Shown: positions 1 through 47,985, counted from the stretch's first letter. The stretch is 47,985 nucleotides of DNA from Trueperaceae bacterium (GCA_030147925.1 JASBUK010000068.1:1-47985), one strand, 5' to 3'. A program made the numbers and translations. Notes: generated from the sequence alone by a model not told the origin.

Positions 1-590
1 ACAGCCGTTATCTAAAAGAACTCGACAAGCTACAGTCGCTTAGCGTTGCTTTGCAAAACAAAGCGTTTTTGGCTCGGGAATGGACGCTTGTCCCCCACCT
101 GCGCGAAGCCGCTCTGATGTCTCACCCGAAGCTTGCCGGCAAGGCCGCTGTAGTTTTAGAAGTCCATACCTTAAGCGAGGAAAAACTTGTTCTTGGCGGC
201 ACAGTAGTTAGTATTCGCTTGCGCCGGGCCGTCGAGCTGTTAGCTTATTTTTTGGAACACAAGGAGCTAAGCTTAAAGCGCGTGCAGTCCGAAATCTTCC
301 CCGACGAAAAACCCCGTTCGGCCAAAAGTTATTTTCATCAGTTCCGGCACGAACTCCAAGAACGCATCCCCGAGCTTGAGATAGTCTACGATGCCGACGG
401 GCGCGTTTACCGCCTGGAGAGTGATATCGATATCCTCTGGGATGTAGCTGAACTTAGGGCCGGGCGCAAGATGGGCGATACGGGGATTTTCTTACCCAGT
501 TCTGGCAACGAGTGGGCGCAATTGCTTGATCAAGAGCTCGAGCCCGCGCGTGAGGCCCGCCCTCTGCCCATAGAAATAGAAATTGAATGA
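1..590 (+). CDS. C-terminal part of a transcriptional regulator with a SARP/OmpR-type winged helix (5' partial)
   Basis: The frame is open from the first bases of the window, so the gene starts upstream and only about 195 C-terminal residues are visible. A TTG at 51 could be read as a start, but the frame continues before it with protein-like sequence (YLKELDKLQSL), so I treat it as internal. The visible part holds a winged-helix domain of the kind found in bacterial transcriptional activators: a strand-rich start (VVLEVHTL...GGTVVSIRLRRAVELLAYF), then the pattern EIFPDEKPRSAKSYFHQFRHEL and a wing-like YDADGRVYRLE. Similar domains occur at the C-terminus of Deinococcus regulators with helical-repeat N-termini (recalled). 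It probably binds DNA in the cytoplasm. Its targets are unknown, but a direct-repeat site with the 11-bp spacing used by SARP-family proteins lies 90 bp downstream. Domain call fairly sure; role inferred. Confidence 0.7.
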   Translation, partial: SRYLKELDKLQSLSVALQNKAFLAREWTLVPHLREAALMSHPKLAGKAAVVLEVHTLSEEKLVLGGTVVSIRLRRAVELLAYFLEHKELSLKRVQSEIFPDEKPRSAKSYFHQFRHELQERIPELEIVYDADGRVYRLESDIDILWDVAELRAGRKMGDTGIFLPSSGNEWAQLLDQELEPAREARPLPIEIEIE

Positions 591-680
591 CCAGCAAATG
601 GCAAATACGCCGTCCCACAAGGCATTATTAAGCTTTACCCAAAATTGATTAAGACTCTATAAACTACAATCTGTGACCTT

Positions 681-713
681 TGTAAGAATTTTGTAAGAAT
701 TACTGTGTATAAT
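681..713 (+). promoter_or_regulatory. TGTAAG direct-repeat box with a -10 hexamer
   Basis: TGTAAG occurs at 681-686 and again at 692-697, an 11-bp period, followed after 10 nt by a perfect TATAAT at 708-713. No good -35 lies at 17 bp, so the repeats appear to replace it, as in PhoB- and SARP-type activated promoters. The same TGTAAG-N5-TGTAAG arrangement recurs at 23759-23775 before a small gene. Predicted transcription start is near 720. Confidence 0.5.
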
Positions 714-719
714 CAATTT

Positions 720-803
720 GTGGATCTGAGGGCATTCTCCCAATAGTCCTCATCCCATTTCTCTTCCCGGGTTTTGCGTCTCCCACGCAAAACCCAATTT
801 TTT
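720..803 (+). ncRNA. candidate small RNA, about 84 nt, C-rich
   Basis: A promoter-like site (681-713) and an intrinsic terminator (769-803) bracket a stretch with no ORF, predicting a transcript of about 84 nt. It carries four pyrimidine motifs ending in CCC (near 736-741, 752-757, 763-768 and in the terminator loop at 780-784). Exposed CUCCC/UCCC motifs are how several Gram-positive small RNAs (RsaE, LhrC) pair with Shine-Dalgarno sequences. Alternatively this is just a terminated leader. No family was recognised; existence is inferred from the promoter-terminator pair alone. Confidence 0.35.
769..803 (+). terminator. intrinsic terminator
   Basis: Perfect 11-bp stem, GGGTTTTGCGT at 769-779 and ACGCAAAACCC at 785-795, with a 5-nt CTCCC loop, followed by AA and six T. 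It ends the predicted small RNA and insulates the rpsA promoter that follows. Confidence 0.8.
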
Positions 804-916
804 GCAACCCTGAACTGTTTACGGCGTCCAGGGCTAAATTCAAATCTGTTTTTTAATACATTTGCGGCAGACACTGCCTTAAAAGCATCGGTGTATTTGC
901 TGGATTATCCAGCCGA

Positions 917-945
917 TTTACAAGTTTTCTCTGCTCAGTTATAAT
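917..945 (+). promoter_or_regulatory. promoter of rpsA (TTTACA-N17-TATAAT)
   Basis: TTTACA at 917-922 and TATAAT at 940-945 are separated by exactly 17 bp. Transcription would start near 952 and leave a leader of about 138 nt before the rpsA start codon. That is long enough for the translational autoregulation known for S1 in other bacteria, but no specific structure was recognised. Confidence 0.75.
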
Positions 946-1089
946 TTATGCACCAAATTGGGTGGGCGCGATATTGTTTAAGTCAAAACAACAGCAGCGC
1001 AGGTAAGTAAAAACCTTGCGGTGTCCTGCCTTTTTATGCTTTAATAAAACGTTGCCAAGAATATCCCAGGCAAGGAGGAAACCCCCTAA

Positions 1090-3240
1090 ATGGAAGAAAA
1101 AGTAAACCAGGCTGCGGAAAACCCTGTCCCGGCCACCGACCAAGCCCCGAATGAAAGCGTGAGCCAAGACCCCGCTGCCGTTGCCGAGCAGGGCGTAAGC
1201 AACGTAGCGGCGAGTGACACCGTCTCCAACTCAGCCAGCAATGACGAAACCTCTGTGGAAGCTGCAGAAATGGAAGCCGTGGAGGCCACGCCAGCCGAAA
1301 CCATCCCCAGTGCAGATGCAGAAGCCACAGCCGCCGAGACAATGACCATGGAAGACGTTATGGCTGCCAGCGACGATCAACTTGGTCGCAAACCCGTCCA
1401 TCGCGGCATGCTTGTCACCGGGAAAATAATCATGCTTTCCCAAGAAGGTATCGTTGTTGACGTAGGCGCTAAAATTGAGGGTGTAATCCCTTATAACCAG
1501 CTCTTCGAGTTTGACACCAATGCCGAAGATGCAGCTAAGTATTTCAAATCAGGCGATGCAATTCAGGTTTATGTCATTCGCTCCGATATCGCTAACGGCA
1601 CCATCGTCCTCTCGAAAAAGCGTGCCGACCAAGAGCGTGCCTGGAATTTGCTCAACGAGATTTACGAAAAGAAACTGCCTGTTGAAGTCGAGGTAGTCGA
1701 AAAGGTTCGTGGCGGTCTTGTTGCCAACTTAGGCGTTCGGGCCTTCTTACCGGCCAGCCAGATTGACGTTCGCCGTATTACCGATCTTTCTCCTTATGTG
1801 GGTCAACGTCTCAAGGTTCGCATTATTGAGCTAAACCGCAAGCGCAATCGGGTGATCATCTCGCGGCGTAGCATCATTGAAGAAGAAATCGCCGGACAAA
1901 AACAAGAAACGCTCAAAAAGCTCGAGCCTGGTGCTCGCTTGGAAGGCGAAGTCGTCGAAATCACTGATTTTGGTGCCTTTATCAATCTTGGTGGCGTAGA
2001 CGGTCTGGTGCACCGCAGCGAAATCAGCCACGGGCGCTTTAACCACCCGAAAGAAGTCTTGAAAGTCGGCGACAAGGTCAAGGTTGAAATTCTCGATATG
2101 GATTTGGAACGCGAGAGAATCAACCTGTCCATGAAGTCGCTGATTGGCGACCCCTGGGAAAACGTCTTGGCAAATTACCACATCGGCCAGAAGATAGGCG
2201 GTGCGGTTACCAACCTGACTCCTTTTGGCGCTTTTGTAGAAATTGAGCCAGGCTTAGAAGGGCTTATTCACGTCAGTGAGATGAGCTGGACCAAGCGCGT
2301 TCGTCATCCGAAGGAAGTCTTAAATGAGGGTGATGAAGTCGAGGCGCTAATCCTTAAGATTGACACCAATCAAAAGCGGATTTCGCTCGGCCTGCGCCAG
2401 ACTCAGCCCGATCCCTGGAGCAGCCTTCCTGACCGCTTCCCCCCAGGTACCGAAGTAACCGGCCCCATTACCGGCCTTACTGACTTTGGCGTTTTTATGG
2501 AAATCGAAGAGGGCATCGAGGGCCTTATTCACATCAGCGAACTTGCTCATGAGCATATCGAAGATATCTCACAGCAGTTCAAACGCGGTGACGAAGTTAC
2601 GGCAGTAATTCTTAACATCGATCCGGTTGAGCAACGCGCTAGCTTATCCCGCAAGCGCCTTCTGCCCTACTCTGCAGGTGATATAGATGCCGAAACCGGT
2701 GTGCCGATGGGCGCTCCTGCCAATCGTGGCGGTGGCCGCAAGGGTCGCCGTGGCGGACGCCGCAGTGCCGGTATCGATTACGATTACAGCTATGCCGCTG
2801 CTGATGCTGGTGCTAAAACCACCACCAAACTTGGTGATGTTTACGCTGATCTCTTTGCTCAATTTGGCTTAACTGAAAACAAACCCGTCGAAGAAGCAGA
2901 AGCCAGTAAGCCGAAAGCCGCTCCTGTTGAGGCTGAGGTTAAAGTTGAGGAAGTGACTGAAACCGCTGCCGAGGTAGAGGTAAAAGAACCAGCTAAAGCT
3001 GAAGCAGAAGTAGCTGAAGTAGAAGTAGTTGAAGTTGAAGCTGAGGCTGAAGTAGAAGTAGTTGAAGCCGCTAAAGAAGAATCTGAAGTTGATCCGGAAA
3101 ATGCCATTGACGCCGCCGAGGCCGCAGCTTTGTTAACGGCTGCCTTCCGGCAGGGCAAAAAACCCACTGTAAGTGAGGAAACTCCGGTAGAGGTCGCGGA
3201 AGAAGCAAAAGAAAAAGACACCGAGGCTTCCGAGGCTTAA
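1090..3240 (+). CDS. rpsA: 30S ribosomal protein S1
   Basis: Binds mRNA on the small ribosomal subunit and helps initiation. Five S1 (OB-fold) domains are visible: about residues 105-170 (RGMLVTGKI...[12 protein letters not shown]), 198-265, 283-352 ([17 protein letters not shown]), 368-438 ([19 protein letters not shown]) and 455-525 ([19 protein letters not shown]). It has an acidic Ala/Glu-rich N-terminal extension of about 100 residues and a C-terminal tail of about 190 residues: a Gly/Arg patch near residue 550, then Glu/Val/Ala repeats. At 716 residues it is longer than the E. coli protein (557); Deinococcus S1 is also extended. The tail contains a 22-bp perfect direct repeat (3013-3034 and 3046-3067, 33-bp period, in frame). 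A Shine-Dalgarno AAGGAGG at 1072-1078 fixes the start. Confidence 0.95.
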
Positions 3241-3256
3241 ATTTTTAGGCCTGAAA

Positions 3257-3297
3257 AAACATCCCGCTTTCCTTGCGAATAGCGGGATGTTTCTTTG
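3257..3297 (+). terminator. intrinsic terminator of rpsA
   Basis: ACATCCCGCT (3259-3268) pairs with AGCGGGATGT (3281-3290), 10 bp with a 12-nt loop, flanked by A-rich sequence on the left and TTTCTTTG on the right, 17 bp after the rpsA stop. Confidence 0.85.
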
Positions 3298-3427
3298 TTC
3301 GCACCAGAACTATGCTTTTGGTATAAAACAGCACCTGCTTGTCATAGCGTTTAAACGAGATCTTGCACTGACTGAGCCGATTGATTTCTCCTCGCAAGTC
3401 AGTCTCGACTGCGTCGGCACCACTCGC

Positions 3428-3458
3428 GTGCGTCATTGCACTATGTGCAATGACGCAC
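3428..3458. other. perfect 14-bp palindromic hairpin
   Basis: GTGCGTCATTGCAC and its exact complement are separated by only TAT. It lies 10 bp beyond the htpX stop and could end the minus-strand lemA-htpX transcript or protect its 3' end. There is no T-tract on either strand, so it is not a standard intrinsic terminator. Confidence 0.6.
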
Positions 3459-3468
3459 GGAAACTTTT

Positions 3469-4467
3469 TCACATACGGCGCAAACGGTTAATGCGCTCTT
3501 CAAGCGGTGGGTGGGTAGCCAAGAGGTTGCTGGCGTTTAAGCCTTTGACCGGGTTGGTAAAAAACATGTGCTGCACCCCCTCGGACACCTGTAGCTTTTC
3601 GCCCTGGTAGTTTTTGAGCTTTTCCAAGGCTCGAGCCAGCCCCTCAGGATTACGAGTGATATACGCCCCTGTCGCGTCAGCTAAAAATTCTCGGCGGCGA
3701 CTGACAGCCAAACGCAGCAACGTGGCTAAAATAGGTGCAAAGACAAGCAAGACAATCAGCAGCACCATAGCAATAGCCTGACCTTGCCCACCACCTTTGC
3801 TATCACCACCACGACGATGACCCCGCCGACCATAGCCATAACGAGTCGAACGCAACAACAAATCGCGCAAAAGCAAAATGGCCCCTATAGTGGCCGCCAA
3901 AAGCGACATGAAGAGAATGTCGTAGTTCTTGATATGGGACATTTCATGTGCCACCACGCCTTCAAGCTCCTGACGGTCAAGAAGCTCCATGAGGCCGGTA
4001 CTTACGGCAATAGCGCTATTTTGGGGATTGCGTCCGGTGGCAAAGGCATTGGGAGCAGGCGAATCAATGACATATATTTTCGGGGCCGGCACCCCTGCAC
4101 CTATGGCCACTGCCTCGGTAACATTGACCAGATAGCGGTGTTCCTCGGTGTTAGCAGCTCGGGCTCGAGCCGCCCGCAAAGCAAACTGGTCGCTAAACCA
4201 GTAAGCTATGGTATTTTGCACGCCGGCTATAGCCACAGCAATAATGATAAAAAACAGCGCTGCCCCAGGGTCTATAGCCAAAGCCAGCAAATAGCCGATA
4301 GCGGCCAGCAGAAGCGTGACAAAAAAAGCCAGCAACCACGAATAACGAAGATTGGCCGCTTTCCAATCAAGCAGGTTGATCTTTTGACCCGTAGCGTAAT
4401 CGGTAATAACGTTTGGCAGTCCGCTGGTTTCGGTCTTCACGTTGCGAACCCTTCCTGCTGTCGACAA
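3469..4467 (-). CDS. htpX: HtpX-like membrane zinc metalloprotease (M48)
   Basis: Membrane protease that degrades misfolded membrane proteins, with its active site facing the cytoplasm. The M48 zinc motif HEMSH is at about residues 174-178 and the third ligand region (EFLADATGAY) near residue 263. Four hydrophobic segments are seen: about 43-65, 70-90, 183-205 and 228-250, the usual HtpX arrangement. Length (332) is slightly over the typical 290-320. The frame opens with TTG at 4467 behind a weak AAGGGA; a GTG at 4440 has a better AGGAAGGG about 9 nt upstream and may be the real start (323 residues). It follows lemA, and LemA-HtpX pairs are common. The gap of 78 bp with no obvious promoter suggests co-transcription. 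Confidence 0.9.
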   Translation of the reverse strand: MSTAGRVRNVKTETSGLPNVITDYATGQKINLLDWKAANLRYSWLLAFFVTLLLAAIGYLLALAIDPGAALFFIIIAVAIAGVQNTIAYWFSDQFALRAARARAANTEEHRYLVNVTEAVAIGAGVPAPKIYVIDSPAPNAFATGRNPQNSAIAVSTGLMELLDRQELEGVVAHEMSHIKNYDILFMSLLAATIGAILLLRDLLLRSTRYGYGRRGHRRGGDSKGGGQGQAIAMVLLIVLLVFAPILATLLRLAVSRRREFLADATGAYITRNPEGLARALEKLKNYQGEKLQVSEGVQHMFFTNPVKGLNASNLLATHPPLEERINRLRRM

Positions 4468-4545
4468 GACAATCCCTTATTCACAACCGCAGCTATCCCT
4501 TTAAGTCAAGGTTGGGTACTGTGCTATCCCAAAGGCAAGCGGCTA

Positions 4546-5094
4546 TCAGCTAAATGACACCTGTGGCGCTTGTTTTTCCGTTTCGGGAACCTCTAGGAAA
4601 ATCTGCTCTTCCTTGCCCATCGGCCCGGCGAGCAGCACTCCGGGTAATGTCTCTATGGCGTTGTTGTATTGCAACACGGAATCATTAAAAAACTGCCGCG
4701 AATAGGCAATTTTATTTTCAATGCTGGAGAGTTCTTCTTGTAAAACCCGGAAGTTTTCATTGGCTTTTAACTCGGGGTAGTTTTCGGCAATGGCAAAGAC
4801 GCTGCGCAAAGCCGCCGTCATCACATTGGCCGCTTCCGCCGATTCGGCTACCGAACCAGCCTGCATCATCCGCTCGCGAGATTCCGCTACTTTGGCAAAG
4901 ACTTCCTTTTCGTGACTGGCATAGCCTTTAACGGTCTCAACAAGGTTGGGGACGAGATCATTACGGCGTTTTAATTGAACGTCAATTTGGCTCCAGGCAT
5001 TTTGATAGCGATTTTCCAGCACCTGGATACGGTTATAAATACTGACCGCAAAAACGGCTATCGCTGCAAGAATGATAAGAAAAATCCAGAACAT
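4546..5094 (-). CDS. lemA: LemA family protein
   Basis: Membrane-anchored helical protein of unknown biochemical function. One N-terminal membrane helix (FWIFLIILAAIAVFAVSIY) is followed by the LemA core: YNRIQVLENRYQNAW, then IDVQLKRRNDLVPNLVETVKGY and an ENYPELKANENF segment, all hallmarks of the family. The start is placed at ATG 5094, with GGTGGAGG five bases upstream; an in-frame GTG at 5106 lies inside that Shine-Dalgarno and is unlikely. At 182 residues it matches the family length. It stands first in a pair with htpX; such pairing suggests a shared role in membrane protein quality control (inference). Confidence 0.92.
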   Translation of the reverse strand: MFWIFLIILAAIAVFAVSIYNRIQVLENRYQNAWSQIDVQLKRRNDLVPNLVETVKGYASHEKEVFAKVAESRERMMQAGSVAESAEAANVMTAALRSVFAIAENYPELKANENFRVLQEELSSIENKIAYSRQFFNDSVLQYNNAIETLPGVLLAGPMGKEEQIFLEVPETEKQAPQVSFS

Positions 5095-5264
5095 AACGAC
5101 CTCCACCAGTATCTTATTACGGAATTACCTCCATTCGTGCCACAAATGCTGAATTGCAAGAATAAGTAAACACTTTAGAAATAAAAGTATCTCTACAAAC
5201 TGAGGCGTTAGGGCCAGGCTGTTTGGGTGCAAGGGATTATATAAGTACTGCTTAAATCCTCCAA

Positions 5265-6374
5265 TTAAAGGCGTTCGCTAATAAAGCCCCCGCCGAGCAA
5301 ATGATTGCCGTCATATAACACCGCCGATTGCCCTTTAGTTATGGCAAACACCGGCTCGTCAAAATGCAGTTCAAAACTGTCTTTGTTAAGCACTTTGAGC
5401 GTTGCGGGCTTGGGCTGCTGACGGTAGCGAGTCTGTGCTAATACCCGCAGCGGCAACTTATCGATATCTGCCAAAAAGTTCGCTCCGGTCGCCCGCAAAC
5501 CCCGCCTATAAGCCATCTCACGACTGCCGACCACCACGGTATTTTCTTCAGGACGCAAGTCAATGACAAAGCGCTCTAAATGCGAGTGATACAAACCTAA
5601 GCCCTTGCGTTGTCCAATGGTGTAAAACTGTACTCCGTCATGCCGTCCGATTTCCTTATAGCCCTCATCAGCATCAAGAATCGGTCCGGGTTGATTATTT
5701 AGTCGCTGATCCAGAAAGTCCCGAACATTAGTCTGTATGAAACAAATGTTTTGTGACTCCGGCTTTTTGGCGGTAGGCAAGCCTCGCGCCTCGGCCAAAG
5801 TGCGTACCTCGGGTTTTTTTATCTCTCCTATAGGAAAGATGATATGCGGCAAGGCTTCCTTGGGAGTTCCCCACAAAAAATAGGTCTGGTCTTTGCTGTC
5901 GTCCTCGGCCCGGTGAAATTCAAGGCCGTCTGGCCCTTTGATACGGCGAACATAGTGGCCGGTAGCCACATAATCACAGCCAAGCATCCGGGCTTTTTTC
6001 AGCAGCGCATCAAACTTGACGTGTGTATTGCACCAAACGCAGGGATTTGGTGTATCCCCGGCTTGATAAGCGTTCACAAAGGGTTCGATGATGTTGTCTT
6101 CAAACTCCTTGCGATAATCCAGCAAATAAAAAGGCACTCCAACCACATCGGCTACGCGCCGCGCCTCATAGGCAGCATCGGGGCTGCAACAGCTATCAAA
6201 TTGACCCTGAGGCTTATCATCGGGCCAAAAACGCATCATTGCACCAAGGACGTCATAGCCCTGTTCTTTTAGGAGCGCCGCTGTTAGCGACGAATCCACA
6301 CCGCCCGACATGGCGCAGAGCACCCGGCCTTTATTTGTTGTTTGCACAAAGCTGTTGTCAGTCATTTCGTTCAT
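5265..6374 (-). CDS. mnmA: tRNA-specific 2-thiouridylase MnmA
   Basis: Puts the 2-thio group on U34 of tRNAs for Lys, Glu and Gln, using ATP and sulfur delivered by a persulfide relay. Visible are the PP-loop SGGVDSS near the N-terminus, the first catalytic cysteine in NPCVWCNTHVKFD, the second in SQNICFI, and the C-terminal signature FYTIGQRKGLGLY. The frame is open to an ATG at 6464, but the first 30 codons give unrelated sequence. Starting at ATG 6374 (MNEMTD, weak GCAGGT upstream) gives 369 residues, the usual family length; a second ATG lies at 6365. No sulfur-relay partner gene is nearby. The gene is divergent from the LapA-like gene. Confidence 0.93.
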   Translation of the reverse strand: MNEMTDNSFVQTTNKGRVLCAMSGGVDSSLTAALLKEQGYDVLGAMMRFWPDDKPQGQFDSCCSPDAAYEARRVADVVGVPFYLLDYRKEFEDNIIEPFVNAYQAGDTPNPCVWCNTHVKFDALLKKARMLGCDYVATGHYVRRIKGPDGLEFHRAEDDSKDQTYFLWGTPKEALPHIIFPIGEIKKPEVRTLAEARGLPTAKKPESQNICFIQTNVRDFLDQRLNNQPGPILDADEGYKEIGRHDGVQFYTIGQRKGLGLYHSHLERFVIDLRPEENTVVVGSREMAYRRGLRATGANFLADIDKLPLRVLAQTRYRQQPKPATLKVLNKDSFELHFDEPVFAITKGQSAVLYDGNHLLGGGFISERL

Positions 6375-6521
6375 AGCTACCTGCTGAGCTTTCACCGGCA
6401 GACAGTTTACCCAAAAGTCGTTTAAAAAGGTCGCCCACTCCTTACAAAAGCCTAAATGGTGCACGCTTCTCAGAGCCTGGTCTGATACGATACGCTAGAC
6501 TAACGCTTAGGGAGGTCGAAC

Positions 6522-6875
6522 GTGAAAGCTGTTCGCATTTTTCAACTTGTCGGGCTTCTCATTCTTGCGGCTTATGTCTTGCTCATCCACAACGCCAACC
6601 CGCAAAATGTCATTCTGCCTTTCTTTTTGCCGCTACCCACATCCGTCGTCATCATCATTGCGCTGCTGCTTGGCTGGCTTGTTGCCTGGCTGTCTTCTTT
6701 GAGCCCCAACTGGACTTTGCGGCGTGAAAACCGCAAGCTCCAGCGTCGTCTTAGTGAATTAGAGGGAAGCAATTATCGTCCTGTCGGCGACGAGCCTTCT
6801 GCGCCGGTAATTCCTGATCGCGACGTGACCTTATCGCGCAGCGAGCCTCCGGTTACAGATAGCGAAAGCACCTAG
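6522..6875 (+). CDS. LapA-domain (DUF1049) small membrane protein
   Basis: Small inner-membrane protein of 117 residues. Two hydrophobic helices (about 7-25 and 41-60) are separated by NANPQNVILPFFLPLPTS, the LapA/DUF1049 pattern, and followed by a charged helix RRENRKLQRRLSELEG, a likely coiled coil, and a polar tail. In Proteobacteria LapA works with LapB in lipopolysaccharide control; that role need not apply here. GTG start with GGGAGG six bases upstream. It lies 34 bp before recJ. Its exact function is unknown. Confidence 0.75.
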   Translation: MKAVRIFQLVGLLILAAYVLLIHNANPQNVILPFFLPLPTSVVIIIALLLGWLVAWLSSLSPNWTLRRENRKLQRRLSELEGSNYRPVGDEPSAPVIPDRDVTLSRSEPPVTDSEST

Positions 6876-6909
6876 AATGCTTAGGCAGAACCGCTAAAAT
6901 GCAAGACTT

Positions 6910-9156
6910 ATGACCAAGGCCGCTCTCACAAAAGACATTCTGGCAACGCGTCCGTTGACCAGCTGGGGGGTGCGTTCACCCGCCCCCCCCAGCGAGGCCT
7001 TTAGGCTTGCCAAAGAGTTATCTATTCCACCGCTCTTAGCAAGCGTGCTTTGGTCTCGTGGTTTACGTGCCGGAGAGCTTTCTTCGCTTAATCCTCCGCT
7101 TAAGCTCAGCCCTATCCCCGCTTTAAGTGAAGCTGCTGCTAGGCTCGAGCACGCCCTGAAGCGAAACAAACGCATCCTCATTCATGGCGACTATGACGCT
7201 GATGGCATCAGTGGCACGGCTGTCCTGATGCTGGGCTTGCGGGCCTTGGGCGGTAGGGTAAGCACGTTTATCCCCAACCGTTTAAGCGACGGTTATGGAG
7301 TGTCGCCGCAACGTGTCTCTGAGCATATTGAGCGGGCCGACCTTTTTATCACGGTGGACTGCGGCGTCAGCAACTTAGCGGAAATTCGCACTCTACAAGA
7401 CGCCGGGGTCGAGGTTATTGTCACCGATCACCATCATCCAGGTCAGGAATTGCCAGACTGCCTTATTGTCCATCCGGCTATGTCCGAACACGTTAAGCAG
7501 GGTCTACCGGCCCTAACGGGCGCAGGTGTGGCTTATCATCTGCTTTGGGCATTGCACCAGCGACTTGGGCTCGAGCCGCCACTGGAATACAGCGACCTGG
7601 CCACTATCGGCACTATTGCCGATGTCGCACCGCTGTTGGGTGAAAATCGGGCGCTGATTCAGTTGGGGTTAGAACGTCTATCTGACAGCCAATGGCCCGG
7701 TCTGCGCGCCACGCTGGCTCGCACCCTGTCTGCTCGCAAACCTACGGCTCGTGATGTCGCTTTTGTGCTGGCTCCGCGCCTCAATGCCGCCGGGCGTTTG
7801 GGTGAAGCCGAGTTGGGGCTCGAGCTGCTCACCACTGCCTCGGAACGTCGGGCCCGCGAGCTGGCAGCTTATCTGGACTTGCGCAATGGCGAGCGTCGCA
7901 AAATTCAGGATGAGATGTTTGAAGTCGCCCTGACACGCGCCGATCCTGCTGCGCCCGCGCTGGTGCTGGACGACCCTGACTGGCATCCCGGGGTGATGGG
8001 CATTGTGGCCAGTAAATTGCTCGAGCAGTTCTACAAGCCTGTTTTTATCATCGCCAAGGGCAAAGGTTCGGTGCGCTCCACTCCCGGTATCTCGGCAGTA
8101 GAGGGTCTTAATTTCGCTCAGGCACATTTGCTACGCTTCGGCGGCCATTCACAGGCGGCTGGTTTTGCCATTCTTGAACAGAACATAGACGCCTTTCGCC
8201 ACAGCATCTATGACTACGTGCGGCAATTTCCTGAACCGCAGCCACAAATCATGGCCGACGCCCTGCTCTCGGCAGCGGATATCGACAAGAGTCTCTTTGA
8301 AGCGATTGACAAGCTCGAGCCCTTTGGCGAGGGCCACCCCAGCCCACAATTTGCCCTCAGTGACACCGTGGAAATGGCTCGAGCGGTGGGGCAATCCGGC
8401 AAGACCTTGCAACTTCGTCTGGGCGGTATCAAGGGCGTGGCCTGGCAACAGGGCGACCGCGCCCAGCAGTTTGCGCCCGGCACCGTCTTAAATGCGGCAA
8501 TCAGCTTGCGGGAAAACGAGTGGCAGGGACGGCGAAATCTCGAATTTATCGCCGAGGAACTGCGCCAGGCCAAACCGCTATCTTATGCCGGGGCAAAAAT
8601 TGCCGAAGCCGCAGCAGGCATTTACCGTGGCAAGCCCGACCAGCAAGAAGATATAAGCCTTTACGATGGGCAAAGCTCTCAGGACTGGCAAGCCGTTAAG
8701 ACCCATTTACATTTGCGCGCCATACCGCTGGCTGAGGATAATCCCTTAGAACTTTGCCAGCCGCTTCATGTTCTGGTTAGTTCCGGCATCCGCCTTAATT
8801 TTGACTTGAGCGCCGCTGCGCTTATGGAGCTAAGGCAAGTCTTAGAGCAGTTTCCAACCCTGCTGGACCTCCGCTACGCTTTTGTGGCGCTGCAACGCGG
8901 TCAACCGCTACCTTTTAACGGCACTAAAGGCAAACTGGGTTTACAAGCGCTACAAGAACTCAAGCTGCTAGATCAGCGCGGGCGCCCCCTAGCTGGCCAA
9001 AAGCGCGACCCTTACCAGTCTGCCACGCTTTTGCGGGGTTTGCTCGAGCGTTATAAACTAAGCACTTTTATAAACGCCTATCAGCACTTAGATGATCATT
9101 CTTTTGCCGTTGCCGTCAATACCATGTTTGGTAAGCAAACAGAAATTGCCGTTTAG
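6910..9156 (+). CDS. recJ: single-stranded-DNA-specific exonuclease RecJ
   Basis: 5'-3' ssDNA exonuclease of the DHH phosphoesterase superfamily, acting in RecF-pathway recombination and mismatch repair in the cytoplasm. Motifs: HGDYDADGISGTA (about residues 94-106), the second metal motif in FITVDCGVSN, DHHHPG (about 174-179), and the DHHA1 glycine motif FGGHSQAAGFA (about 413-423). An OB-like domain and a C-terminal extension follow, as in the Deinococcus protein. 748 residues is somewhat longer than the Deinococcus enzyme as recalled. No Shine-Dalgarno precedes the ATG; a TAAAAT lies at 6895-6900, nine bases upstream, so a leaderless transcript is possible besides read-through from the preceding gene. 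Confidence 0.93.
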   Translation: MTKAALTKDILATRPLTSWGVRSPAPPSEAFRLAKELSIPPLLASVLWSRGLRAGELSSLNPPLKLSPIPALSEAAARLEHALKRNKRILIHGDYDADGISGTAVLMLGLRALGGRVSTFIPNRLSDGYGVSPQRVSEHIERADLFITVDCGVSNLAEIRTLQDAGVEVIVTDHHHPGQELPDCLIVHPAMSEHVKQGLPALTGAGVAYHLLWALHQRLGLEPPLEYSDLATIGTIADVAPLLGENRALIQLGLERLSDSQWPGLRATLARTLSARKPTARDVAFVLAPRLNAAGRLGEAELGLELLTTASERRARELAAYLDLRNGERRKIQDEMFEVALTRADPAAPALVLDDPDWHPGVMGIVASKLLEQFYKPVFIIAKGKGSVRSTPGISAVEGLNFAQAHLLRFGGHSQAAGFAILEQNIDAFRHSIYDYVRQFPEPQPQIMADALLSAADIDKSLFEAIDKLEPFGEGHPSPQFALSDTVEMARAVGQSGKTLQLRLGGIKGVAWQQGDRAQQFAPGTVLNAAISLRENEWQGRRNLEFIAEELRQAKPLSYAGAKIAEAAAGIYRGKPDQQEDISLYDGQSSQDWQAVKTHLHLRAIPLAEDNPLELCQPLHVLVSSGIRLNFDLSAAALMELRQVLEQFPTLLDLRYAFVALQRGQPLPFNGTKGKLGLQALQELKLLDQRGRPLAGQKRDPYQSATLLRGLLERYKLSTFINAYQHLDDHSFAVAVNTMFGKQTEIAV

Positions 9157-9365
9157 TGGGTGGTTGGTAGTAAGTGGTAAGTGGTAAGTGGTAAGTGGTG
9201 AGTGGTAAGTGGTGAGTGGTAGGTGGTGGGTGGTTAGTAGTTTTTGGTCGGTAGGAAAAGCGTTTTTAGAAAGCCCTCACTTTCCTCTTTTTACTTTTCA
9301 CTTTATTACTGTCTTCTTAGTTTCCACCTCCTACTAACCACTTTCTACTTTCCCCTTTTTACTCT
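9157..9365. repeat. heptamer-period intergenic repeat, copy 1
   Basis: Starts just after the recJ stop. About 80 bp of GT-rich sequence repeats AGTGGTA/AGTGGTG with a 7-bp period (about 9171-9240), followed by a pyrimidine-rich arm (9279-9361) whose complement again reads GTGGTTAGTAGGAGGTGGAA. That arm closely matches 20008-20031 on the other strand. No ORF or RNA was recognised in it. Confidence 0.8.
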
Positions 9366-9400
9366 TATAATCTCAGATTAAATCATGGCATACTAATTAA

Positions 9401-12325
9401 ATGACCGATACCGCTACCGATTTTGATCCGCCCAGTAGCGAAAGCAGCCTCATTGAACGCATTGCCAACGAGCTGAAGTGGAAGCTCAAAGGCGAAGTGC
9501 GTTTTGACGACAAGGCTCGAGCCCTCTATGCCACCGATGCCAGCCCATATGAGATAAAACCCTATGGTGTAGTCTTGCCCAAAGACCTTGAGGACGTTAG
9601 ACAAGTGCTTATGCTGGCACGTCATCACGGCATCCCGCTACTGCCGCGCGGTGGTGGCACCAGCCTAGCCGGTCAAACGGTTGGCGAGGCTATAGTGCTT
9701 GACTTTTCAAAGTACATGAACAAAGTACTTAAAGTGAACCCCGAGGAGCGCTGGGCCAAGGTGCAACCGGGTGTGGTGCGCGACGTGCTCAACTTTTACT
9801 TAAAACCCCATAAGCTGCAATTCACCCCGGACGTTTCCACCACCGACCGCGCCAATATCGGCGGCATGGTGGCCAACAACTCGGCGGGTACACGCAGCAT
9901 CAAGTACGGTAAATCGGTTGATCAGGTCATCGGCATGACGGTAATGCTGGCTGACGGCAGCATTACCGAATTTAGAGCGGTTTCTAACAGCGAGCTACAA
10001 GCCAAACTAGCGCTGCCGGGGCTAGAAGGCGAAATTTACCGCAACGTTCACCGCATCGTAAGCGAGCACAAAGACGAGATCGAAGCGCGCTTCCCTAAGG
10101 TCATGCGCCGGGTGGGTGGCTATAACCTCGATGAATTCACCAAGGGTCAGCCTTTTAATCTGGCTAAGCTGGTAGCCGGCTCTGAGGGCACGCTGACGAT
10201 AATCCTCGATATCACCATCAAGCTCGAGCCCGTGCCCAACTATAAATGTTTAGCACTGTTGCATTTTGACAGCTTAGAAAAGGCTCTCACGGCGGTTAAA
10301 TACATAAATCGGCATCAACCCTCCGCCGTCGAAATTTTAGATGACGCTCTTTTTGAGCTTGGCAAGGCCAATCCCAGCCTCGCCCCGTTGCTGGGCTGGT
10401 TAGACGGTGAACCCGCCGCCGTGCTGATGGTGGAATTTGACGGCGAGAGTGAAGCGGAAATGCTAGCCGGTCTGACAAACTTACAAAAAGATGACGACGT
10501 TAACAAGCTCAGTTATCACGCGCACATAGCCCGCAGCGACAGCAAACAGCAAGAAGTGCTGGCCTTCCGCCGTGGCGGTTTGGGTATTTACGCTTCGGTA
10601 AAGGGCGACAGCAAACCCACGCCATTTATCGAAGATTCTGCCATCCCCGTCGAACATTTGCCCAAATACATCCCCGAAGTGCTGGCTGTCTGCGCTAAAT
10701 ACGGCGTTAAGGCCGTGCTCTATGGTCACGCCAGCGTCGGCGTTATTCACGTCAGACCGGCACTGAACCTAAAGGATGCGGCAGATATCGAAAAATACCG
10801 GCAAATCAGCGAGGAAACCTTTGAGCTGGTCAAAAAGTACGGCGGCTCCTGGAGCGGCGAACACGGCGACGGACTGATTCGCAGCTATCAGAACAAAACA
10901 CTGTTTGGTGAGCTGTTATACGAAGACTTTAGGCAGATAAAGCGTAGCTTTGACCCGCAGAACATCATCAACCCCGGCAAAATCGTGGACGCGCAGCCGA
11001 TGACCGAGAATCTGCGCTACGGTCAGCATTATCAGGTTGCCGACATAAAGACGTATTTTGATTTTAGTAAGGACGAAGGCTTTATGGGTGCGGTGGAAAT
11101 GTGTTCGGGCGTGGGCGCCTGCCGCAAGACCACCAGCGGTACCATGTGCCCTAGCTATATGGCCACCCGCGATGAAGAACACAGCACCCGGGGGCGGGCC
11201 AATATTTTGCGCGAGGCCATGAGCGGCAAGCTGCCCGGCGGGCTTAGCAGCCAGGAAGTCTTTGACGTTTTGGATTTGTGTTTAGAGTGCAAGGCCTGCA
11301 AAGCAGAATGTCCCAGCGGCGTGGACATGGCCAAACTAAAATACGAATTTTTGGCGCAATACTACGACGAGCACGGCACTCCTCTGCCCATACGCGTCAT
11401 TGGCAATGTGGCCAGGCTCGCCCCCTTGGGCCAGTTAAGCGCTCCTGTCACTAACCGTCTGCTGCCCTTAAAACCCATGCGCTGGCTCATGGAAAAAACC
11501 CTCAAGGTAGACCGGCGACGTGTCATGCCCAGCTACGCCGAAACCTCTTTTAAACAGTGGTATCAGCGCCGCGCAAGCAACGCCGCGCTTGATAGCGGCA
11601 AACCGGTGGTGGCGCTTTTTGCCGACACCTGGACCATGTACAACGACCCCAACGTTGGCATTGCCGCCACTCGGGTGCTGGAAAACCTGGGCTACCGGGT
11701 CGAGCACGTCAAATACGGCTGCTGTGGCCGCCCGCAAATCTCCAAGGGTTTGCTTAAAGACGCTAAGGGAATGGCCAAGAAAAACGTTGACCGCCTCCAT
11801 GACTATGTAAAACGTGGCATCCCCGTCTTAGGGCTCGAGCCCTCCTGTGTTACCGCCTTTCAAGATGATTACCGCGACCTTATCCCCGGCGAAAAAACCG
11901 AGGCAGTCGCTAAAAACGTCAAGATGATTGACCAGTTCTTGGCTAAAGAGTGGACCAGCGGCAAGCTCGAGCCTAAAAAAGTCTTTCATAAATCGGCTAC
12001 ACCAGTGATGCTGCACGGCCATTGCCAGCAAAAAGCCATCATCGGCACCAAATCCACCCAGGCAGTCTTGGCCTGGGTGGCGCAAGACGTGCATGAAGTT
12101 GACTCAGGCTGTTGCGGTATGGCCGGTTCTTTTGGCTACGGCCACTACGACGTGTCAATGCAAATCGGCGAACAAAGGCTCTTCCCGGCCACGCGTAGTC
12201 ACGACGGCGAAGTCGCTGCTTGCGGTTTTAGCTGCCGCCATCAGATCATGGACGGCACCGGCAAAAAAGCCAAACACGTCGTTGAACTAATGGCGGAAGC
12301 CCTGATTAGCGATACTCAGGATTAG
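9401..12325 (+). CDS. FAD-linked oxidase / Fe-S dehydrogenase fusion (D-lactate or D-2-hydroxyacid dehydrogenase type)
   Basis: Large cytoplasmic or membrane-associated dehydrogenase joining a GlcD-like FAD half to a GlpC/LldE-like iron-sulfur half (YdiJ/Dld architecture). The PCMH-type FAD domain shows LPRGGGTSLAGQTVG (about residues 84-98) and NIGGMVANNSAGTRS (about 152-166). The FAD-oxidase C-terminal domain ends near residue 535 (FDPQNIINPGK). Then come ferredoxin-type cysteines (CSGVGACRKT...MCPSY and CLECKACKAECPSG) and two CCG domains (KYGCCGRP and DSGCCGMAGSFGY). Substrate is probably a D-2-hydroxyacid oxidised with electrons passed to a quinone; which acid cannot be told. There is no Shine-Dalgarno; CATACT at 9389-9394 lies six bases before the ATG (leaderless-type). 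Confidence 0.88.
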   Translation: MTDTATDFDPPSSESSLIERIANELKWKLKGEVRFDDKARALYATDASPYEIKPYGVVLPKDLEDVRQVLMLARHHGIPLLPRGGGTSLAGQTVGEAIVLDFSKYMNKVLKVNPEERWAKVQPGVVRDVLNFYLKPHKLQFTPDVSTTDRANIGGMVANNSAGTRSIKYGKSVDQVIGMTVMLADGSITEFRAVSNSELQAKLALPGLEGEIYRNVHRIVSEHKDEIEARFPKVMRRVGGYNLDEFTKGQPFNLAKLVAGSEGTLTIILDITIKLEPVPNYKCLALLHFDSLEKALTAVKYINRHQPSAVEILDDALFELGKANPSLAPLLGWLDGEPAAVLMVEFDGESEAEMLAGLTNLQKDDDVNKLSYHAHIARSDSKQQEVLAFRRGGLGIYASVKGDSKPTPFIEDSAIPVEHLPKYIPEVLAVCAKYGVKAVLYGHASVGVIHVRPALNLKDAADIEKYRQISEETFELVKKYGGSWSGEHGDGLIRSYQNKTLFGELLYEDFRQIKRSFDPQNIINPGKIVDAQPMTENLRYGQHYQVADIKTYFDFSKDEGFMGAVEMCSGVGACRKTTSGTMCPSYMATRDEEHSTRGRANILREAMSGKLPGGLSSQEVFDVLDLCLECKACKAECPSGVDMAKLKYEFLAQYYDEHGTPLPIRVIGNVARLAPLGQLSAPVTNRLLPLKPMRWLMEKTLKVDRRRVMPSYAETSFKQWYQRRASNAALDSGKPVVALFADTWTMYNDPNVGIAATRVLENLGYRVEHVKYGCCGRPQISKGLLKDAKGMAKKNVDRLHDYVKRGIPVLGLEPSCVTAFQDDYRDLIPGEKTEAVAKNVKMIDQFLAKEWTSGKLEPKKVFHKSATPVMLHGHCQQKAIIGTKSTQAVLAWVAQDVHEVDSGCCGMAGSFGYGHYDVSMQIGEQRLFPATRSHDGEVAACGFSCRHQIMDGTGKKAKHVVELMAEALISDTQD

Positions 12326-12755
12326 GGTGGTCAAAGCGACAACCGGCATCCCATTTTGACCGCTGATTGCCATGCGCCGGAATGCCCCCGGCATCTTTGA
12401 TCATGCGTGCTAAGTGTAGCAAGTTCCAGGTCATGAACGTCGTGTTGCGGTTGGTAAAGTCATTTTCCGGCCCACCCGAACCCGGGTCACGATAGGATGG
12501 CCCCGGCCCCACTTCACCTCACCAAGCGGCGTCGGCCTGAGGTGGTATTACATAACCAAGGTGTTGCAAAGAATAAAGCATGTTCATGGCGCAGTGCTTA
12601 GCACCGTCCTCATTGCCGGTAATCAGACAACCGCCCACCCGGCCATAATAGGCATACTGACCAGACTCATTAAGATCACCAGAGCTGGAATAAAGCCTCT
12701 TGGTGAACTGGAATTTCCCTGCGCTAAACACGCTAATGTAATTTTTGTCTTGCAT
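12306..12755 (-). pseudogene. broken flavodoxin / NADPH-dependent FMN reductase family gene
   Basis: Two pieces in the same frame, 12755-12522 and 12518-12306, read together as the C-terminal half of a flavodoxin-family reductase: YGRVGGCLITGNEDGAKHC, then MLYSLQHLGYVIPPQADAAW, a TGA at 12519-12521, then GEVGPGPSYRDPGSGGPEN and TNRNTTFMTWNLLHLARM. The TGA sits where the family normally has a hydrophobic residue (from memory, ...GW-I-GE...). The N-terminal half with the FMN loop is missing: upstream the sequence runs straight into the end of hicB. A nonsense codon plus 5' truncation mark it as a remnant. Its stop lies inside the last codons of the dehydrogenase on the other strand. Confidence 0.8.
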
Positions 12756-12767
12756 TTGTTTGATGTG

Positions 12768-13088
12768 TTAAATGGTGCGCTTAAGTCGTTCGGCAATCCA
12801 CTGATTAAGACTTTTGCCTTCTTGTTTTGACGAGGTATATATCTTGCGGTGCAGTTCGGGTGGTAAACGAAGCATGAGTTTGCCAGAAAAGGGTTTATCT
12901 GGCTCCTCTTTACGCGCTTCACAAAAGTCCAGGTAGTCGTCTATAGAATCCCGAAAAGCCTGCTCGAGCCCATCCACAGTTTTACCCTGAAAGGTCACAA
13001 CATCACGTAGGCCAAGCACTTCCCCATGAAAAATACCAGCTTCATCGTCAAACTCAACGTGACCCGTATAGCCTTTATAGTTCAACAT
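12768..13088 (-). CDS. hicB: HicB-family antitoxin
   Basis: Antitoxin of a type II HicAB pair. The N-terminal partly degraded RNase H-like HicB fold is seen as YTGHVEFDDEAGIFHGEVLGL and DVVTFQGKTVDGLEQAFRDSIDDYL. The C-terminal DNA-binding part (GKLMLRLPPELHRKIY, then GKSLNQWIAERLKR) is of ribbon-helix-helix type. At 106 residues it is complete. It follows hicA with a one-base overlap (TGATG), which implies translational coupling. It presumably neutralises HicA and represses the operon through the palindrome at 13355-13379. It lies right beside the truncated flavoprotein gene, which suggests arrival by insertion. Confidence 0.9.
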   Translation of the reverse strand: MLNYKGYTGHVEFDDEAGIFHGEVLGLRDVVTFQGKTVDGLEQAFRDSIDDYLDFCEARKEEPDKPFSGKLMLRLPPELHRKIYTSSKQEGKSLNQWIAERLKRTI

Positions 13089-13357
13089 CAGTCCTCCTTA
13101 GGAGCAAAACCTGCTTCAGTGAGGAAACGTCGTACAGACTTCAACGCTCCTTTATCAGTTTCCTTGTGAGGGTGAGGTCGGTGAAAAACAGCTTTGACAC
13201 CTTTTAGTGCGACTCTAACTCTAGAACCACGACCTTCACTTATTTCGGCGCCTAAAGCAGAAAAGAGCTTCTCAATATCTGACCAGGCAACATCGGAGCG
13301 ACTAGGATTTTCAAAGATTGCCAAAAGCGTTTTGCTCTGCTTGCCACCCAGCTTCAT
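13088..13357 (-). CDS. hicA: HicA-family mRNA interferase toxin
   Basis: Small toxin expected to cleave mRNA on the ribosome. The double-stranded-RNA-binding-like fold can be followed: WSDIEKLFSALGAEISEGRGSR, then VRVALKGVKAVFHRPHPHKE, holding the conserved histidine region, and a final helix LKSVRRFLTEAGF. 89 residues is in the family range. The ATG at 13357 overlaps the operator palindrome. On the minus strand TAATAT lies six bases before the ATG, with TTGCAG 18 bp further up, so the mRNA is probably leaderless. Confidence 0.9.
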   Translation of the reverse strand: MKLGGKQSKTLLAIFENPSRSDVAWSDIEKLFSALGAEISEGRGSRVRVALKGVKAVFHRPHPHKETDKGALKSVRRFLTEAGFAPKED

Positions 13358-13379
13358 AGTGTCATATTACGACACTATG
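13355..13379 (-). promoter_or_regulatory. hicAB operator/promoter: 9-bp inverted repeat around the -10 box
   Basis: CATAGTGTC (13355-13363) and GACACTATG (13371-13379) form a perfect 9-bp inverted repeat with a 7-bp centre. On the minus strand the TAATAT -10 box occupies the centre, and one half-site contains the hicA ATG. A repressor bound here would cover the -10 box and the start codon together. HicB or the HicAB complex is the expected ligand. Confidence 0.75.
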
Positions 13380-13554
13380 TGAGTTGACTGCAAGAGGAGA
13401 AAGTTAATCTCTTGTGTAAACAGGATTGGGAATTTTGATGTCGCTATAAATCATATTCTTCTTCATCTGCACAACACGAACCGGTCAGACTTTGTAAAGA
13501 CAGACTTTGCCACTCTAAACGCTCAGAATCTTGGCTTGACAAAACATTCACCAA

Positions 13555-15393
13555 TTACATTTCTTCGGGTGCGGCAATCCCCAGCAAACTCAGGCTGGTC
13601 GCCAACGTTTGCTTAATCGACTTAACCAGCGCCAGGCGAGCTTCACGCAGACCCGGCTCAGCTTTTAGGACTTGCGTGTCCGGGCGGCCATATTTATCCT
13701 TGTGGTTGTAGTAGCTGTTCCAGGCAGTGGCTAAATCCAGGGCGTACTGGGCTATTTGGTGCGGGGCTAAGTCACGAGCGGCGGTAGTGATCACTTCGGG
13801 TAATTTGCTGATAAGCTGAGCAAGTTTTACTTCTAAGGGGCCGAGTTTGGCCCAGTCGGCGGCTGCGTCGCTTAAGCCTTCGGCTTGTGCCGCACGCAAG
13901 ATACTGCACGCCCTGGCATGGGCGTACTGCACATAGGGTGCGGAGTCTCCCTGGAGGCTTAGAGCTTGCTCCCAGCGAAAGTCGATAATGCGCTTGGCTT
14001 CGCTTTTGAGCATGCCAAAACGCAAGGCTCCCACACCGACCTGATGAGCTACTTCGTCAATCTCTTGCAAAGTCGGGTTCTTTTCTTCAACTATGGCTTT
14101 GGCGCGGCGCGTGGCCTCGGCAATCACTTCATCGATAGAAAGGGTGATGCCCTTGCGGCCACTCATGGCCTGTCCTTCGAGCGTCACAACCTCGTAGGCC
14201 AGGTGGTGAGAGTTTTCAAAGGCCTCTTTGCCTTCCGGTGTACCAGACAGCGCCAGGGCGGTGCGCACTATTGTCTGCGGGTGAGACTGACGCACATCTA
14301 TAACGTTGATGATTTCCTGGCCGTGGGCAAATGTTTTGCCGTTGGAGTGCTCGCTACCAGCAGGGCTGCTGCTGTAGAGGACTTTGCCGGAGGGCTGGGT
14401 GTCAAAGCTGGCAAAACTAAGCCCCTCAAAAAGTCCGGCTTTCCAAAACTGATAGCCAATGTCTTTAGCCACATACATGGCGTTGCCATCGCTGCGCACC
14501 AGCACGATATTGGGCTCTTCTAGGCCGGGGATAAACTCGGAGACATCCATGATCAAAGCACCGGCATATTTGCCCTCGGTAGGGCGGGAAACATAGGGGC
14601 TTTTTTCCAGGATGTCTAAACCCCGCCTAAGAAAACCGCTATTGACCACGTCAGATTCCCAGACCAGCAAGTCGTACTCGACGCCAAGCTCGTAGTAGCT
14701 GTCAAGCTGAGACCTGAGCACATCGGCGACGTTGTTGCGCAACTCGCCCCGCTCGAGGCGGTGCATCACTTCGGAGACACCCTGTTCGATTTTTTCGGCG
14801 TCTGTTTCTTTGGCTTCACTTAGTTTGACGTAAAGTTCGCCCAGCCAGTGGTCGTATTTCTGGCGGCCATCGTATTCTGCCGCAAAATAGCTCATGGCAT
14901 AAATGGATTCGGCGGCCTGACGACCCGTATCATCAATGTAGTTCTGCACTTCCACTTCGTGTCCGGCGGCCCGCAAGATACGGGCGCAGGCGTCACCCAA
15001 GACGATGTTGCGCAAGTGGCCTACGTGCGCTTCTTTGTTAGGGTTTACGCTAGTGTGCTCGAGCACCACCTTTTTGTTTTGCGCCGGCAAGCTGGTATCG
15101 CTGGTTATAACGCTTTGCACAAAACTGGCTGTATCGACATGGAAGTTGATATAAGGCCCGACCACCTCGGCTCTGGCAATACCGGCGGGGTTTTTAAGTG
15201 CCGCGACGATTTCCTGAGCGATTAAAGCCGGGTTCTTGCGTAAACTTTTAGCCAAAACAAAAGCTATAGGGCTACCGTAGTCCCCAGGTTTTCCGTCGGG
15301 TACTTCCTGAATTATTATTTCGGCGTTTTCAACCTTGAGTGTTTTTAGGGCGTCAGTTAGCGCATCTTTAAGCTGCGTTTTAATATCTGGCAT
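13555..15393 (-). CDS. argS: arginyl-tRNA synthetase
   Basis: Class I synthetase charging tRNA-Arg. The Add-1 N-terminal domain occupies about residues 1-105. The HIGH-type signature reads HVGH within NPNKEAHVGHLRNI (near residue 122). The KMSKS-loop equivalent is MSGRKG near residue 400. The C-terminal anticodon-binding DALR domain starts near YVQYAHARACSIL (about 490-500). At 612 residues it is a little longer than E. coli ArgS (577) but complete. ATG start; only a short GAGG close to the ATG serves as a possible Shine-Dalgarno. It is divergent from lon, with 234 bp between. Confidence 0.95.
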   Translation of the reverse strand: MPDIKTQLKDALTDALKTLKVENAEIIIQEVPDGKPGDYGSPIAFVLAKSLRKNPALIAQEIVAALKNPAGIARAEVVGPYINFHVDTASFVQSVITSDTSLPAQNKKVVLEHTSVNPNKEAHVGHLRNIVLGDACARILRAAGHEVEVQNYIDDTGRQAAESIYAMSYFAAEYDGRQKYDHWLGELYVKLSEAKETDAEKIEQGVSEVMHRLERGELRNNVADVLRSQLDSYYELGVEYDLLVWESDVVNSGFLRRGLDILEKSPYVSRPTEGKYAGALIMDVSEFIPGLEEPNIVLVRSDGNAMYVAKDIGYQFWKAGLFEGLSFASFDTQPSGKVLYSSSPAGSEHSNGKTFAHGQEIINVIDVRQSHPQTIVRTALALSGTPEGKEAFENSHHLAYEVVTLEGQAMSGRKGITLSIDEVIAEATRRAKAIVEEKNPTLQEIDEVAHQVGVGALRFGMLKSEAKRIIDFRWEQALSLQGDSAPYVQYAHARACSILRAAQAEGLSDAAADWAKLGPLEVKLAQLISKLPEVITTAARDLAPHQIAQYALDLATAWNSYYNHKDKYGRPDTQVLKAEPGLREARLALVKSIKQTLATSLSLLGIAAPEEM

Positions 15394-15561
15394 AACCTCA
15401 ATACGCTATCATGTAGTGCTGCATTCGGGTGGCGATTGCTGTTTTAGGTCAAGGCAAGGCGTATAATAGGGCTCGAGCTCAATCTGCTAAGCTCATTTTC
15501 CGTCTTAATCTTCTCCAACTTGTAAGCTACCCCCTATCTAATAGTCATCACCATAGTAAAC

Positions 15562-15589
15562 TTGACACATGAAGACTAAGATTTATAGA
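15562..15589 (+). promoter_or_regulatory. promoter of lon (TTGACA-N16-TATAGA)
   Basis: A consensus -35 TTGACA at 15562-15567 and a TATAGA -10 at 15584-15589, 16 bp apart. It predicts a leader of about 30 nt carrying the AGAAGGG at 15617-15623. No CIRCE or HrcA-type inverted repeat was seen, so heat control, if any, must work differently. Confidence 0.75.
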
Positions 15590-15627
15590 GCAAACAATAA
15601 AACTAATTCATTTTTCAGAAGGGCCTA

Positions 15628-18078
15628 ATGATGTCAGAGTCTAACGACGACAAACAAATTTATGAACTGCCCATCCCGGTTTGTCCGGTTCGGGGCTCGG
15701 TGCTTTATCCCACCATGGTCATGCCCATCGACGCTGGTCGGGCCATCTCGATAAGCGCAATAAATGCAGCACTTGACCGCGACCGCACCATCCTCATCGT
15801 CAGCCAAAAGGACCGCGAGATAGAAGAACCCAGTGGCGACGATCTGTATCGCGTGGGTACGGCCTGTAACATCCTGCGCATGAAGAAAAACCCTGATGGC
15901 AGCATCCAGATGCTAGTGCAGGCCTTTGCCCGGGTAAAGGTTGACGCTTATATTTCCGGCGAACTGATCGAAGCCGAAGTCTCACCCTTAGAAGTTACAC
16001 AAGGTGACGAGGTGGTGCTCGAGGCCAGCTTCCGCGAGTTAAAAGAAAAGTTCGCCGACATGATCGAGTCGAGCCGCAACATCCAACCGGAAGTCGCTCA
16101 GTTTGTCATGAACTTAGAAGACGCCGGGCAATTTGCCGATTATGTGGCCTATCACCTGGATTTTCGCTTAGAAGACAAACAAGCAGTGCTGGAAAACGCC
16201 ACTGTTGAGGAGCGCCTGCACAAGGTTCTAGTGCTTATCGACACCGAGATTGAACTGGCCGAAACCCAGCGCCGGGTACAACGCGAGGTCAAGGAAGAAA
16301 TCGACCGCAATCAGCGGGAGTACTTCCTGCGCGAACAAATCAAGGCCTTACAGCGCGAACTTTCCGGCAGCGACGAAGAAAGCGATGAAATCGAGGTCTT
16401 TCGCAAGAAGCTAGAAGAACTCGACTTGCCCGAAGCCGCCATGGAGGAGGCCGAGCGCGAACTCAACCGCCTGGCCCGCATGCACGCCGACTCGGCGGAG
16501 GCCTCGGTCATCCGCACTTATCTGACGACCATCACCGAGCTGCCCTGGAACACCCGTAGCAAGGACAAACTGGATATGAGCAAGGCCGCCGGGGTTTTAG
16601 ATGAAGACCACTACGGTTTAGAAAAGGTCAAAGATCGCGTGCTCGAGTATCTGGCGGTACGCAAGCTCAAGGCCGATCAAGCCAAAAAGGGTGAGCTGGA
16701 CGAAAACGAGGTCAACAAAGGCCCCATCCTGCTCTTTGTCGGCCCACCCGGGGTGGGCAAAACCAGCATTGCCAAGTCCATTGCCAAGTCGCTGGGACGC
16801 GAATACGTGCGCATTTCTTTAGGTGGCGCACGCGATGAATCCGATATTCGCGGACACCGCCGCACCTATATCGGCTCCATGCCCGGACGCATCATTCAGG
16901 GCATTCGGCAAGCCGGCACTAAAAATCCGGTGTTTTTGCTTGACGAGGTCGATAAGCTTGGCGCCAGCTATCAGGGAGACCCCTCCTCGGCACTTTTGGA
17001 AGTGCTGGACCCCGCCCAAAACAGCACCTTTGTCGATCACTACTTAGGCGTTCCTTTTGATCTGTCCGAGATTCTCTTTATCGCCACGGCCAACTACGCC
17101 CAAAATATCCCCGAGCCGCTTATGGACCGCATGGAGCTGATTGAGTTCTCAAGCTATATCGAACAGGAAAAACTGGAAATCGCCAAGCGTTATCTGCTGC
17201 CCCGGCAGATTAAGGAAAACGGCTTAAGGCTCAAACAAATTGCCATCTCTGACGCGGCAATTAGCAGGCTTATCGCCTCTTATACCCGCGAAGCCGGAGT
17301 ACGCAACTTAGAGCGGAGCATAGGCACTTTGGCCCGCAAGGCCGCCCGCCGCATTGCCGAAAGCGAAATCAAGCGCGTGCGCATTGGCGAACGCAGCATC
17401 GAGCAATATCTAGGCCCGGAGCGCTTTAGCCCGGAATCCGAAGGTGAGGAAAATCTCGTCGGAGTTGCCACCGGTATGTATTACACGCCCGTTGGCGGCG
17501 ATATCCTCTTCGTGGAAACCTCAGTCACGCCCGGCAAAGGTGGATTGGTGCTCACCGGTCAACTTGGTGACGTTATGAAAGAGTCGGCTCGAGCCGCCCT
17601 GACCTATGCTAAAAGTAATGCCGAGCGTTTTGGCATCAGTCAAGAAGCCCTGGACAACTCCGAACTGCACATTCACGTACCCGCCGGGGCAACCCCCAAA
17701 GAAGGCCCCAGCGCCGGTACGGCCATAGCTACTTCGCTCATCAGCGCACTGAGCGGCGTCCCGGTGCGCAAAGATGTTGCTATGACCGGCGAAATTACCC
17801 TGCGGGGGCGCGTGCTGCCCATCGGAGGCTTAAAAGAAAAAGTCTTGGGTGCTAAGCGTGCCGGTATCAAACACATCATCTTCCCAGAAAAGAACGTCTC
17901 TGATTTAAATGATGTGCCCGGTCACTTGCGGCGCAGCCTGTCGTTTCACTCGCTGGGCAACCTGGACGAAGTACTTGAGGTGGCTTTAGTCGGCGGGCTA
18001 AAAGCGCTCGAGCAACATACCGCAGTCCCTGCCAAAAGCAACCGCGGTAAAACCGCCAGAACACCGGCTCGAGCTTAA
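15628..18078 (+). CDS. lon: ATP-dependent Lon protease
   Basis: Cytoplasmic AAA+ serine protease that removes damaged and regulatory proteins. The N-terminal LON substrate domain (about residues 10-205) is followed by a coiled-coil region ([16 protein letters not shown]...). Walker [10 protein letters not shown] is near residue 372 and Walker [12 protein letters not shown] near 438. The protease domain carries the Ser-Lys dyad: Ser in [10 protein letters not shown] (about 694) and Lys in [14 protein letters not shown] (about 737). At 816 residues it is typical of LonA. Start may be ATG 15628 or ATG 15631; the AGAAGGG spacing slightly favours the second. A short Lys/Arg/Ala-rich tail ends the protein. 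Confidence 0.96.
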
Positions 18079-18106
18079 TACGATTTCCTAAAAAGCCGAC
18101 TTACGA

Positions 18107-18140
18107 GGGTCAGGCCTTAGCCCTGGCCCCCTTTCTTCTT
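18107..18140 (+). terminator. probable intrinsic terminator of lon
   Basis: GGGTCAGGC (18107-18115) pairs imperfectly, with a G-T pair and a bulge, with GCCCTGGCCC (18120-18129), followed by CTTTCTTCTT. The T-rich end overlaps the -35 box of the tpiA promoter. Confidence 0.6.
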
Positions 18141-18166
18141 GACGTTAGTGCCAGACGCGGTATTCT
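18139..18166 (+). promoter_or_regulatory. leaderless-type promoter of tpiA (TTGACG-N16-TATTCT)
   Basis: TTGACG at 18139-18144 and TATTCT at 18161-18166. The ATG follows only six bases later (18173) with no Shine-Dalgarno, so transcription should start at or next to the start codon. Confidence 0.65.
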
Positions 18167-18172
18167 TAGCAT

Positions 18173-18934
18173 ATGACGATCAAACCTTTTATCGCCGGAA
18201 ACTGGAAGATGAACAAAGTCCCTAGCGAAGCCGAGAATTGGCTAAGCGAACTGCAAGCGCGCCTGCAAAGCGTAGCGCACGACCATGCCGAAATCGCCCT
18301 GTGTGCACCTTTTACCCATCTGGCAGGACTGGGCAAGCTGGCTAAGGGCAGCCCGGTTGCTATCGGGGCGCAAGATGTCAGCGCCCATGAGCAGGGCGCT
18401 TATACCGGTGAGGTATCCGCCGCTATGCTTAAAGATTTAAACGTGACCTATGTCATCATAGGTCACTCCGAGCGCCGCGAGTATCACGCCGAGAGCGATG
18501 AGCTTGTCAATGGCAAGGTCAAAACAGCCTTAGCCTACGGGCTGCGGCCCATTCTCTGCGTGGGTGAAACCCTTGAGCAACGCGAAGCCGGTCAAGCCAC
18601 CGAGGTGGTCTTAAAGCAGCTACGGGCTGATCTGGCAGGCGTGGCTTTTGATGATGCTGAAGACCTAACCATCGCCTACGAACCTATCTGGGCCATCGGC
18701 ACCGGCAAGACCGCCACCTCGCAAGACGCTCAGGACATGTGCCAGGCCATCCGCCAGGAACTCGTCTCGCTTTATCCCAAACACGCCGCCAAGATGCGCA
18801 TCCTTTATGGCGGCAGCATGAATCCCGGAAATGCCACAGAACTGCTGGCCCAGGCTGATATCAACGGCGGACTAATAGGCGGCGCGAGCTTAGATATTGA
18901 CTCACTGCTCTTGCTTATCAAGGCCGCGAAATGA
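18173..18934 (+). CDS. tpiA: triosephosphate isomerase
   Basis: Interconverts glyceraldehyde-3-phosphate and dihydroxyacetone phosphate in glycolysis and gluconeogenesis. Complete TIM barrel of 253 residues with AGNWKMN (catalytic Lys near residue 12), IGHSERR (His near 96), AYEPIWAIGTGKTAT (Glu near 167, with the mobile loop) and ILYGGSMNPGN (phosphate loop). Its stop overlaps the start of the M24 peptidase gene (ATGA), so the two are translationally coupled. The promoter just upstream looks leaderless. Confidence 0.96.
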   Translation: MTIKPFIAGNWKMNKVPSEAENWLSELQARLQSVAHDHAEIALCAPFTHLAGLGKLAKGSPVAIGAQDVSAHEQGAYTGEVSAAMLKDLNVTYVIIGHSERREYHAESDELVNGKVKTALAYGLRPILCVGETLEQREAGQATEVVLKQLRADLAGVAFDDAEDLTIAYEPIWAIGTGKTATSQDAQDMCQAIRQELVSLYPKHAAKMRILYGGSMNPGNATELLAQADINGGLIGGASLDIDSLLLLIKAAK

Positions 18935-19983
18935 TGGTCCTCAAGCAAATAAGAGAACGCATCAATCAGCTAGGGGCTGACGCCTTGCTAGTAACCAACC
19001 CGGCCAATGTGCGCTATCTATCGCAGTTTCGCAGCCCCGAAGATGGCCGCGTTTTTATCAGCAACGACCAGGCGGTGCTTATCACCGATGGGCGTTATAT
19101 CGCCCAGGCAGACCAGGAATCGAGCTTAGAAGTAGAGATTGCCCCACAAAGCTGGCTGGCTTATGTTAGCGAAAAAGCAGGAAACCTGCGGCTGGCCTTA
19201 GAGGCCGATCACTTAACTCACAGCATGTTTGAAAAGTTTGCCGAGGCTTTGTCCCAAAAGCCAATTGCCAGCAATGGGCTAGTGGCCGAACTCAGGTTAC
19301 ATAAAAGTCCTAAAGAAATCGACTTGCTAAAAGAAGCCGCCCGGATTACCGACGCGGCTTTTGGCCACATCCTCAATTACATAAGAGCAGGCGTGCAAGA
19401 AATAGATGTCGCTTTGGAGCTCGAGCGCTTTATGCGCAAACAGGGCGCCGAGAGCAAGAGTTTTGAAATCATCGTGGCCAGTGGTTACCGCAGCGCCATG
19501 CCCCACGGAGTAGCCTCAGACAAGGTAATTGAGATGGGTGATCTGGTCACGCTGGATTTTGGTGCTAAGTTCGCGGGCTATCATGCCGATATGACTCGAG
19601 CCGTGGCCGTTGGTGAAATCAGTGACGAACTTAAGGCCATGTACGACGCCGTGTTAGAGGCGCAAACTACCGCCCTTAATGCCCTGGCGCCGGGTAAAAA
19701 CGGTCAGGAGCTTGACGCCCTGGCCCGTAGTTTGCTGGCCAAAGCAGGGCTCGAGCAATACTTCAGCCACGGTCTGGGCCACGGCGTCGGCCTCGATATC
19801 CACGAAGGCCCCCGCCTGTCCAAGCAAGTCTCCCAGGTCTTGGAACCGGGCATGGCCGTTACGGTAGAACCAGGAGTATATATCCCCGGTAATGGCGGCG
19901 TCCGTATTGAAGACTTAGCGGTGATTACCGAAAGTGGTTTTGAACGTTTGTCGCTAAGCTCCAAGGATTTTGTGCAGGTCTAG
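18931..19983 (+). CDS. Xaa-Pro aminopeptidase-like M24B metallopeptidase
   Basis: Cytoplasmic metallopeptidase expected to remove N-terminal residues before proline. The N-terminal creatinase-like domain (about residues 1-125: ALLVTNPANVRYLSQF) is followed by the pita-bread domain. All five metal ligands appear present: Asp in VTLDFGAKFAGYHADMTR (two), His in SHGLGHGVGLDIHE, Glu in TVEPGVYIPG and Glu in GVRIEDLAV. At 350 residues it resembles YpdF/YqhT-type enzymes. The ATG at 18931 overlaps the tpiA stop by four bases; ATG 18934 is an alternative. Pairing with tpiA has no clear metabolic reason. Confidence 0.88.
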   Translation: MMVLKQIRERINQLGADALLVTNPANVRYLSQFRSPEDGRVFISNDQAVLITDGRYIAQADQESSLEVEIAPQSWLAYVSEKAGNLRLALEADHLTHSMFEKFAEALSQKPIASNGLVAELRLHKSPKEIDLLKEAARITDAAFGHILNYIRAGVQEIDVALELERFMRKQGAESKSFEIIVASGYRSAMPHGVASDKVIEMGDLVTLDFGAKFAGYHADMTRAVAVGEISDELKAMYDAVLEAQTTALNALAPGKNGQELDALARSLLAKAGLEQYFSHGLGHGVGLDIHEGPRLSKQVSQVLEPGMAVTVEPGVYIPGNGGVRIEDLAVITESGFERLSLSSKDFVQV

Positions 19984-19988
19984 AACTA

Positions 19989-20092
19989 AAGAAGTGAGTG
20001 GTTGGTGGAAAGTAGTTAGTAGGAGGTGGAAATTAGACTCTCTCGCAACGCTTTTCCCACCGACCACCCACCACAAACCATTAACCATGTAC
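19989..20092. repeat. heptamer-period intergenic repeat, copy 2
   Basis: GT-rich arm (GTGAGTGGTTGGTGGAAAG, then TAGTTAGTAGGAGGTGG) followed by a pyrimidine-rich arm near 20051-20088 (TTTTCCCACCGACCACCCAC). The first arm nearly matches the complement of 9330-9354. The complement of the second shares GGTCGGTRGGAAAAGCG with copy 1 near 9245-9262. It fills the gap between two converging genes. Confidence 0.75.
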
Positions 20093-20099
20093 ATCTAAC

Positions 20100-21512
20100 T
20101 TAGCCCAGGCTGTCTATAAACTCCCTGGCTTGCTTTAAGATGGCTTTAACCTCATCTTGGCTGGAAGCTTCGCAGTAAATACGCAAAACCGGCTCGGTAC
20201 CACTGACCCTAAACAGCAACCAGGCATGACCACTTAAGTTGAGTTTTACGCCGTCGCGCGTTTCAACAGATTCCAGGGCGCGCCCGGCAAATTCCGTCGG
20301 AGGGTTCTTTAAGGTGTCCAGTACGGCTTCTTTTAATTCATTTCTGCTCAACTGCAAATCAATCCGGTCAAAGGCGTGTTGCCAATCCGCCTCTTTTTCT
20401 AAATCGGCAAACAGTTCGGCAACTGACTTGCCCGACTTCACCACGGCCTCGAGCATAAGCAAACTGTTGGCAATCCCGTCACGTTCCGGTAAGTGACCGG
20501 CCACGCCAATGCCGCCGGATTCCTCGCCTCCGGCCAAGACGTCGCCCGCTAACATGGCATCGACAATGTACTTAAAACCAACTGGAGTTTCCACGCATTC
20601 AATGCCCCGGGCCGCTGCCAAACGCTCGATGATGCGAGAAACGGTAAAGGTTTTGACCACTTTGCCGCCATAGCCTTTTTTGCTCATAAGGTCTAGCAAA
20701 ACAGCAAAAATCTGATGGGAGTTAAAGAACTCCCCGCCGGGCAAGACCAAGCCCAGGCGATCACCGTCGCCGTCGGTAGCGGTAGCAAAAACAGCGTCGT
20801 GATCCTGCATTACTGCAATGGCCGAAGCCAAATTTGCGGGGATGGGCTCAGGATTGACTTCAAAAAACATGGGGTTGGGCACGGCATGGACTTCGTGCAA
20901 GTTAATCCTGAGCTTGGCATACTTGAAAAACCCGCTCAGCCAACCGGCTGCCGCACCACCCATGGCGTCGTGCACCAGACTGCCCTTAAATTCATGCAAA
21001 GCCGCAACATCGATGAGTTTACTCAGGGCAGCATAATAAGCCTTGCGCACGTCAAAACGCTCAAAGCTATGCTCATTAGGATAAAAAGGTGCTACGTCGG
21101 TTAGTGCAGTATCTTCGAGTCGAGTGCTTACATCCTGGTAGATGTCCTGGGTCGCCGTTCCGCCATAAGAGCCTTTTATTTTAAAACCGTTATAGGCGGG
21201 TGGATTGTGCGAAGCCGTCAGCATCACCCCACCACCGGCTTTATGGTGTTTTACCGCAAAGGAAAAAGCCGGGGTAGGCAAATAGGACTTAGAGAGCATG
21301 GTTTCTAAGCCGTTGGCAGCCATCACCTCGGCAACGCGCCGGGCAAAATGCTCACCGTTAAAACGGGTGTCAAAGCCAACTAAGACCCTGCTTTGTCCTC
21401 GGGCTTTTAGGTGTTCGGCATAGGCCTGCGCGGCTCGAGCCACATTGCTAAAGGTAAATTTATCGGCAATGATGTCGCGCCAACCGTCTGTCCCAAATAC
21501 CAGTTGATCCAC
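20100..21512 (-). CDS. phosphoglucomutase / phosphomannomutase family protein
   Basis: Alpha-D-phosphohexomutase, interconverting hexose 1- and 6-phosphates for sugar-nucleotide supply. All four domains are visible: FGTDGWRDI at the N-terminus, the phosphoserine loop TASHNPPAYNGFKIK (about residues 99-113), the metal loop DGDGDR (about 242-247), the sugar loop GGEESGGIG (near 330) and the phosphate loop FRVSGTEPVLRIY near the end. 470 residues. GTG start with GAGG seven bases upstream (minus strand). Whether glucose or mannose is preferred cannot be decided from motifs alone. Confidence 0.9.
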   Translation of the reverse strand: MDQLVFGTDGWRDIIADKFTFSNVARAAQAYAEHLKARGQSRVLVGFDTRFNGEHFARRVAEVMAANGLETMLSKSYLPTPAFSFAVKHHKAGGGVMLTASHNPPAYNGFKIKGSYGGTATQDIYQDVSTRLEDTALTDVAPFYPNEHSFERFDVRKAYYAALSKLIDVAALHEFKGSLVHDAMGGAAAGWLSGFFKYAKLRINLHEVHAVPNPMFFEVNPEPIPANLASAIAVMQDHDAVFATATDGDGDRLGLVLPGGEFFNSHQIFAVLLDLMSKKGYGGKVVKTFTVSRIIERLAAARGIECVETPVGFKYIVDAMLAGDVLAGGEESGGIGVAGHLPERDGIANSLLMLEAVVKSGKSVAELFADLEKEADWQHAFDRIDLQLSRNELKEAVLDTLKNPPTEFAGRALESVETRDGVKLNLSGHAWLLFRVSGTEPVLRIYCEASSQDEVKAILKQAREFIDSLG

Positions 21513-21641
21513 AAAGTCGCCTCATTTCTCTTCTTTGTAACTAATCTGCCACTAAGCCCCTGGTGGGGCCAAGCTATCTTTACTGTCCGCTAGGATATCA
21601 AAGTTATCGGCGTTGGCAACTCTATGCCCTAAACTGTAGTC

Positions 21642-22406
21642 ATGCCTATCATTATCAAATACGGCGGCAACGCTATGACCAATCCTGGCTTGCGCCGCAG
21701 CGTTGCTAAAGAAATTTGCAACTTAGCCAGCGAGGGCCACGACCCGGTGGTAGTACACGGTGGTGGCCCTTTTATTGGGGCGGCGCTTAAAGACGCCGGT
21801 ATAAAAACTGAGTTTGTCCGGGGTCTGCGCGTTACCACCGCCGAGAGTCTGCCGGTGATAGAAAGTGTATTGACTCGCCTGAGTAAAATTCTGGCGCAGG
21901 ATATTGGCCAGGCCATCGGTCTTAGCGGACGGGATTCAAACTTGCTAATGGCCAGCGTGCTAAACGCCGATCTGGGCTTTGTGGGTAGCATCAAGCAGGT
22001 CAACACTGCGCTTATTGAAAACCTGTTGGGTATCGGCCTCACGCCGGTAATTGCCTGTCTGGCCGAAAACAGAGCACGGGATGACGTTCTTAATGTCAAC
22101 GCGGATAGCGTAGCGGGCGCTGTTGCCGGGGCGCTCACCGCACCGGTCATACTGCTTACCGATGTGCCCGGGGTGCTCGATGACCCCAGTAAACCTGAAA
22201 GCCTCATTAGCGAGCTTTCGGCAAAAGACATCAAAGCACGCATTGCCGCTGGGCGTATCGTCGGCGGCATGATACCCAAAGTTGAATCTGCGCTTGAGGC
22301 TTTGTCGCAAGGTGCCAGCTTTGCCGTTATCACCGATGGCCGCTTAGCCGAGAATATCCCCCTGGCGCTGATGGGTAAGACTGGCACCAGGATTTATCAT
22401 GATTAG
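21642..22406 (+). CDS. argB: acetylglutamate kinase-family protein (ArgB, or LysZ-type carrier-linked kinase)
   Basis: Amino-acid kinase expected to phosphorylate the side-chain carboxylate of N-acetylglutamate in arginine synthesis, or of a LysW-bound substrate as in Thermus and Deinococcus. Motifs: IKYGGNAM at the N-terminus, VVVHGGGP (about residues 36-43), GLRVTTAES (the Arg that binds the acyl-glutamate in ArgB), LNVNADSVAGAVAGAL and GGMIPKVESAL. After VHGGGP it has FIG where most family members have EI. The GLRVT motif favours ArgB over LysZ; no lysW or other arg/lys gene is nearby. No Shine-Dalgarno; TAAACT ends six bases before the ATG (leaderless-type). Confidence 0.75.
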   Translation: MPIIIKYGGNAMTNPGLRRSVAKEICNLASEGHDPVVVHGGGPFIGAALKDAGIKTEFVRGLRVTTAESLPVIESVLTRLSKILAQDIGQAIGLSGRDSNLLMASVLNADLGFVGSIKQVNTALIENLLGIGLTPVIACLAENRARDDVLNVNADSVAGAVAGALTAPVILLTDVPGVLDDPSKPESLISELSAKDIKARIAAGRIVGGMIPKVESALEALSQGASFAVITDGRLAENIPLALMGKTGTRIYHD

Positions 22407-22447
22407 TTAAACAGTTATGATGCACATACGCTCTTTTAGGCGGTGTG

Positions 22448-22546
22448 CCCCAAATTGTGTTAATGGTTGGTGGTTAGTGGTCGGTAGTTGGTGGGAAAAT
22501 CTCCACTTTCCCCTTTTTACCTTCTACTGACCTTACAATTTGGGAC
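22448..22546. repeat. heptamer-period intergenic repeat, copy 3, flanked by an inverted repeat
   Basis: The outer ends CCCAAATTGT (22449-22458) and ACAATTTGGG (22535-22544) are exact inverted repeats. Inside are a GT-rich 7-bp-period arm (GGTTGGTGG, then TTAGTGGTCGGTAGTTGG) and a pyrimidine arm ending CTACTGACC; GGTCGGTAG and the complement GGTCAGTAG differ by one base. The whole unit could fold into a long imperfect hairpin, giving the clearest picture of the repeat as a discrete element. Confidence 0.75.
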
Positions 22547-22569
22547 AGCTTCATTTTTGGGAGGATAAG

Positions 22570-23730
22570 GTGGACAGAACCGCACGTCTTCGGCATATTG
22601 TCACCAGGGCCAAGGGCTCGAGCTTTTACGCTGACAAACTAGCGGAACTAGACCCTAAAACGCTCACAGCAGATGATCTGAGCGCCCTGCCATTTATAAG
22701 CCGCGATGACCTGGTGAAGCAGTTTCAAAACGAGCCACCCCACGGCGGCTTCTTAAGCGCCGACATCGTACAAATGCACCTAACGCCCTCCCCGGGTATA
22801 GGGCGCATGCCGGAATATCTGACCAGGCAAGACCTGCTCTGGCAAGCCCAGGCGAGCGCCGCCCAGTTTAAGCGCTGTGGCCTAGACGCACAAAGCCGCT
22901 GCCTGGTGGTCTTTAGCTATCACATGCTGGCGGGCGGCTGGCTGTTTCATGAAGGCCTGCAACTACTGGGGGCAAAGGTGCTGGCGCTTGGTCCCAGCGA
23001 CGCTGCAACGGTGGTGGATATTGCCAAGACCTATGGCTTTAACGTTCTGGTCAGCAATCCGAGCTTTGCCCGTAAGATTGGTGAAGCCGGGGGACGTTTT
23101 GAAACCCTTTTGGCCGCAGGCGAGCCGTTTAGCGCCGTGCCCGGCTACCGCGAAGAAGTCGAGACTTTGCTAAACTGCCAGGCTTTTGACGCCTATGGCC
23201 TGAGCGAAACGGGCATAGTCGCCGCTGAAAGCAGCGGCAATCAGGGTATGCAGGTGGTTCCCGAAGCCTGCATTCTGGAAGTGCTGGACCCACAAACTCT
23301 AAAACCCGGGGCCACAGGCGAAAAAGGTGAACTGGTCGTGACCAGCTTAACGCGAGAAGGCCTGCCCATCTTGCGCTTTCGCACCGGTGACCTGACACTA
23401 AAGGGCAGTCTCGACAACGAACTCAGCCTGCCCCGTGGTGTGTTTGGCCGCACCGACAGCATGGTCAAGATAAAGGGCGTCAAAGTCTATCCCAAAGAAC
23501 TGCTCTTTATTTTAGCGGGCACGCCGGGCCTGAATTTTCGCAATTATCAACTGGTCATCAGCAGAACCGCGCAAGGTACCGATTACGTGCAGTTACGCAT
23601 AGAGGGCGACCCTACCACGGACACTTTCGAACTGGCCCAGCGTGTCCGCAGCGCCTGTGGTATAGGCATGAACGAAATTGCGGTGGAACCCTCGGTAACA
23701 GGTGAGATGGTGGTAGATAAACGCTATTAG
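22570..23730 (+). CDS. PaaK-like AMP-dependent ligase (phenylacetate-CoA ligase family)
   Basis: ANL-superfamily adenylating enzyme resembling phenylacetate-CoA ligase. Seen: ADKLAELDPKTLTADDLSALP (PaaK-type N-terminus), DAYGLSETG (A5 motif), LRFRTGDL (A7), GRTDSMVKIKGVKVYP (A8) and the C-terminal cap with GEMVVDKR. The usual Ser/Thr/Gly-rich P-loop (SSGTTG) is replaced by LTPSPGIGRMPEYL, so ATP handling may differ. Start placed at GTG 22570 behind GGGAGG; an in-frame TTG at 22540 would add ten residues but overlaps the upstream repeat. No phenylacetate-pathway gene is near, so the substrate is unknown. Confidence 0.75.
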   Translation: MDRTARLRHIVTRAKGSSFYADKLAELDPKTLTADDLSALPFISRDDLVKQFQNEPPHGGFLSADIVQMHLTPSPGIGRMPEYLTRQDLLWQAQASAAQFKRCGLDAQSRCLVVFSYHMLAGGWLFHEGLQLLGAKVLALGPSDAATVVDIAKTYGFNVLVSNPSFARKIGEAGGRFETLLAAGEPFSAVPGYREEVETLLNCQAFDAYGLSETGIVAAESSGNQGMQVVPEACILEVLDPQTLKPGATGEKGELVVTSLTREGLPILRFRTGDLTLKGSLDNELSLPRGVFGRTDSMVKIKGVKVYPKELLFILAGTPGLNFRNYQLVISRTAQGTDYVQLRIEGDPTTDTFELAQRVRSACGIGMNEIAVEPSVTGEMVVDKRY

Positions 23731-23758
23731 CCACCAAACTGGCTGCATAATTGACCCG

Positions 23759-23792
23759 TGTAAGGGTTTTGTAAGAATTGCTCTGCTACCTT
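23759..23792 (+). promoter_or_regulatory. TGTAAG direct-repeat box upstream of the small ORF
   Basis: TGTAAG at 23759-23764 and 23770-23775, the same 11-bp spacing as at 681-697. A weak -10, TACCTT at 23787-23792, lies at nearly the same distance (11 versus 10 nt); CATAAT at 23799-23804 is another candidate. Confidence 0.45.
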
Positions 23793-23826
23793 ATGCCTCA
23801 TAATGATCGAGCGAGGAGACAAGAAC

Positions 23827-24021
23827 ATGCAGGAATCAGCATTCGAGCAACCACTTGCCCATATTTCCACCGATACTTTGCTGCAAGAAGTGCGCCGCTT
23901 CGAACTGAGCATAATTGAAGGCACGGCCTTGCCCGAAGATTACGATAGCTACGTGAATTTCCAACTGGTACTCGCCCAGCGCAATCTTAATCTTGATACC
24001 GTTTTAGACCCCCGGGATTAG
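23827..24021 (+). CDS. small protein of unknown function, 64 residues
   Basis: Short acidic, helix-rich protein beginning MQESAFEQPLAHIS and ending LDTVLDPRD, with no membrane segment, cysteine or recognised motif. The ATG at 23827 has GCGAGGAG just upstream; an earlier in-frame ATG at 23803 sits before that Shine-Dalgarno and probably before the transcription start. It stands alone between the PaaK-like gene and the IS remnant, under a promoter-like region with the TGTAAG direct repeat. The good ribosome site and its own upstream box support a real gene; the function is not known. Confidence 0.6.
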   Translation: MQESAFEQPLAHISTDTLLQEVRRFELSIIEGTALPEDYDSYVNFQLVLAQRNLNLDTVLDPRD

Positions 24022-24046
24022 CCAGAGCAAGAAATTACCCAAACCA

Positions 24047-24573
24047 GGCATTGTTGCATGAATAGCAAGAATAAGGTTGCGGCTCTAAGTTAAGTTGAAT
24101 ATGTGAACAAGCAACTTAACAAATGCAGAGTCCGCAACTAGAGTGAGTATAACGCGGGCTTAAAGCAAAGGGGAAGTATTACGTTGTGGCTGGTTGAAGG
24201 TGCTACAAGCCAAGGGCTCAGCAACAATAAGACAGGTAAGCGCGGGGCGAGTAAGATCTATAGCGACTTGGCGATTGAAACGGTAGTGACGATAAAAAGC
24301 ATCTACGGTCTGGCAGGTCGCCAAGCGGTCGGCCTTATCGCCTCTATCTTCAAATTAATGCGAGTTGAGCTAGCGGTACCCGATCAAAGCATGCTGTCAC
24401 GACCAAAGCTTTTTCGCACCGTTTGAAAAACCAAATATGCGAGCTTAAACTCAAGTGCAAAGCCCTCAAAAAGATGATTTAGCTGGCTAAGCCCGATAGC
24501 TATCTCGTGACCTGATGGCCCGCTCGACCAGAAGGCGAAGCTAGGTCAGCCTGGTGATTCATGCAACAACGCC
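24047..24573. mobile_element. internally deleted IS5-like element (MITE-like), 527 bp
   Basis: The ends are near-perfect inverted repeats: GGCATTGTTGCATGAAT at 24047-24063 and the complement GGCGTTGTTGCATGAAT read in from 24573. Terminal GGCNTTGTTGCAT sequences are typical of a large group of IS5-family elements (recalled). Inside are an N-terminal transposase fragment and a short C-terminal-like scrap (24424-24480); the catalytic middle is missing. A hairpin (GTTGCGG...CCGCAAC, about 24076-24139) lies near the left end. No clear target duplication was found. It could be mobilised only by a transposase in trans. Confidence 0.8.
24142..24426 (+). pseudogene. N-terminal fragment of an IS5-family transposase
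   Basis: The frame reads SEYNAGLKQRGSITLWL and then KIYSDLAIETVVTIKSIYGLAGRQ and LPVPDQ-like AVPDQSMLSR, matching the N-terminal part of IS5-group transposases. An in-frame TAG just upstream at 24139-24141 removes the normal start, and the frame ends soon after LSR, before the DDE core. Not functional. Confidence 0.78.
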
Positions 24574-24662
24574 ACTGCAAAACAAAAACTGCACTGTACA
24601 ATTTGCGGTACGCTGACTGATTTTTTTCGTTCCGTTTTCGCCAGGACATGTTAGCCTAAACC

Positions 24663-26210
24663 GTGCAAAAAAAGGCCTTTCCTTTTACCAGCTACCGCCG
24701 AGGACAACGCGAAGCCATCGAACAAGCACGTGACGCCTTTAAGTGCGGCAAGCGTTTTGTCGTTATCGAGGCTCCTACCGGTTCGGGTAAATCCGCTATG
24801 GCCGTTACCTTAGCTCGAGAGGCCAGTAGCGCTTATATTTTGACCGCCCAGAAAATCTTGCAAGAACAATATTTTCGCGATTTTCCCGACTTGGCGCTTA
24901 TGAAAGGCCGTGGCAACTACCCCTGTCTGGTGGCGCCCACCCATGCGGCGGCGGCGCCCTGCATTGCCGGACGTAAGTTCCCCCAGTGCACCGACTGCCC
25001 CTATTTTGTCAAAAAAGATGAGGCCATTGCCGCTAACAACACCATCATGAACTACGCTTATTACCTAGCGGAGTTAAATTACTCGGGCGGTTTTCAGCCT
25101 CGCGACTTGCTGATTCTGGATGAGGCTCATAACGCCGAGGCCGCACTGATGAGTTTTATTCAGCTAACGCTGTCTGACAGCGCCCTAATGCGCGTAGGCA
25201 TTCCCGAGAGCATCCCCCATGTGCTTGAGGATATCGAGTTTTTTGATTTTGCCGAGGACATAGTGCCGCTGTTACAGGGTCGCAGCCGTGAGCTCGAGCA
25301 CCAGCTCAAAAAAGAAAACTTAAGCGGTGACCTGGCTATAGCCCAAATGCAGAACAAGCAGTGGTTAGATAATCAACTGACCCGCTTACGACTGCTTAAT
25401 TACAGCCGCGAAGAAAATCACGTGGAATGGGTGGTACAGAGGCGCAGCAGTTCCGAGGGGCAAACGATCACCTTCAAACCGGTCAAGGTGTCAAGCTTTG
25501 CACAAGACTTGCTCTTTGCTTTTGGCGAGCGCGTCTTAATGCTCTCCGCTACCATCTTGGACCCCCCCACCTATCTGCGCAGCTTAGGCATTGATCCTGC
25601 TGAGGCCGAAGTGATCTCGGTTCAGTCGGATTTTCCAGCAGAAAACCGGCCCATTTATCTGCGCCCCGTAGCCCGGCTTACACGCCATTATCTTGAACGT
25701 GATCTACCCAAACTGGTCAGTGAAATCGCCGAACTCTTTGACGCCCACCCGCACGACAAGGGTCTGATTCATGGACATAGCTATAAGATCGCCAGCTATA
25801 TTGCCCGCCATTTACCTAAACGGCATCAGAAGCGGCTCATTACCCATTACAGCAGCGACGAGCGCGAAGACGCGCTTAAAAAACACAACCAGAGTCGCAA
25901 CCCCTCAGTCCTGCTCACGCCCAGCATGACCGAGGGGATTGACTTAGCCGACGACTTGAGTCGCTGGCAGGTCATCTGCAAGATTCCCTACCCTTATTTG
26001 GGCGACCCACAGGTAGCCCGGCGCAAAAGTCTCGACGCCCCCTGGTACGACTGGCGCACCTGCTTAACCGTAGTTCAGGCTTATGGCCGCAGCGTGCGCA
26101 GCGCCGACGATTACGCCGTTACTTATGTGCTGGACGCGGATTTTTCGGGCTTTTTGCAGCGGCAGCGGCGCAGGCTGCCCAACTGGTTTTTAGACGCCGT
26201 TCAAGGTTAA
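24663..26210 (+). CDS. XPD/DinG-family superfamily 2 DNA helicase with probable Fe-S cluster
   Basis: Likely 5'-3' DNA helicase. Walker A APTGSGKSAMA is near residues 39-49. Four cysteines between motifs I and II (C in YPCLV, PCIAG, FPQCTDC) match the XPD/DinG iron-sulfur pattern. The DEAH box is in LLILDEAHNAE (about 149-159), motif V-VI in TPSMTEGIDL and VQAYGRSVRSADD, with the Arg finger. At 515 residues it is shorter than E. coli DinG (about 716) and closer to compact archaeal-type XPD proteins. GTG start without Shine-Dalgarno; TAGCCT lies five bases upstream (leaderless-type). A role in repair or R-loop removal is inferred from the family. Confidence 0.85.
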   Translation: MQKKAFPFTSYRRGQREAIEQARDAFKCGKRFVVIEAPTGSGKSAMAVTLAREASSAYILTAQKILQEQYFRDFPDLALMKGRGNYPCLVAPTHAAAAPCIAGRKFPQCTDCPYFVKKDEAIAANNTIMNYAYYLAELNYSGGFQPRDLLILDEAHNAEAALMSFIQLTLSDSALMRVGIPESIPHVLEDIEFFDFAEDIVPLLQGRSRELEHQLKKENLSGDLAIAQMQNKQWLDNQLTRLRLLNYSREENHVEWVVQRRSSSEGQTITFKPVKVSSFAQDLLFAFGERVLMLSATILDPPTYLRSLGIDPAEAEVISVQSDFPAENRPIYLRPVARLTRHYLERDLPKLVSEIAELFDAHPHDKGLIHGHSYKIASYIARHLPKRHQKRLITHYSSDEREDALKKHNQSRNPSVLLTPSMTEGIDLADDLSRWQVICKIPYPYLGDPQVARRKSLDAPWYDWRTCLTVVQAYGRSVRSADDYAVTYVLDADFSGFLQRQRRRLPNWFLDAVQG

Positions 26211-26293
26211 TACCAATTCTGGTTGAACACCTTTCACATCCCTATCTACTCCTATTCGCTCTGCTCAGCTTGAATCGCTTTTACAAAAGCGCT

Positions 26294-27241
26294 TCAACCA
26301 GCAAGCGCCTGATATTTTTCGGCCAAATACTGGTCGATGTGCACTGCAGCAATACTGCCTGTCCCCATGGCAATGGCTACCTGCTGCGTCATAGGCCGTA
26401 AATCACCGGCAATCCACAGACCGTCAACGGCGGTATTACCGCGTTGTGATTTGACCTCGGCATGACCGGATTTTGTCACCGACAAACCAAGCTGCTGCGC
26501 TAAATCTGTACGCGGCACCTTGGGGCTCGAGACAAAAAAGGCATCCGCGCTTAGCTTAATGCCATCTGCAAGCACCACGGCCTCTAAACAACCACGCTTA
26601 CCCACCAATTCAGCAATCCCTTGTCTGTAGATAGGAATGTTTCTTTCCTTGACCCAAATCTCGTCGTTTTCACGCATTTCCGTCTCGCCACTAAGCAGCA
26701 AGAGCAGTTTTTTGGAGTGTTCATAAAGGTGTTGGGCCGTACTTACCGCGCCACGGCTCGAGCCTACACCAATCACCACCGTCTGCTTATCATCGATTTC
26801 CGGCGCTTCACAATCCGGGCAGTAGTAGACATTGCATTTTCCGGCATAGGCCAAACAAGGACGCCAGTCGCCATTTACCGTGGGATGATAGCGGGCAATA
26901 CCGGTCGCCAACAGAAGCGTCTTGGCGGCAAACTGCTCGCCCTTATCGGTTTCTAGCAGGAAATTCCCCGCTTGACCAGAAGCCTTAACGACATTAGCCC
27001 GCTTTATCTCAGCGCCTAGAGCTTCAACTTGTTTACGCAAGGTCTGTTGCAGCTTGACGCCGCTGATACCCGGCAAACCCGGAACATTCTCCAGCTTGGT
27101 CAGGGTAAAAAAAAGCGGTCCAGTGCGCCGGTCTAAAACCAAGACACGGCGCTTGTGCCAGGCTAAGTGCAAAGCGGCGGACAGTCCGGCAGGCCCACCA
27201 CCAACGATCAGGGTGTCATAGCTATTATCAGTATTAGTCAT
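26294..27241 (-). CDS. thioredoxin-reductase-like NAD(P)/FAD oxidoreductase
   Basis: Class II pyridine-nucleotide disulfide oxidoreductase fold: FAD motif IVGGGPAGLSAALHLA at the N-terminus, a CPDC redox pair in NVYYCPDCEAPEI (about residue 140), an NADPH motif GVGSSRGAVSTAQ, and the final FAD contact WIAGDLRPMTQQV. At 315 residues it matches TrxB length, but the second Rossmann motif (GVGSSRG) and CPDC differ from standard TrxB (CATCDG). It may reduce a thioredoxin-like partner or be one of the TrxR-like enzymes with an unknown electron acceptor. No thioredoxin gene is adjacent. Minus-strand TAGACT lies 10 nt before the ATG. Confidence 0.82.
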   Translation of the reverse strand: MTNTDNSYDTLIVGGGPAGLSAALHLAWHKRRVLVLDRRTGPLFFTLTKLENVPGLPGISGVKLQQTLRKQVEALGAEIKRANVVKASGQAGNFLLETDKGEQFAAKTLLLATGIARYHPTVNGDWRPCLAYAGKCNVYYCPDCEAPEIDDKQTVVIGVGSSRGAVSTAQHLYEHSKKLLLLLSGETEMRENDEIWVKERNIPIYRQGIAELVGKRGCLEAVVLADGIKLSADAFFVSSPKVPRTDLAQQLGLSVTKSGHAEVKSQRGNTAVDGLWIAGDLRPMTQQVAIAMGTGSIAAVHIDQYLAEKYQALAG

Positions 27242-27389
27242 CTTGCTTTGCAGTCTAACTTGACAGAATATATAGGGCGGTAATTCAGCTTTATCGGGAT
27301 TTATTAGGTTAGTAGAGGGGATTGAGAAGCAAGCTCAAGGCTCAACACCTAGCCCCAAGCTCAGAGGCTACGAATATCCTGGAAGGGGT

Positions 27390-27600
27390 ATAAGCAGTCG
27401 GTAGTTTGTAATGAGTAGTTGGTGGAACAAACATTTTTAGTAAGGTCCTCCCAGCGGAGTTATTTTGGGACGTTAGCAGTTAAAAAGCAACAAATTCCAA
27501 TTGTGGAGGTTTGCCCGCAATGGAAAATCCCTACCGTCTACTAATTACTTTCCACCAACCTGTTTTACTTTCCACTTTTTACTTTTTATTTTCCACTCAA
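27390..27600. repeat. heptamer-period intergenic repeat, copy 4 (two arms)
   Basis: A GT-rich arm at about 27393-27430 (AGTCGGTAGTTTGTAATGAG, GTAGTTGGTGGAA) and a pyrimidine arm at about 27537-27600 (TACTTTCCACCAACC, then TTTTACTTTCCACTTTTTAC) lie between the flavoprotein gene and azlD. AGTCGGTAGTTTGT also occurs in copy 5 near 30210. The 148 bp from 27242 to 27389 hold nothing recognisable. A Shine-Dalgarno-like GGAGG and ATG at 27505-27522 open a short ORF made mostly of repeat sequence; not called. Confidence 0.65.
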
Positions 27601-27923
27601 CTAAAAACCAATTGCAAAAGCCACAGGGCGACCATCCCGATAACAATAGTCCAGAGCACGCTTTTGGTGCGCCAGGCGACTGTAGCCGCGATGATTCCGG
27701 CCAGCAAACGTAAATTGCCAAACGACAAGTCCGGCTCTCCCCCATAGCGAACGATAGCCGGAAACACCAGTGCTGAGAGCACCGCCGCCGGGACAAAACG
27801 TAGCGCCCGCCGCAAAAACTGCGAAATTGTAATCCTGCCTAAAAGCGCAACAAAGGAAACGCGCAGGGCAAAAGTAATCAGACCCATGCCAATGATGGTG
27901 AGCCACAGGGCCACTAAGCTCAT
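27597..27923 (-). CDS. azlD: AzlD-family branched-chain amino acid exporter subunit
   Basis: Small membrane protein of 108 residues with four hydrophobic segments (about 4-24, 40-60, 66-84, 88-107), matching AzlD/YgaH. Together with AzlC it forms a two-part exporter of branched-chain amino acids and toxic analogues. It overlaps azlC by four bases (ATGA), so expression is coupled. Its stop lies at the edge of the intergenic repeat. Complete. Confidence 0.9.
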   Translation of the reverse strand: MSLVALWLTIIGMGLITFALRVSFVALLGRITISQFLRRALRFVPAAVLSALVFPAIVRYGGEPDLSFGNLRLLAGIIAATVAWRTKSVLWTIVIGMVALWLLQLVFS

Positions 27924-28609
27924 GAGCGCCGCCTCGGCTCGAGCAACAAACCAGCACCAATACCTAAAAGCGCCGCCACTATCAAACTCATATTCAGCGG
28001 CAAACCCGCCGCCAGCACCGCTACGACTCCGGCCACCAATGCCGCCCCTGCCGAGGCTCTATCAGTCACCGAGGGAAAAATAAGTGCCATAAAGATAAGC
28101 GGAATGGCAAAGTCTAAAGACCAGCTAGCCGGCAATTGTGCGCCTACAAAGACCCCCACGGCGCTGCTGATAAGCCAGGTCACCCACACGGAAATTGCAC
28201 CCCCGAAGTAATACCACTGTTTGTTGGCCTGTTCGGGGTCGCGGGTAAAGCGCGTAATAGAAAAAGCAAAGGCCTGATCGGTCATAAAATAGGCCAAAAA
28301 AGCTTTCCACCAGCTTGATAACTTGTGAAAGTGCGGAGCCAACGAGGCACTGTACATCACAAAGCGCAAATTGATTACAAAGGTCGTCAGCAAAATGATG
28401 AAGATGGGCGCGCCGTTGCCGATAAGCTGTACTCCGGCTATCTGCGCCGCGCCGGCAAAAACAATTACCGCCATAGCGACAGCGGCATCTTCGGGTAAGC
28501 TCACGCTGACTGCGGCCACACCCGAAACCAGACCAAAAGGAATTGCCCCGAGCAAAACCGGGGACATGTCCCGCATGCCGTCTAGAAATTGAGAACGTGG
28601 GGAAAGCAT
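27920..28609 (-). CDS. azlC: AzlC-family branched-chain amino acid exporter
   Basis: Larger subunit of the AzlCD exporter: 229 residues, mostly membrane helices. Family features visible are FLDGMRDMSPVLLGAIPFGLV near the N-terminus, FAGAAQIAGVQLIG, and YFMTDQAFAFSITRF in the middle. The upstream Lrp-type gene on the same strand is the probable regulator, as with azlB-azlCD in Bacillus subtilis (known there, inferred here). The gap to that gene is 85 bp. Confidence 0.92.
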   Translation of the reverse strand: MLSPRSQFLDGMRDMSPVLLGAIPFGLVSGVAAVSVSLPEDAAVAMAVIVFAGAAQIAGVQLIGNGAPIFIILLTTFVINLRFVMYSASLAPHFHKLSSWWKAFLAYFMTDQAFAFSITRFTRDPEQANKQWYYFGGAISVWVTWLISSAVGVFVGAQLPASWSLDFAIPLIFMALIFPSVTDRASAGAALVAGVVAVLAAGLPLNMSLIVAALLGIGAGLLLEPRRRS

Positions 28610-28694
28610 AAGAACCAGTTTAGACTGCTGGCTCTCTTATGCTCGCCTGCTCCGGTACAAAGAGCTTTTGCAAGTCTGATACTATGTCCCGCTA

Positions 28695-29168
28695 CTACTC
28701 GGAAGCTTCATCAACGTCAAAAGGTAGATGTGTAGGCCGTTCCACATTGGTTTTTAAGACCATAGTCGTCTGTGTACGTTCGACCCCCTCCAGCATCCAC
28801 AAGCGGTCTAAAAAAGTATCTAATTCCTGCGTGCTGGCAACTCGCACCTTGGCGATATAGCTGTAGTTACCGGCAACCGAATAAAGCTCCTCAATCTCCG
28901 GCAATGAGGCGAGATTTTCCACCAGTTTGTCCGCAGGATTACGTGATTGCGGAATTATAGCTACAAAAGCACAGATGCCCAGGCCCAAAGCATCCGGGTC
29001 GAGAACCGCCCGGTAGCTACTGATGACCCCTAACTGCTCGAGCTTGCGAATGCGCTCGCCCACCGCCGGGGCGGAAAGACCTACCAGTTTGGCAATATTG
29101 GCGTGGCTGGCGCGACCATTGCCGCGCAAGACGCGTAATATCTGCTGGTCAACCGTATCAAACATCAT
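28695..29168 (-). CDS. Lrp/AsnC-family transcriptional regulator (AzlB-like)
   Basis: N-terminal helix-turn-helix: DTVDQQILRVLRGNGRASHA, then IAKLVGLSAPAVGERIRKLEQLGVI (about residues 4-50). The ligand-sensing RAM domain follows (about 68-145: ICAFVAIIPQSRNP, VAGNYSYIAKV). 157 residues, complete. It lies directly upstream of azlCD on the same strand, so it probably senses a branched-chain amino acid and controls export. ATG at 29168 with an AGAAGAGA purine tract upstream; ATG 29165 is an alternative. Confidence 0.9.
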   Translation of the reverse strand: MMFDTVDQQILRVLRGNGRASHANIAKLVGLSAPAVGERIRKLEQLGVISSYRAVLDPDALGLGICAFVAIIPQSRNPADKLVENLASLPEIEELYSVAGNYSYIAKVRVASTQELDTFLDRLWMLEGVERTQTTMVLKTNVERPTHLPFDVDEASE

Positions 29169-29204
29169 TATTTATCTCTTCTCTTTTATCATACCAAATC
29201 CGAT

Positions 29205-29750
29205 TCAGCCCTCTTTGGCAAAATACTCAGCCCGCAAAATTCCAAAACAAAGCACGTCAACGTAATTGTCCCACTTTTTTATCTCCTGGCGCAAACGACC
29301 CTCATAAGCCATGCCGATTTTCTCCAGCACGCGCTTTGAAGCGCTGTTTTCAGCAAAACAATGAGCGTGGATGCGATTTAGCTTCAGAACCTCAAAACCA
29401 TAGGCAAGTACGCGCGCCGCCGCCTCGCTGGTATAACCCTGACCCCAATAAGGGACCCCCAGCCAGTAGCCCAGCTCGGCCTTGTCATGCGCGCTATTGG
29501 GGTGCAGACTCACCACACCGAGAAGTTCAGCGTCTGTTTTTCTGGTAATGGCAAAGGGCAGCAATTTGGCCTGATCGATAAGCTTTGCCTGCTGCGCCAA
29601 CCAGTTAGCAGCAGCGCCCTCAGGATAAGGATGAGGAATGCTTAAAGTCGTGGCGGCAATCCTTTTGTCGCTGGCCAAAAGTTGGATTGTAGTAGCGTCA
29701 GCCGGCACAAAGGGGCGAAGTAGTAAACGTTTGCTTTCCAAGCTTGGCAT
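29205..29750 (-). CDS. GNAT N-acetyltransferase, RimJ/RimL type
   Basis: 181-residue acetyltransferase using acetyl-CoA. RLLLRPFVPADA at the N-terminus, ELGYWLGVPYWGQGYTSEAA (motif A, with the pyrophosphate loop variant GQGYTS) and NSASKRVLEKIGM are typical of the RimJ/RimL subgroup that modifies ribosomal proteins or small amines. The substrate cannot be deduced. On the minus strand TATACT lies seven bases before the ATG with no Shine-Dalgarno, so it is probably leaderless. Confidence 0.85.
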   Translation of the reverse strand: MPSLESKRLLLRPFVPADATTIQLLASDKRIAATTLSIPHPYPEGAAANWLAQQAKLIDQAKLLPFAITRKTDAELLGVVSLHPNSAHDKAELGYWLGVPYWGQGYTSEAAARVLAYGFEVLKLNRIHAHCFAENSASKRVLEKIGMAYEGRLRQEIKKWDNYVDVLCFGILRAEYFAKEG

Positions 29751-29808
29751 AAAATAAAGTATAGCCCGGCAAGAAAACCTGATACGGAATCGGTATTAGA
29801 ATCAAAGC

Positions 29809-30159
29809 ATGAACGTACAGATTTTTGGCACCAGAAAGTCGCAAGACAGTAAAAAAGCCTTGCGCTTTTTTAAAGAGCGCGGCATCAAGCCGCAGTTTGT
29901 CGATCTTAATGAGCGTGCTATCGCCGCAGGTGAACTAAAGCGCTTTGTGCAAAAGTTCGGTCTCAATGCGCTTATCGATGTAAAAGGCAAGACCTATCGG
30001 AAGCAAGGGCTTGAATATATGCGAGTTGGTGATGAGGAGATGATCGCTAAGCTAATTGCCGACCCTGGCCTGCTGGTGCAACCCTTAGTGCGCAGTGGCA
30101 ATGCGCTCACCGCCGGTTGGGATGAAGCATTTTGGCGTGAGTGGCACAAGAGATCTTGA
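29809..30159 (+). CDS. ArsC/Spx-fold protein lacking the catalytic cysteine
   Basis: 116-residue thioredoxin-fold protein of the ArsC/YffB/Spx family. MNVQIFGTRKSQDSKKALRF aligns with the active-site segment, and RFFKERGIKPQFVDLNER plus the C-terminal SGNALTAGWDEAFW-type end fit the family. Where relatives have Cys (G-x-x-x-C-x-x-x-K-K-A) this protein has Ser (TRKSQDSKKA), and no cysteine is present anywhere in it, so arsenate reduction by the usual mechanism is not possible. It may bind RNA polymerase or another partner, as Spx does, or be degenerate. TAGAAT ends six bases before the ATG (leaderless-type). Confidence 0.8.
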   Translation: MNVQIFGTRKSQDSKKALRFFKERGIKPQFVDLNERAIAAGELKRFVQKFGLNALIDVKGKTYRKQGLEYMRVGDEEMIAKLIADPGLLVQPLVRSGNALTAGWDEAFWREWHKRS

Positions 30160-30295
30160 CTGTAGTTGGTAGTTAGTGGTGGGTGGAAAGTAGCTGGTGG
30201 TGAGTAGTCGGTAGTTTGTGGGAAAACCTCACCCTTTCTTTTTATTACTTTTTACTTTTTATTACTTTTTACTTTCCACTTTTCACTGTCTTTAA
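30160..30295. repeat. heptamer-period intergenic repeat, copy 5
   Basis: GT-rich arm (GTAGTTGGTAGTTAGTGGTG and AGTAGCTGGTGGTGAG, to about 30222) directly followed by a pyrimidine arm (TTTTTATTACTTTTTACTTT and repeats, to about 30290). Same two-arm design as the other copies, filling most of the gap before the phosphodiesterase gene. Confidence 0.75.
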
Positions 30296-30352
30296 AGTGA
30301 GTCGCGTTGCTTGTCGCCCCTTACTCTTTGCTCTTAACTGTTATCCTGTCTC

Positions 30353-31117
30353 GTGCGCATTTTATTTATCGGCGATATCTTTGGTACTCCCGGCATAAAG
30401 GCAATGCAGCAATTTCTAGCCGCCGTAAGGGATGATTATGACTTTGTAATCGCCAATGGTGAAAACGCCGCCGGTGGTTTTGGCATCACTCGCAAGCACT
30501 TCGAGCAAATGCGCACAGCAGGTGTTGACGTGGTTACGATGGGCAATCACACCTGGGACAAACACGAGGTCTTTGAGATCATCGAGGAAACTCCACGCCT
30601 GCTAAGGCCCCTAAACTATCCACCGGGCACGCCGGGCTTGGGCCATGCCAGCTTTGCTAGCCGTAGTGGTGAGCGCATCGCCGTGGTCAATGCCATGGGG
30701 CGCGTTTTTATGGAGCCGCTTGACTGTCCTTTTAGGGCACTGGACAATTTGCTCGAGCACCACCCAAAAGATGAAGCCCTTATCGTGGACTTTCACGCCG
30801 AGGCTACCAGTGAAAAACGGGCCATGGGTTATCACCTAAGCGGTCGCGTCACGGCCATGATTGGCACACACACCCACGTACAAACAGCCGATGAACGCAT
30901 CAGTAAAGGCACCGCCTATATCACCGATGTCGGCATGACCGGCGTGCAGGATTCGGCCATTGGTATGGCCTTTGAAGAAGTTCATTATCGTTTTATCCAC
31001 AAGTTGCCCAAACGCTTCAAACCGGCTGATCGCCAGGGCGCTGTTCGTGCTATCAGCTTAGAGATTTCCGGCGCCAAGGCCACGCAGATTGAACGTCTGC
31101 AATGGCCGCTAAGCTGA
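30353..31117 (+). CDS. ymdB: YmdB-type metallophosphoesterase (TIGR00282 family)
   Basis: Calcineurin-like phosphodiesterase; the Bacillus YmdB hydrolyses 2',3'-cyclic nucleotides and affects colony and biofilm development. Metal motifs: FIGDIFGTPG at the N-terminus, ANGENAAGGFGIT, TMGNHTWD (about residues 62-69), VDFHAEATSEK and IGTHTHVQTADE. 254 residues, matching the family. GTG start without Shine-Dalgarno; TATCCT ends five bases upstream (leaderless-type). It lies 44 bp before ppc. In many genomes ymdB follows rny, which is not in this window. Confidence 0.92.
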   Translation: MRILFIGDIFGTPGIKAMQQFLAAVRDDYDFVIANGENAAGGFGITRKHFEQMRTAGVDVVTMGNHTWDKHEVFEIIEETPRLLRPLNYPPGTPGLGHASFASRSGERIAVVNAMGRVFMEPLDCPFRALDNLLEHHPKDEALIVDFHAEATSEKRAMGYHLSGRVTAMIGTHTHVQTADERISKGTAYITDVGMTGVQDSAIGMAFEEVHYRFIHKLPKRFKPADRQGAVRAISLEISGAKATQIERLQWPLS

Positions 31118-31161
31118 GCGACGTCGTTTTAACCCAATCATTCTTTCTTTAGGAGTCGGTT

Positions 31162-33927
31162 ATGCCAGAAGATTCCAGTAATACCGAAAACAAACAGGAG
31201 ATTTTTGCTCAGGCCTTTAAGCAGTTACGGGCCGATGTCGATTTTTTGGGACGCGGTCTCGGCAATGTCTTAAAAGAGCTCGAAGGCGAACGCCTCTTTA
31301 ATTTAGTCGAGAAGGTGCGAGCGCTCACCAAAGGCATGAGAGCCGACCCAAACGACAAAAAGCCCCATCAGGAGCTAAAAGACCTCTTGGCCGAGCTGAG
31401 TTTGCAGGAGGCCGAAAAGCTACTGAGAGCTTTTACCGTTTACTTTCAGCTCATCAATATCGCCGAAGAAATCAACCGAGTTCGGGTAAACCGCCTACGC
31501 GAAGGTCAGGCCAGCGCCGAGACGCCGCGCAGCGAATCCGTAGCAGCGGCAATCAAGTCCCTTAAAGATCAGGGTTGGTCGCTTAGCGAAGTCAAGCGCT
31601 TTATTGAAAATCTTGATATCCAACTCACCTTGACCGCCCACCCCACCGAGGTCAAACGCTACACCATCCGGCTAAAACTCGAGCGCATTGCCAATGCCCT
31701 ACGGCAGTTAAGCGAACGCGACTTGGCGCCACAAGAACGCTTAGGGCTCGAGCAAGAAATCATGGCGGAAATCACCACGCTCTGGCAAACCCGGGAGCTC
31801 GTAGCCCAAAAACCCAGCGTCTTAGATGAAGTTAAGTCTGCTCTTTATTATTTTCGCCGTTCGCTCTTGCAAACCATCCCCCGCTTAATGCTCGATATTG
31901 AAAGGGCGCTTGAGCTTTACTACCAGCAGACTCCCGGCAGACGTCCACCGCTTAAACCCGTCATCAGATTTCGCTCCTGGATAGGTGGAGACCGCGACGG
32001 CAACCCCTTTGTAAGCCCGGAAATCAGTACCGAAGCCTACCGCTTGCAATCCGAAGTTGCGCTTAACGCACACATCAAAGACGTCGATCTTTTGGTGCAA
32101 AGACTGTCCCAGTGGGAGTCGCGCATTACCTTGACCAAAGCGTTTCGTGATGACTTAAGTGAGCTCGAGCAAAGATATGGCAAAGCCAGCCGCTTTTTTG
32201 AAGAACCCTACCGTCAAAAGCTGTTTTTCATGCACCGGGACCTAAACAGTGAGCTAAGCACTCCTCCGGCAAATGGTTCCCAGGCTGAAGTCGGTAAGTA
32301 TCCGGATCTTGCCCAGGGCTATATCCGCGATCTATCCCTATTAGAAGACACGCTTAAAGCCGGACAAGGCAGCCGCACCGCCAACGCTTTTGTGCGTCCG
32401 GTCAATTACCGTGCGGCCACCTTTGGCTTTCATTTGGCCGCGCTTGACTTGCGCGAACACTCCAGTGTCCACGAGCTGGCTATAGCCGATCTGCTTAGCT
32501 ATAGCGGTGTCTGTGACGATTATTTGCAAAAGAGTGAAAAAGAGCGTATCGAGCTGCTTGCTACCGAGCTGGCCTCGCGGCGTCCTTTAGCCCCACAAGA
32601 TGCCGAACTGGCCGACGAAACCAAACGAGCACTGGAATTTCTGCGTGTCTTTAAGCGCATGCAAAAACGCTTTGGCAAAGAAGCCACAGGGGGCTATATC
32701 GTATCTATGACCGAAGGGGCTTCGGACGTGCTCGAAGTGCTGATTCTCGCCAAACAAGCCGGAATCAAGGACATCGACGCCACGCCGCTGTTTGAAACGG
32801 TCAATGATTTGGAGAATGCCCCCGGGGTGTTAAAAACCCTCTTTGACATAGCAGTATACCGCGAACATCTAAGCTACCGGGGTCTGCAAGAGGTCATGAT
32901 CGGCTACTCGGATTCAAATAAAGACGCCGGTTTTCTGACGGCCAACTGGGCGCTTTATCAGGCCCAGGAAGGCATTGCCGAAGTCTGCCGCAAGGCGAGC
33001 ATAGCGCTGCGCATCTTTCACGGGCGTGGCACCAGCATTGGGCGGGGCGGCGGCCCCAGCGGACAGGCCATCTTGGCGCAACCACCCGGTTCACTAAATG
33101 GCCGCATGCGCATAACCGAACAGGGTGAAGCCTTATCAGATCGCTATGCCGACCCCGACTTGGCCCATCGTCACTTAGAGCAGGTGGCTCACGCGTTCAT
33201 TCTTTCTTCGGCCAGAGACGCCGGTGAGGAATTACCCCAGGTCCCGGCAATTTATCGTGAGGCGCTAGCTACCGCCGCTAAAGCCGCCAAAAGGTACTAT
33301 CGTCAACTGCTAGAGACTCCGGGCTTTCTCGATTTTTATCACACCGTTACGCCTATAGAAGAAATCAGTCGGCTCAATATCGGCTCGCGCCCGGCGCGGC
33401 GCAAAGGCGAGCGTTCGCTAAGCAACCTGCGGGCAATCCCCTGGGTCTTTTCCTGGACGCAGTGCCGCGCCAACTTACCTGGCTGGTACGGGCTTGGCAC
33501 CGGCTTAGCCGAGATAGAAACAGCCTTGCAACAGGAGATGTACGCCAACTGGCCGTTTTTTAAGACTTTGATTGACTTTGCGCAGATGAGCCTGGCCAAG
33601 GCCGACATGGGCGTATTTGAAAATTATCTGGAACTGGTGCCGGAAGCTTTGCGCATTACTTTCTGGCCGCTGATAAATATAGAGCATCAGCGCAGTGTCG
33701 CGGCCATTCAGAAAATTACCGGCAAATTGCTGCTGGATAACGACCCCACGCTGGCTCGAGCCATCGAATTGCGCAACCCCTATGTTGACCCCATATCGCT
33801 GGTACAGGTCGAGTTGTTAAAACGTCTAAGAAGCCTACCAGACGACAATCCGGAACGTAGCGAACTTGATTACGCCGTCTTGGTCAGCCTAATCGGTATT
33901 TCCGCCGGAATGAGAAATACCGGCTGA
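31162..33927 (+). CDS. ppc: phosphoenolpyruvate carboxylase
   Basis: Carboxylates PEP to oxaloacetate, refilling the TCA cycle. Motifs: LTLTAHPTEVKRYT (catalytic His near residue 160), SWIGGDRDGNPFV, IGYSDSNKDAGFLTANWALY (catalytic Lys near 587), FHGRGTSIGRGGGP (near 620-633) and the C-terminal RNTG end common to bacterial enzymes. 921 residues, complete. AGGAG precedes the ATG by about seven bases. Bacterial PEPC is usually allosteric (Asp, acetyl-CoA); regulation here cannot be read from sequence. Confidence 0.96.
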   Translation: MPEDSSNTENKQEIFAQAFKQLRADVDFLGRGLGNVLKELEGERLFNLVEKVRALTKGMRADPNDKKPHQELKDLLAELSLQEAEKLLRAFTVYFQLINIAEEINRVRVNRLREGQASAETPRSESVAAAIKSLKDQGWSLSEVKRFIENLDIQLTLTAHPTEVKRYTIRLKLERIANALRQLSERDLAPQERLGLEQEIMAEITTLWQTRELVAQKPSVLDEVKSALYYFRRSLLQTIPRLMLDIERALELYYQQTPGRRPPLKPVIRFRSWIGGDRDGNPFVSPEISTEAYRLQSEVALNAHIKDVDLLVQRLSQWESRITLTKAFRDDLSELEQRYGKASRFFEEPYRQKLFFMHRDLNSELSTPPANGSQAEVGKYPDLAQGYIRDLSLLEDTLKAGQGSRTANAFVRPVNYRAATFGFHLAALDLREHSSVHELAIADLLSYSGVCDDYLQKSEKERIELLATELASRRPLAPQDAELADETKRALEFLRVFKRMQKRFGKEATGGYIVSMTEGASDVLEVLILAKQAGIKDIDATPLFETVNDLENAPGVLKTLFDIAVYREHLSYRGLQEVMIGYSDSNKDAGFLTANWALYQAQEGIAEVCRKASIALRIFHGRGTSIGRGGGPSGQAILAQPPGSLNGRMRITEQGEALSDRYADPDLAHRHLEQVAHAFILSSARDAGEELPQVPAIYREALATAAKAAKRYYRQLLETPGFLDFYHTVTPIEEISRLNIGSRPARRKGERSLSNLRAIPWVFSWTQCRANLPGWYGLGTGLAEIETALQQEMYANWPFFKTLIDFAQMSLAKADMGVFENYLELVPEALRITFWPLINIEHQRSVAAIQKITGKLLLDNDPTLARAIELRNPYVDPISLVQVELLKRLRSLPDDNPERSELDYAVLVSLIGISAGMRNTG

Positions 33928-34079
33928 TAGCGAAACGAGTGGCTTTTTATGTCGCTTAGGAAATTAATCACATTTCGCACAAAATCCTGCCTAAAACAAG
34001 GTAGAATGTCTTAGTTAGCGCTTGGTCTTTTAAGCTTAATTTTGTCTTAATTCTGTTTGTGCCCGTGCTGCTAGCTTAA

Positions 34080-34118
34080 TTAGGTTAAACGGTCACTAGA
34101 TAACACTGTTTAACTTAA
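34080..34118. promoter_or_regulatory. 11-bp inverted repeat upstream of the tolQ leader
   Basis: TTAGGTTAAAC (34080-34090) and GTTTAACTTAA (34108-34118) are inverted repeats with one mismatch, 17 bp apart. They lie 75 bp before the leader ORF and could be a repressor operator. The rest of 33928-34192 is AT-rich, with no gene or terminator recognised. Confidence 0.4.
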
Positions 34119-34192
34119 GGTATCAGCGGTTTTCTTTCCAGCTCACTAACCCCAAAACTGTGGATATCATCAAATTGAGGAGAAACAAGATC

Positions 34193-34243
34193 GTGTTCTC
34201 ATATGATTCAGTCCTAAATTCACTAGAATTGCAAAGATTATGA
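34193..34243 (+). CDS. 16-codon leader ORF overlapping tolQ
   Basis: GTG at 34193, preceded by GAGGAG at 34177-34182, opens a 16-codon frame (MFSYDSVLNSLELQRL) whose TGA at 34241-34243 overlaps the tolQ ATG at 34240 as ATGA. The tolQ start has no Shine-Dalgarno of its own, so ribosomes finishing the leader would re-initiate on tolQ. No run of regulatory codons is obvious. If it is translated, it sets tolQ expression by coupling. Confidence 0.5.
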   Translation: MFSYDSVLNSLELQRL

Positions 34244-34902
34244 ATTTATTACTCACTGGTGGTCCGGTACTCGTTGCCATTTTGCTGGTTTCGCTCTATG
34301 CGCTTTACCTATTTTTCGAACGCTTGTTTAAGCTCTCCAAAGAGCGCATGGATGCCGATAAGTTGATGATTAAGGTCAATGCAGCGGTGCGTGAGCGCAA
34401 CTTAGAGTTGGCGCTGACTTCTTGCGAACAACACGGCGGCCCGGTAGCACGCGTCCTGAAGTCGGCCTTAAGCAGGCTGCCCTATGGTCGCTCGGCGGTG
34501 GAATCCGCCTTTCAGGAAGCCAGCTTAGAAGAAGAGCAGCGTCTCACCCGGGGTCTACGGGCGCTGGCCACCATTGCGCAGATTGCTCCCCTTTTAGGTC
34601 TTCTAGGAACGGTCACCGGCATGATCATTGCCTTTGCCGAGATTTCCCAGCAGGGTACTGGTGATCCGGCGGCTTTGGCCGATGGCATCGGTCAGGCGCT
34701 GGTCACTACGGCAGCCGGTCTTATCGTTGCCATTCCCACCCTTATTGGTCACAACTATCTTGCTAACCGCGTCGATCACATCCTCTTAGAAATTGACCGC
34801 CGCCGCGAAGAATTGATGGGTAACGTAGTGCAGGTAGTAGCGGCGCGGCGCGATGGCAAAGAGCGAGTAGAAGAGAATTATGCCCCAGCCAAGGCGTCTT
34901 AG
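34240..34902 (+). CDS. tolQ: TolQ/ExbB/MotA-family proton channel protein
   Basis: Inner-membrane subunit that, with ExbD/TolR, uses the proton motive force to drive a TonB- or TolA-like partner. Three membrane helices: about residues 6-27, then the pair in LATIAQIAPLLGLLGTVTGMII (about 108-130) and IGQALVTTAAGLIVAIPTLI (about 148-170), with the conserved Gly/Pro/Thr pattern. 220 residues. Its end overlaps exbD by 23 bases. Which of TolQ or ExbB it equals cannot be settled by sequence; no pal or tolB gene is present here. Confidence 0.9.
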   Translation: MNLLLTGGPVLVAILLVSLYALYLFFERLFKLSKERMDADKLMIKVNAAVRERNLELALTSCEQHGGPVARVLKSALSRLPYGRSAVESAFQEASLEEEQRLTRGLRALATIAQIAPLLGLLGTVTGMIIAFAEISQQGTGDPAALADGIGQALVTTAAGLIVAIPTLIGHNYLANRVDHILLEIDRRREELMGNVVQVVAARRDGKERVEENYAPAKAS

Positions 34903-35299
34903 CCGTTACCGCGCCAGGGGTCAGGGTCTGGCGCTTGATCTGACCCCAATGGTCGATGTGGTCTTTTTGCTCATCATCTTTTTTATGGTTTCGACCACCT
35001 TTATCACTCTAGAATCGGGTCTGCCGGTGGATTTACCCCAGGCTCAGACCAGTCAGCTTCAGGCTTCCGACTTGCCCACCGTGACCATCACCCGGGATCA
35101 GCAAATTTTCCTTTCCGGCGCCGCCATTGCCGAGGGTGACTTGGTCGTGGCCTTGCGCAGCGTTCTTAGTAGCAGTGCTTCGGGTACGGTGGTGCTGCGT
35201 GCCGATCAGACGGTTCCGCACGGAACAACAGTGAAGGTCATGGACTTGATCAAGCAGGCCGGAGCGCAGCGTATTGCTATTGCCACCGGTGGCGGCTAG
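34880..35299 (+). CDS. ExbD/TolR-family protein
   Basis: 139 residues: a basic N-terminus, one membrane helix with the essential aspartate (LDLTPMVDVVFLLIIFFMV, about residues 20-38) and a periplasmic domain (PTVTITRDQQIFLSG, VVLRADQTVPHGTTVKVMDL). It partners the TolQ-like channel. ATG start inside the end of tolQ, with AGAAGAG upstream. It is followed after 29 bp by the TonB-like gene. Confidence 0.92.
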   Translation: MPQPRRLSRYRARGQGLALDLTPMVDVVFLLIIFFMVSTTFITLESGLPVDLPQAQTSQLQASDLPTVTITRDQQIFLSGAAIAEGDLVVALRSVLSSSASGTVVLRADQTVPHGTTVKVMDLIKQAGAQRIAIATGGG

Positions 35300-35328
35300 G
35301 CCGGGCGCGGCAGCAAAAGGATAACACT

Positions 35329-37206
35329 GTGATCTCGAAGCTTGACCTCTGGCAGGATAAGGACAAACGGCGTGCGCTGTTGCTTTCTCTTGTTGTCCAC
35401 TTGAGCAGCTTGCTGCTGCTGGCCTGGTTTCTCACTTCGCCCAAGCCTGCTCCCAAAGAAACTTTTATTGTCATTGACATAGGCACGCCTGCTTTAGCGG
35501 AAGTCGCTGTCGAGGCGCCGGCGGCGGCAGAGCCTGCGCCACAAGCGGCTACGCCTCAGGTAGCCGCCGTTGAAACCGGTGAACCCCAAAACCCCGAGGG
35601 TGTAGCTAACACGCCCAGCCAGATTCCAGAAGCACCCCCCGCCGTGGCGCAAACTCCAGAACCCCCACAGCCCCAGATAGCTGCCCCAGTTGCCGTGCCG
35701 ACGCCACAAGTGCGCGTCCCCGAGGCAGCTGCCGCAGCATCGGCAGTGAACTTGCCAAGCACGGAAGCGCCAACAAGCAGTGTGCTACCCGAAATTGACG
35801 AGGTAGTGCTCGAGCCCAAACCGTTAGCCCAGGCTATCCGTATTCCTACCCCAAGCGTCTCAACCGAGGTTCCCCAGGCGCGTATTATCACCGCCACGCC
35901 AAATGTCCAGCTTGCTCCTGTGCAGAGCATTCCCCAGCCAAGTGTGCAGGCCTCTGTGGCGATTCCCCAGCCTATTGCACAACCGCAGCCACAGCTAGCC
36001 GTGGCCACCCCACAAAACTTGCCGCAACCACAGGCCCAGGTCACCGTGGCCACAGCCCGCCCACTGGACATTACGCCAAATGTCAACGTCAGCACGGCGC
36101 AGACCATCCCGGCACCGCAAATCGCCGTGGCGGTTGCACAACCGCAGCCACAAGCAGAACCCAACCCCGTCTCGGCAGGTGACGCCGAAGCCAGCACGAC
36201 CAGCGCCGTAGCCAGCCCTCAGCAAACGAATCGCCCGGCTGGTGCCAATGCCGATCAAGCCGGACAGACAAGCGCTCAGGAAGGGGCCAGTACCACCGCT
36301 ACAGGCGCGGCAGCCAGCCCGGAAGGTGCAGAAGTCGCCAGCGGTGCGCCCGCCGGGCAGTCGTCAAGCCCCTATCGCGACGAACGCAATCGTCCAATTG
36401 CCGTGCTGCTGGACAATGTCAGTGGTTATCCCCAAACCGGTCTTTTAGAAGCTTCGGCCATTTATGAAATGCCCGTCGAAGGTGGACTTACCCGCCTGAT
36501 GACGATTTATGACCGCATCGACCCCAGCGCGGTTGGTCCAGTGCGCAGCGCCAGAGATTATTTTCTTGAGGCCGCCCGCAATCTAAACGGCATCCTCGTT
36601 CATGACGGCGGCTCTCCTTCGGCCATCGCCGCTATAGAACGGGGCGAAGCCACTACCCTAAATGCCTTTAACCGTGGTGACCTGTTCTCGCGAGACAACA
36701 GCCGCAATGCGCCTTATAATCTCTATTCCAGTGGTAACGCTCTGCGTCAGGCCATCAATCGCCTGAATCTCAATTTCAACCGGGTCATTCGCTCTCAGGT
36801 TTATCGCCCCGCCGAAGAACTAAGCAATACCAATCGGCTGGAAGTGGCGTACTCGGGCAGTTATAACAGCGGGTTTCGCTATATTTCGGAAGTAAATCTT
36901 TATCGCTGGCAACGCCAGGGTCAAGATGCTTCGGACGCTTATGGTGAGGCGGTGATGGTCGATGCGGTGGTGGTAGCCGCTATTAGTGAGGCTCGAGCCA
37001 TCCCCGATGACCCTGAGGGCAGATTGTATATTCCGCTACGTGGCGGCGAAGCTACACTCTATTTGCGTGGCAAGATTATCCCAGGTCGCTGGTCACCAGA
37101 TAATGGCTTTAGCTTTATCAGCAATGAGGGCATAGCCATTGACCTGCGTCCCTTTAAATACTGGGTCATGTTTGCACCACCCTGGTCAACTGTGCAAGTG
37201 CAGTAA
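35329..37206 (+). CDS. TonB-like N-terminus fused to a DUF3048 domain
   Basis: 625 residues in three parts. (1) Cytoplasmic start and one membrane helix (about 16-36, LLLSLVVHLSSLLLLAWFL). Ser20 and His24 are four apart and Leu31 seven further, matching Ser16, His20 and Leu27 of the TonB/TolA SHLS motif. (2) A spacer of about 300 residues rich in Pro, Ala, Gln and Val, with repeated PQPQ- and PNVQ-type units. (3) A DUF3048 (YerB-like) domain from about residue 345: IAVLLDNVSGYPQTGL, YEMPVEGGLTRLMTIYDR, GPVRSARDYFLEAA, LVHDGGSPSA, NAPYNLYSS, and a C-terminal half ending PFKYWVMF. DUF3048 is known from Firmicutes lipoproteins of unknown function. Position after TolQ/ExbD fits a proton-driven transducer reaching across the envelope; that is inference. 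GTG start, AAGGAT upstream. Confidence 0.85.
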   Translation: MISKLDLWQDKDKRRALLLSLVVHLSSLLLLAWFLTSPKPAPKETFIVIDIGTPALAEVAVEAPAAAEPAPQAATPQVAAVETGEPQNPEGVANTPSQIPEAPPAVAQTPEPPQPQIAAPVAVPTPQVRVPEAAAAASAVNLPSTEAPTSSVLPEIDEVVLEPKPLAQAIRIPTPSVSTEVPQARIITATPNVQLAPVQSIPQPSVQASVAIPQPIAQPQPQLAVATPQNLPQPQAQVTVATARPLDITPNVNVSTAQTIPAPQIAVAVAQPQPQAEPNPVSAGDAEASTTSAVASPQQTNRPAGANADQAGQTSAQEGASTTATGAAASPEGAEVASGAPAGQSSSPYRDERNRPIAVLLDNVSGYPQTGLLEASAIYEMPVEGGLTRLMTIYDRIDPSAVGPVRSARDYFLEAARNLNGILVHDGGSPSAIAAIERGEATTLNAFNRGDLFSRDNSRNAPYNLYSSGNALRQAINRLNLNFNRVIRSQVYRPAEELSNTNRLEVAYSGSYNSGFRYISEVNLYRWQRQGQDASDAYGEAVMVDAVVVAAISEARAIPDDPEGRLYIPLRGGEATLYLRGKIIPGRWSPDNGFSFISNEGIAIDLRPFKYWVMFAPPWSTVQVQ

Positions 37207-37375
37207 GTTAAGCGTCAGCAAAAGCTCCCATTAAGGCTAGGTTTAAAGCTGTTCACCCAGAATTTGATAACCCCTCACGCCTTACCCCTTGCGCTTTGTA
37301 GGGATGCTTGCCAAAATTTAGATGCGCGATAAAAAAGGGCTTAAATCGCTTTTAGAAACTCCGAACTCAAGTTAG

Positions 37376-37909
37376 TTAAGAATCTCTGGGTTGCTTGTCA
37401 AAAGTCTCAATCCCACGTCTGATAAGCGCATGAGTCTCGTCCATGCCTCGCCAACCGTCAACCGTGACGTGCTTGCTTTCTAATTCTTTGTAAATATCAA
37501 AGAAGTGCTCTATCTCGCGCAGGCGATGGCGCGAAATCGTATCCAGGTGACGGTTCATATCATAACGCGGGTCACCCGTGGGCACCGCCAGCACCTTTTG
37601 ATCGCCACCCTTTTCGTCACTCATCTCCAAAAACCCCAGTGGGCGCACCTGCAACACGGCACCGGGAAAAGTCGGGGCATTGGTCAGTACCAAGACATCG
37701 ACAGGGTCACCATCATCGGCTAAAGTGCTGGGAATAAAACCATAGTCACCCGGGTAATGCATGGGGCTGTAAAGCACACGGTCAAGCCGAAAAAGGTTGT
37801 TCTCCGGGTCGTATTCGTATTTGTTGGTGCTGCCCATCGGCACTTCGATAACCGCCTGAACGATATCGGGTGCTTTGTCACCGGCGGAAAGATGAAATAA
37901 GTTCTGCAC
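37376..37909 (-). CDS. ppa: inorganic pyrophosphatase (family I)
   Basis: Hydrolyses pyrophosphate in the cytoplasm, pulling biosynthetic reactions forward; Mg-dependent and classically inhibited by fluoride. Motifs: EVPMGSTNKYEYDPE, YPGDYGFIPSTLADDGDPVDVLV (metal ligands in DGDPVD, about residues 65-70) and VPTGDPRYD. 177 residues. GTG start with AAGGAG four bases upstream. Divergent from the crcB operon, sharing the 223-bp region between them. Confidence 0.95.
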   Translation of the reverse strand: MQNLFHLSAGDKAPDIVQAVIEVPMGSTNKYEYDPENNLFRLDRVLYSPMHYPGDYGFIPSTLADDGDPVDVLVLTNAPTFPGAVLQVRPLGFLEMSDEKGGDQKVLAVPTGDPRYDMNRHLDTISRHRLREIEHFFDIYKELESKHVTVDGWRGMDETHALIRRGIETFDKQPRDS

Positions 37910-38132
37910 AGTTCTCCTTAACTTGGCCTCCGAAAGTGGCTCTGCCTATAAACCCGTAGCTGCAAATCTGGGTTAAACGTGTCATTTTATACGAAATTGC
38001 TTTGTCAATGTCATGAATGCGGTTGCATAGGTTTATATCCTTGCTGCTGGCTTAAATTGGGCAAGCAACTGTTATGGTGATACCAGCTTGTTTGCGCTTG
38101 CTTTGGCCGCGCTATGGCAATGTGGAGGTTAT

Positions 38133-38522
38133 ATGGTTTTTGCTGTCATGATCGGCGGCGCACTGGGAGCCCTGAGCCGGTATGCGGTAACGCTCTGGTT
38201 GCAAGGCTGGCTGACTGTTACCCCTTACAGTTCGTTTCCTTTGGCCACACTCAGTGTCAATGTCTTAGGGTCGTTTTTACTCGGTTTCTTGAGCGAACTT
38301 GGCTTAGAAGGGCTGGTATCCCCTACGACCAGGGTCGCTATAGGCACGGGTTTTATCGGTGCGCTAACCACTTTTTCCACCTTCGAGCTCGACAGTGAAT
38401 TACTCTTGCGTGAAGGCCAGTGGTTACAAGCTTTTATCTATGTATTCGGCAATCTTTTTTTGGGTTTTATAGCGGTCATGCTGGGGCGTTTTTTGGCTAC
38501 CCGCTTAGGAGGTCGCAGGTGA
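38133..38522 (+). CDS. crcB: CrcB/Fluc-type fluoride exporter
   Basis: Small fluoride channel working as an antiparallel dimer. 129 residues with four membrane helices. GGALGALSRYAVTLWL, the conserved LSVNVLGSFLLGFL, and GTGFIGALTTFSTFELDSELLL contain the family Asn and TTFSTF (Phe-box and Thr) features. Start set at ATG 38133, four bases after GTGGAGGTT; the frame runs upstream to 38088 but gives unrelated sequence. Its stop overlaps the next start (GTGA). A single gene suggests a homodimer. Confidence 0.92.
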   Translation: MVFAVMIGGALGALSRYAVTLWLQGWLTVTPYSSFPLATLSVNVLGSFLLGFLSELGLEGLVSPTTRVAIGTGFIGALTTFSTFELDSELLLREGQWLQAFIYVFGNLFLGFIAVMLGRFLATRLGGRR

Positions 38523-38878
38523 GTGTAGAGATAGAATTTGGCGAAATTGTTTCCGGGGAAATGCTGCGTATTTATCTGGGCGAGCGCGATCACACGGGTA
38601 CAAAAAGCAGTTATCAGGCGGTGGTTGAAGCGGCGCGTAAAGCCGGTTTGGCCGGTGCCACGGTACTGCGTGGCAGTTTGGGTTACGGCGCAAATTCGAT
38701 TATTTCCAAGCGGGGATTTTGGAGCCTGTCCGAAGATTTGCCCCTGGTGATTGAAATTGTTGATAGCGCCGCAAAAATTGCTGAGTTTTTGCCGCTATTA
38801 GAAAAGCTTCTTAGCGGCGGTGGACTCATCACCCTGGAAAAAGTGCAGATTATTCGCTATGCCGGGGATAAAACGTGA
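38519..38878 (+). CDS. DUF190 family protein, first of two
   Basis: 119 residues, PII-like fold family often found beside crcB. Pattern: LRIYLGERDHTGTKSSYQAV, then VEAARKAGLAGATVLRGSLGYG and LPLVIEIVDSAAKIAEFLPLL. The GTG start at 38519 has AGGAGG six bases upstream and overlaps the crcB stop. Ligand unknown; it may bind a small molecule or nucleotide to gate or signal fluoride stress (inference from fold and context). Confidence 0.88.
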   Translation: MSVEIEFGEIVSGEMLRIYLGERDHTGTKSSYQAVVEAARKAGLAGATVLRGSLGYGANSIISKRGFWSLSEDLPLVIEIVDSAAKIAEFLPLLEKLLSGGGLITLEKVQIIRYAGDKT

Positions 38879-39237
38879 ACATCCTAAGACGGGCCAACAT
38901 AGACGAGGCCAGCTTGCTGCGTGTCTATACTTTGGCCGGTGATCGTAGCGGCAAGAAAAACCTGGCTGAGGCCATTGTCGAGGCTGCCAGGCACGAAGGT
39001 TTAAGCGGCGCGACTGTTTTGCGCGGCATCACCGGTTTTGGCAGGCATGGTTATGATCCGCTGCTGTTAATCGAACAACTAGCTCTGCAACGCCAGCCGC
39101 TCATTGTCGAGATAATTGACAGTCCTGATAAGCTTAAAAGTTTTTTGCCTATCCTGTTTGCGCTCAATCAGGCCAAGCGATTGGTAACGCTCGAGCCCAT
39201 CCGCATCCACTCTTACCACGCTGGCAACTTAGCTTAA
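38875..39237 (+). CDS. DUF190 family protein, second of two
   Basis: 120 residues, clearly related to the previous gene: LLRVYTLAGDRSGKKNLAEA, IVEAARHEGLSGATVLRGITGFG, QPLIVEIIDSPDKLKSFLPIL. It overlaps its neighbour as GTGA, so crcB and both DUF190 genes are one coupled operon. It probably arose by duplication and may form a heteromer with the first. Its stop overlaps the pdxT stop on the other strand by four bases (TTAA). Confidence 0.88.
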   Translation: MNILRRANIDEASLLRVYTLAGDRSGKKNLAEAIVEAARHEGLSGATVLRGITGFGRHGYDPLLLIEQLALQRQPLIVEIIDSPDKLKSFLPILFALNQAKRLVTLEPIRIHSYHAGNLA

Positions 39238-39824
39238 AACCTTTGAGTCAAACTCTTTGATACTACCTTTTCAAGAAAATAACGGTGAACCCGGTCATCT
39301 CCGCTTAACTCCGGGTGAAAGACCGTCGCCATCAATCTGCCCTGCGTGACCATCACCGGGTCAGCGGCAAAGCGTGAGATAACCCTAATCCCGGGGCCAA
39401 TCCGCGCAATGCGCGGCGCCCGAATAAAAATTGCGTGAAAAGGGCGCTTTAGGCCTTCTATTTGCAAGTCAGCTTCAAAAGAAGCCACCTGACGGCCATA
39501 GGCGTTGCGTTCGACGCTTATATCCAGCAAGTTCAGGCGCGGCTGCTCCGGGTAACCAACAATCTCTACTGACACCGCAATGGCCCCGGCACAAGTACCC
39601 CACAGGGCCCCACCGGCGGCATAAAAATCACCAAGGGCGGTATCTAATCCGTAAGCGCTCATGAGTTTAGCCATGGTGGTCGATTCGCCCCCCGGAATAA
39701 TCACGCCCTGAAGACCTTTTAGATGGCTCGGAAGCCGCACTTCCGTGACCTCGGCCCCAAGGCGAAGAAAAGCTTGTTTGTGTTCGCGAAACGCGCCCTG
39801 TAAGGCGAGAACTCCTATCTTCAT
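39234..39824 (-). CDS. pdxT: pyridoxal 5'-phosphate synthase glutaminase subunit PdxT
   Basis: Glutamine amidotransferase that feeds ammonia to PdxS for PLP synthesis. Class I triad: Cys in ALWGTCAGAI (near residue 78) and His-Glu in TVFHPELSGDDR (near 171-173); oxyanion region PGGESTTMAK. 196 residues, complete. It is 3.2 kb from pdxS, separated by the P1 peptidase and PBP1A genes, all on the same strand, an unusual split for a pair that is normally adjacent. Confidence 0.95.
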   Translation of the reverse strand: MKIGVLALQGAFREHKQAFLRLGAEVTEVRLPSHLKGLQGVIIPGGESTTMAKLMSAYGLDTALGDFYAAGGALWGTCAGAIAVSVEIVGYPEQPRLNLLDISVERNAYGRQVASFEADLQIEGLKRPFHAIFIRAPRIARIGPGIRVISRFAADPVMVTQGRLMATVFHPELSGDDRVHRYFLEKVVSKSLTQRF

Positions 39825-39857
39825 ATGGCTATCATGTCACACTGGTTCTAATTTGCT

Positions 39858-40778
39858 TCATTGATTGGAGGCTCGAGCCGCACTTAGAATCGCCTCGGCC
39901 ACTACCTCCTGCGTAGCTACCGTAAGCAACGATAAATCAACCTTGGGCCCTGTTCCGGTGCTCAGAGTAAAACTGGTATCGCCGTCAAAAAGCGTATGCG
40001 AGGGCTGCGTCACCCGGGCAATACCCGTATGAGCACTGGCAGCTAAAACCCTGGCCTCGGTTTTCGTCAATGGTGCATCAGTAGCTACAACCACCAGGGT
40101 GGTATTGGTTCCTGGCTGGGCGGCAAAAAAATTGATTAAATCCCGACGTTCCGGGCGCGAACCATCGGCCAAACGCGCCCCGGCAACAACCTGTCCGGTC
40201 TTATAGTCAACAATATCCCCTACCGGATTAGCTACTGCCAAAGCCGCCAAGGTCGCTCCCTTAACTTCTGTGGCGGCATTGCCCAAGCCCCCATATTCTG
40301 CCTTATCAAACCCCAGATACTTACCACAGCTTGCCCCTGCACCAGCACCCAGACGGCCATTTTTTACTGCTGCCGCTGAAGCTTCCTGAGCCGCTTGATA
40401 ACCCGCTTCGGCACCGGGTCTAATGTCTGCACGGCCCACACCCAGGTCATAAATTACCGCCGCTGGCACAATAGGCACTTTGGCAAAGGGTGTAGGCAGG
40501 CCAAGCCCGCGTTGCTCGAGCCATTCCATCACACCTTGGGCCGCCGCCAAACCAAAGGCACTACCGCCGGATAAGACCAGGGCATGAATCCGGTCAACGC
40601 TTTTTTCCGGGGCTAACAGTGCTGTTTCCCGAGTACCCGGTGCAGCACCCCGCACCTCTGCCGAAGCAATGCAACCTTCGGGCGGACAAAGCACCACCGT
40701 ACAACCCGTGGCCGCGTCTTGCTCGGTCCAATGTCCCACCTTTAGCGGTGCTACCGCTGTCAATGACAGGTTAGCCAT
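39858..40778 (-). CDS. P1 (DmpA/S58) family peptidase
   Basis: 306-residue N-terminal-nucleophile hydrolase of the DmpA/BapA family, which includes L-aminopeptidase/D-esterases and beta-aminopeptidases. Features: VGHWTEQDAATGCTVVLCP, RIHALVLSGGSAFGLAAAQGV, DLGVGRADIRPGAEAGYQAA and NPVGDIVD. The substrate is unknown. Start overlaps the PBP1A stop by one base (TAATG), so the two are coupled; a link to peptidoglycan peptides is possible but speculative. Confidence 0.85.
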   Translation of the reverse strand: MANLSLTAVAPLKVGHWTEQDAATGCTVVLCPPEGCIASAEVRGAAPGTRETALLAPEKSVDRIHALVLSGGSAFGLAAAQGVMEWLEQRGLGLPTPFAKVPIVPAAVIYDLGVGRADIRPGAEAGYQAAQEASAAAVKNGRLGAGAGASCGKYLGFDKAEYGGLGNAATEVKGATLAALAVANPVGDIVDYKTGQVVAGARLADGSRPERRDLINFFAAQPGTNTTLVVVATDAPLTKTEARVLAASAHTGIARVTQPSHTLFDGDTSFTLSTGTGPKVDLSLLTVATQEVVAEAILSAARASNQ

Positions 40779-42949
40779 TAATTGTTGTAATCAGCAATCT
40801 CTTCTGGATGTATCTCGGTCCATTCGATAAACTCCCGAGGCGTATCGGCTGTTGCCCGGGTATTGCTGCGCCGATCAAGCGGAATGGTGATAGTGAGTCT
40901 TTGCAAGGCGGCCTGTCCGTCTACAGCAGACTCGGTGCCACTAACAAAGGCCATGCTGGTGCCACTGGGGTCTGCTTCTCCAGTCAAACGGTTGACCGTT
41001 CTAAAGGTGATGCCTTCCGGTCTGGCGAACTCGAGCCCGGTTGGTTTGCCACGCAAGGAATTTTCCACAAAATCCCGCCAGATGTAAATTGGCTGTCTTG
41101 AACTGGTTATCCGCTCTCCCCCAGGGTTGGTGATAGTCGTAAAATCATCGTTGCCCACCCAGACCGCCGCCACAAGGCCAGGCGTCACACCAACAAACCA
41201 GAGATCACGCTCTTCGTTACTGGTACCGGTCTTGCCGCCTACCCAACGTCCGTCGATAGCGGCACGCCAGCTGAGTGCCGTGGGATTTCTGTCAACCACC
41301 GTGCCCCGCAACATATCGAGAATTACGTAGGCGGTCTGTTCGCTCCATACGCGGGTGGCGCGATGTTGCGCCTGCCACAGCACATTGCCATCGGCGTCTT
41401 CAATGCGGTCAATTAAATGCGGCGTCATACGCACCCCACCGTTTGCAAAGGCGGTAAAAGCACTGGCATGTTGCACCGGGGTCACTTCAAACGAACCAAG
41501 ACCCAGCGAGTAGTAGGGCTTGATATTTTCATAGCCGAGTTCTCGAGCCCTGGACGCCACTGCCTCGGGAGTAAGCGCTTCTAAGACCTTGATGGTAGGT
41601 ATGTTCCGCGATTGGTCAAGTTGTTCACGAATCGTTCTTGGGCCTATAAAACTATCGTCATAGTTCCTCGGCTCCCAATCGGGTTGTCCGGCCTGTTTGA
41701 AAACGGCAGGTTCATCCACCACGACCTGCGCCTGGGTATAACCACCTTGCTCAATCGCGGTAGCATAAACAATGGGCTTAAAAGAACTGCCTGGTTGACG
41801 CTTGGCTGCCATGGCCCGGTTGAATTCACCTACCCGGCGTCCTTCCACCAGTCGTTCACCCACCATGGCCAGGATACCCCCCGTTTGTGGGTCGATGCCG
41901 ACAATAGCCGTCTGGGTACCGGCGGGAAGATCGGCACGCAATGAAGCCTCATTAGCGGCGTTCTGGGCTTGCACGTCGATGGTGGTGTACACTCGCAAAC
42001 CGCCTGAACCAAAGACTACATTTTCGTCATAGCGTTCTAAGAGTTCGTTTCTGACCGCAAAGGTGACGTGAGGCGCCAAATTCGAGCTGACACTGGCAGT
42101 GAGCAAAATATCCTCACCGGTAGGTTGCGGTTCGCCCACAATATTGCCCTCGGCATCATATTGCACACTCCAGCCGGTGGGCTGCAAGGGTTCGCGCCAG
42201 GCACGATCCGCCACTTCCTGACTGATGACGCCTTGCTTGACCATATTGTCAAGCACTACTTTCATACTCTTGCGAGTGCCGACAAAATCCCGATGATTAC
42301 CGTTGGGATAAGGAATCAACCTGGCGAGATAAAGTCCTTCGGCCAGGCTTAGCTCTATGGGGTCTTTGTTAAAATAAGCCTTAGCGGCAGCCCTAATGCC
42401 ATAAATGTTGCCGCCCCAAAACGACACGTTAATATAACGCTGTAATATTTCCGCTTTGGTCAGCCGCCGCTCGAGCTCGATGGCCAACATGACCTCTTTA
42501 ACTTTGCGCTCGAGCGAACGCTCGGTGGAAATGTCGCTCAGTACGGTGTTTTTTATCACCTGCGTGGTGATGGTAGAACCGCCGCGACCTCCTTCACCCG
42601 AAAACTCTAAATAAGTGGCCTTGATGATACCGGGAATATCGAAACCGTAATGCCGATAAAACTGATCGTCCTCGGAGGCCACAATGGCTGCTAATGCCGC
42701 TGGTGAAACCTCGTTTAAGCTGACCGGCAGGCGATTTGTCGGTGCGCCGTCCCCGCCCAGCGGCACCAATTCGCCAATCAATTCGCCGTTAGAAGCAAAA
42801 ATTTGCGTGGTGGCGGTAAATTCGAGCGCATCCAGCGGACTTAAGTCGGGGAGTTCCCCGGCCCACTTAAAAGCCGAAGCGGCCAGCAGTGACACCACCG
42901 CCAAGACCGCCGTCAAAAAAATAAGAAAAAGACCCTGCAATACTTTCAC
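40778..42949 (-). CDS. class A penicillin-binding protein (PBP1A type)
   Basis: Bifunctional peptidoglycan synthase: transglycosylase plus DD-transpeptidase, anchored by one N-terminal membrane helix (about residues 5-27). Transglycosylase motifs are SEDDQFYRHYGFDIPGI and GRGGSTITTQVIKN. Transpeptidase motifs are QPGSSFKPIVY (SxxK), SRN in DQSRNIPT, and GKTGTSNEERD. 723 residues, complete, with a short tail after the catalytic domain. Acts outside the membrane in wall growth. Confidence 0.94.
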   Translation of the reverse strand: MKVLQGLFLIFLTAVLAVVSLLAASAFKWAGELPDLSPLDALEFTATTQIFASNGELIGELVPLGGDGAPTNRLPVSLNEVSPAALAAIVASEDDQFYRHYGFDIPGIIKATYLEFSGEGGRGGSTITTQVIKNTVLSDISTERSLERKVKEVMLAIELERRLTKAEILQRYINVSFWGGNIYGIRAAAKAYFNKDPIELSLAEGLYLARLIPYPNGNHRDFVGTRKSMKVVLDNMVKQGVISQEVADRAWREPLQPTGWSVQYDAEGNIVGEPQPTGEDILLTASVSSNLAPHVTFAVRNELLERYDENVVFGSGGLRVYTTIDVQAQNAANEASLRADLPAGTQTAIVGIDPQTGGILAMVGERLVEGRRVGEFNRAMAAKRQPGSSFKPIVYATAIEQGGYTQAQVVVDEPAVFKQAGQPDWEPRNYDDSFIGPRTIREQLDQSRNIPTIKVLEALTPEAVASRARELGYENIKPYYSLGLGSFEVTPVQHASAFTAFANGGVRMTPHLIDRIEDADGNVLWQAQHRATRVWSEQTAYVILDMLRGTVVDRNPTALSWRAAIDGRWVGGKTGTSNEERDLWFVGVTPGLVAAVWVGNDDFTTITNPGGERITSSRQPIYIWRDFVENSLRGKPTGLEFARPEGITFRTVNRLTGEADPSGTSMAFVSGTESAVDGQAALQRLTITIPLDRRSNTRATADTPREFIEWTEIHPEEIADYNN

Positions 42950-43005
42950 AGGGTCACTATAGCAAAGGCTTTATGAGTAGTAATACCTACCTCCCCCTAA
43001 CTCCT

Positions 43006-43899
43006 CTACCAACCTCGGGTAGCCAAAAGCTCCTCTTCAGGCAAAGTATCGATGTTAATGCCCACCATAGGCTCGCCCAGATTACGCGAGACTTCGGCCA
43101 AAATATCCGGGTTGTCATAGTGCGTCACGGCTTTCACAATCGCCTGGGCGCGTTTGGACGGATCACCTGATTTGAAGATACCCGAGCCGACAAAAACCCC
43201 ATCAAGACCCAGCTGCATCATCATAGCGGCGTCCGCCGGAGTAGCCACCCCGCCTGCGGCAAAGTTGACCACGGGCAGCTTGCCGTTCTCGTGAACATAA
43301 AGCACCAGCTCATAAGGGGCTTTTAGGTCACGGGCGGCAGTCATCAGTTCGTCACGGGACATGGCCTGTAAAGCGCGGATACCGCCCAAGACGCTACGAG
43401 CATGACGCACGGCTTCAACTACATTGCCCGTACCCGCTTCGCCCTTGGTACGAATCATGCTGGCACCCTCGCCAATGCGACGCAGCGCCTCGCCTAACTC
43501 TCTAGCCCCACAGACAAAGGGAACCGTAAAAGCGTGTTTGTCCACATGAAAGTTTTCGTCCGCCGGGGTGAGCACTTCCGACTCGTCAACAAAATCCACA
43601 CCCAGCGCCTGCAAAATCTGCGCTTCGACAAAATGACCGATACGCACCTTGGCCATCACCGGAATCGACACGGCAGCCATGATCTTCTCGATCATATCGG
43701 GGTCACTCATGCGCGAAACGCCACCTTGCGCCCGAATATCCGCCGGAACCCGCTCGAGCGCCATCACCGCCGTAGCACCGGCATCCTCGGCGATGCGCGC
43801 CTGTTCCGCGTTCACGACGTCCATAATTACGCCGCCTTTGAACATTTCGGCAAAACCCGTCTTTACACGCAAACTACCAATTATTGTTTGTTCTGACAT
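43006..43899 (-). CDS. pdxS: pyridoxal 5'-phosphate synthase lyase subunit PdxS
   Basis: Makes PLP from ribose 5-phosphate, glyceraldehyde 3-phosphate and ammonia from PdxT. TIM-barrel motifs: [20 protein letters not shown], then [38 protein letters not shown] (catalytic Lys) and [16 protein letters not shown]. Start set at ATG 43899 (MSEQTI), with GGGAGG six bases upstream; the frame is open six codons further to 43917, before that Shine-Dalgarno. 297 residues, the usual length. Confidence 0.96.
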
Positions 43900-43999
43900 G
43901 ACAATCCTCCCGTTCACTTAATTAAGTTGTGAACGCTAGCTCCTTTTTTATTCTGACGTATTTAGCGACGTTTTACCAGAACTGCAACGACAGTTTAAG

Positions 44000-45049
44000 C
44001 TAATGGCGGCTAAAGTCGATGTATTCGTCTAGCTTGCGTGCCGTCTCACCGTTGTCTATCAGTGTGGCCGCCAGCGTAACACCCTCTTCAATCGTCGCGG
44101 CTTTATCGGCCAGATAGAGCGCCGCTCCGGCATTAAAAAGCACCACATCGCGCTTAGCTCCGTGGATATTGGCCTGCAAAATACCTTTTATTAAGACGGC
44201 GTTTTCCTCCGGGCTACCGCCATAAAGCTCTTCAAGCGAATAGCGGCCCAAACCAACGTCTTCCGGATCAAGCGTATAGCTTAATACCGATGAGTCGACC
44301 TTTAGCTCGCTGACCTTGGTCGTACCGCTCACGGTAAATTCGTCGATGCCGTCCCCATGAACCACCAACGCCCGCTCAGTTCCCAAACCGGCCAGGGCTC
44401 GAGCCAGCGGCCCGGTTAAGTCGGGGCTGAATACACCCAAAAGCTGACGGCTGGCTCCCGCCGGGTTGGTAAGCGGCCCCAAAGAGTTAAAAATCGTGCG
44501 GGCCTTTAAGTCTGCGCGAACCGGGGCGACAAACTTCATAGCCGGATGATGAGACCTGGCAAAAATAAAAGCCAATCCCACTTCGCGGATGCTCTGGGCT
44601 AAACGCTCGGGGCTTTGCTCGAGCCTTACCCCTAGTGCCTCGAGCACATCGGCAGCCCCCGACTTGCGAGTAACGCCCCGGTTACCATGTTTGGCAACTT
44701 TTACCCCGGCAGCTGCCAAGATAAAAAGACTGGCAGTGCTGATGTTGATAGTGCTTATGCCTGTGCCGCCCGTGCCACAAGTGTCCAGCAAGGGCCCCTC
44801 AACCTCCACCGGCACCTTTATGGCCCGCTCACGCATAGCCTGGGCAAAACCAATGATTTCTTCTATGGTCTCGCCCCGAGTGCGCAAAGCAGCCAACAAT
44901 GCAGCGGCCTGCATCTGGCTCAAGTTACCGTCCATAAGCTGACCCATTACCTCGCGGGCGCGGTCTTGCGTCAGGGTTTCACCTTCAAAAACTTCAGATA
45001 ACAGATCAGCAACATCAAAAGATGGTTGCTGCGGTTCTTTATTGCTCAT
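44000..45049 (-). CDS. trpD: anthranilate phosphoribosyltransferase
   Basis: Second step of tryptophan synthesis, joining anthranilate and PRPP. Signature motifs DTCGTGGTGISTINISTA (near residue 90) and KHGNRGVTRKSGAADVLEALG (about 119-139), and the metal site in VHGDGIDEFTV. 349 residues. GAGGGAG precedes the ATG. trpG lies 2 kb upstream on the same strand but is separated by an acetyltransferase, a glycosyltransferase and a DUF402 gene. Confidence 0.95.
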   Translation of the reverse strand: MSNKEPQQPSFDVADLLSEVFEGETLTQDRAREVMGQLMDGNLSQMQAAALLAALRTRGETIEEIIGFAQAMRERAIKVPVEVEGPLLDTCGTGGTGISTINISTASLFILAAAGVKVAKHGNRGVTRKSGAADVLEALGVRLEQSPERLAQSIREVGLAFIFARSHHPAMKFVAPVRADLKARTIFNSLGPLTNPAGASRQLLGVFSPDLTGPLARALAGLGTERALVVHGDGIDEFTVSGTTKVSELKVDSSVLSYTLDPEDVGLGRYSLEELYGGSPEENAVLIKGILQANIHGAKRDVVLFNAGAALYLADKAATIEEGVTLAATLIDNGETARKLDEYIDFSRH

Positions 45050-45115
45050 AAACTCCCTCTTTTAGCCGTATCTTTAACGTTTAGTTAAACATCACAGCGC
45101 CGACACAAGCAAATT

Positions 45116-45622
45116 TCATTGTCTTCTTGGAAATAAAGATACTGCTCGAACAGATAGCTTCTTAGATAAGATTAAATCTGTTTCAATAAACCCGAGCTTT
45201 TTATACATCTTTCGGGCAAGCTGATTATGACCAAAAACATGCAACGAAATCTCAGCCAAGCCTAACTTACGCACTACATCTTCCAGTAACTTAAAGGTTT
45301 TCAACCCGTACCCTTGTCGGCGATACTCCTCAAATATGACTATGTCATAGACAAAAACCCTCTTTCCTCGACCCTGATCATCGATTGCGTACCAGAGAAT
45401 ACCTACTTTGGTTTGATCACTATCATCTTCAATTGAATTGAAAAAATGACCTTCGGTTGAAAAACCATCTGGCAAAATGCGCTCTAGTTGTTTTTGAGCT
45501 TGCTCTAAAGCAGTTTCTGGTTTGAAGTTTCCTGCCTTTACATGTTCCTGAGCATATTCCCTAATGCTGACCTCCAGGTATGCTTCAAACTCGCTTTCTG
45601 TCAAAGGAACCAAACTAACCAT
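45116..45622 (-). CDS. GNAT-family N-acetyltransferase
   Basis: 168 residues. The acetyl-CoA motif A is VYDIVIFEEYRRQGYGLKTF and motif B region LAEISLHVFGHNQLARKMYKKLGF, typical GNAT. The N-terminal region (TESEFEAYLEVSIREYAQEH) resembles acetyltransferases often annotated as YitI/RimI-like. AGGAGG eight bases before the ATG. Substrate unknown. Sequence is AT-richer than its neighbours by eye. Confidence 0.82.
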   Translation of the reverse strand: MVSLVPLTESEFEAYLEVSIREYAQEHVKAGNFKPETALEQAQKQLERILPDGFSTEGHFFNSIEDDSDQTKVGILWYAIDDQGRGKRVFVYDIVIFEEYRRQGYGLKTFKLLEDVVRKLGLAEISLHVFGHNQLARKMYKKLGFIETDLILSKKLSVRAVSLFPRRQ

Positions 45623-45664
45623 ATGCGAATCCTCCTGACACCTTCTATGATTTTGGCCCTAGAA

Positions 45665-46528
45665 CTAGCCCCTATAGCTCACCTTTTCGTTAAGCGCACC
45701 CTTTAAATAAGCATATTCGTATTGATAGCGAGGCTGCTTGAATAAGCGTGACAGCGCTCGGTTAAACAGCAAGCGTTTGAGGGCCAATATCCACGGGTGT
45801 ACCCCTAAGAGCAAACCGACTTCAAGGCTGGGGAATTTCTGATAAACCCGCCACTGAGCCTGCCCCGCAGCATAGGCCTTTTTTAGATAGTTGTCCGCTA
45901 GTTGCCTCTCAGCATGATAAGCCAGCGCCTTCGGTGCAAAGCGAAATTGCATTCCTTGATTTTTTAACCGCAAGGCAAGGTCGGGGTCTTCCCCACCATA
46001 ATTAACAAAGCTTTCGTCATAACCACCCACCGCCCTAAAAGCCTCTGCCGGAAAGCTGGTGTTGGCTCCAGTAGCGTTTATCCATAATACCCTCGACCCC
46101 CAGTGAGTCGCTTGCTCAAATGGTTCACGCGTTCGGCCATGGCGCAGTACTCCCGGTAGTTTAAGCGCCCCTATTACCGCCACATTTGCAAAACGTTCCT
46201 GCCTTGTCAGATGCGCTTGTAATGCTTCTGGCGCCAAGATGCAGTCGTCATCACTCATCAGCAAGACATTGCCTTGGGCCTTACTTACACAGACGTTGCG
46301 GGCGCGTGCAATCGGCTCGTTGTCTTCAAAAAACAACAGTTTGAGATTAAAGGAAGTCTGGGTGTTATCAAGCATCTCCCGGGTACCATCGCTGCAACCG
46401 TTGACACATAGCACCAGTTCGAACAGTTCAGGTTTAAGAGTCTGCTGTTCCAAGGAGTGCAATTTCTGCGTTAGCAACTCTCGGCGATTGTGCGTAACGG
46501 TAATTACGCTTAGCTCTGGGGTAGACAT
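45665..46528 (-). CDS. family 2 glycosyltransferase
   Basis: 287-residue GT-A-fold glycosyltransferase: SVITVTHNRRELLTQKLHSL at the N-terminus, the DxD-type metal motif in LLMSDDDCIL (about residue 94), and a C-terminal acceptor region GGYDESFVNYGGEDPDLALRL. No membrane helix. It probably transfers a sugar to a cell-surface glycan. It overlaps the end of the DUF402 gene by 19 bases and has no Shine-Dalgarno, so its translation is likely coupled to that gene. Confidence 0.85.
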   Translation of the reverse strand: MSTPELSVITVTHNRRELLTQKLHSLEQQTLKPELFELVLCVNGCSDGTREMLDNTQTSFNLKLLFFEDNEPIARARNVCVSKAQGNVLLMSDDDCILAPEALQAHLTRQERFANVAVIGALKLPGVLRHGRTREPFEQATHWGSRVLWINATGANTSFPAEAFRAVGGYDESFVNYGGEDPDLALRLKNQGMQFRFAPKALAYHAERQLADNYLKKAYAAGQAQWRVYQKFPSLEVGLLLGVHPWILALKRLLFNRALSRLFKQPRYQYEYAYLKGALNEKVSYRG

Positions 46529-47019
46529 GAGGGATCAACACCCTGGCTGTTTAGCCAAGCAAAAAGATCATAGTAGTTTTCAGCGAGGCCATTTAGCGTT
46601 TCATGGGTTTTATTTAGGGCGTACTGAGCCTCATCGGTAGTCAAAAGATTGCCTTCAACGGCGTGCAGATATTCTTCGGTGTCAATTACCCACGCGGCTT
46701 TATCGTTACTAACGATGATGTCTAGGTAGTAGTCTCGGCTAATCCAGTTTTGCTTGCTCACCGCAAAAGACATGATGTCAATATAATAGTCGTACTGGTC
46801 ATAGGCATCTGGGGCATGGTAAATAAAGCAGTTGACTTGCACACCCAGTTTGGGAATGAGCAAAGCGTGCATATAGGCTATGCGCGGATGCCCTAGCAAT
46901 GGTCGCGCCATATACAGGCTATCCCTGTGCAGCTGGTAACTGTCTACAGGATAAGGGCCTTTAGTAACGGTATGAGTCATAGCCGCCAAATCGTGATGTG
47001 CTACTTTAACTTCGTGCAC
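46510..47019 (-). CDS. DUF402 (FomD/Ntdp-like) domain protein
   Basis: 169 residues matching the DUF402 fold: YYIDIMSFAVSKQNWISRDY and YLDIIVSNDKAAWVIDTEEYL, with the conserved Asp/Tyr metal region, and the final AQYALNKTHETLNGLAE helix. Some relatives hydrolyse nucleotide di- or triphosphates or nucleotide-linked substrates (FomD, Ntdp). Starts at GTG 47019, three bases after the trpG stop; an internal ATG (Met13) is an alternative. Role here unknown. Confidence 0.75.
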   Translation of the reverse strand: MHEVKVAHHDLAAMTHTVTKGPYPVDSYQLHRDSLYMARPLLGHPRIAYMHALLIPKLGVQVNCFIYHAPDAYDQYDYYIDIMSFAVSKQNWISRDYYLDIIVSNDKAAWVIDTEEYLHAVEGNLLTTDEAQYALNKTHETLNGLAENYYDLFAWLNSQGVDPSCLPQS

Positions 47020-47022
47020 AGC

Positions 47023-47649
47023 TCAGCAGATATCGATGAAATTCTGTAGCATCTTATGACCCGTTTCGGTCAGGATGCTCTCGGGGTGGAATTGCACTCC
47101 CCAGACCGGATGCTCGGCGTGACGCAAACCCATGATTACATCTTGCCCCTCGTCATTTACCCAGGCATTGGGGATAAGCTCGGCGGGCAAATCCTCAACG
47201 ATTAGCGAATGATAGCGGGTCGCTGTTATCTCGGCGGGTAAATCCTTAAAGACCGCCGTGCCATCATGCCGGATTTGGCTGGTTTTACCGTGCATGATTT
47301 TTGGCGCCCGCACGACCTTGGCACCGTAGGCCGCACCAATACTCTGATGTCCTAAGCAAACACCAAAAATCGGGTGGTTCGGGGCATAAGCCCTGATAAG
47401 CTCTACTGACAGCCCTGCCTCATTGGGCGTACAGGGCCCAGGGGAAATAACAATACCGTCGGGTTTAAGCTCAGCTACGTCAGCAAGCTCAAATTGATCA
47501 TTGCGCCACACTATGGTTTCTACCCCCAATTCACCAAGATATTGTACCAGGTTGTAGGTAAACGAATCGTAGTTGTCGATAAGAAGGATTTGCTTTATAG
47601 AAGATTGGTAGGTGGTAGGTGGTAGGTGGTTAGTGGATGGTGAGTTCAT
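47023..47649 (-). CDS. trpG: anthranilate synthase glutaminase subunit TrpG with repeat-derived N-terminus
   Basis: Class I glutamine amidotransferase giving ammonia to TrpE (or PabB). Triad Cys in [15 protein letters not shown] (near residue 97) and His-Glu in VQFHPESIL (near 187-189). The enzyme core normally begins [13 protein letters not shown]; here about 20 residues precede it ([14 protein letters not shown]...), encoded by a copy of the 7-bp repeat family. No other ATG, GTG or TTG lies between this ATG and the core. The ATG overlaps the stop of the truncated four-helix gene (ATGA). trpE is not in the window. Confidence 0.92.
47605..47643. repeat. heptamer-period repeat inside the trpG 5' end, copy 6
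   Basis: TTGGTAGGTGGTAGGTGG, then TAGGTGGTTAGTGGATGGTG: units GTAGGTG/GTTAGTG at 7-bp period, the same family as the intergenic copies. It is read in the minus direction as the first codons of trpG. Confidence 0.8.
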
Positions 47650-47820
47650 CGTTTTGATTCCTGATAGCGGATAAAGCTCGATATACGTTTGGTCAGCATA
47701 TGTAGCTCTGTTTGCAAAGGTTCAATAGTTTTAATAGAAGATATACCCACCTCGGTAGCAATGGTTAAAAGTGTTTCCAATCCATAAGCAGAGCCTAAGG
47801 CAATTTGAGAAAATCGTAGG
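47646..47820 (-). pseudogene. C-terminal fragment of a four-helix-bundle protein (TIGR02436/23S-IVP-like), truncated by an IS
   Basis: The frame ending at the TGA in 47646-47648 reads RFSQIALGSAYGLETLLTIA and ends [12 protein letters not shown], matching the C-terminal half of the small four-helix-bundle family (FSRFLSIALGSAAELET type). Reading upstream it stops at the end of an IS256-like element, so the N-terminal half is missing or lies beyond the insertion. The ALGSA..LET core is unmistakable for the family; function of these proteins is unknown. Confidence 0.7.
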
Positions 47821-47985
47821 GGATTTACTCAATTTTGTGTATGCAACCTCTCCAGCAGTCTATCACCAAAGAGCTGGGCAAACCAGTTGAGGGCTTTTTT
47901 CCAATCTCTGATTGGCATGGTCCATTTTTTAGAAGCCTTGGCAATGGCAAGGTAAAGGATTTTCAGTAGCGCGTCTTCGCTGGGA
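47819..47985 (-). mobile_element. one end of an IS256-family insertion sequence (continues beyond the window)
   Basis: The left border is placed near 47819, where GGGGATTTACTCAATTTTGTG looks like an IS256-type terminal repeat (GG-TTTACNCAATTTT pattern, recalled) and where the four-helix-bundle homology ends. The other end and any 8-9 bp target duplication are outside the window. Confidence 0.65.
47829..47985 (-). CDS. IS256-family (Mutator) transposase, C-terminal part
   Basis: About 52 residues: [20 protein letters not shown], then [30 protein letters not shown] and stop. [24 protein letters not shown] is the hallmark C-terminus of IS256 transposases. The stop codon lies inside the presumed terminal repeat, which is common for this family. 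The DDE core is beyond the right edge. Confidence 0.82.

Follow-up and report, generated by a model that had tools for sequence, protein, structure and literature searches.

A Trueperaceae genome carries a three-gene cluster in which an ExbB/ExbD-type motor is followed by a protein with a TonB/TolA-like membrane anchor, a long proline-rich arm and a terminal DUF3048 domain. We consider this protein to be probably a trans-envelope force transducer of the Ton/Tol kind, with DUF3048 as its output domain. Homology makes coupling of the third protein to the ExbB/ExbD motor very likely. A wall-side ligand and a role in tethering or constriction are less secure, and we put them forward as a reasonable but tentative possibility. 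The first-pass annotation of this DNA had suggested an envelope device powered by protons and fitted with a new output domain. That reading is supported by linkage in two phyla, by conservation of the anchor and of a D-box-like strand beyond it, and by the near-absence of TonB-type outputs.

The cluster and its third protein

The window, that is, the whole stretch of DNA analysed, is one contig of 47,985 nt (JASBUK010000068.1) from the 2.98-Mb genome of Trueperaceae bacterium GCA_030147925.1. The exbB, exbD and third genes form a single cluster on the + strand. The ExbB/TolQ-type subunit (34240..34902, +, 220 aa; PF01618, E=2.5e-33) is overlapped by the gene for the ExbD/TolR-type subunit (34880..35299, +, 139 aa; PF02472, E=1.5e-31), and each is the sole copy in the genome. 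The third gene (35329..37206, +) is one uninterrupted frame of 625 aa encoding the predicted TonB/TolA-like force transducer with terminal DUF3048. It starts with GTG and has its own ribosome-binding site, a Shine-Dalgarno-like AAAAGGA read from the sequence at 35315..35321 (+), 7 nt ahead of the GTG at 35329. All four Pfam matches (PF01618, PF02472, PF11258 and PF17479) exceed the Pfam cut-offs. The coordinates first given for the cluster hold except at their beginning: the start codon of exbB is ATG 34240 and does not lie at 34193, where a GTG begins a 16-codon leader ORF with an ATGA overlap with exbB. We rejected this leader as a meaningful element, as it shows no conservation in relatives.

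The ExbB, ExbD and DUF3048 families are each represented by exactly one gene genome-wide, all at this locus, so the motor has no other obvious partner. A TonB receptor, TolB and Pal were all absent from the Pfam matches of the window's other main ORFs, in agreement with what had been claimed. No further gene in the neighbourhood is linked across families of Deinococcota. A LysM-M23 peptidase gene lies near the cluster, on the opposite strand, in 22 Trueperaceae loci and in Trueperaceae only.

The inner-membrane anchor helix of the third protein (residues 16-35, 35374..35433, +) reads ALLLSLVVHLSSLLLLAWFL and carries S20, H24 and L31, the last at +7. In terms of the motif Ser-X3-His-X6-Leu-X3-Ser, the first three positions are present and the final Ser is replaced by Leu35. 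Beyond the helix lies a strand that resembles the D-box, or motor box (IVIDIGT, residues 47-53, 35467..35487, +; motif as in PMC10907165), followed by Pro54. Its first hydrophobic residue is at His+23; in the TonB of E. coli, whose D-box peptide QPISVTMVTPAD (residues 43-54) is captured as a strand by two ExbD copies, the corresponding residue, I45, is at His20+25 (PMC10907165). Of 36 relatives, 32 show the pattern at the corresponding position, compared with 3.0 on average and never more than 9 over 500 segment shuffles, and its background is 1.8% of spacer windows from the same proteins. The strand (IVIDIGTP) did not figure in the earlier description.

A low-complexity Pro/Ala/Gln/Val spacer of about 290 aa (35494..36363, +; no Pfam match) follows, weakly conserved and with recurring PxVxV units. 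It leads into the N-terminal DUF3048 domain (residues 350-480, 36376..36768, +; PF11258, E=5e-36) and the C-terminal one (residues 505-613, 36841..37167, +; PF17479, E=3e-9). No TonB C-terminal domain (PF03544) is found in this protein or elsewhere in the genome. There is no vWA domain either (Pfam returns only the DUF3048 domains, and there is no vWA fold match), and no YerB-type lipobox: the N-terminus is the anchor helix and then the Pro-rich arm, without Cys. The anchor (SxxxH with Leu at +7), the long Pro/Gln/Ala spacer and the complete DUF3048 in place of a TonB or TolA C-terminus are all as the first-pass annotation described them.

The two DUF3048 halves both exceed the gathering score and together match the YerB fold. 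An AlphaFold2 model built with 32 relatives reached a mean pLDDT of 94.9 and a pTM of 0.92, providing the fold model that had been suggested as a check. In a Foldseek search against the PDB, it matched YerB (2PSB; E=1.2e-24, TM 0.80, 27% identity) and nothing else below 0.001; phmmer agrees on the relation (4.5e-26). Apart from YerB, this search gave no functional relative by fold and no enzyme fold. A weak likeness to the NafY/dinitrogenase-cofactor fold (E ~0.3-1.2) was discarded as chance. Invariant residues (numbered within the domain, whose first codon in the window is at 36343) include D24, N25, E42, E46, R51, R68, R71, Y73, H87, G89 and G90, and so many invariant polar positions suggest a specific ligand site. 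Titles and abstracts of the open-licence papers that mention DUF3048 or YerB give no role for them.

Both motor subunits retain the canonical residues of this superfamily. The transmembrane Asp of ExbD, in LTPMVDVVF, is kept across relatives, as are the pore threonines of ExbB (LGTVTGMI and LVTTAAGL). Against the NCBIfam equivalogs, TolQ (92.8 bits, cut-off 221) and TolR (73.4, cut-off 127.3) give the best scores, both sub-threshold. The subunits are therefore members of the motor superfamily and not the named equivalogs TolQ, TolR, ExbB or ExbD.

Distribution in two phyla and exchange of the output domain

Within Deinococcota, DUF3048 is present in 43 of 111 genomes, all of them in two families, the Trueperaceae (f1, the family of the window) and a Marinithermus-like family (f4). 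Every one of the 36 Deinococcota loci whose contig extends far enough upstream has the complete ExbB-ExbD-DUF3048 triad, a count that leaves out four loci halted at a contig end and one different protein (L070). This search for the architecture and its neighbours had been proposed as a check, and linkage to the motor proves near-absolute, whereas SxxxH is fixed only in Trueperaceae. Conservation of SxxxH, which the refuting condition had named together with linkage, is therefore only partial. Among 35 unique Deinococcota DUF3048 anchors, 29 have SxxxH, and these are all 29 distinct Trueperaceae anchors; in the six Marinithermus-like ones, Ala or Ser comes first and the His is Thr or Ser (A/SxxxT/S).

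The change in the anchor has a counterpart in the motor. Cryo-EM of Ton and Tol places the anchor Ser and His in contact with ExbB Ser34/Trp38 or TolQ Ser28/Trp32 (PMC12215075). At the ExbB position matching TolQ Ser28, as placed by hand alignment of the first helix (a Ser ten residues before an Arg), Ser occurs in 34/34 Trueperaceae, with their SxxxH anchors, and Thr in 11/12 Marinithermus-like motors, with A/SxxxT/S anchors. The adjoining Trp is not conserved in these ExbB sequences. The joint change would match the prediction of direct contact, and may represent a single evolutionary event.

Standard outputs are nearly missing from the phylum. A TonB receptor plug was detected in 2/111 Deinococcota genomes, and not in the genome studied here, and TonB_C in 1/111; one genome, G076, is among the positives for both, and we suspect contamination. 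With plug receptors and TonB_C this rare, no standard output remains for the motor. SLH domains are present in 107/111 genomes, consistent with the published picture of an outer membrane tethered via SLH/OmpM in diderm Terrabacteria, Pal being restricted to Gracilicutes (PMC10628300).

Outside the Trueperaceae and the Marinithermus-like family, the motor is found with a different output. In three further families of Deinococcota (f2, f3 and f5, the last probably the Thermaceae), the gene after exbD retains the anchor (His in 8/8) and a long spacer. On contigs that reach its end, the C-terminus is a domain of 110 residues marked by a conserved WP and two Cys. This domain occurs in 14 genomes, none of which has DUF3048, so the two outputs never co-occur. 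It has no Pfam match above the cut-off, and a PDB search with its AlphaFold model (pLDDT 88.7) returned nothing at E below 1; a proposed LPP20-like identity had no support and was dropped. The D-box pattern is far less clear in these proteins (1/8). When ExbB and ExbD are concatenated for a tree, the Deinococcota motors cluster together whichever output they carry (bootstrap 100), separately from those of Atribacterota and Halanaerobiales. The simplest reading of these sequences would be that the motor was retained and its output exchanged within the phylum. The implication that the device is general to Deinococcota does not stand, as the output domain differs in other families. Nor is DUF3048 itself indispensable, because a different domain serves outside the two families that have it. 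The motor-anchor chassis is modular, with at least two unrelated outputs in one phylum.

A domain scan of 85,000 genomes returned at least 589 relatives, of which the best 80 were read. Among these 80, the order ExbB-ExbD-anchor-DUF3048 was found in 5/5 Atribacterota loci, no ExbB/ExbD lay near DUF3048 outside Deinococcota and Atribacterota, and many DUF3048 proteins not linked to a motor began with a lipobox signal or a short TM segment. The domain had been described as mainly a Firmicutes one, which is too narrow, as Patescibacteria, Chloroflexota and Atribacterota have it too. In Atribacterota it is present in 46/50 genomes, and ExbD is directly upstream in 26 of the 30 loci read; of the four exceptions, two start near a contig start. 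The anchors there are SxxxN (29/29), and a D-box-like strand (e.g. IVVELLEIP) lies at about +25 in 23/29. A TPR protein of about 1,200 residues precedes exbB in all five Atribacterota loci with enough sequence. The ExbB segments LLGLLGTVxGMI and ALxTTAxGL are common to the motors of the two phyla, and the TM3 Pro is kept in all motors except those of Deinococcota with the other output. ExbD is missing from eight sampled DUF3048 genomes of other groups (Chloroflexota, Bacillus and others). Three Halanaerobiales DUF3048 genomes have it, and in both loci read, elsewhere in the genome, the protein after exbD is an ordinary TonB-like one.

In the DUF3048 tree, the Deinococcota domains form one group (99) and the Atribacterota domains another (100), and the two are not sisters. 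A single origin of motor-anchored DUF3048 is modestly disfavoured (AU p=0.032; weak backbone). Given this tree, the different anchors and the separate branches of the motors, the coupling more likely arose twice independently than once, with the weak backbone to be borne in mind.

A predicted mechanism and its alternatives

In the mechanism we propose, a pentameric ExbB ring and an ExbD dimer would draw on the proton gradient, and the third protein would dock on this motor via the Ser and His of its N-terminal helix. Its D-box beta strand would be captured by periplasmic ExbD. The long Pro-rich arm would span the periplasm, bearing DUF3048 where the TonB or TolA C-terminal domain would be. There DUF3048 may grip a ligand within the wall or on its surface, such as peptidoglycan, a secondary wall polymer or a wall-bound protein, and cycles of the motor would pull on or release the link between wall and outer membrane. 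As the domain occurs in monoderms without ExbD, its ligand should be something that monoderms also have. The SLH tether domains of nearly all Deinococcota genomes and the TPR gene ahead of the Atribacterota motor also speak for the wall. A membrane or secreted protein could, however, be shared with monoderms just as well. In one genome of Trueperaceae, a trypsin-like domain is fused to DUF3048 (L070) beside a normal triad, which fits a protein-binding role as well.

A broader proposal is that this is a Tol-Pal counterpart of diderm Terrabacteria: at least two phyla that lack Pal would have independently joined a motor to a wall-associated DUF3048, loading or moving outer-membrane-wall tethers in growth and division, and part of the Deinococcota would later have swapped the output. 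We regard this as possible, though speculative.

Alternatively, the system could be the equivalent of TonB for nutrient uptake, with DUF3048 opening a non-plug outer-membrane channel (e.g. an SLH porin) by motor force. The Pro-rich arm and D-box are indeed TonB-like, and a plug receptor does accompany the DUF3048 motor in some Atribacterota, including G111, in which only one ExbD was found. Counter to this, DUF3048 is present in monoderms, which have no outer-membrane channel, and plug receptors were detected in only 13 of 50 Atribacterota genomes, leaving most of those with DUF3048 without one. Moreover, two Atribacterota (G113 and G115) carry a separate ExbB/ExbD on the contig of the plug receptor, and these fall on a separate branch of the tree. 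Because of these separate motors, and because plug and TonB_C are rare in Deinococcota, the motor linked to DUF3048 mostly does not serve nutrient receptors, and we judge the uptake reading unlikely. That DUF3048 is an enzyme or regulator acting on wall polymers, with the motor arm doing no more than placing it or switching it on and off, is also improbable. Invariant polar residues (D24, N25, E42, E46, R51, R68, R71, H87 and the GG pair) exceed what passive grip would need, and the LysM-M23 peptidase gene lies near the cluster in 22 Trueperaceae loci, although on the opposite strand. Arguing against this reading, Foldseek detected no enzyme fold, and no activity of YerB appears in the titles and abstracts of the open-licence papers found.

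It could also be that an ordinary membrane-anchored DUF3048 protein sits in a motor operon by chance and the motor serves something else. The His of SxxxH is missing from Marinithermus-like and Atribacterota anchors, as this would allow. Yet the linkage holds in two phyla, the D-box pattern is present in 32/36 proteins against 3.0 after shuffling, other Deinococcota have alternative output domains on the same anchor, and the genome has no other candidate transducer bearing TonB_C. We give a chance association very little weight.

Favouring the force-transducer reading, we see a candidate for the coordination of outer membrane and wall in Pal-less diderm Terrabacteria: single-copy, conserved and motor-driven, in Truepera-like bacteria and nearly all Atribacterota. 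DUF3048, a widespread domain of cell surfaces that ranges from Bacillus to Patescibacteria, gains a mechanical context. Its very probable wiring to an ExbB/ExbD motor in the two-membraned Deinococcota and Atribacterota opens its role to mechanical tests.

Relation to known force transducers

The system shares with Ton its motor families, the anchor Ser/His, a D-box-like strand past the helix and a Pro-rich arm. Unlike Ton, the third protein lacks the TonB C-terminal domain, the genome lacks a plug receptor, and the transducer gene always adjoins the motor genes. Tol-Pal is similar in its motor-transducer operon, and the TolQ/TolR models score best, below their cut-offs; in contrast, the third protein has no TolA C-terminus and the main ORFs of the window include no TolB or Pal. 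Tol acts on the connection between wall and outer membrane through TolB-Pal. YerB of B. subtilis (2PSB) has the same two-part domain and fold, but monoderm proteins of the YerB type are lipoproteins or TM-anchored, without a motor.

A parallel in overall design may be drawn with the vWA force transducers, which combine an SHLS anchor, motor box, disordered linker, motor linkage, a vWA C-terminus and a TPR gene (PMC12204202). They are reported from Proteobacteria, Planctomycetes, Verrucomicrobia, Bacteroidetes and Rhodothermaota (Williams-Jones et al. 2025, PMC12204202), a paper that makes no mention of Deinococcota or DUF3048 but foresaw additional TonB/TolA-like transducers. We found no published account of a motor-linked DUF3048 transducer in the open-licence literature. 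The likeness extends in part to the anchor motif, and to motor box, linker, motor linkage and a C-terminus that is neither TonB nor TolA, and, in Atribacterota, to the TPR gene; TPR proteins accompany both Tol-Pal and vWA transducers (PMC12204202). The difference is that the C-terminal domain here is DUF3048. The DUF3048 transducer would be another class, beside TonB, TolA and the vWA transducers.

Start of the motor operon in the window

Immediately ahead of exbB lies a 16-codon open reading frame (34193-34243) with a good Shine-Dalgarno sequence and a GTG start (GAGGAGAAACAAGATC-GTG), and its end is joined to the exbB start by an ATGA overlap. No clear ribosome-binding site of its own was found for the exbB ATG in the window; in relatives, this ATG is often preceded by a GGAG-type site. 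The 16-codon frame was not seen in relatives.

Beyond the triad, inspection by eye of 38088-39237 suggested a gene for a CrcB-like fluoride channel and, after it, a tandem pair of putative DUF190-like genes.

Output domains and TonB parts in Deinococcota

In three other Deinococcota families (f2, f3 and f5; loci L245-L256), the motor arm ends in a C-terminal output domain of ~110 aa (CAVVVDARGL...VWPD...CQVVFLR), for which no match was found in Pfam or PDB. Within the phylum, a TonB C-terminus occurs only in genome G076, which is also one of the two genomes with plug receptors. The G076 contigs noted, C176 and C302, are probably foreign to this MAG.

Other genomic settings of DUF3048

One Trueperaceae genome (G080) encodes a trypsin-like (Trypsin_2) domain fused to DUF3048 (L070:3089-5038, contig C109) in addition to a normal ExbB-ExbD-DUF3048 triad, and the DUF3048 of that triad is the nearest relative of the fusion's DUF3048 half.

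Tandem pairs of DUF3048 genes were observed in Patescibacteria and related MAGs (L130, L133, L135, L158, L166, L174), and about a dozen Atribacterota genomes carry a second, shorter DUF3048 frame (~315 aa) elsewhere in the genome.

In Atribacterota, the first gene of the motor-DUF3048 operon encodes a large, exported TPR protein at each of the five loci observed (L125:606-4274; also L156, L161, L192 and L152).
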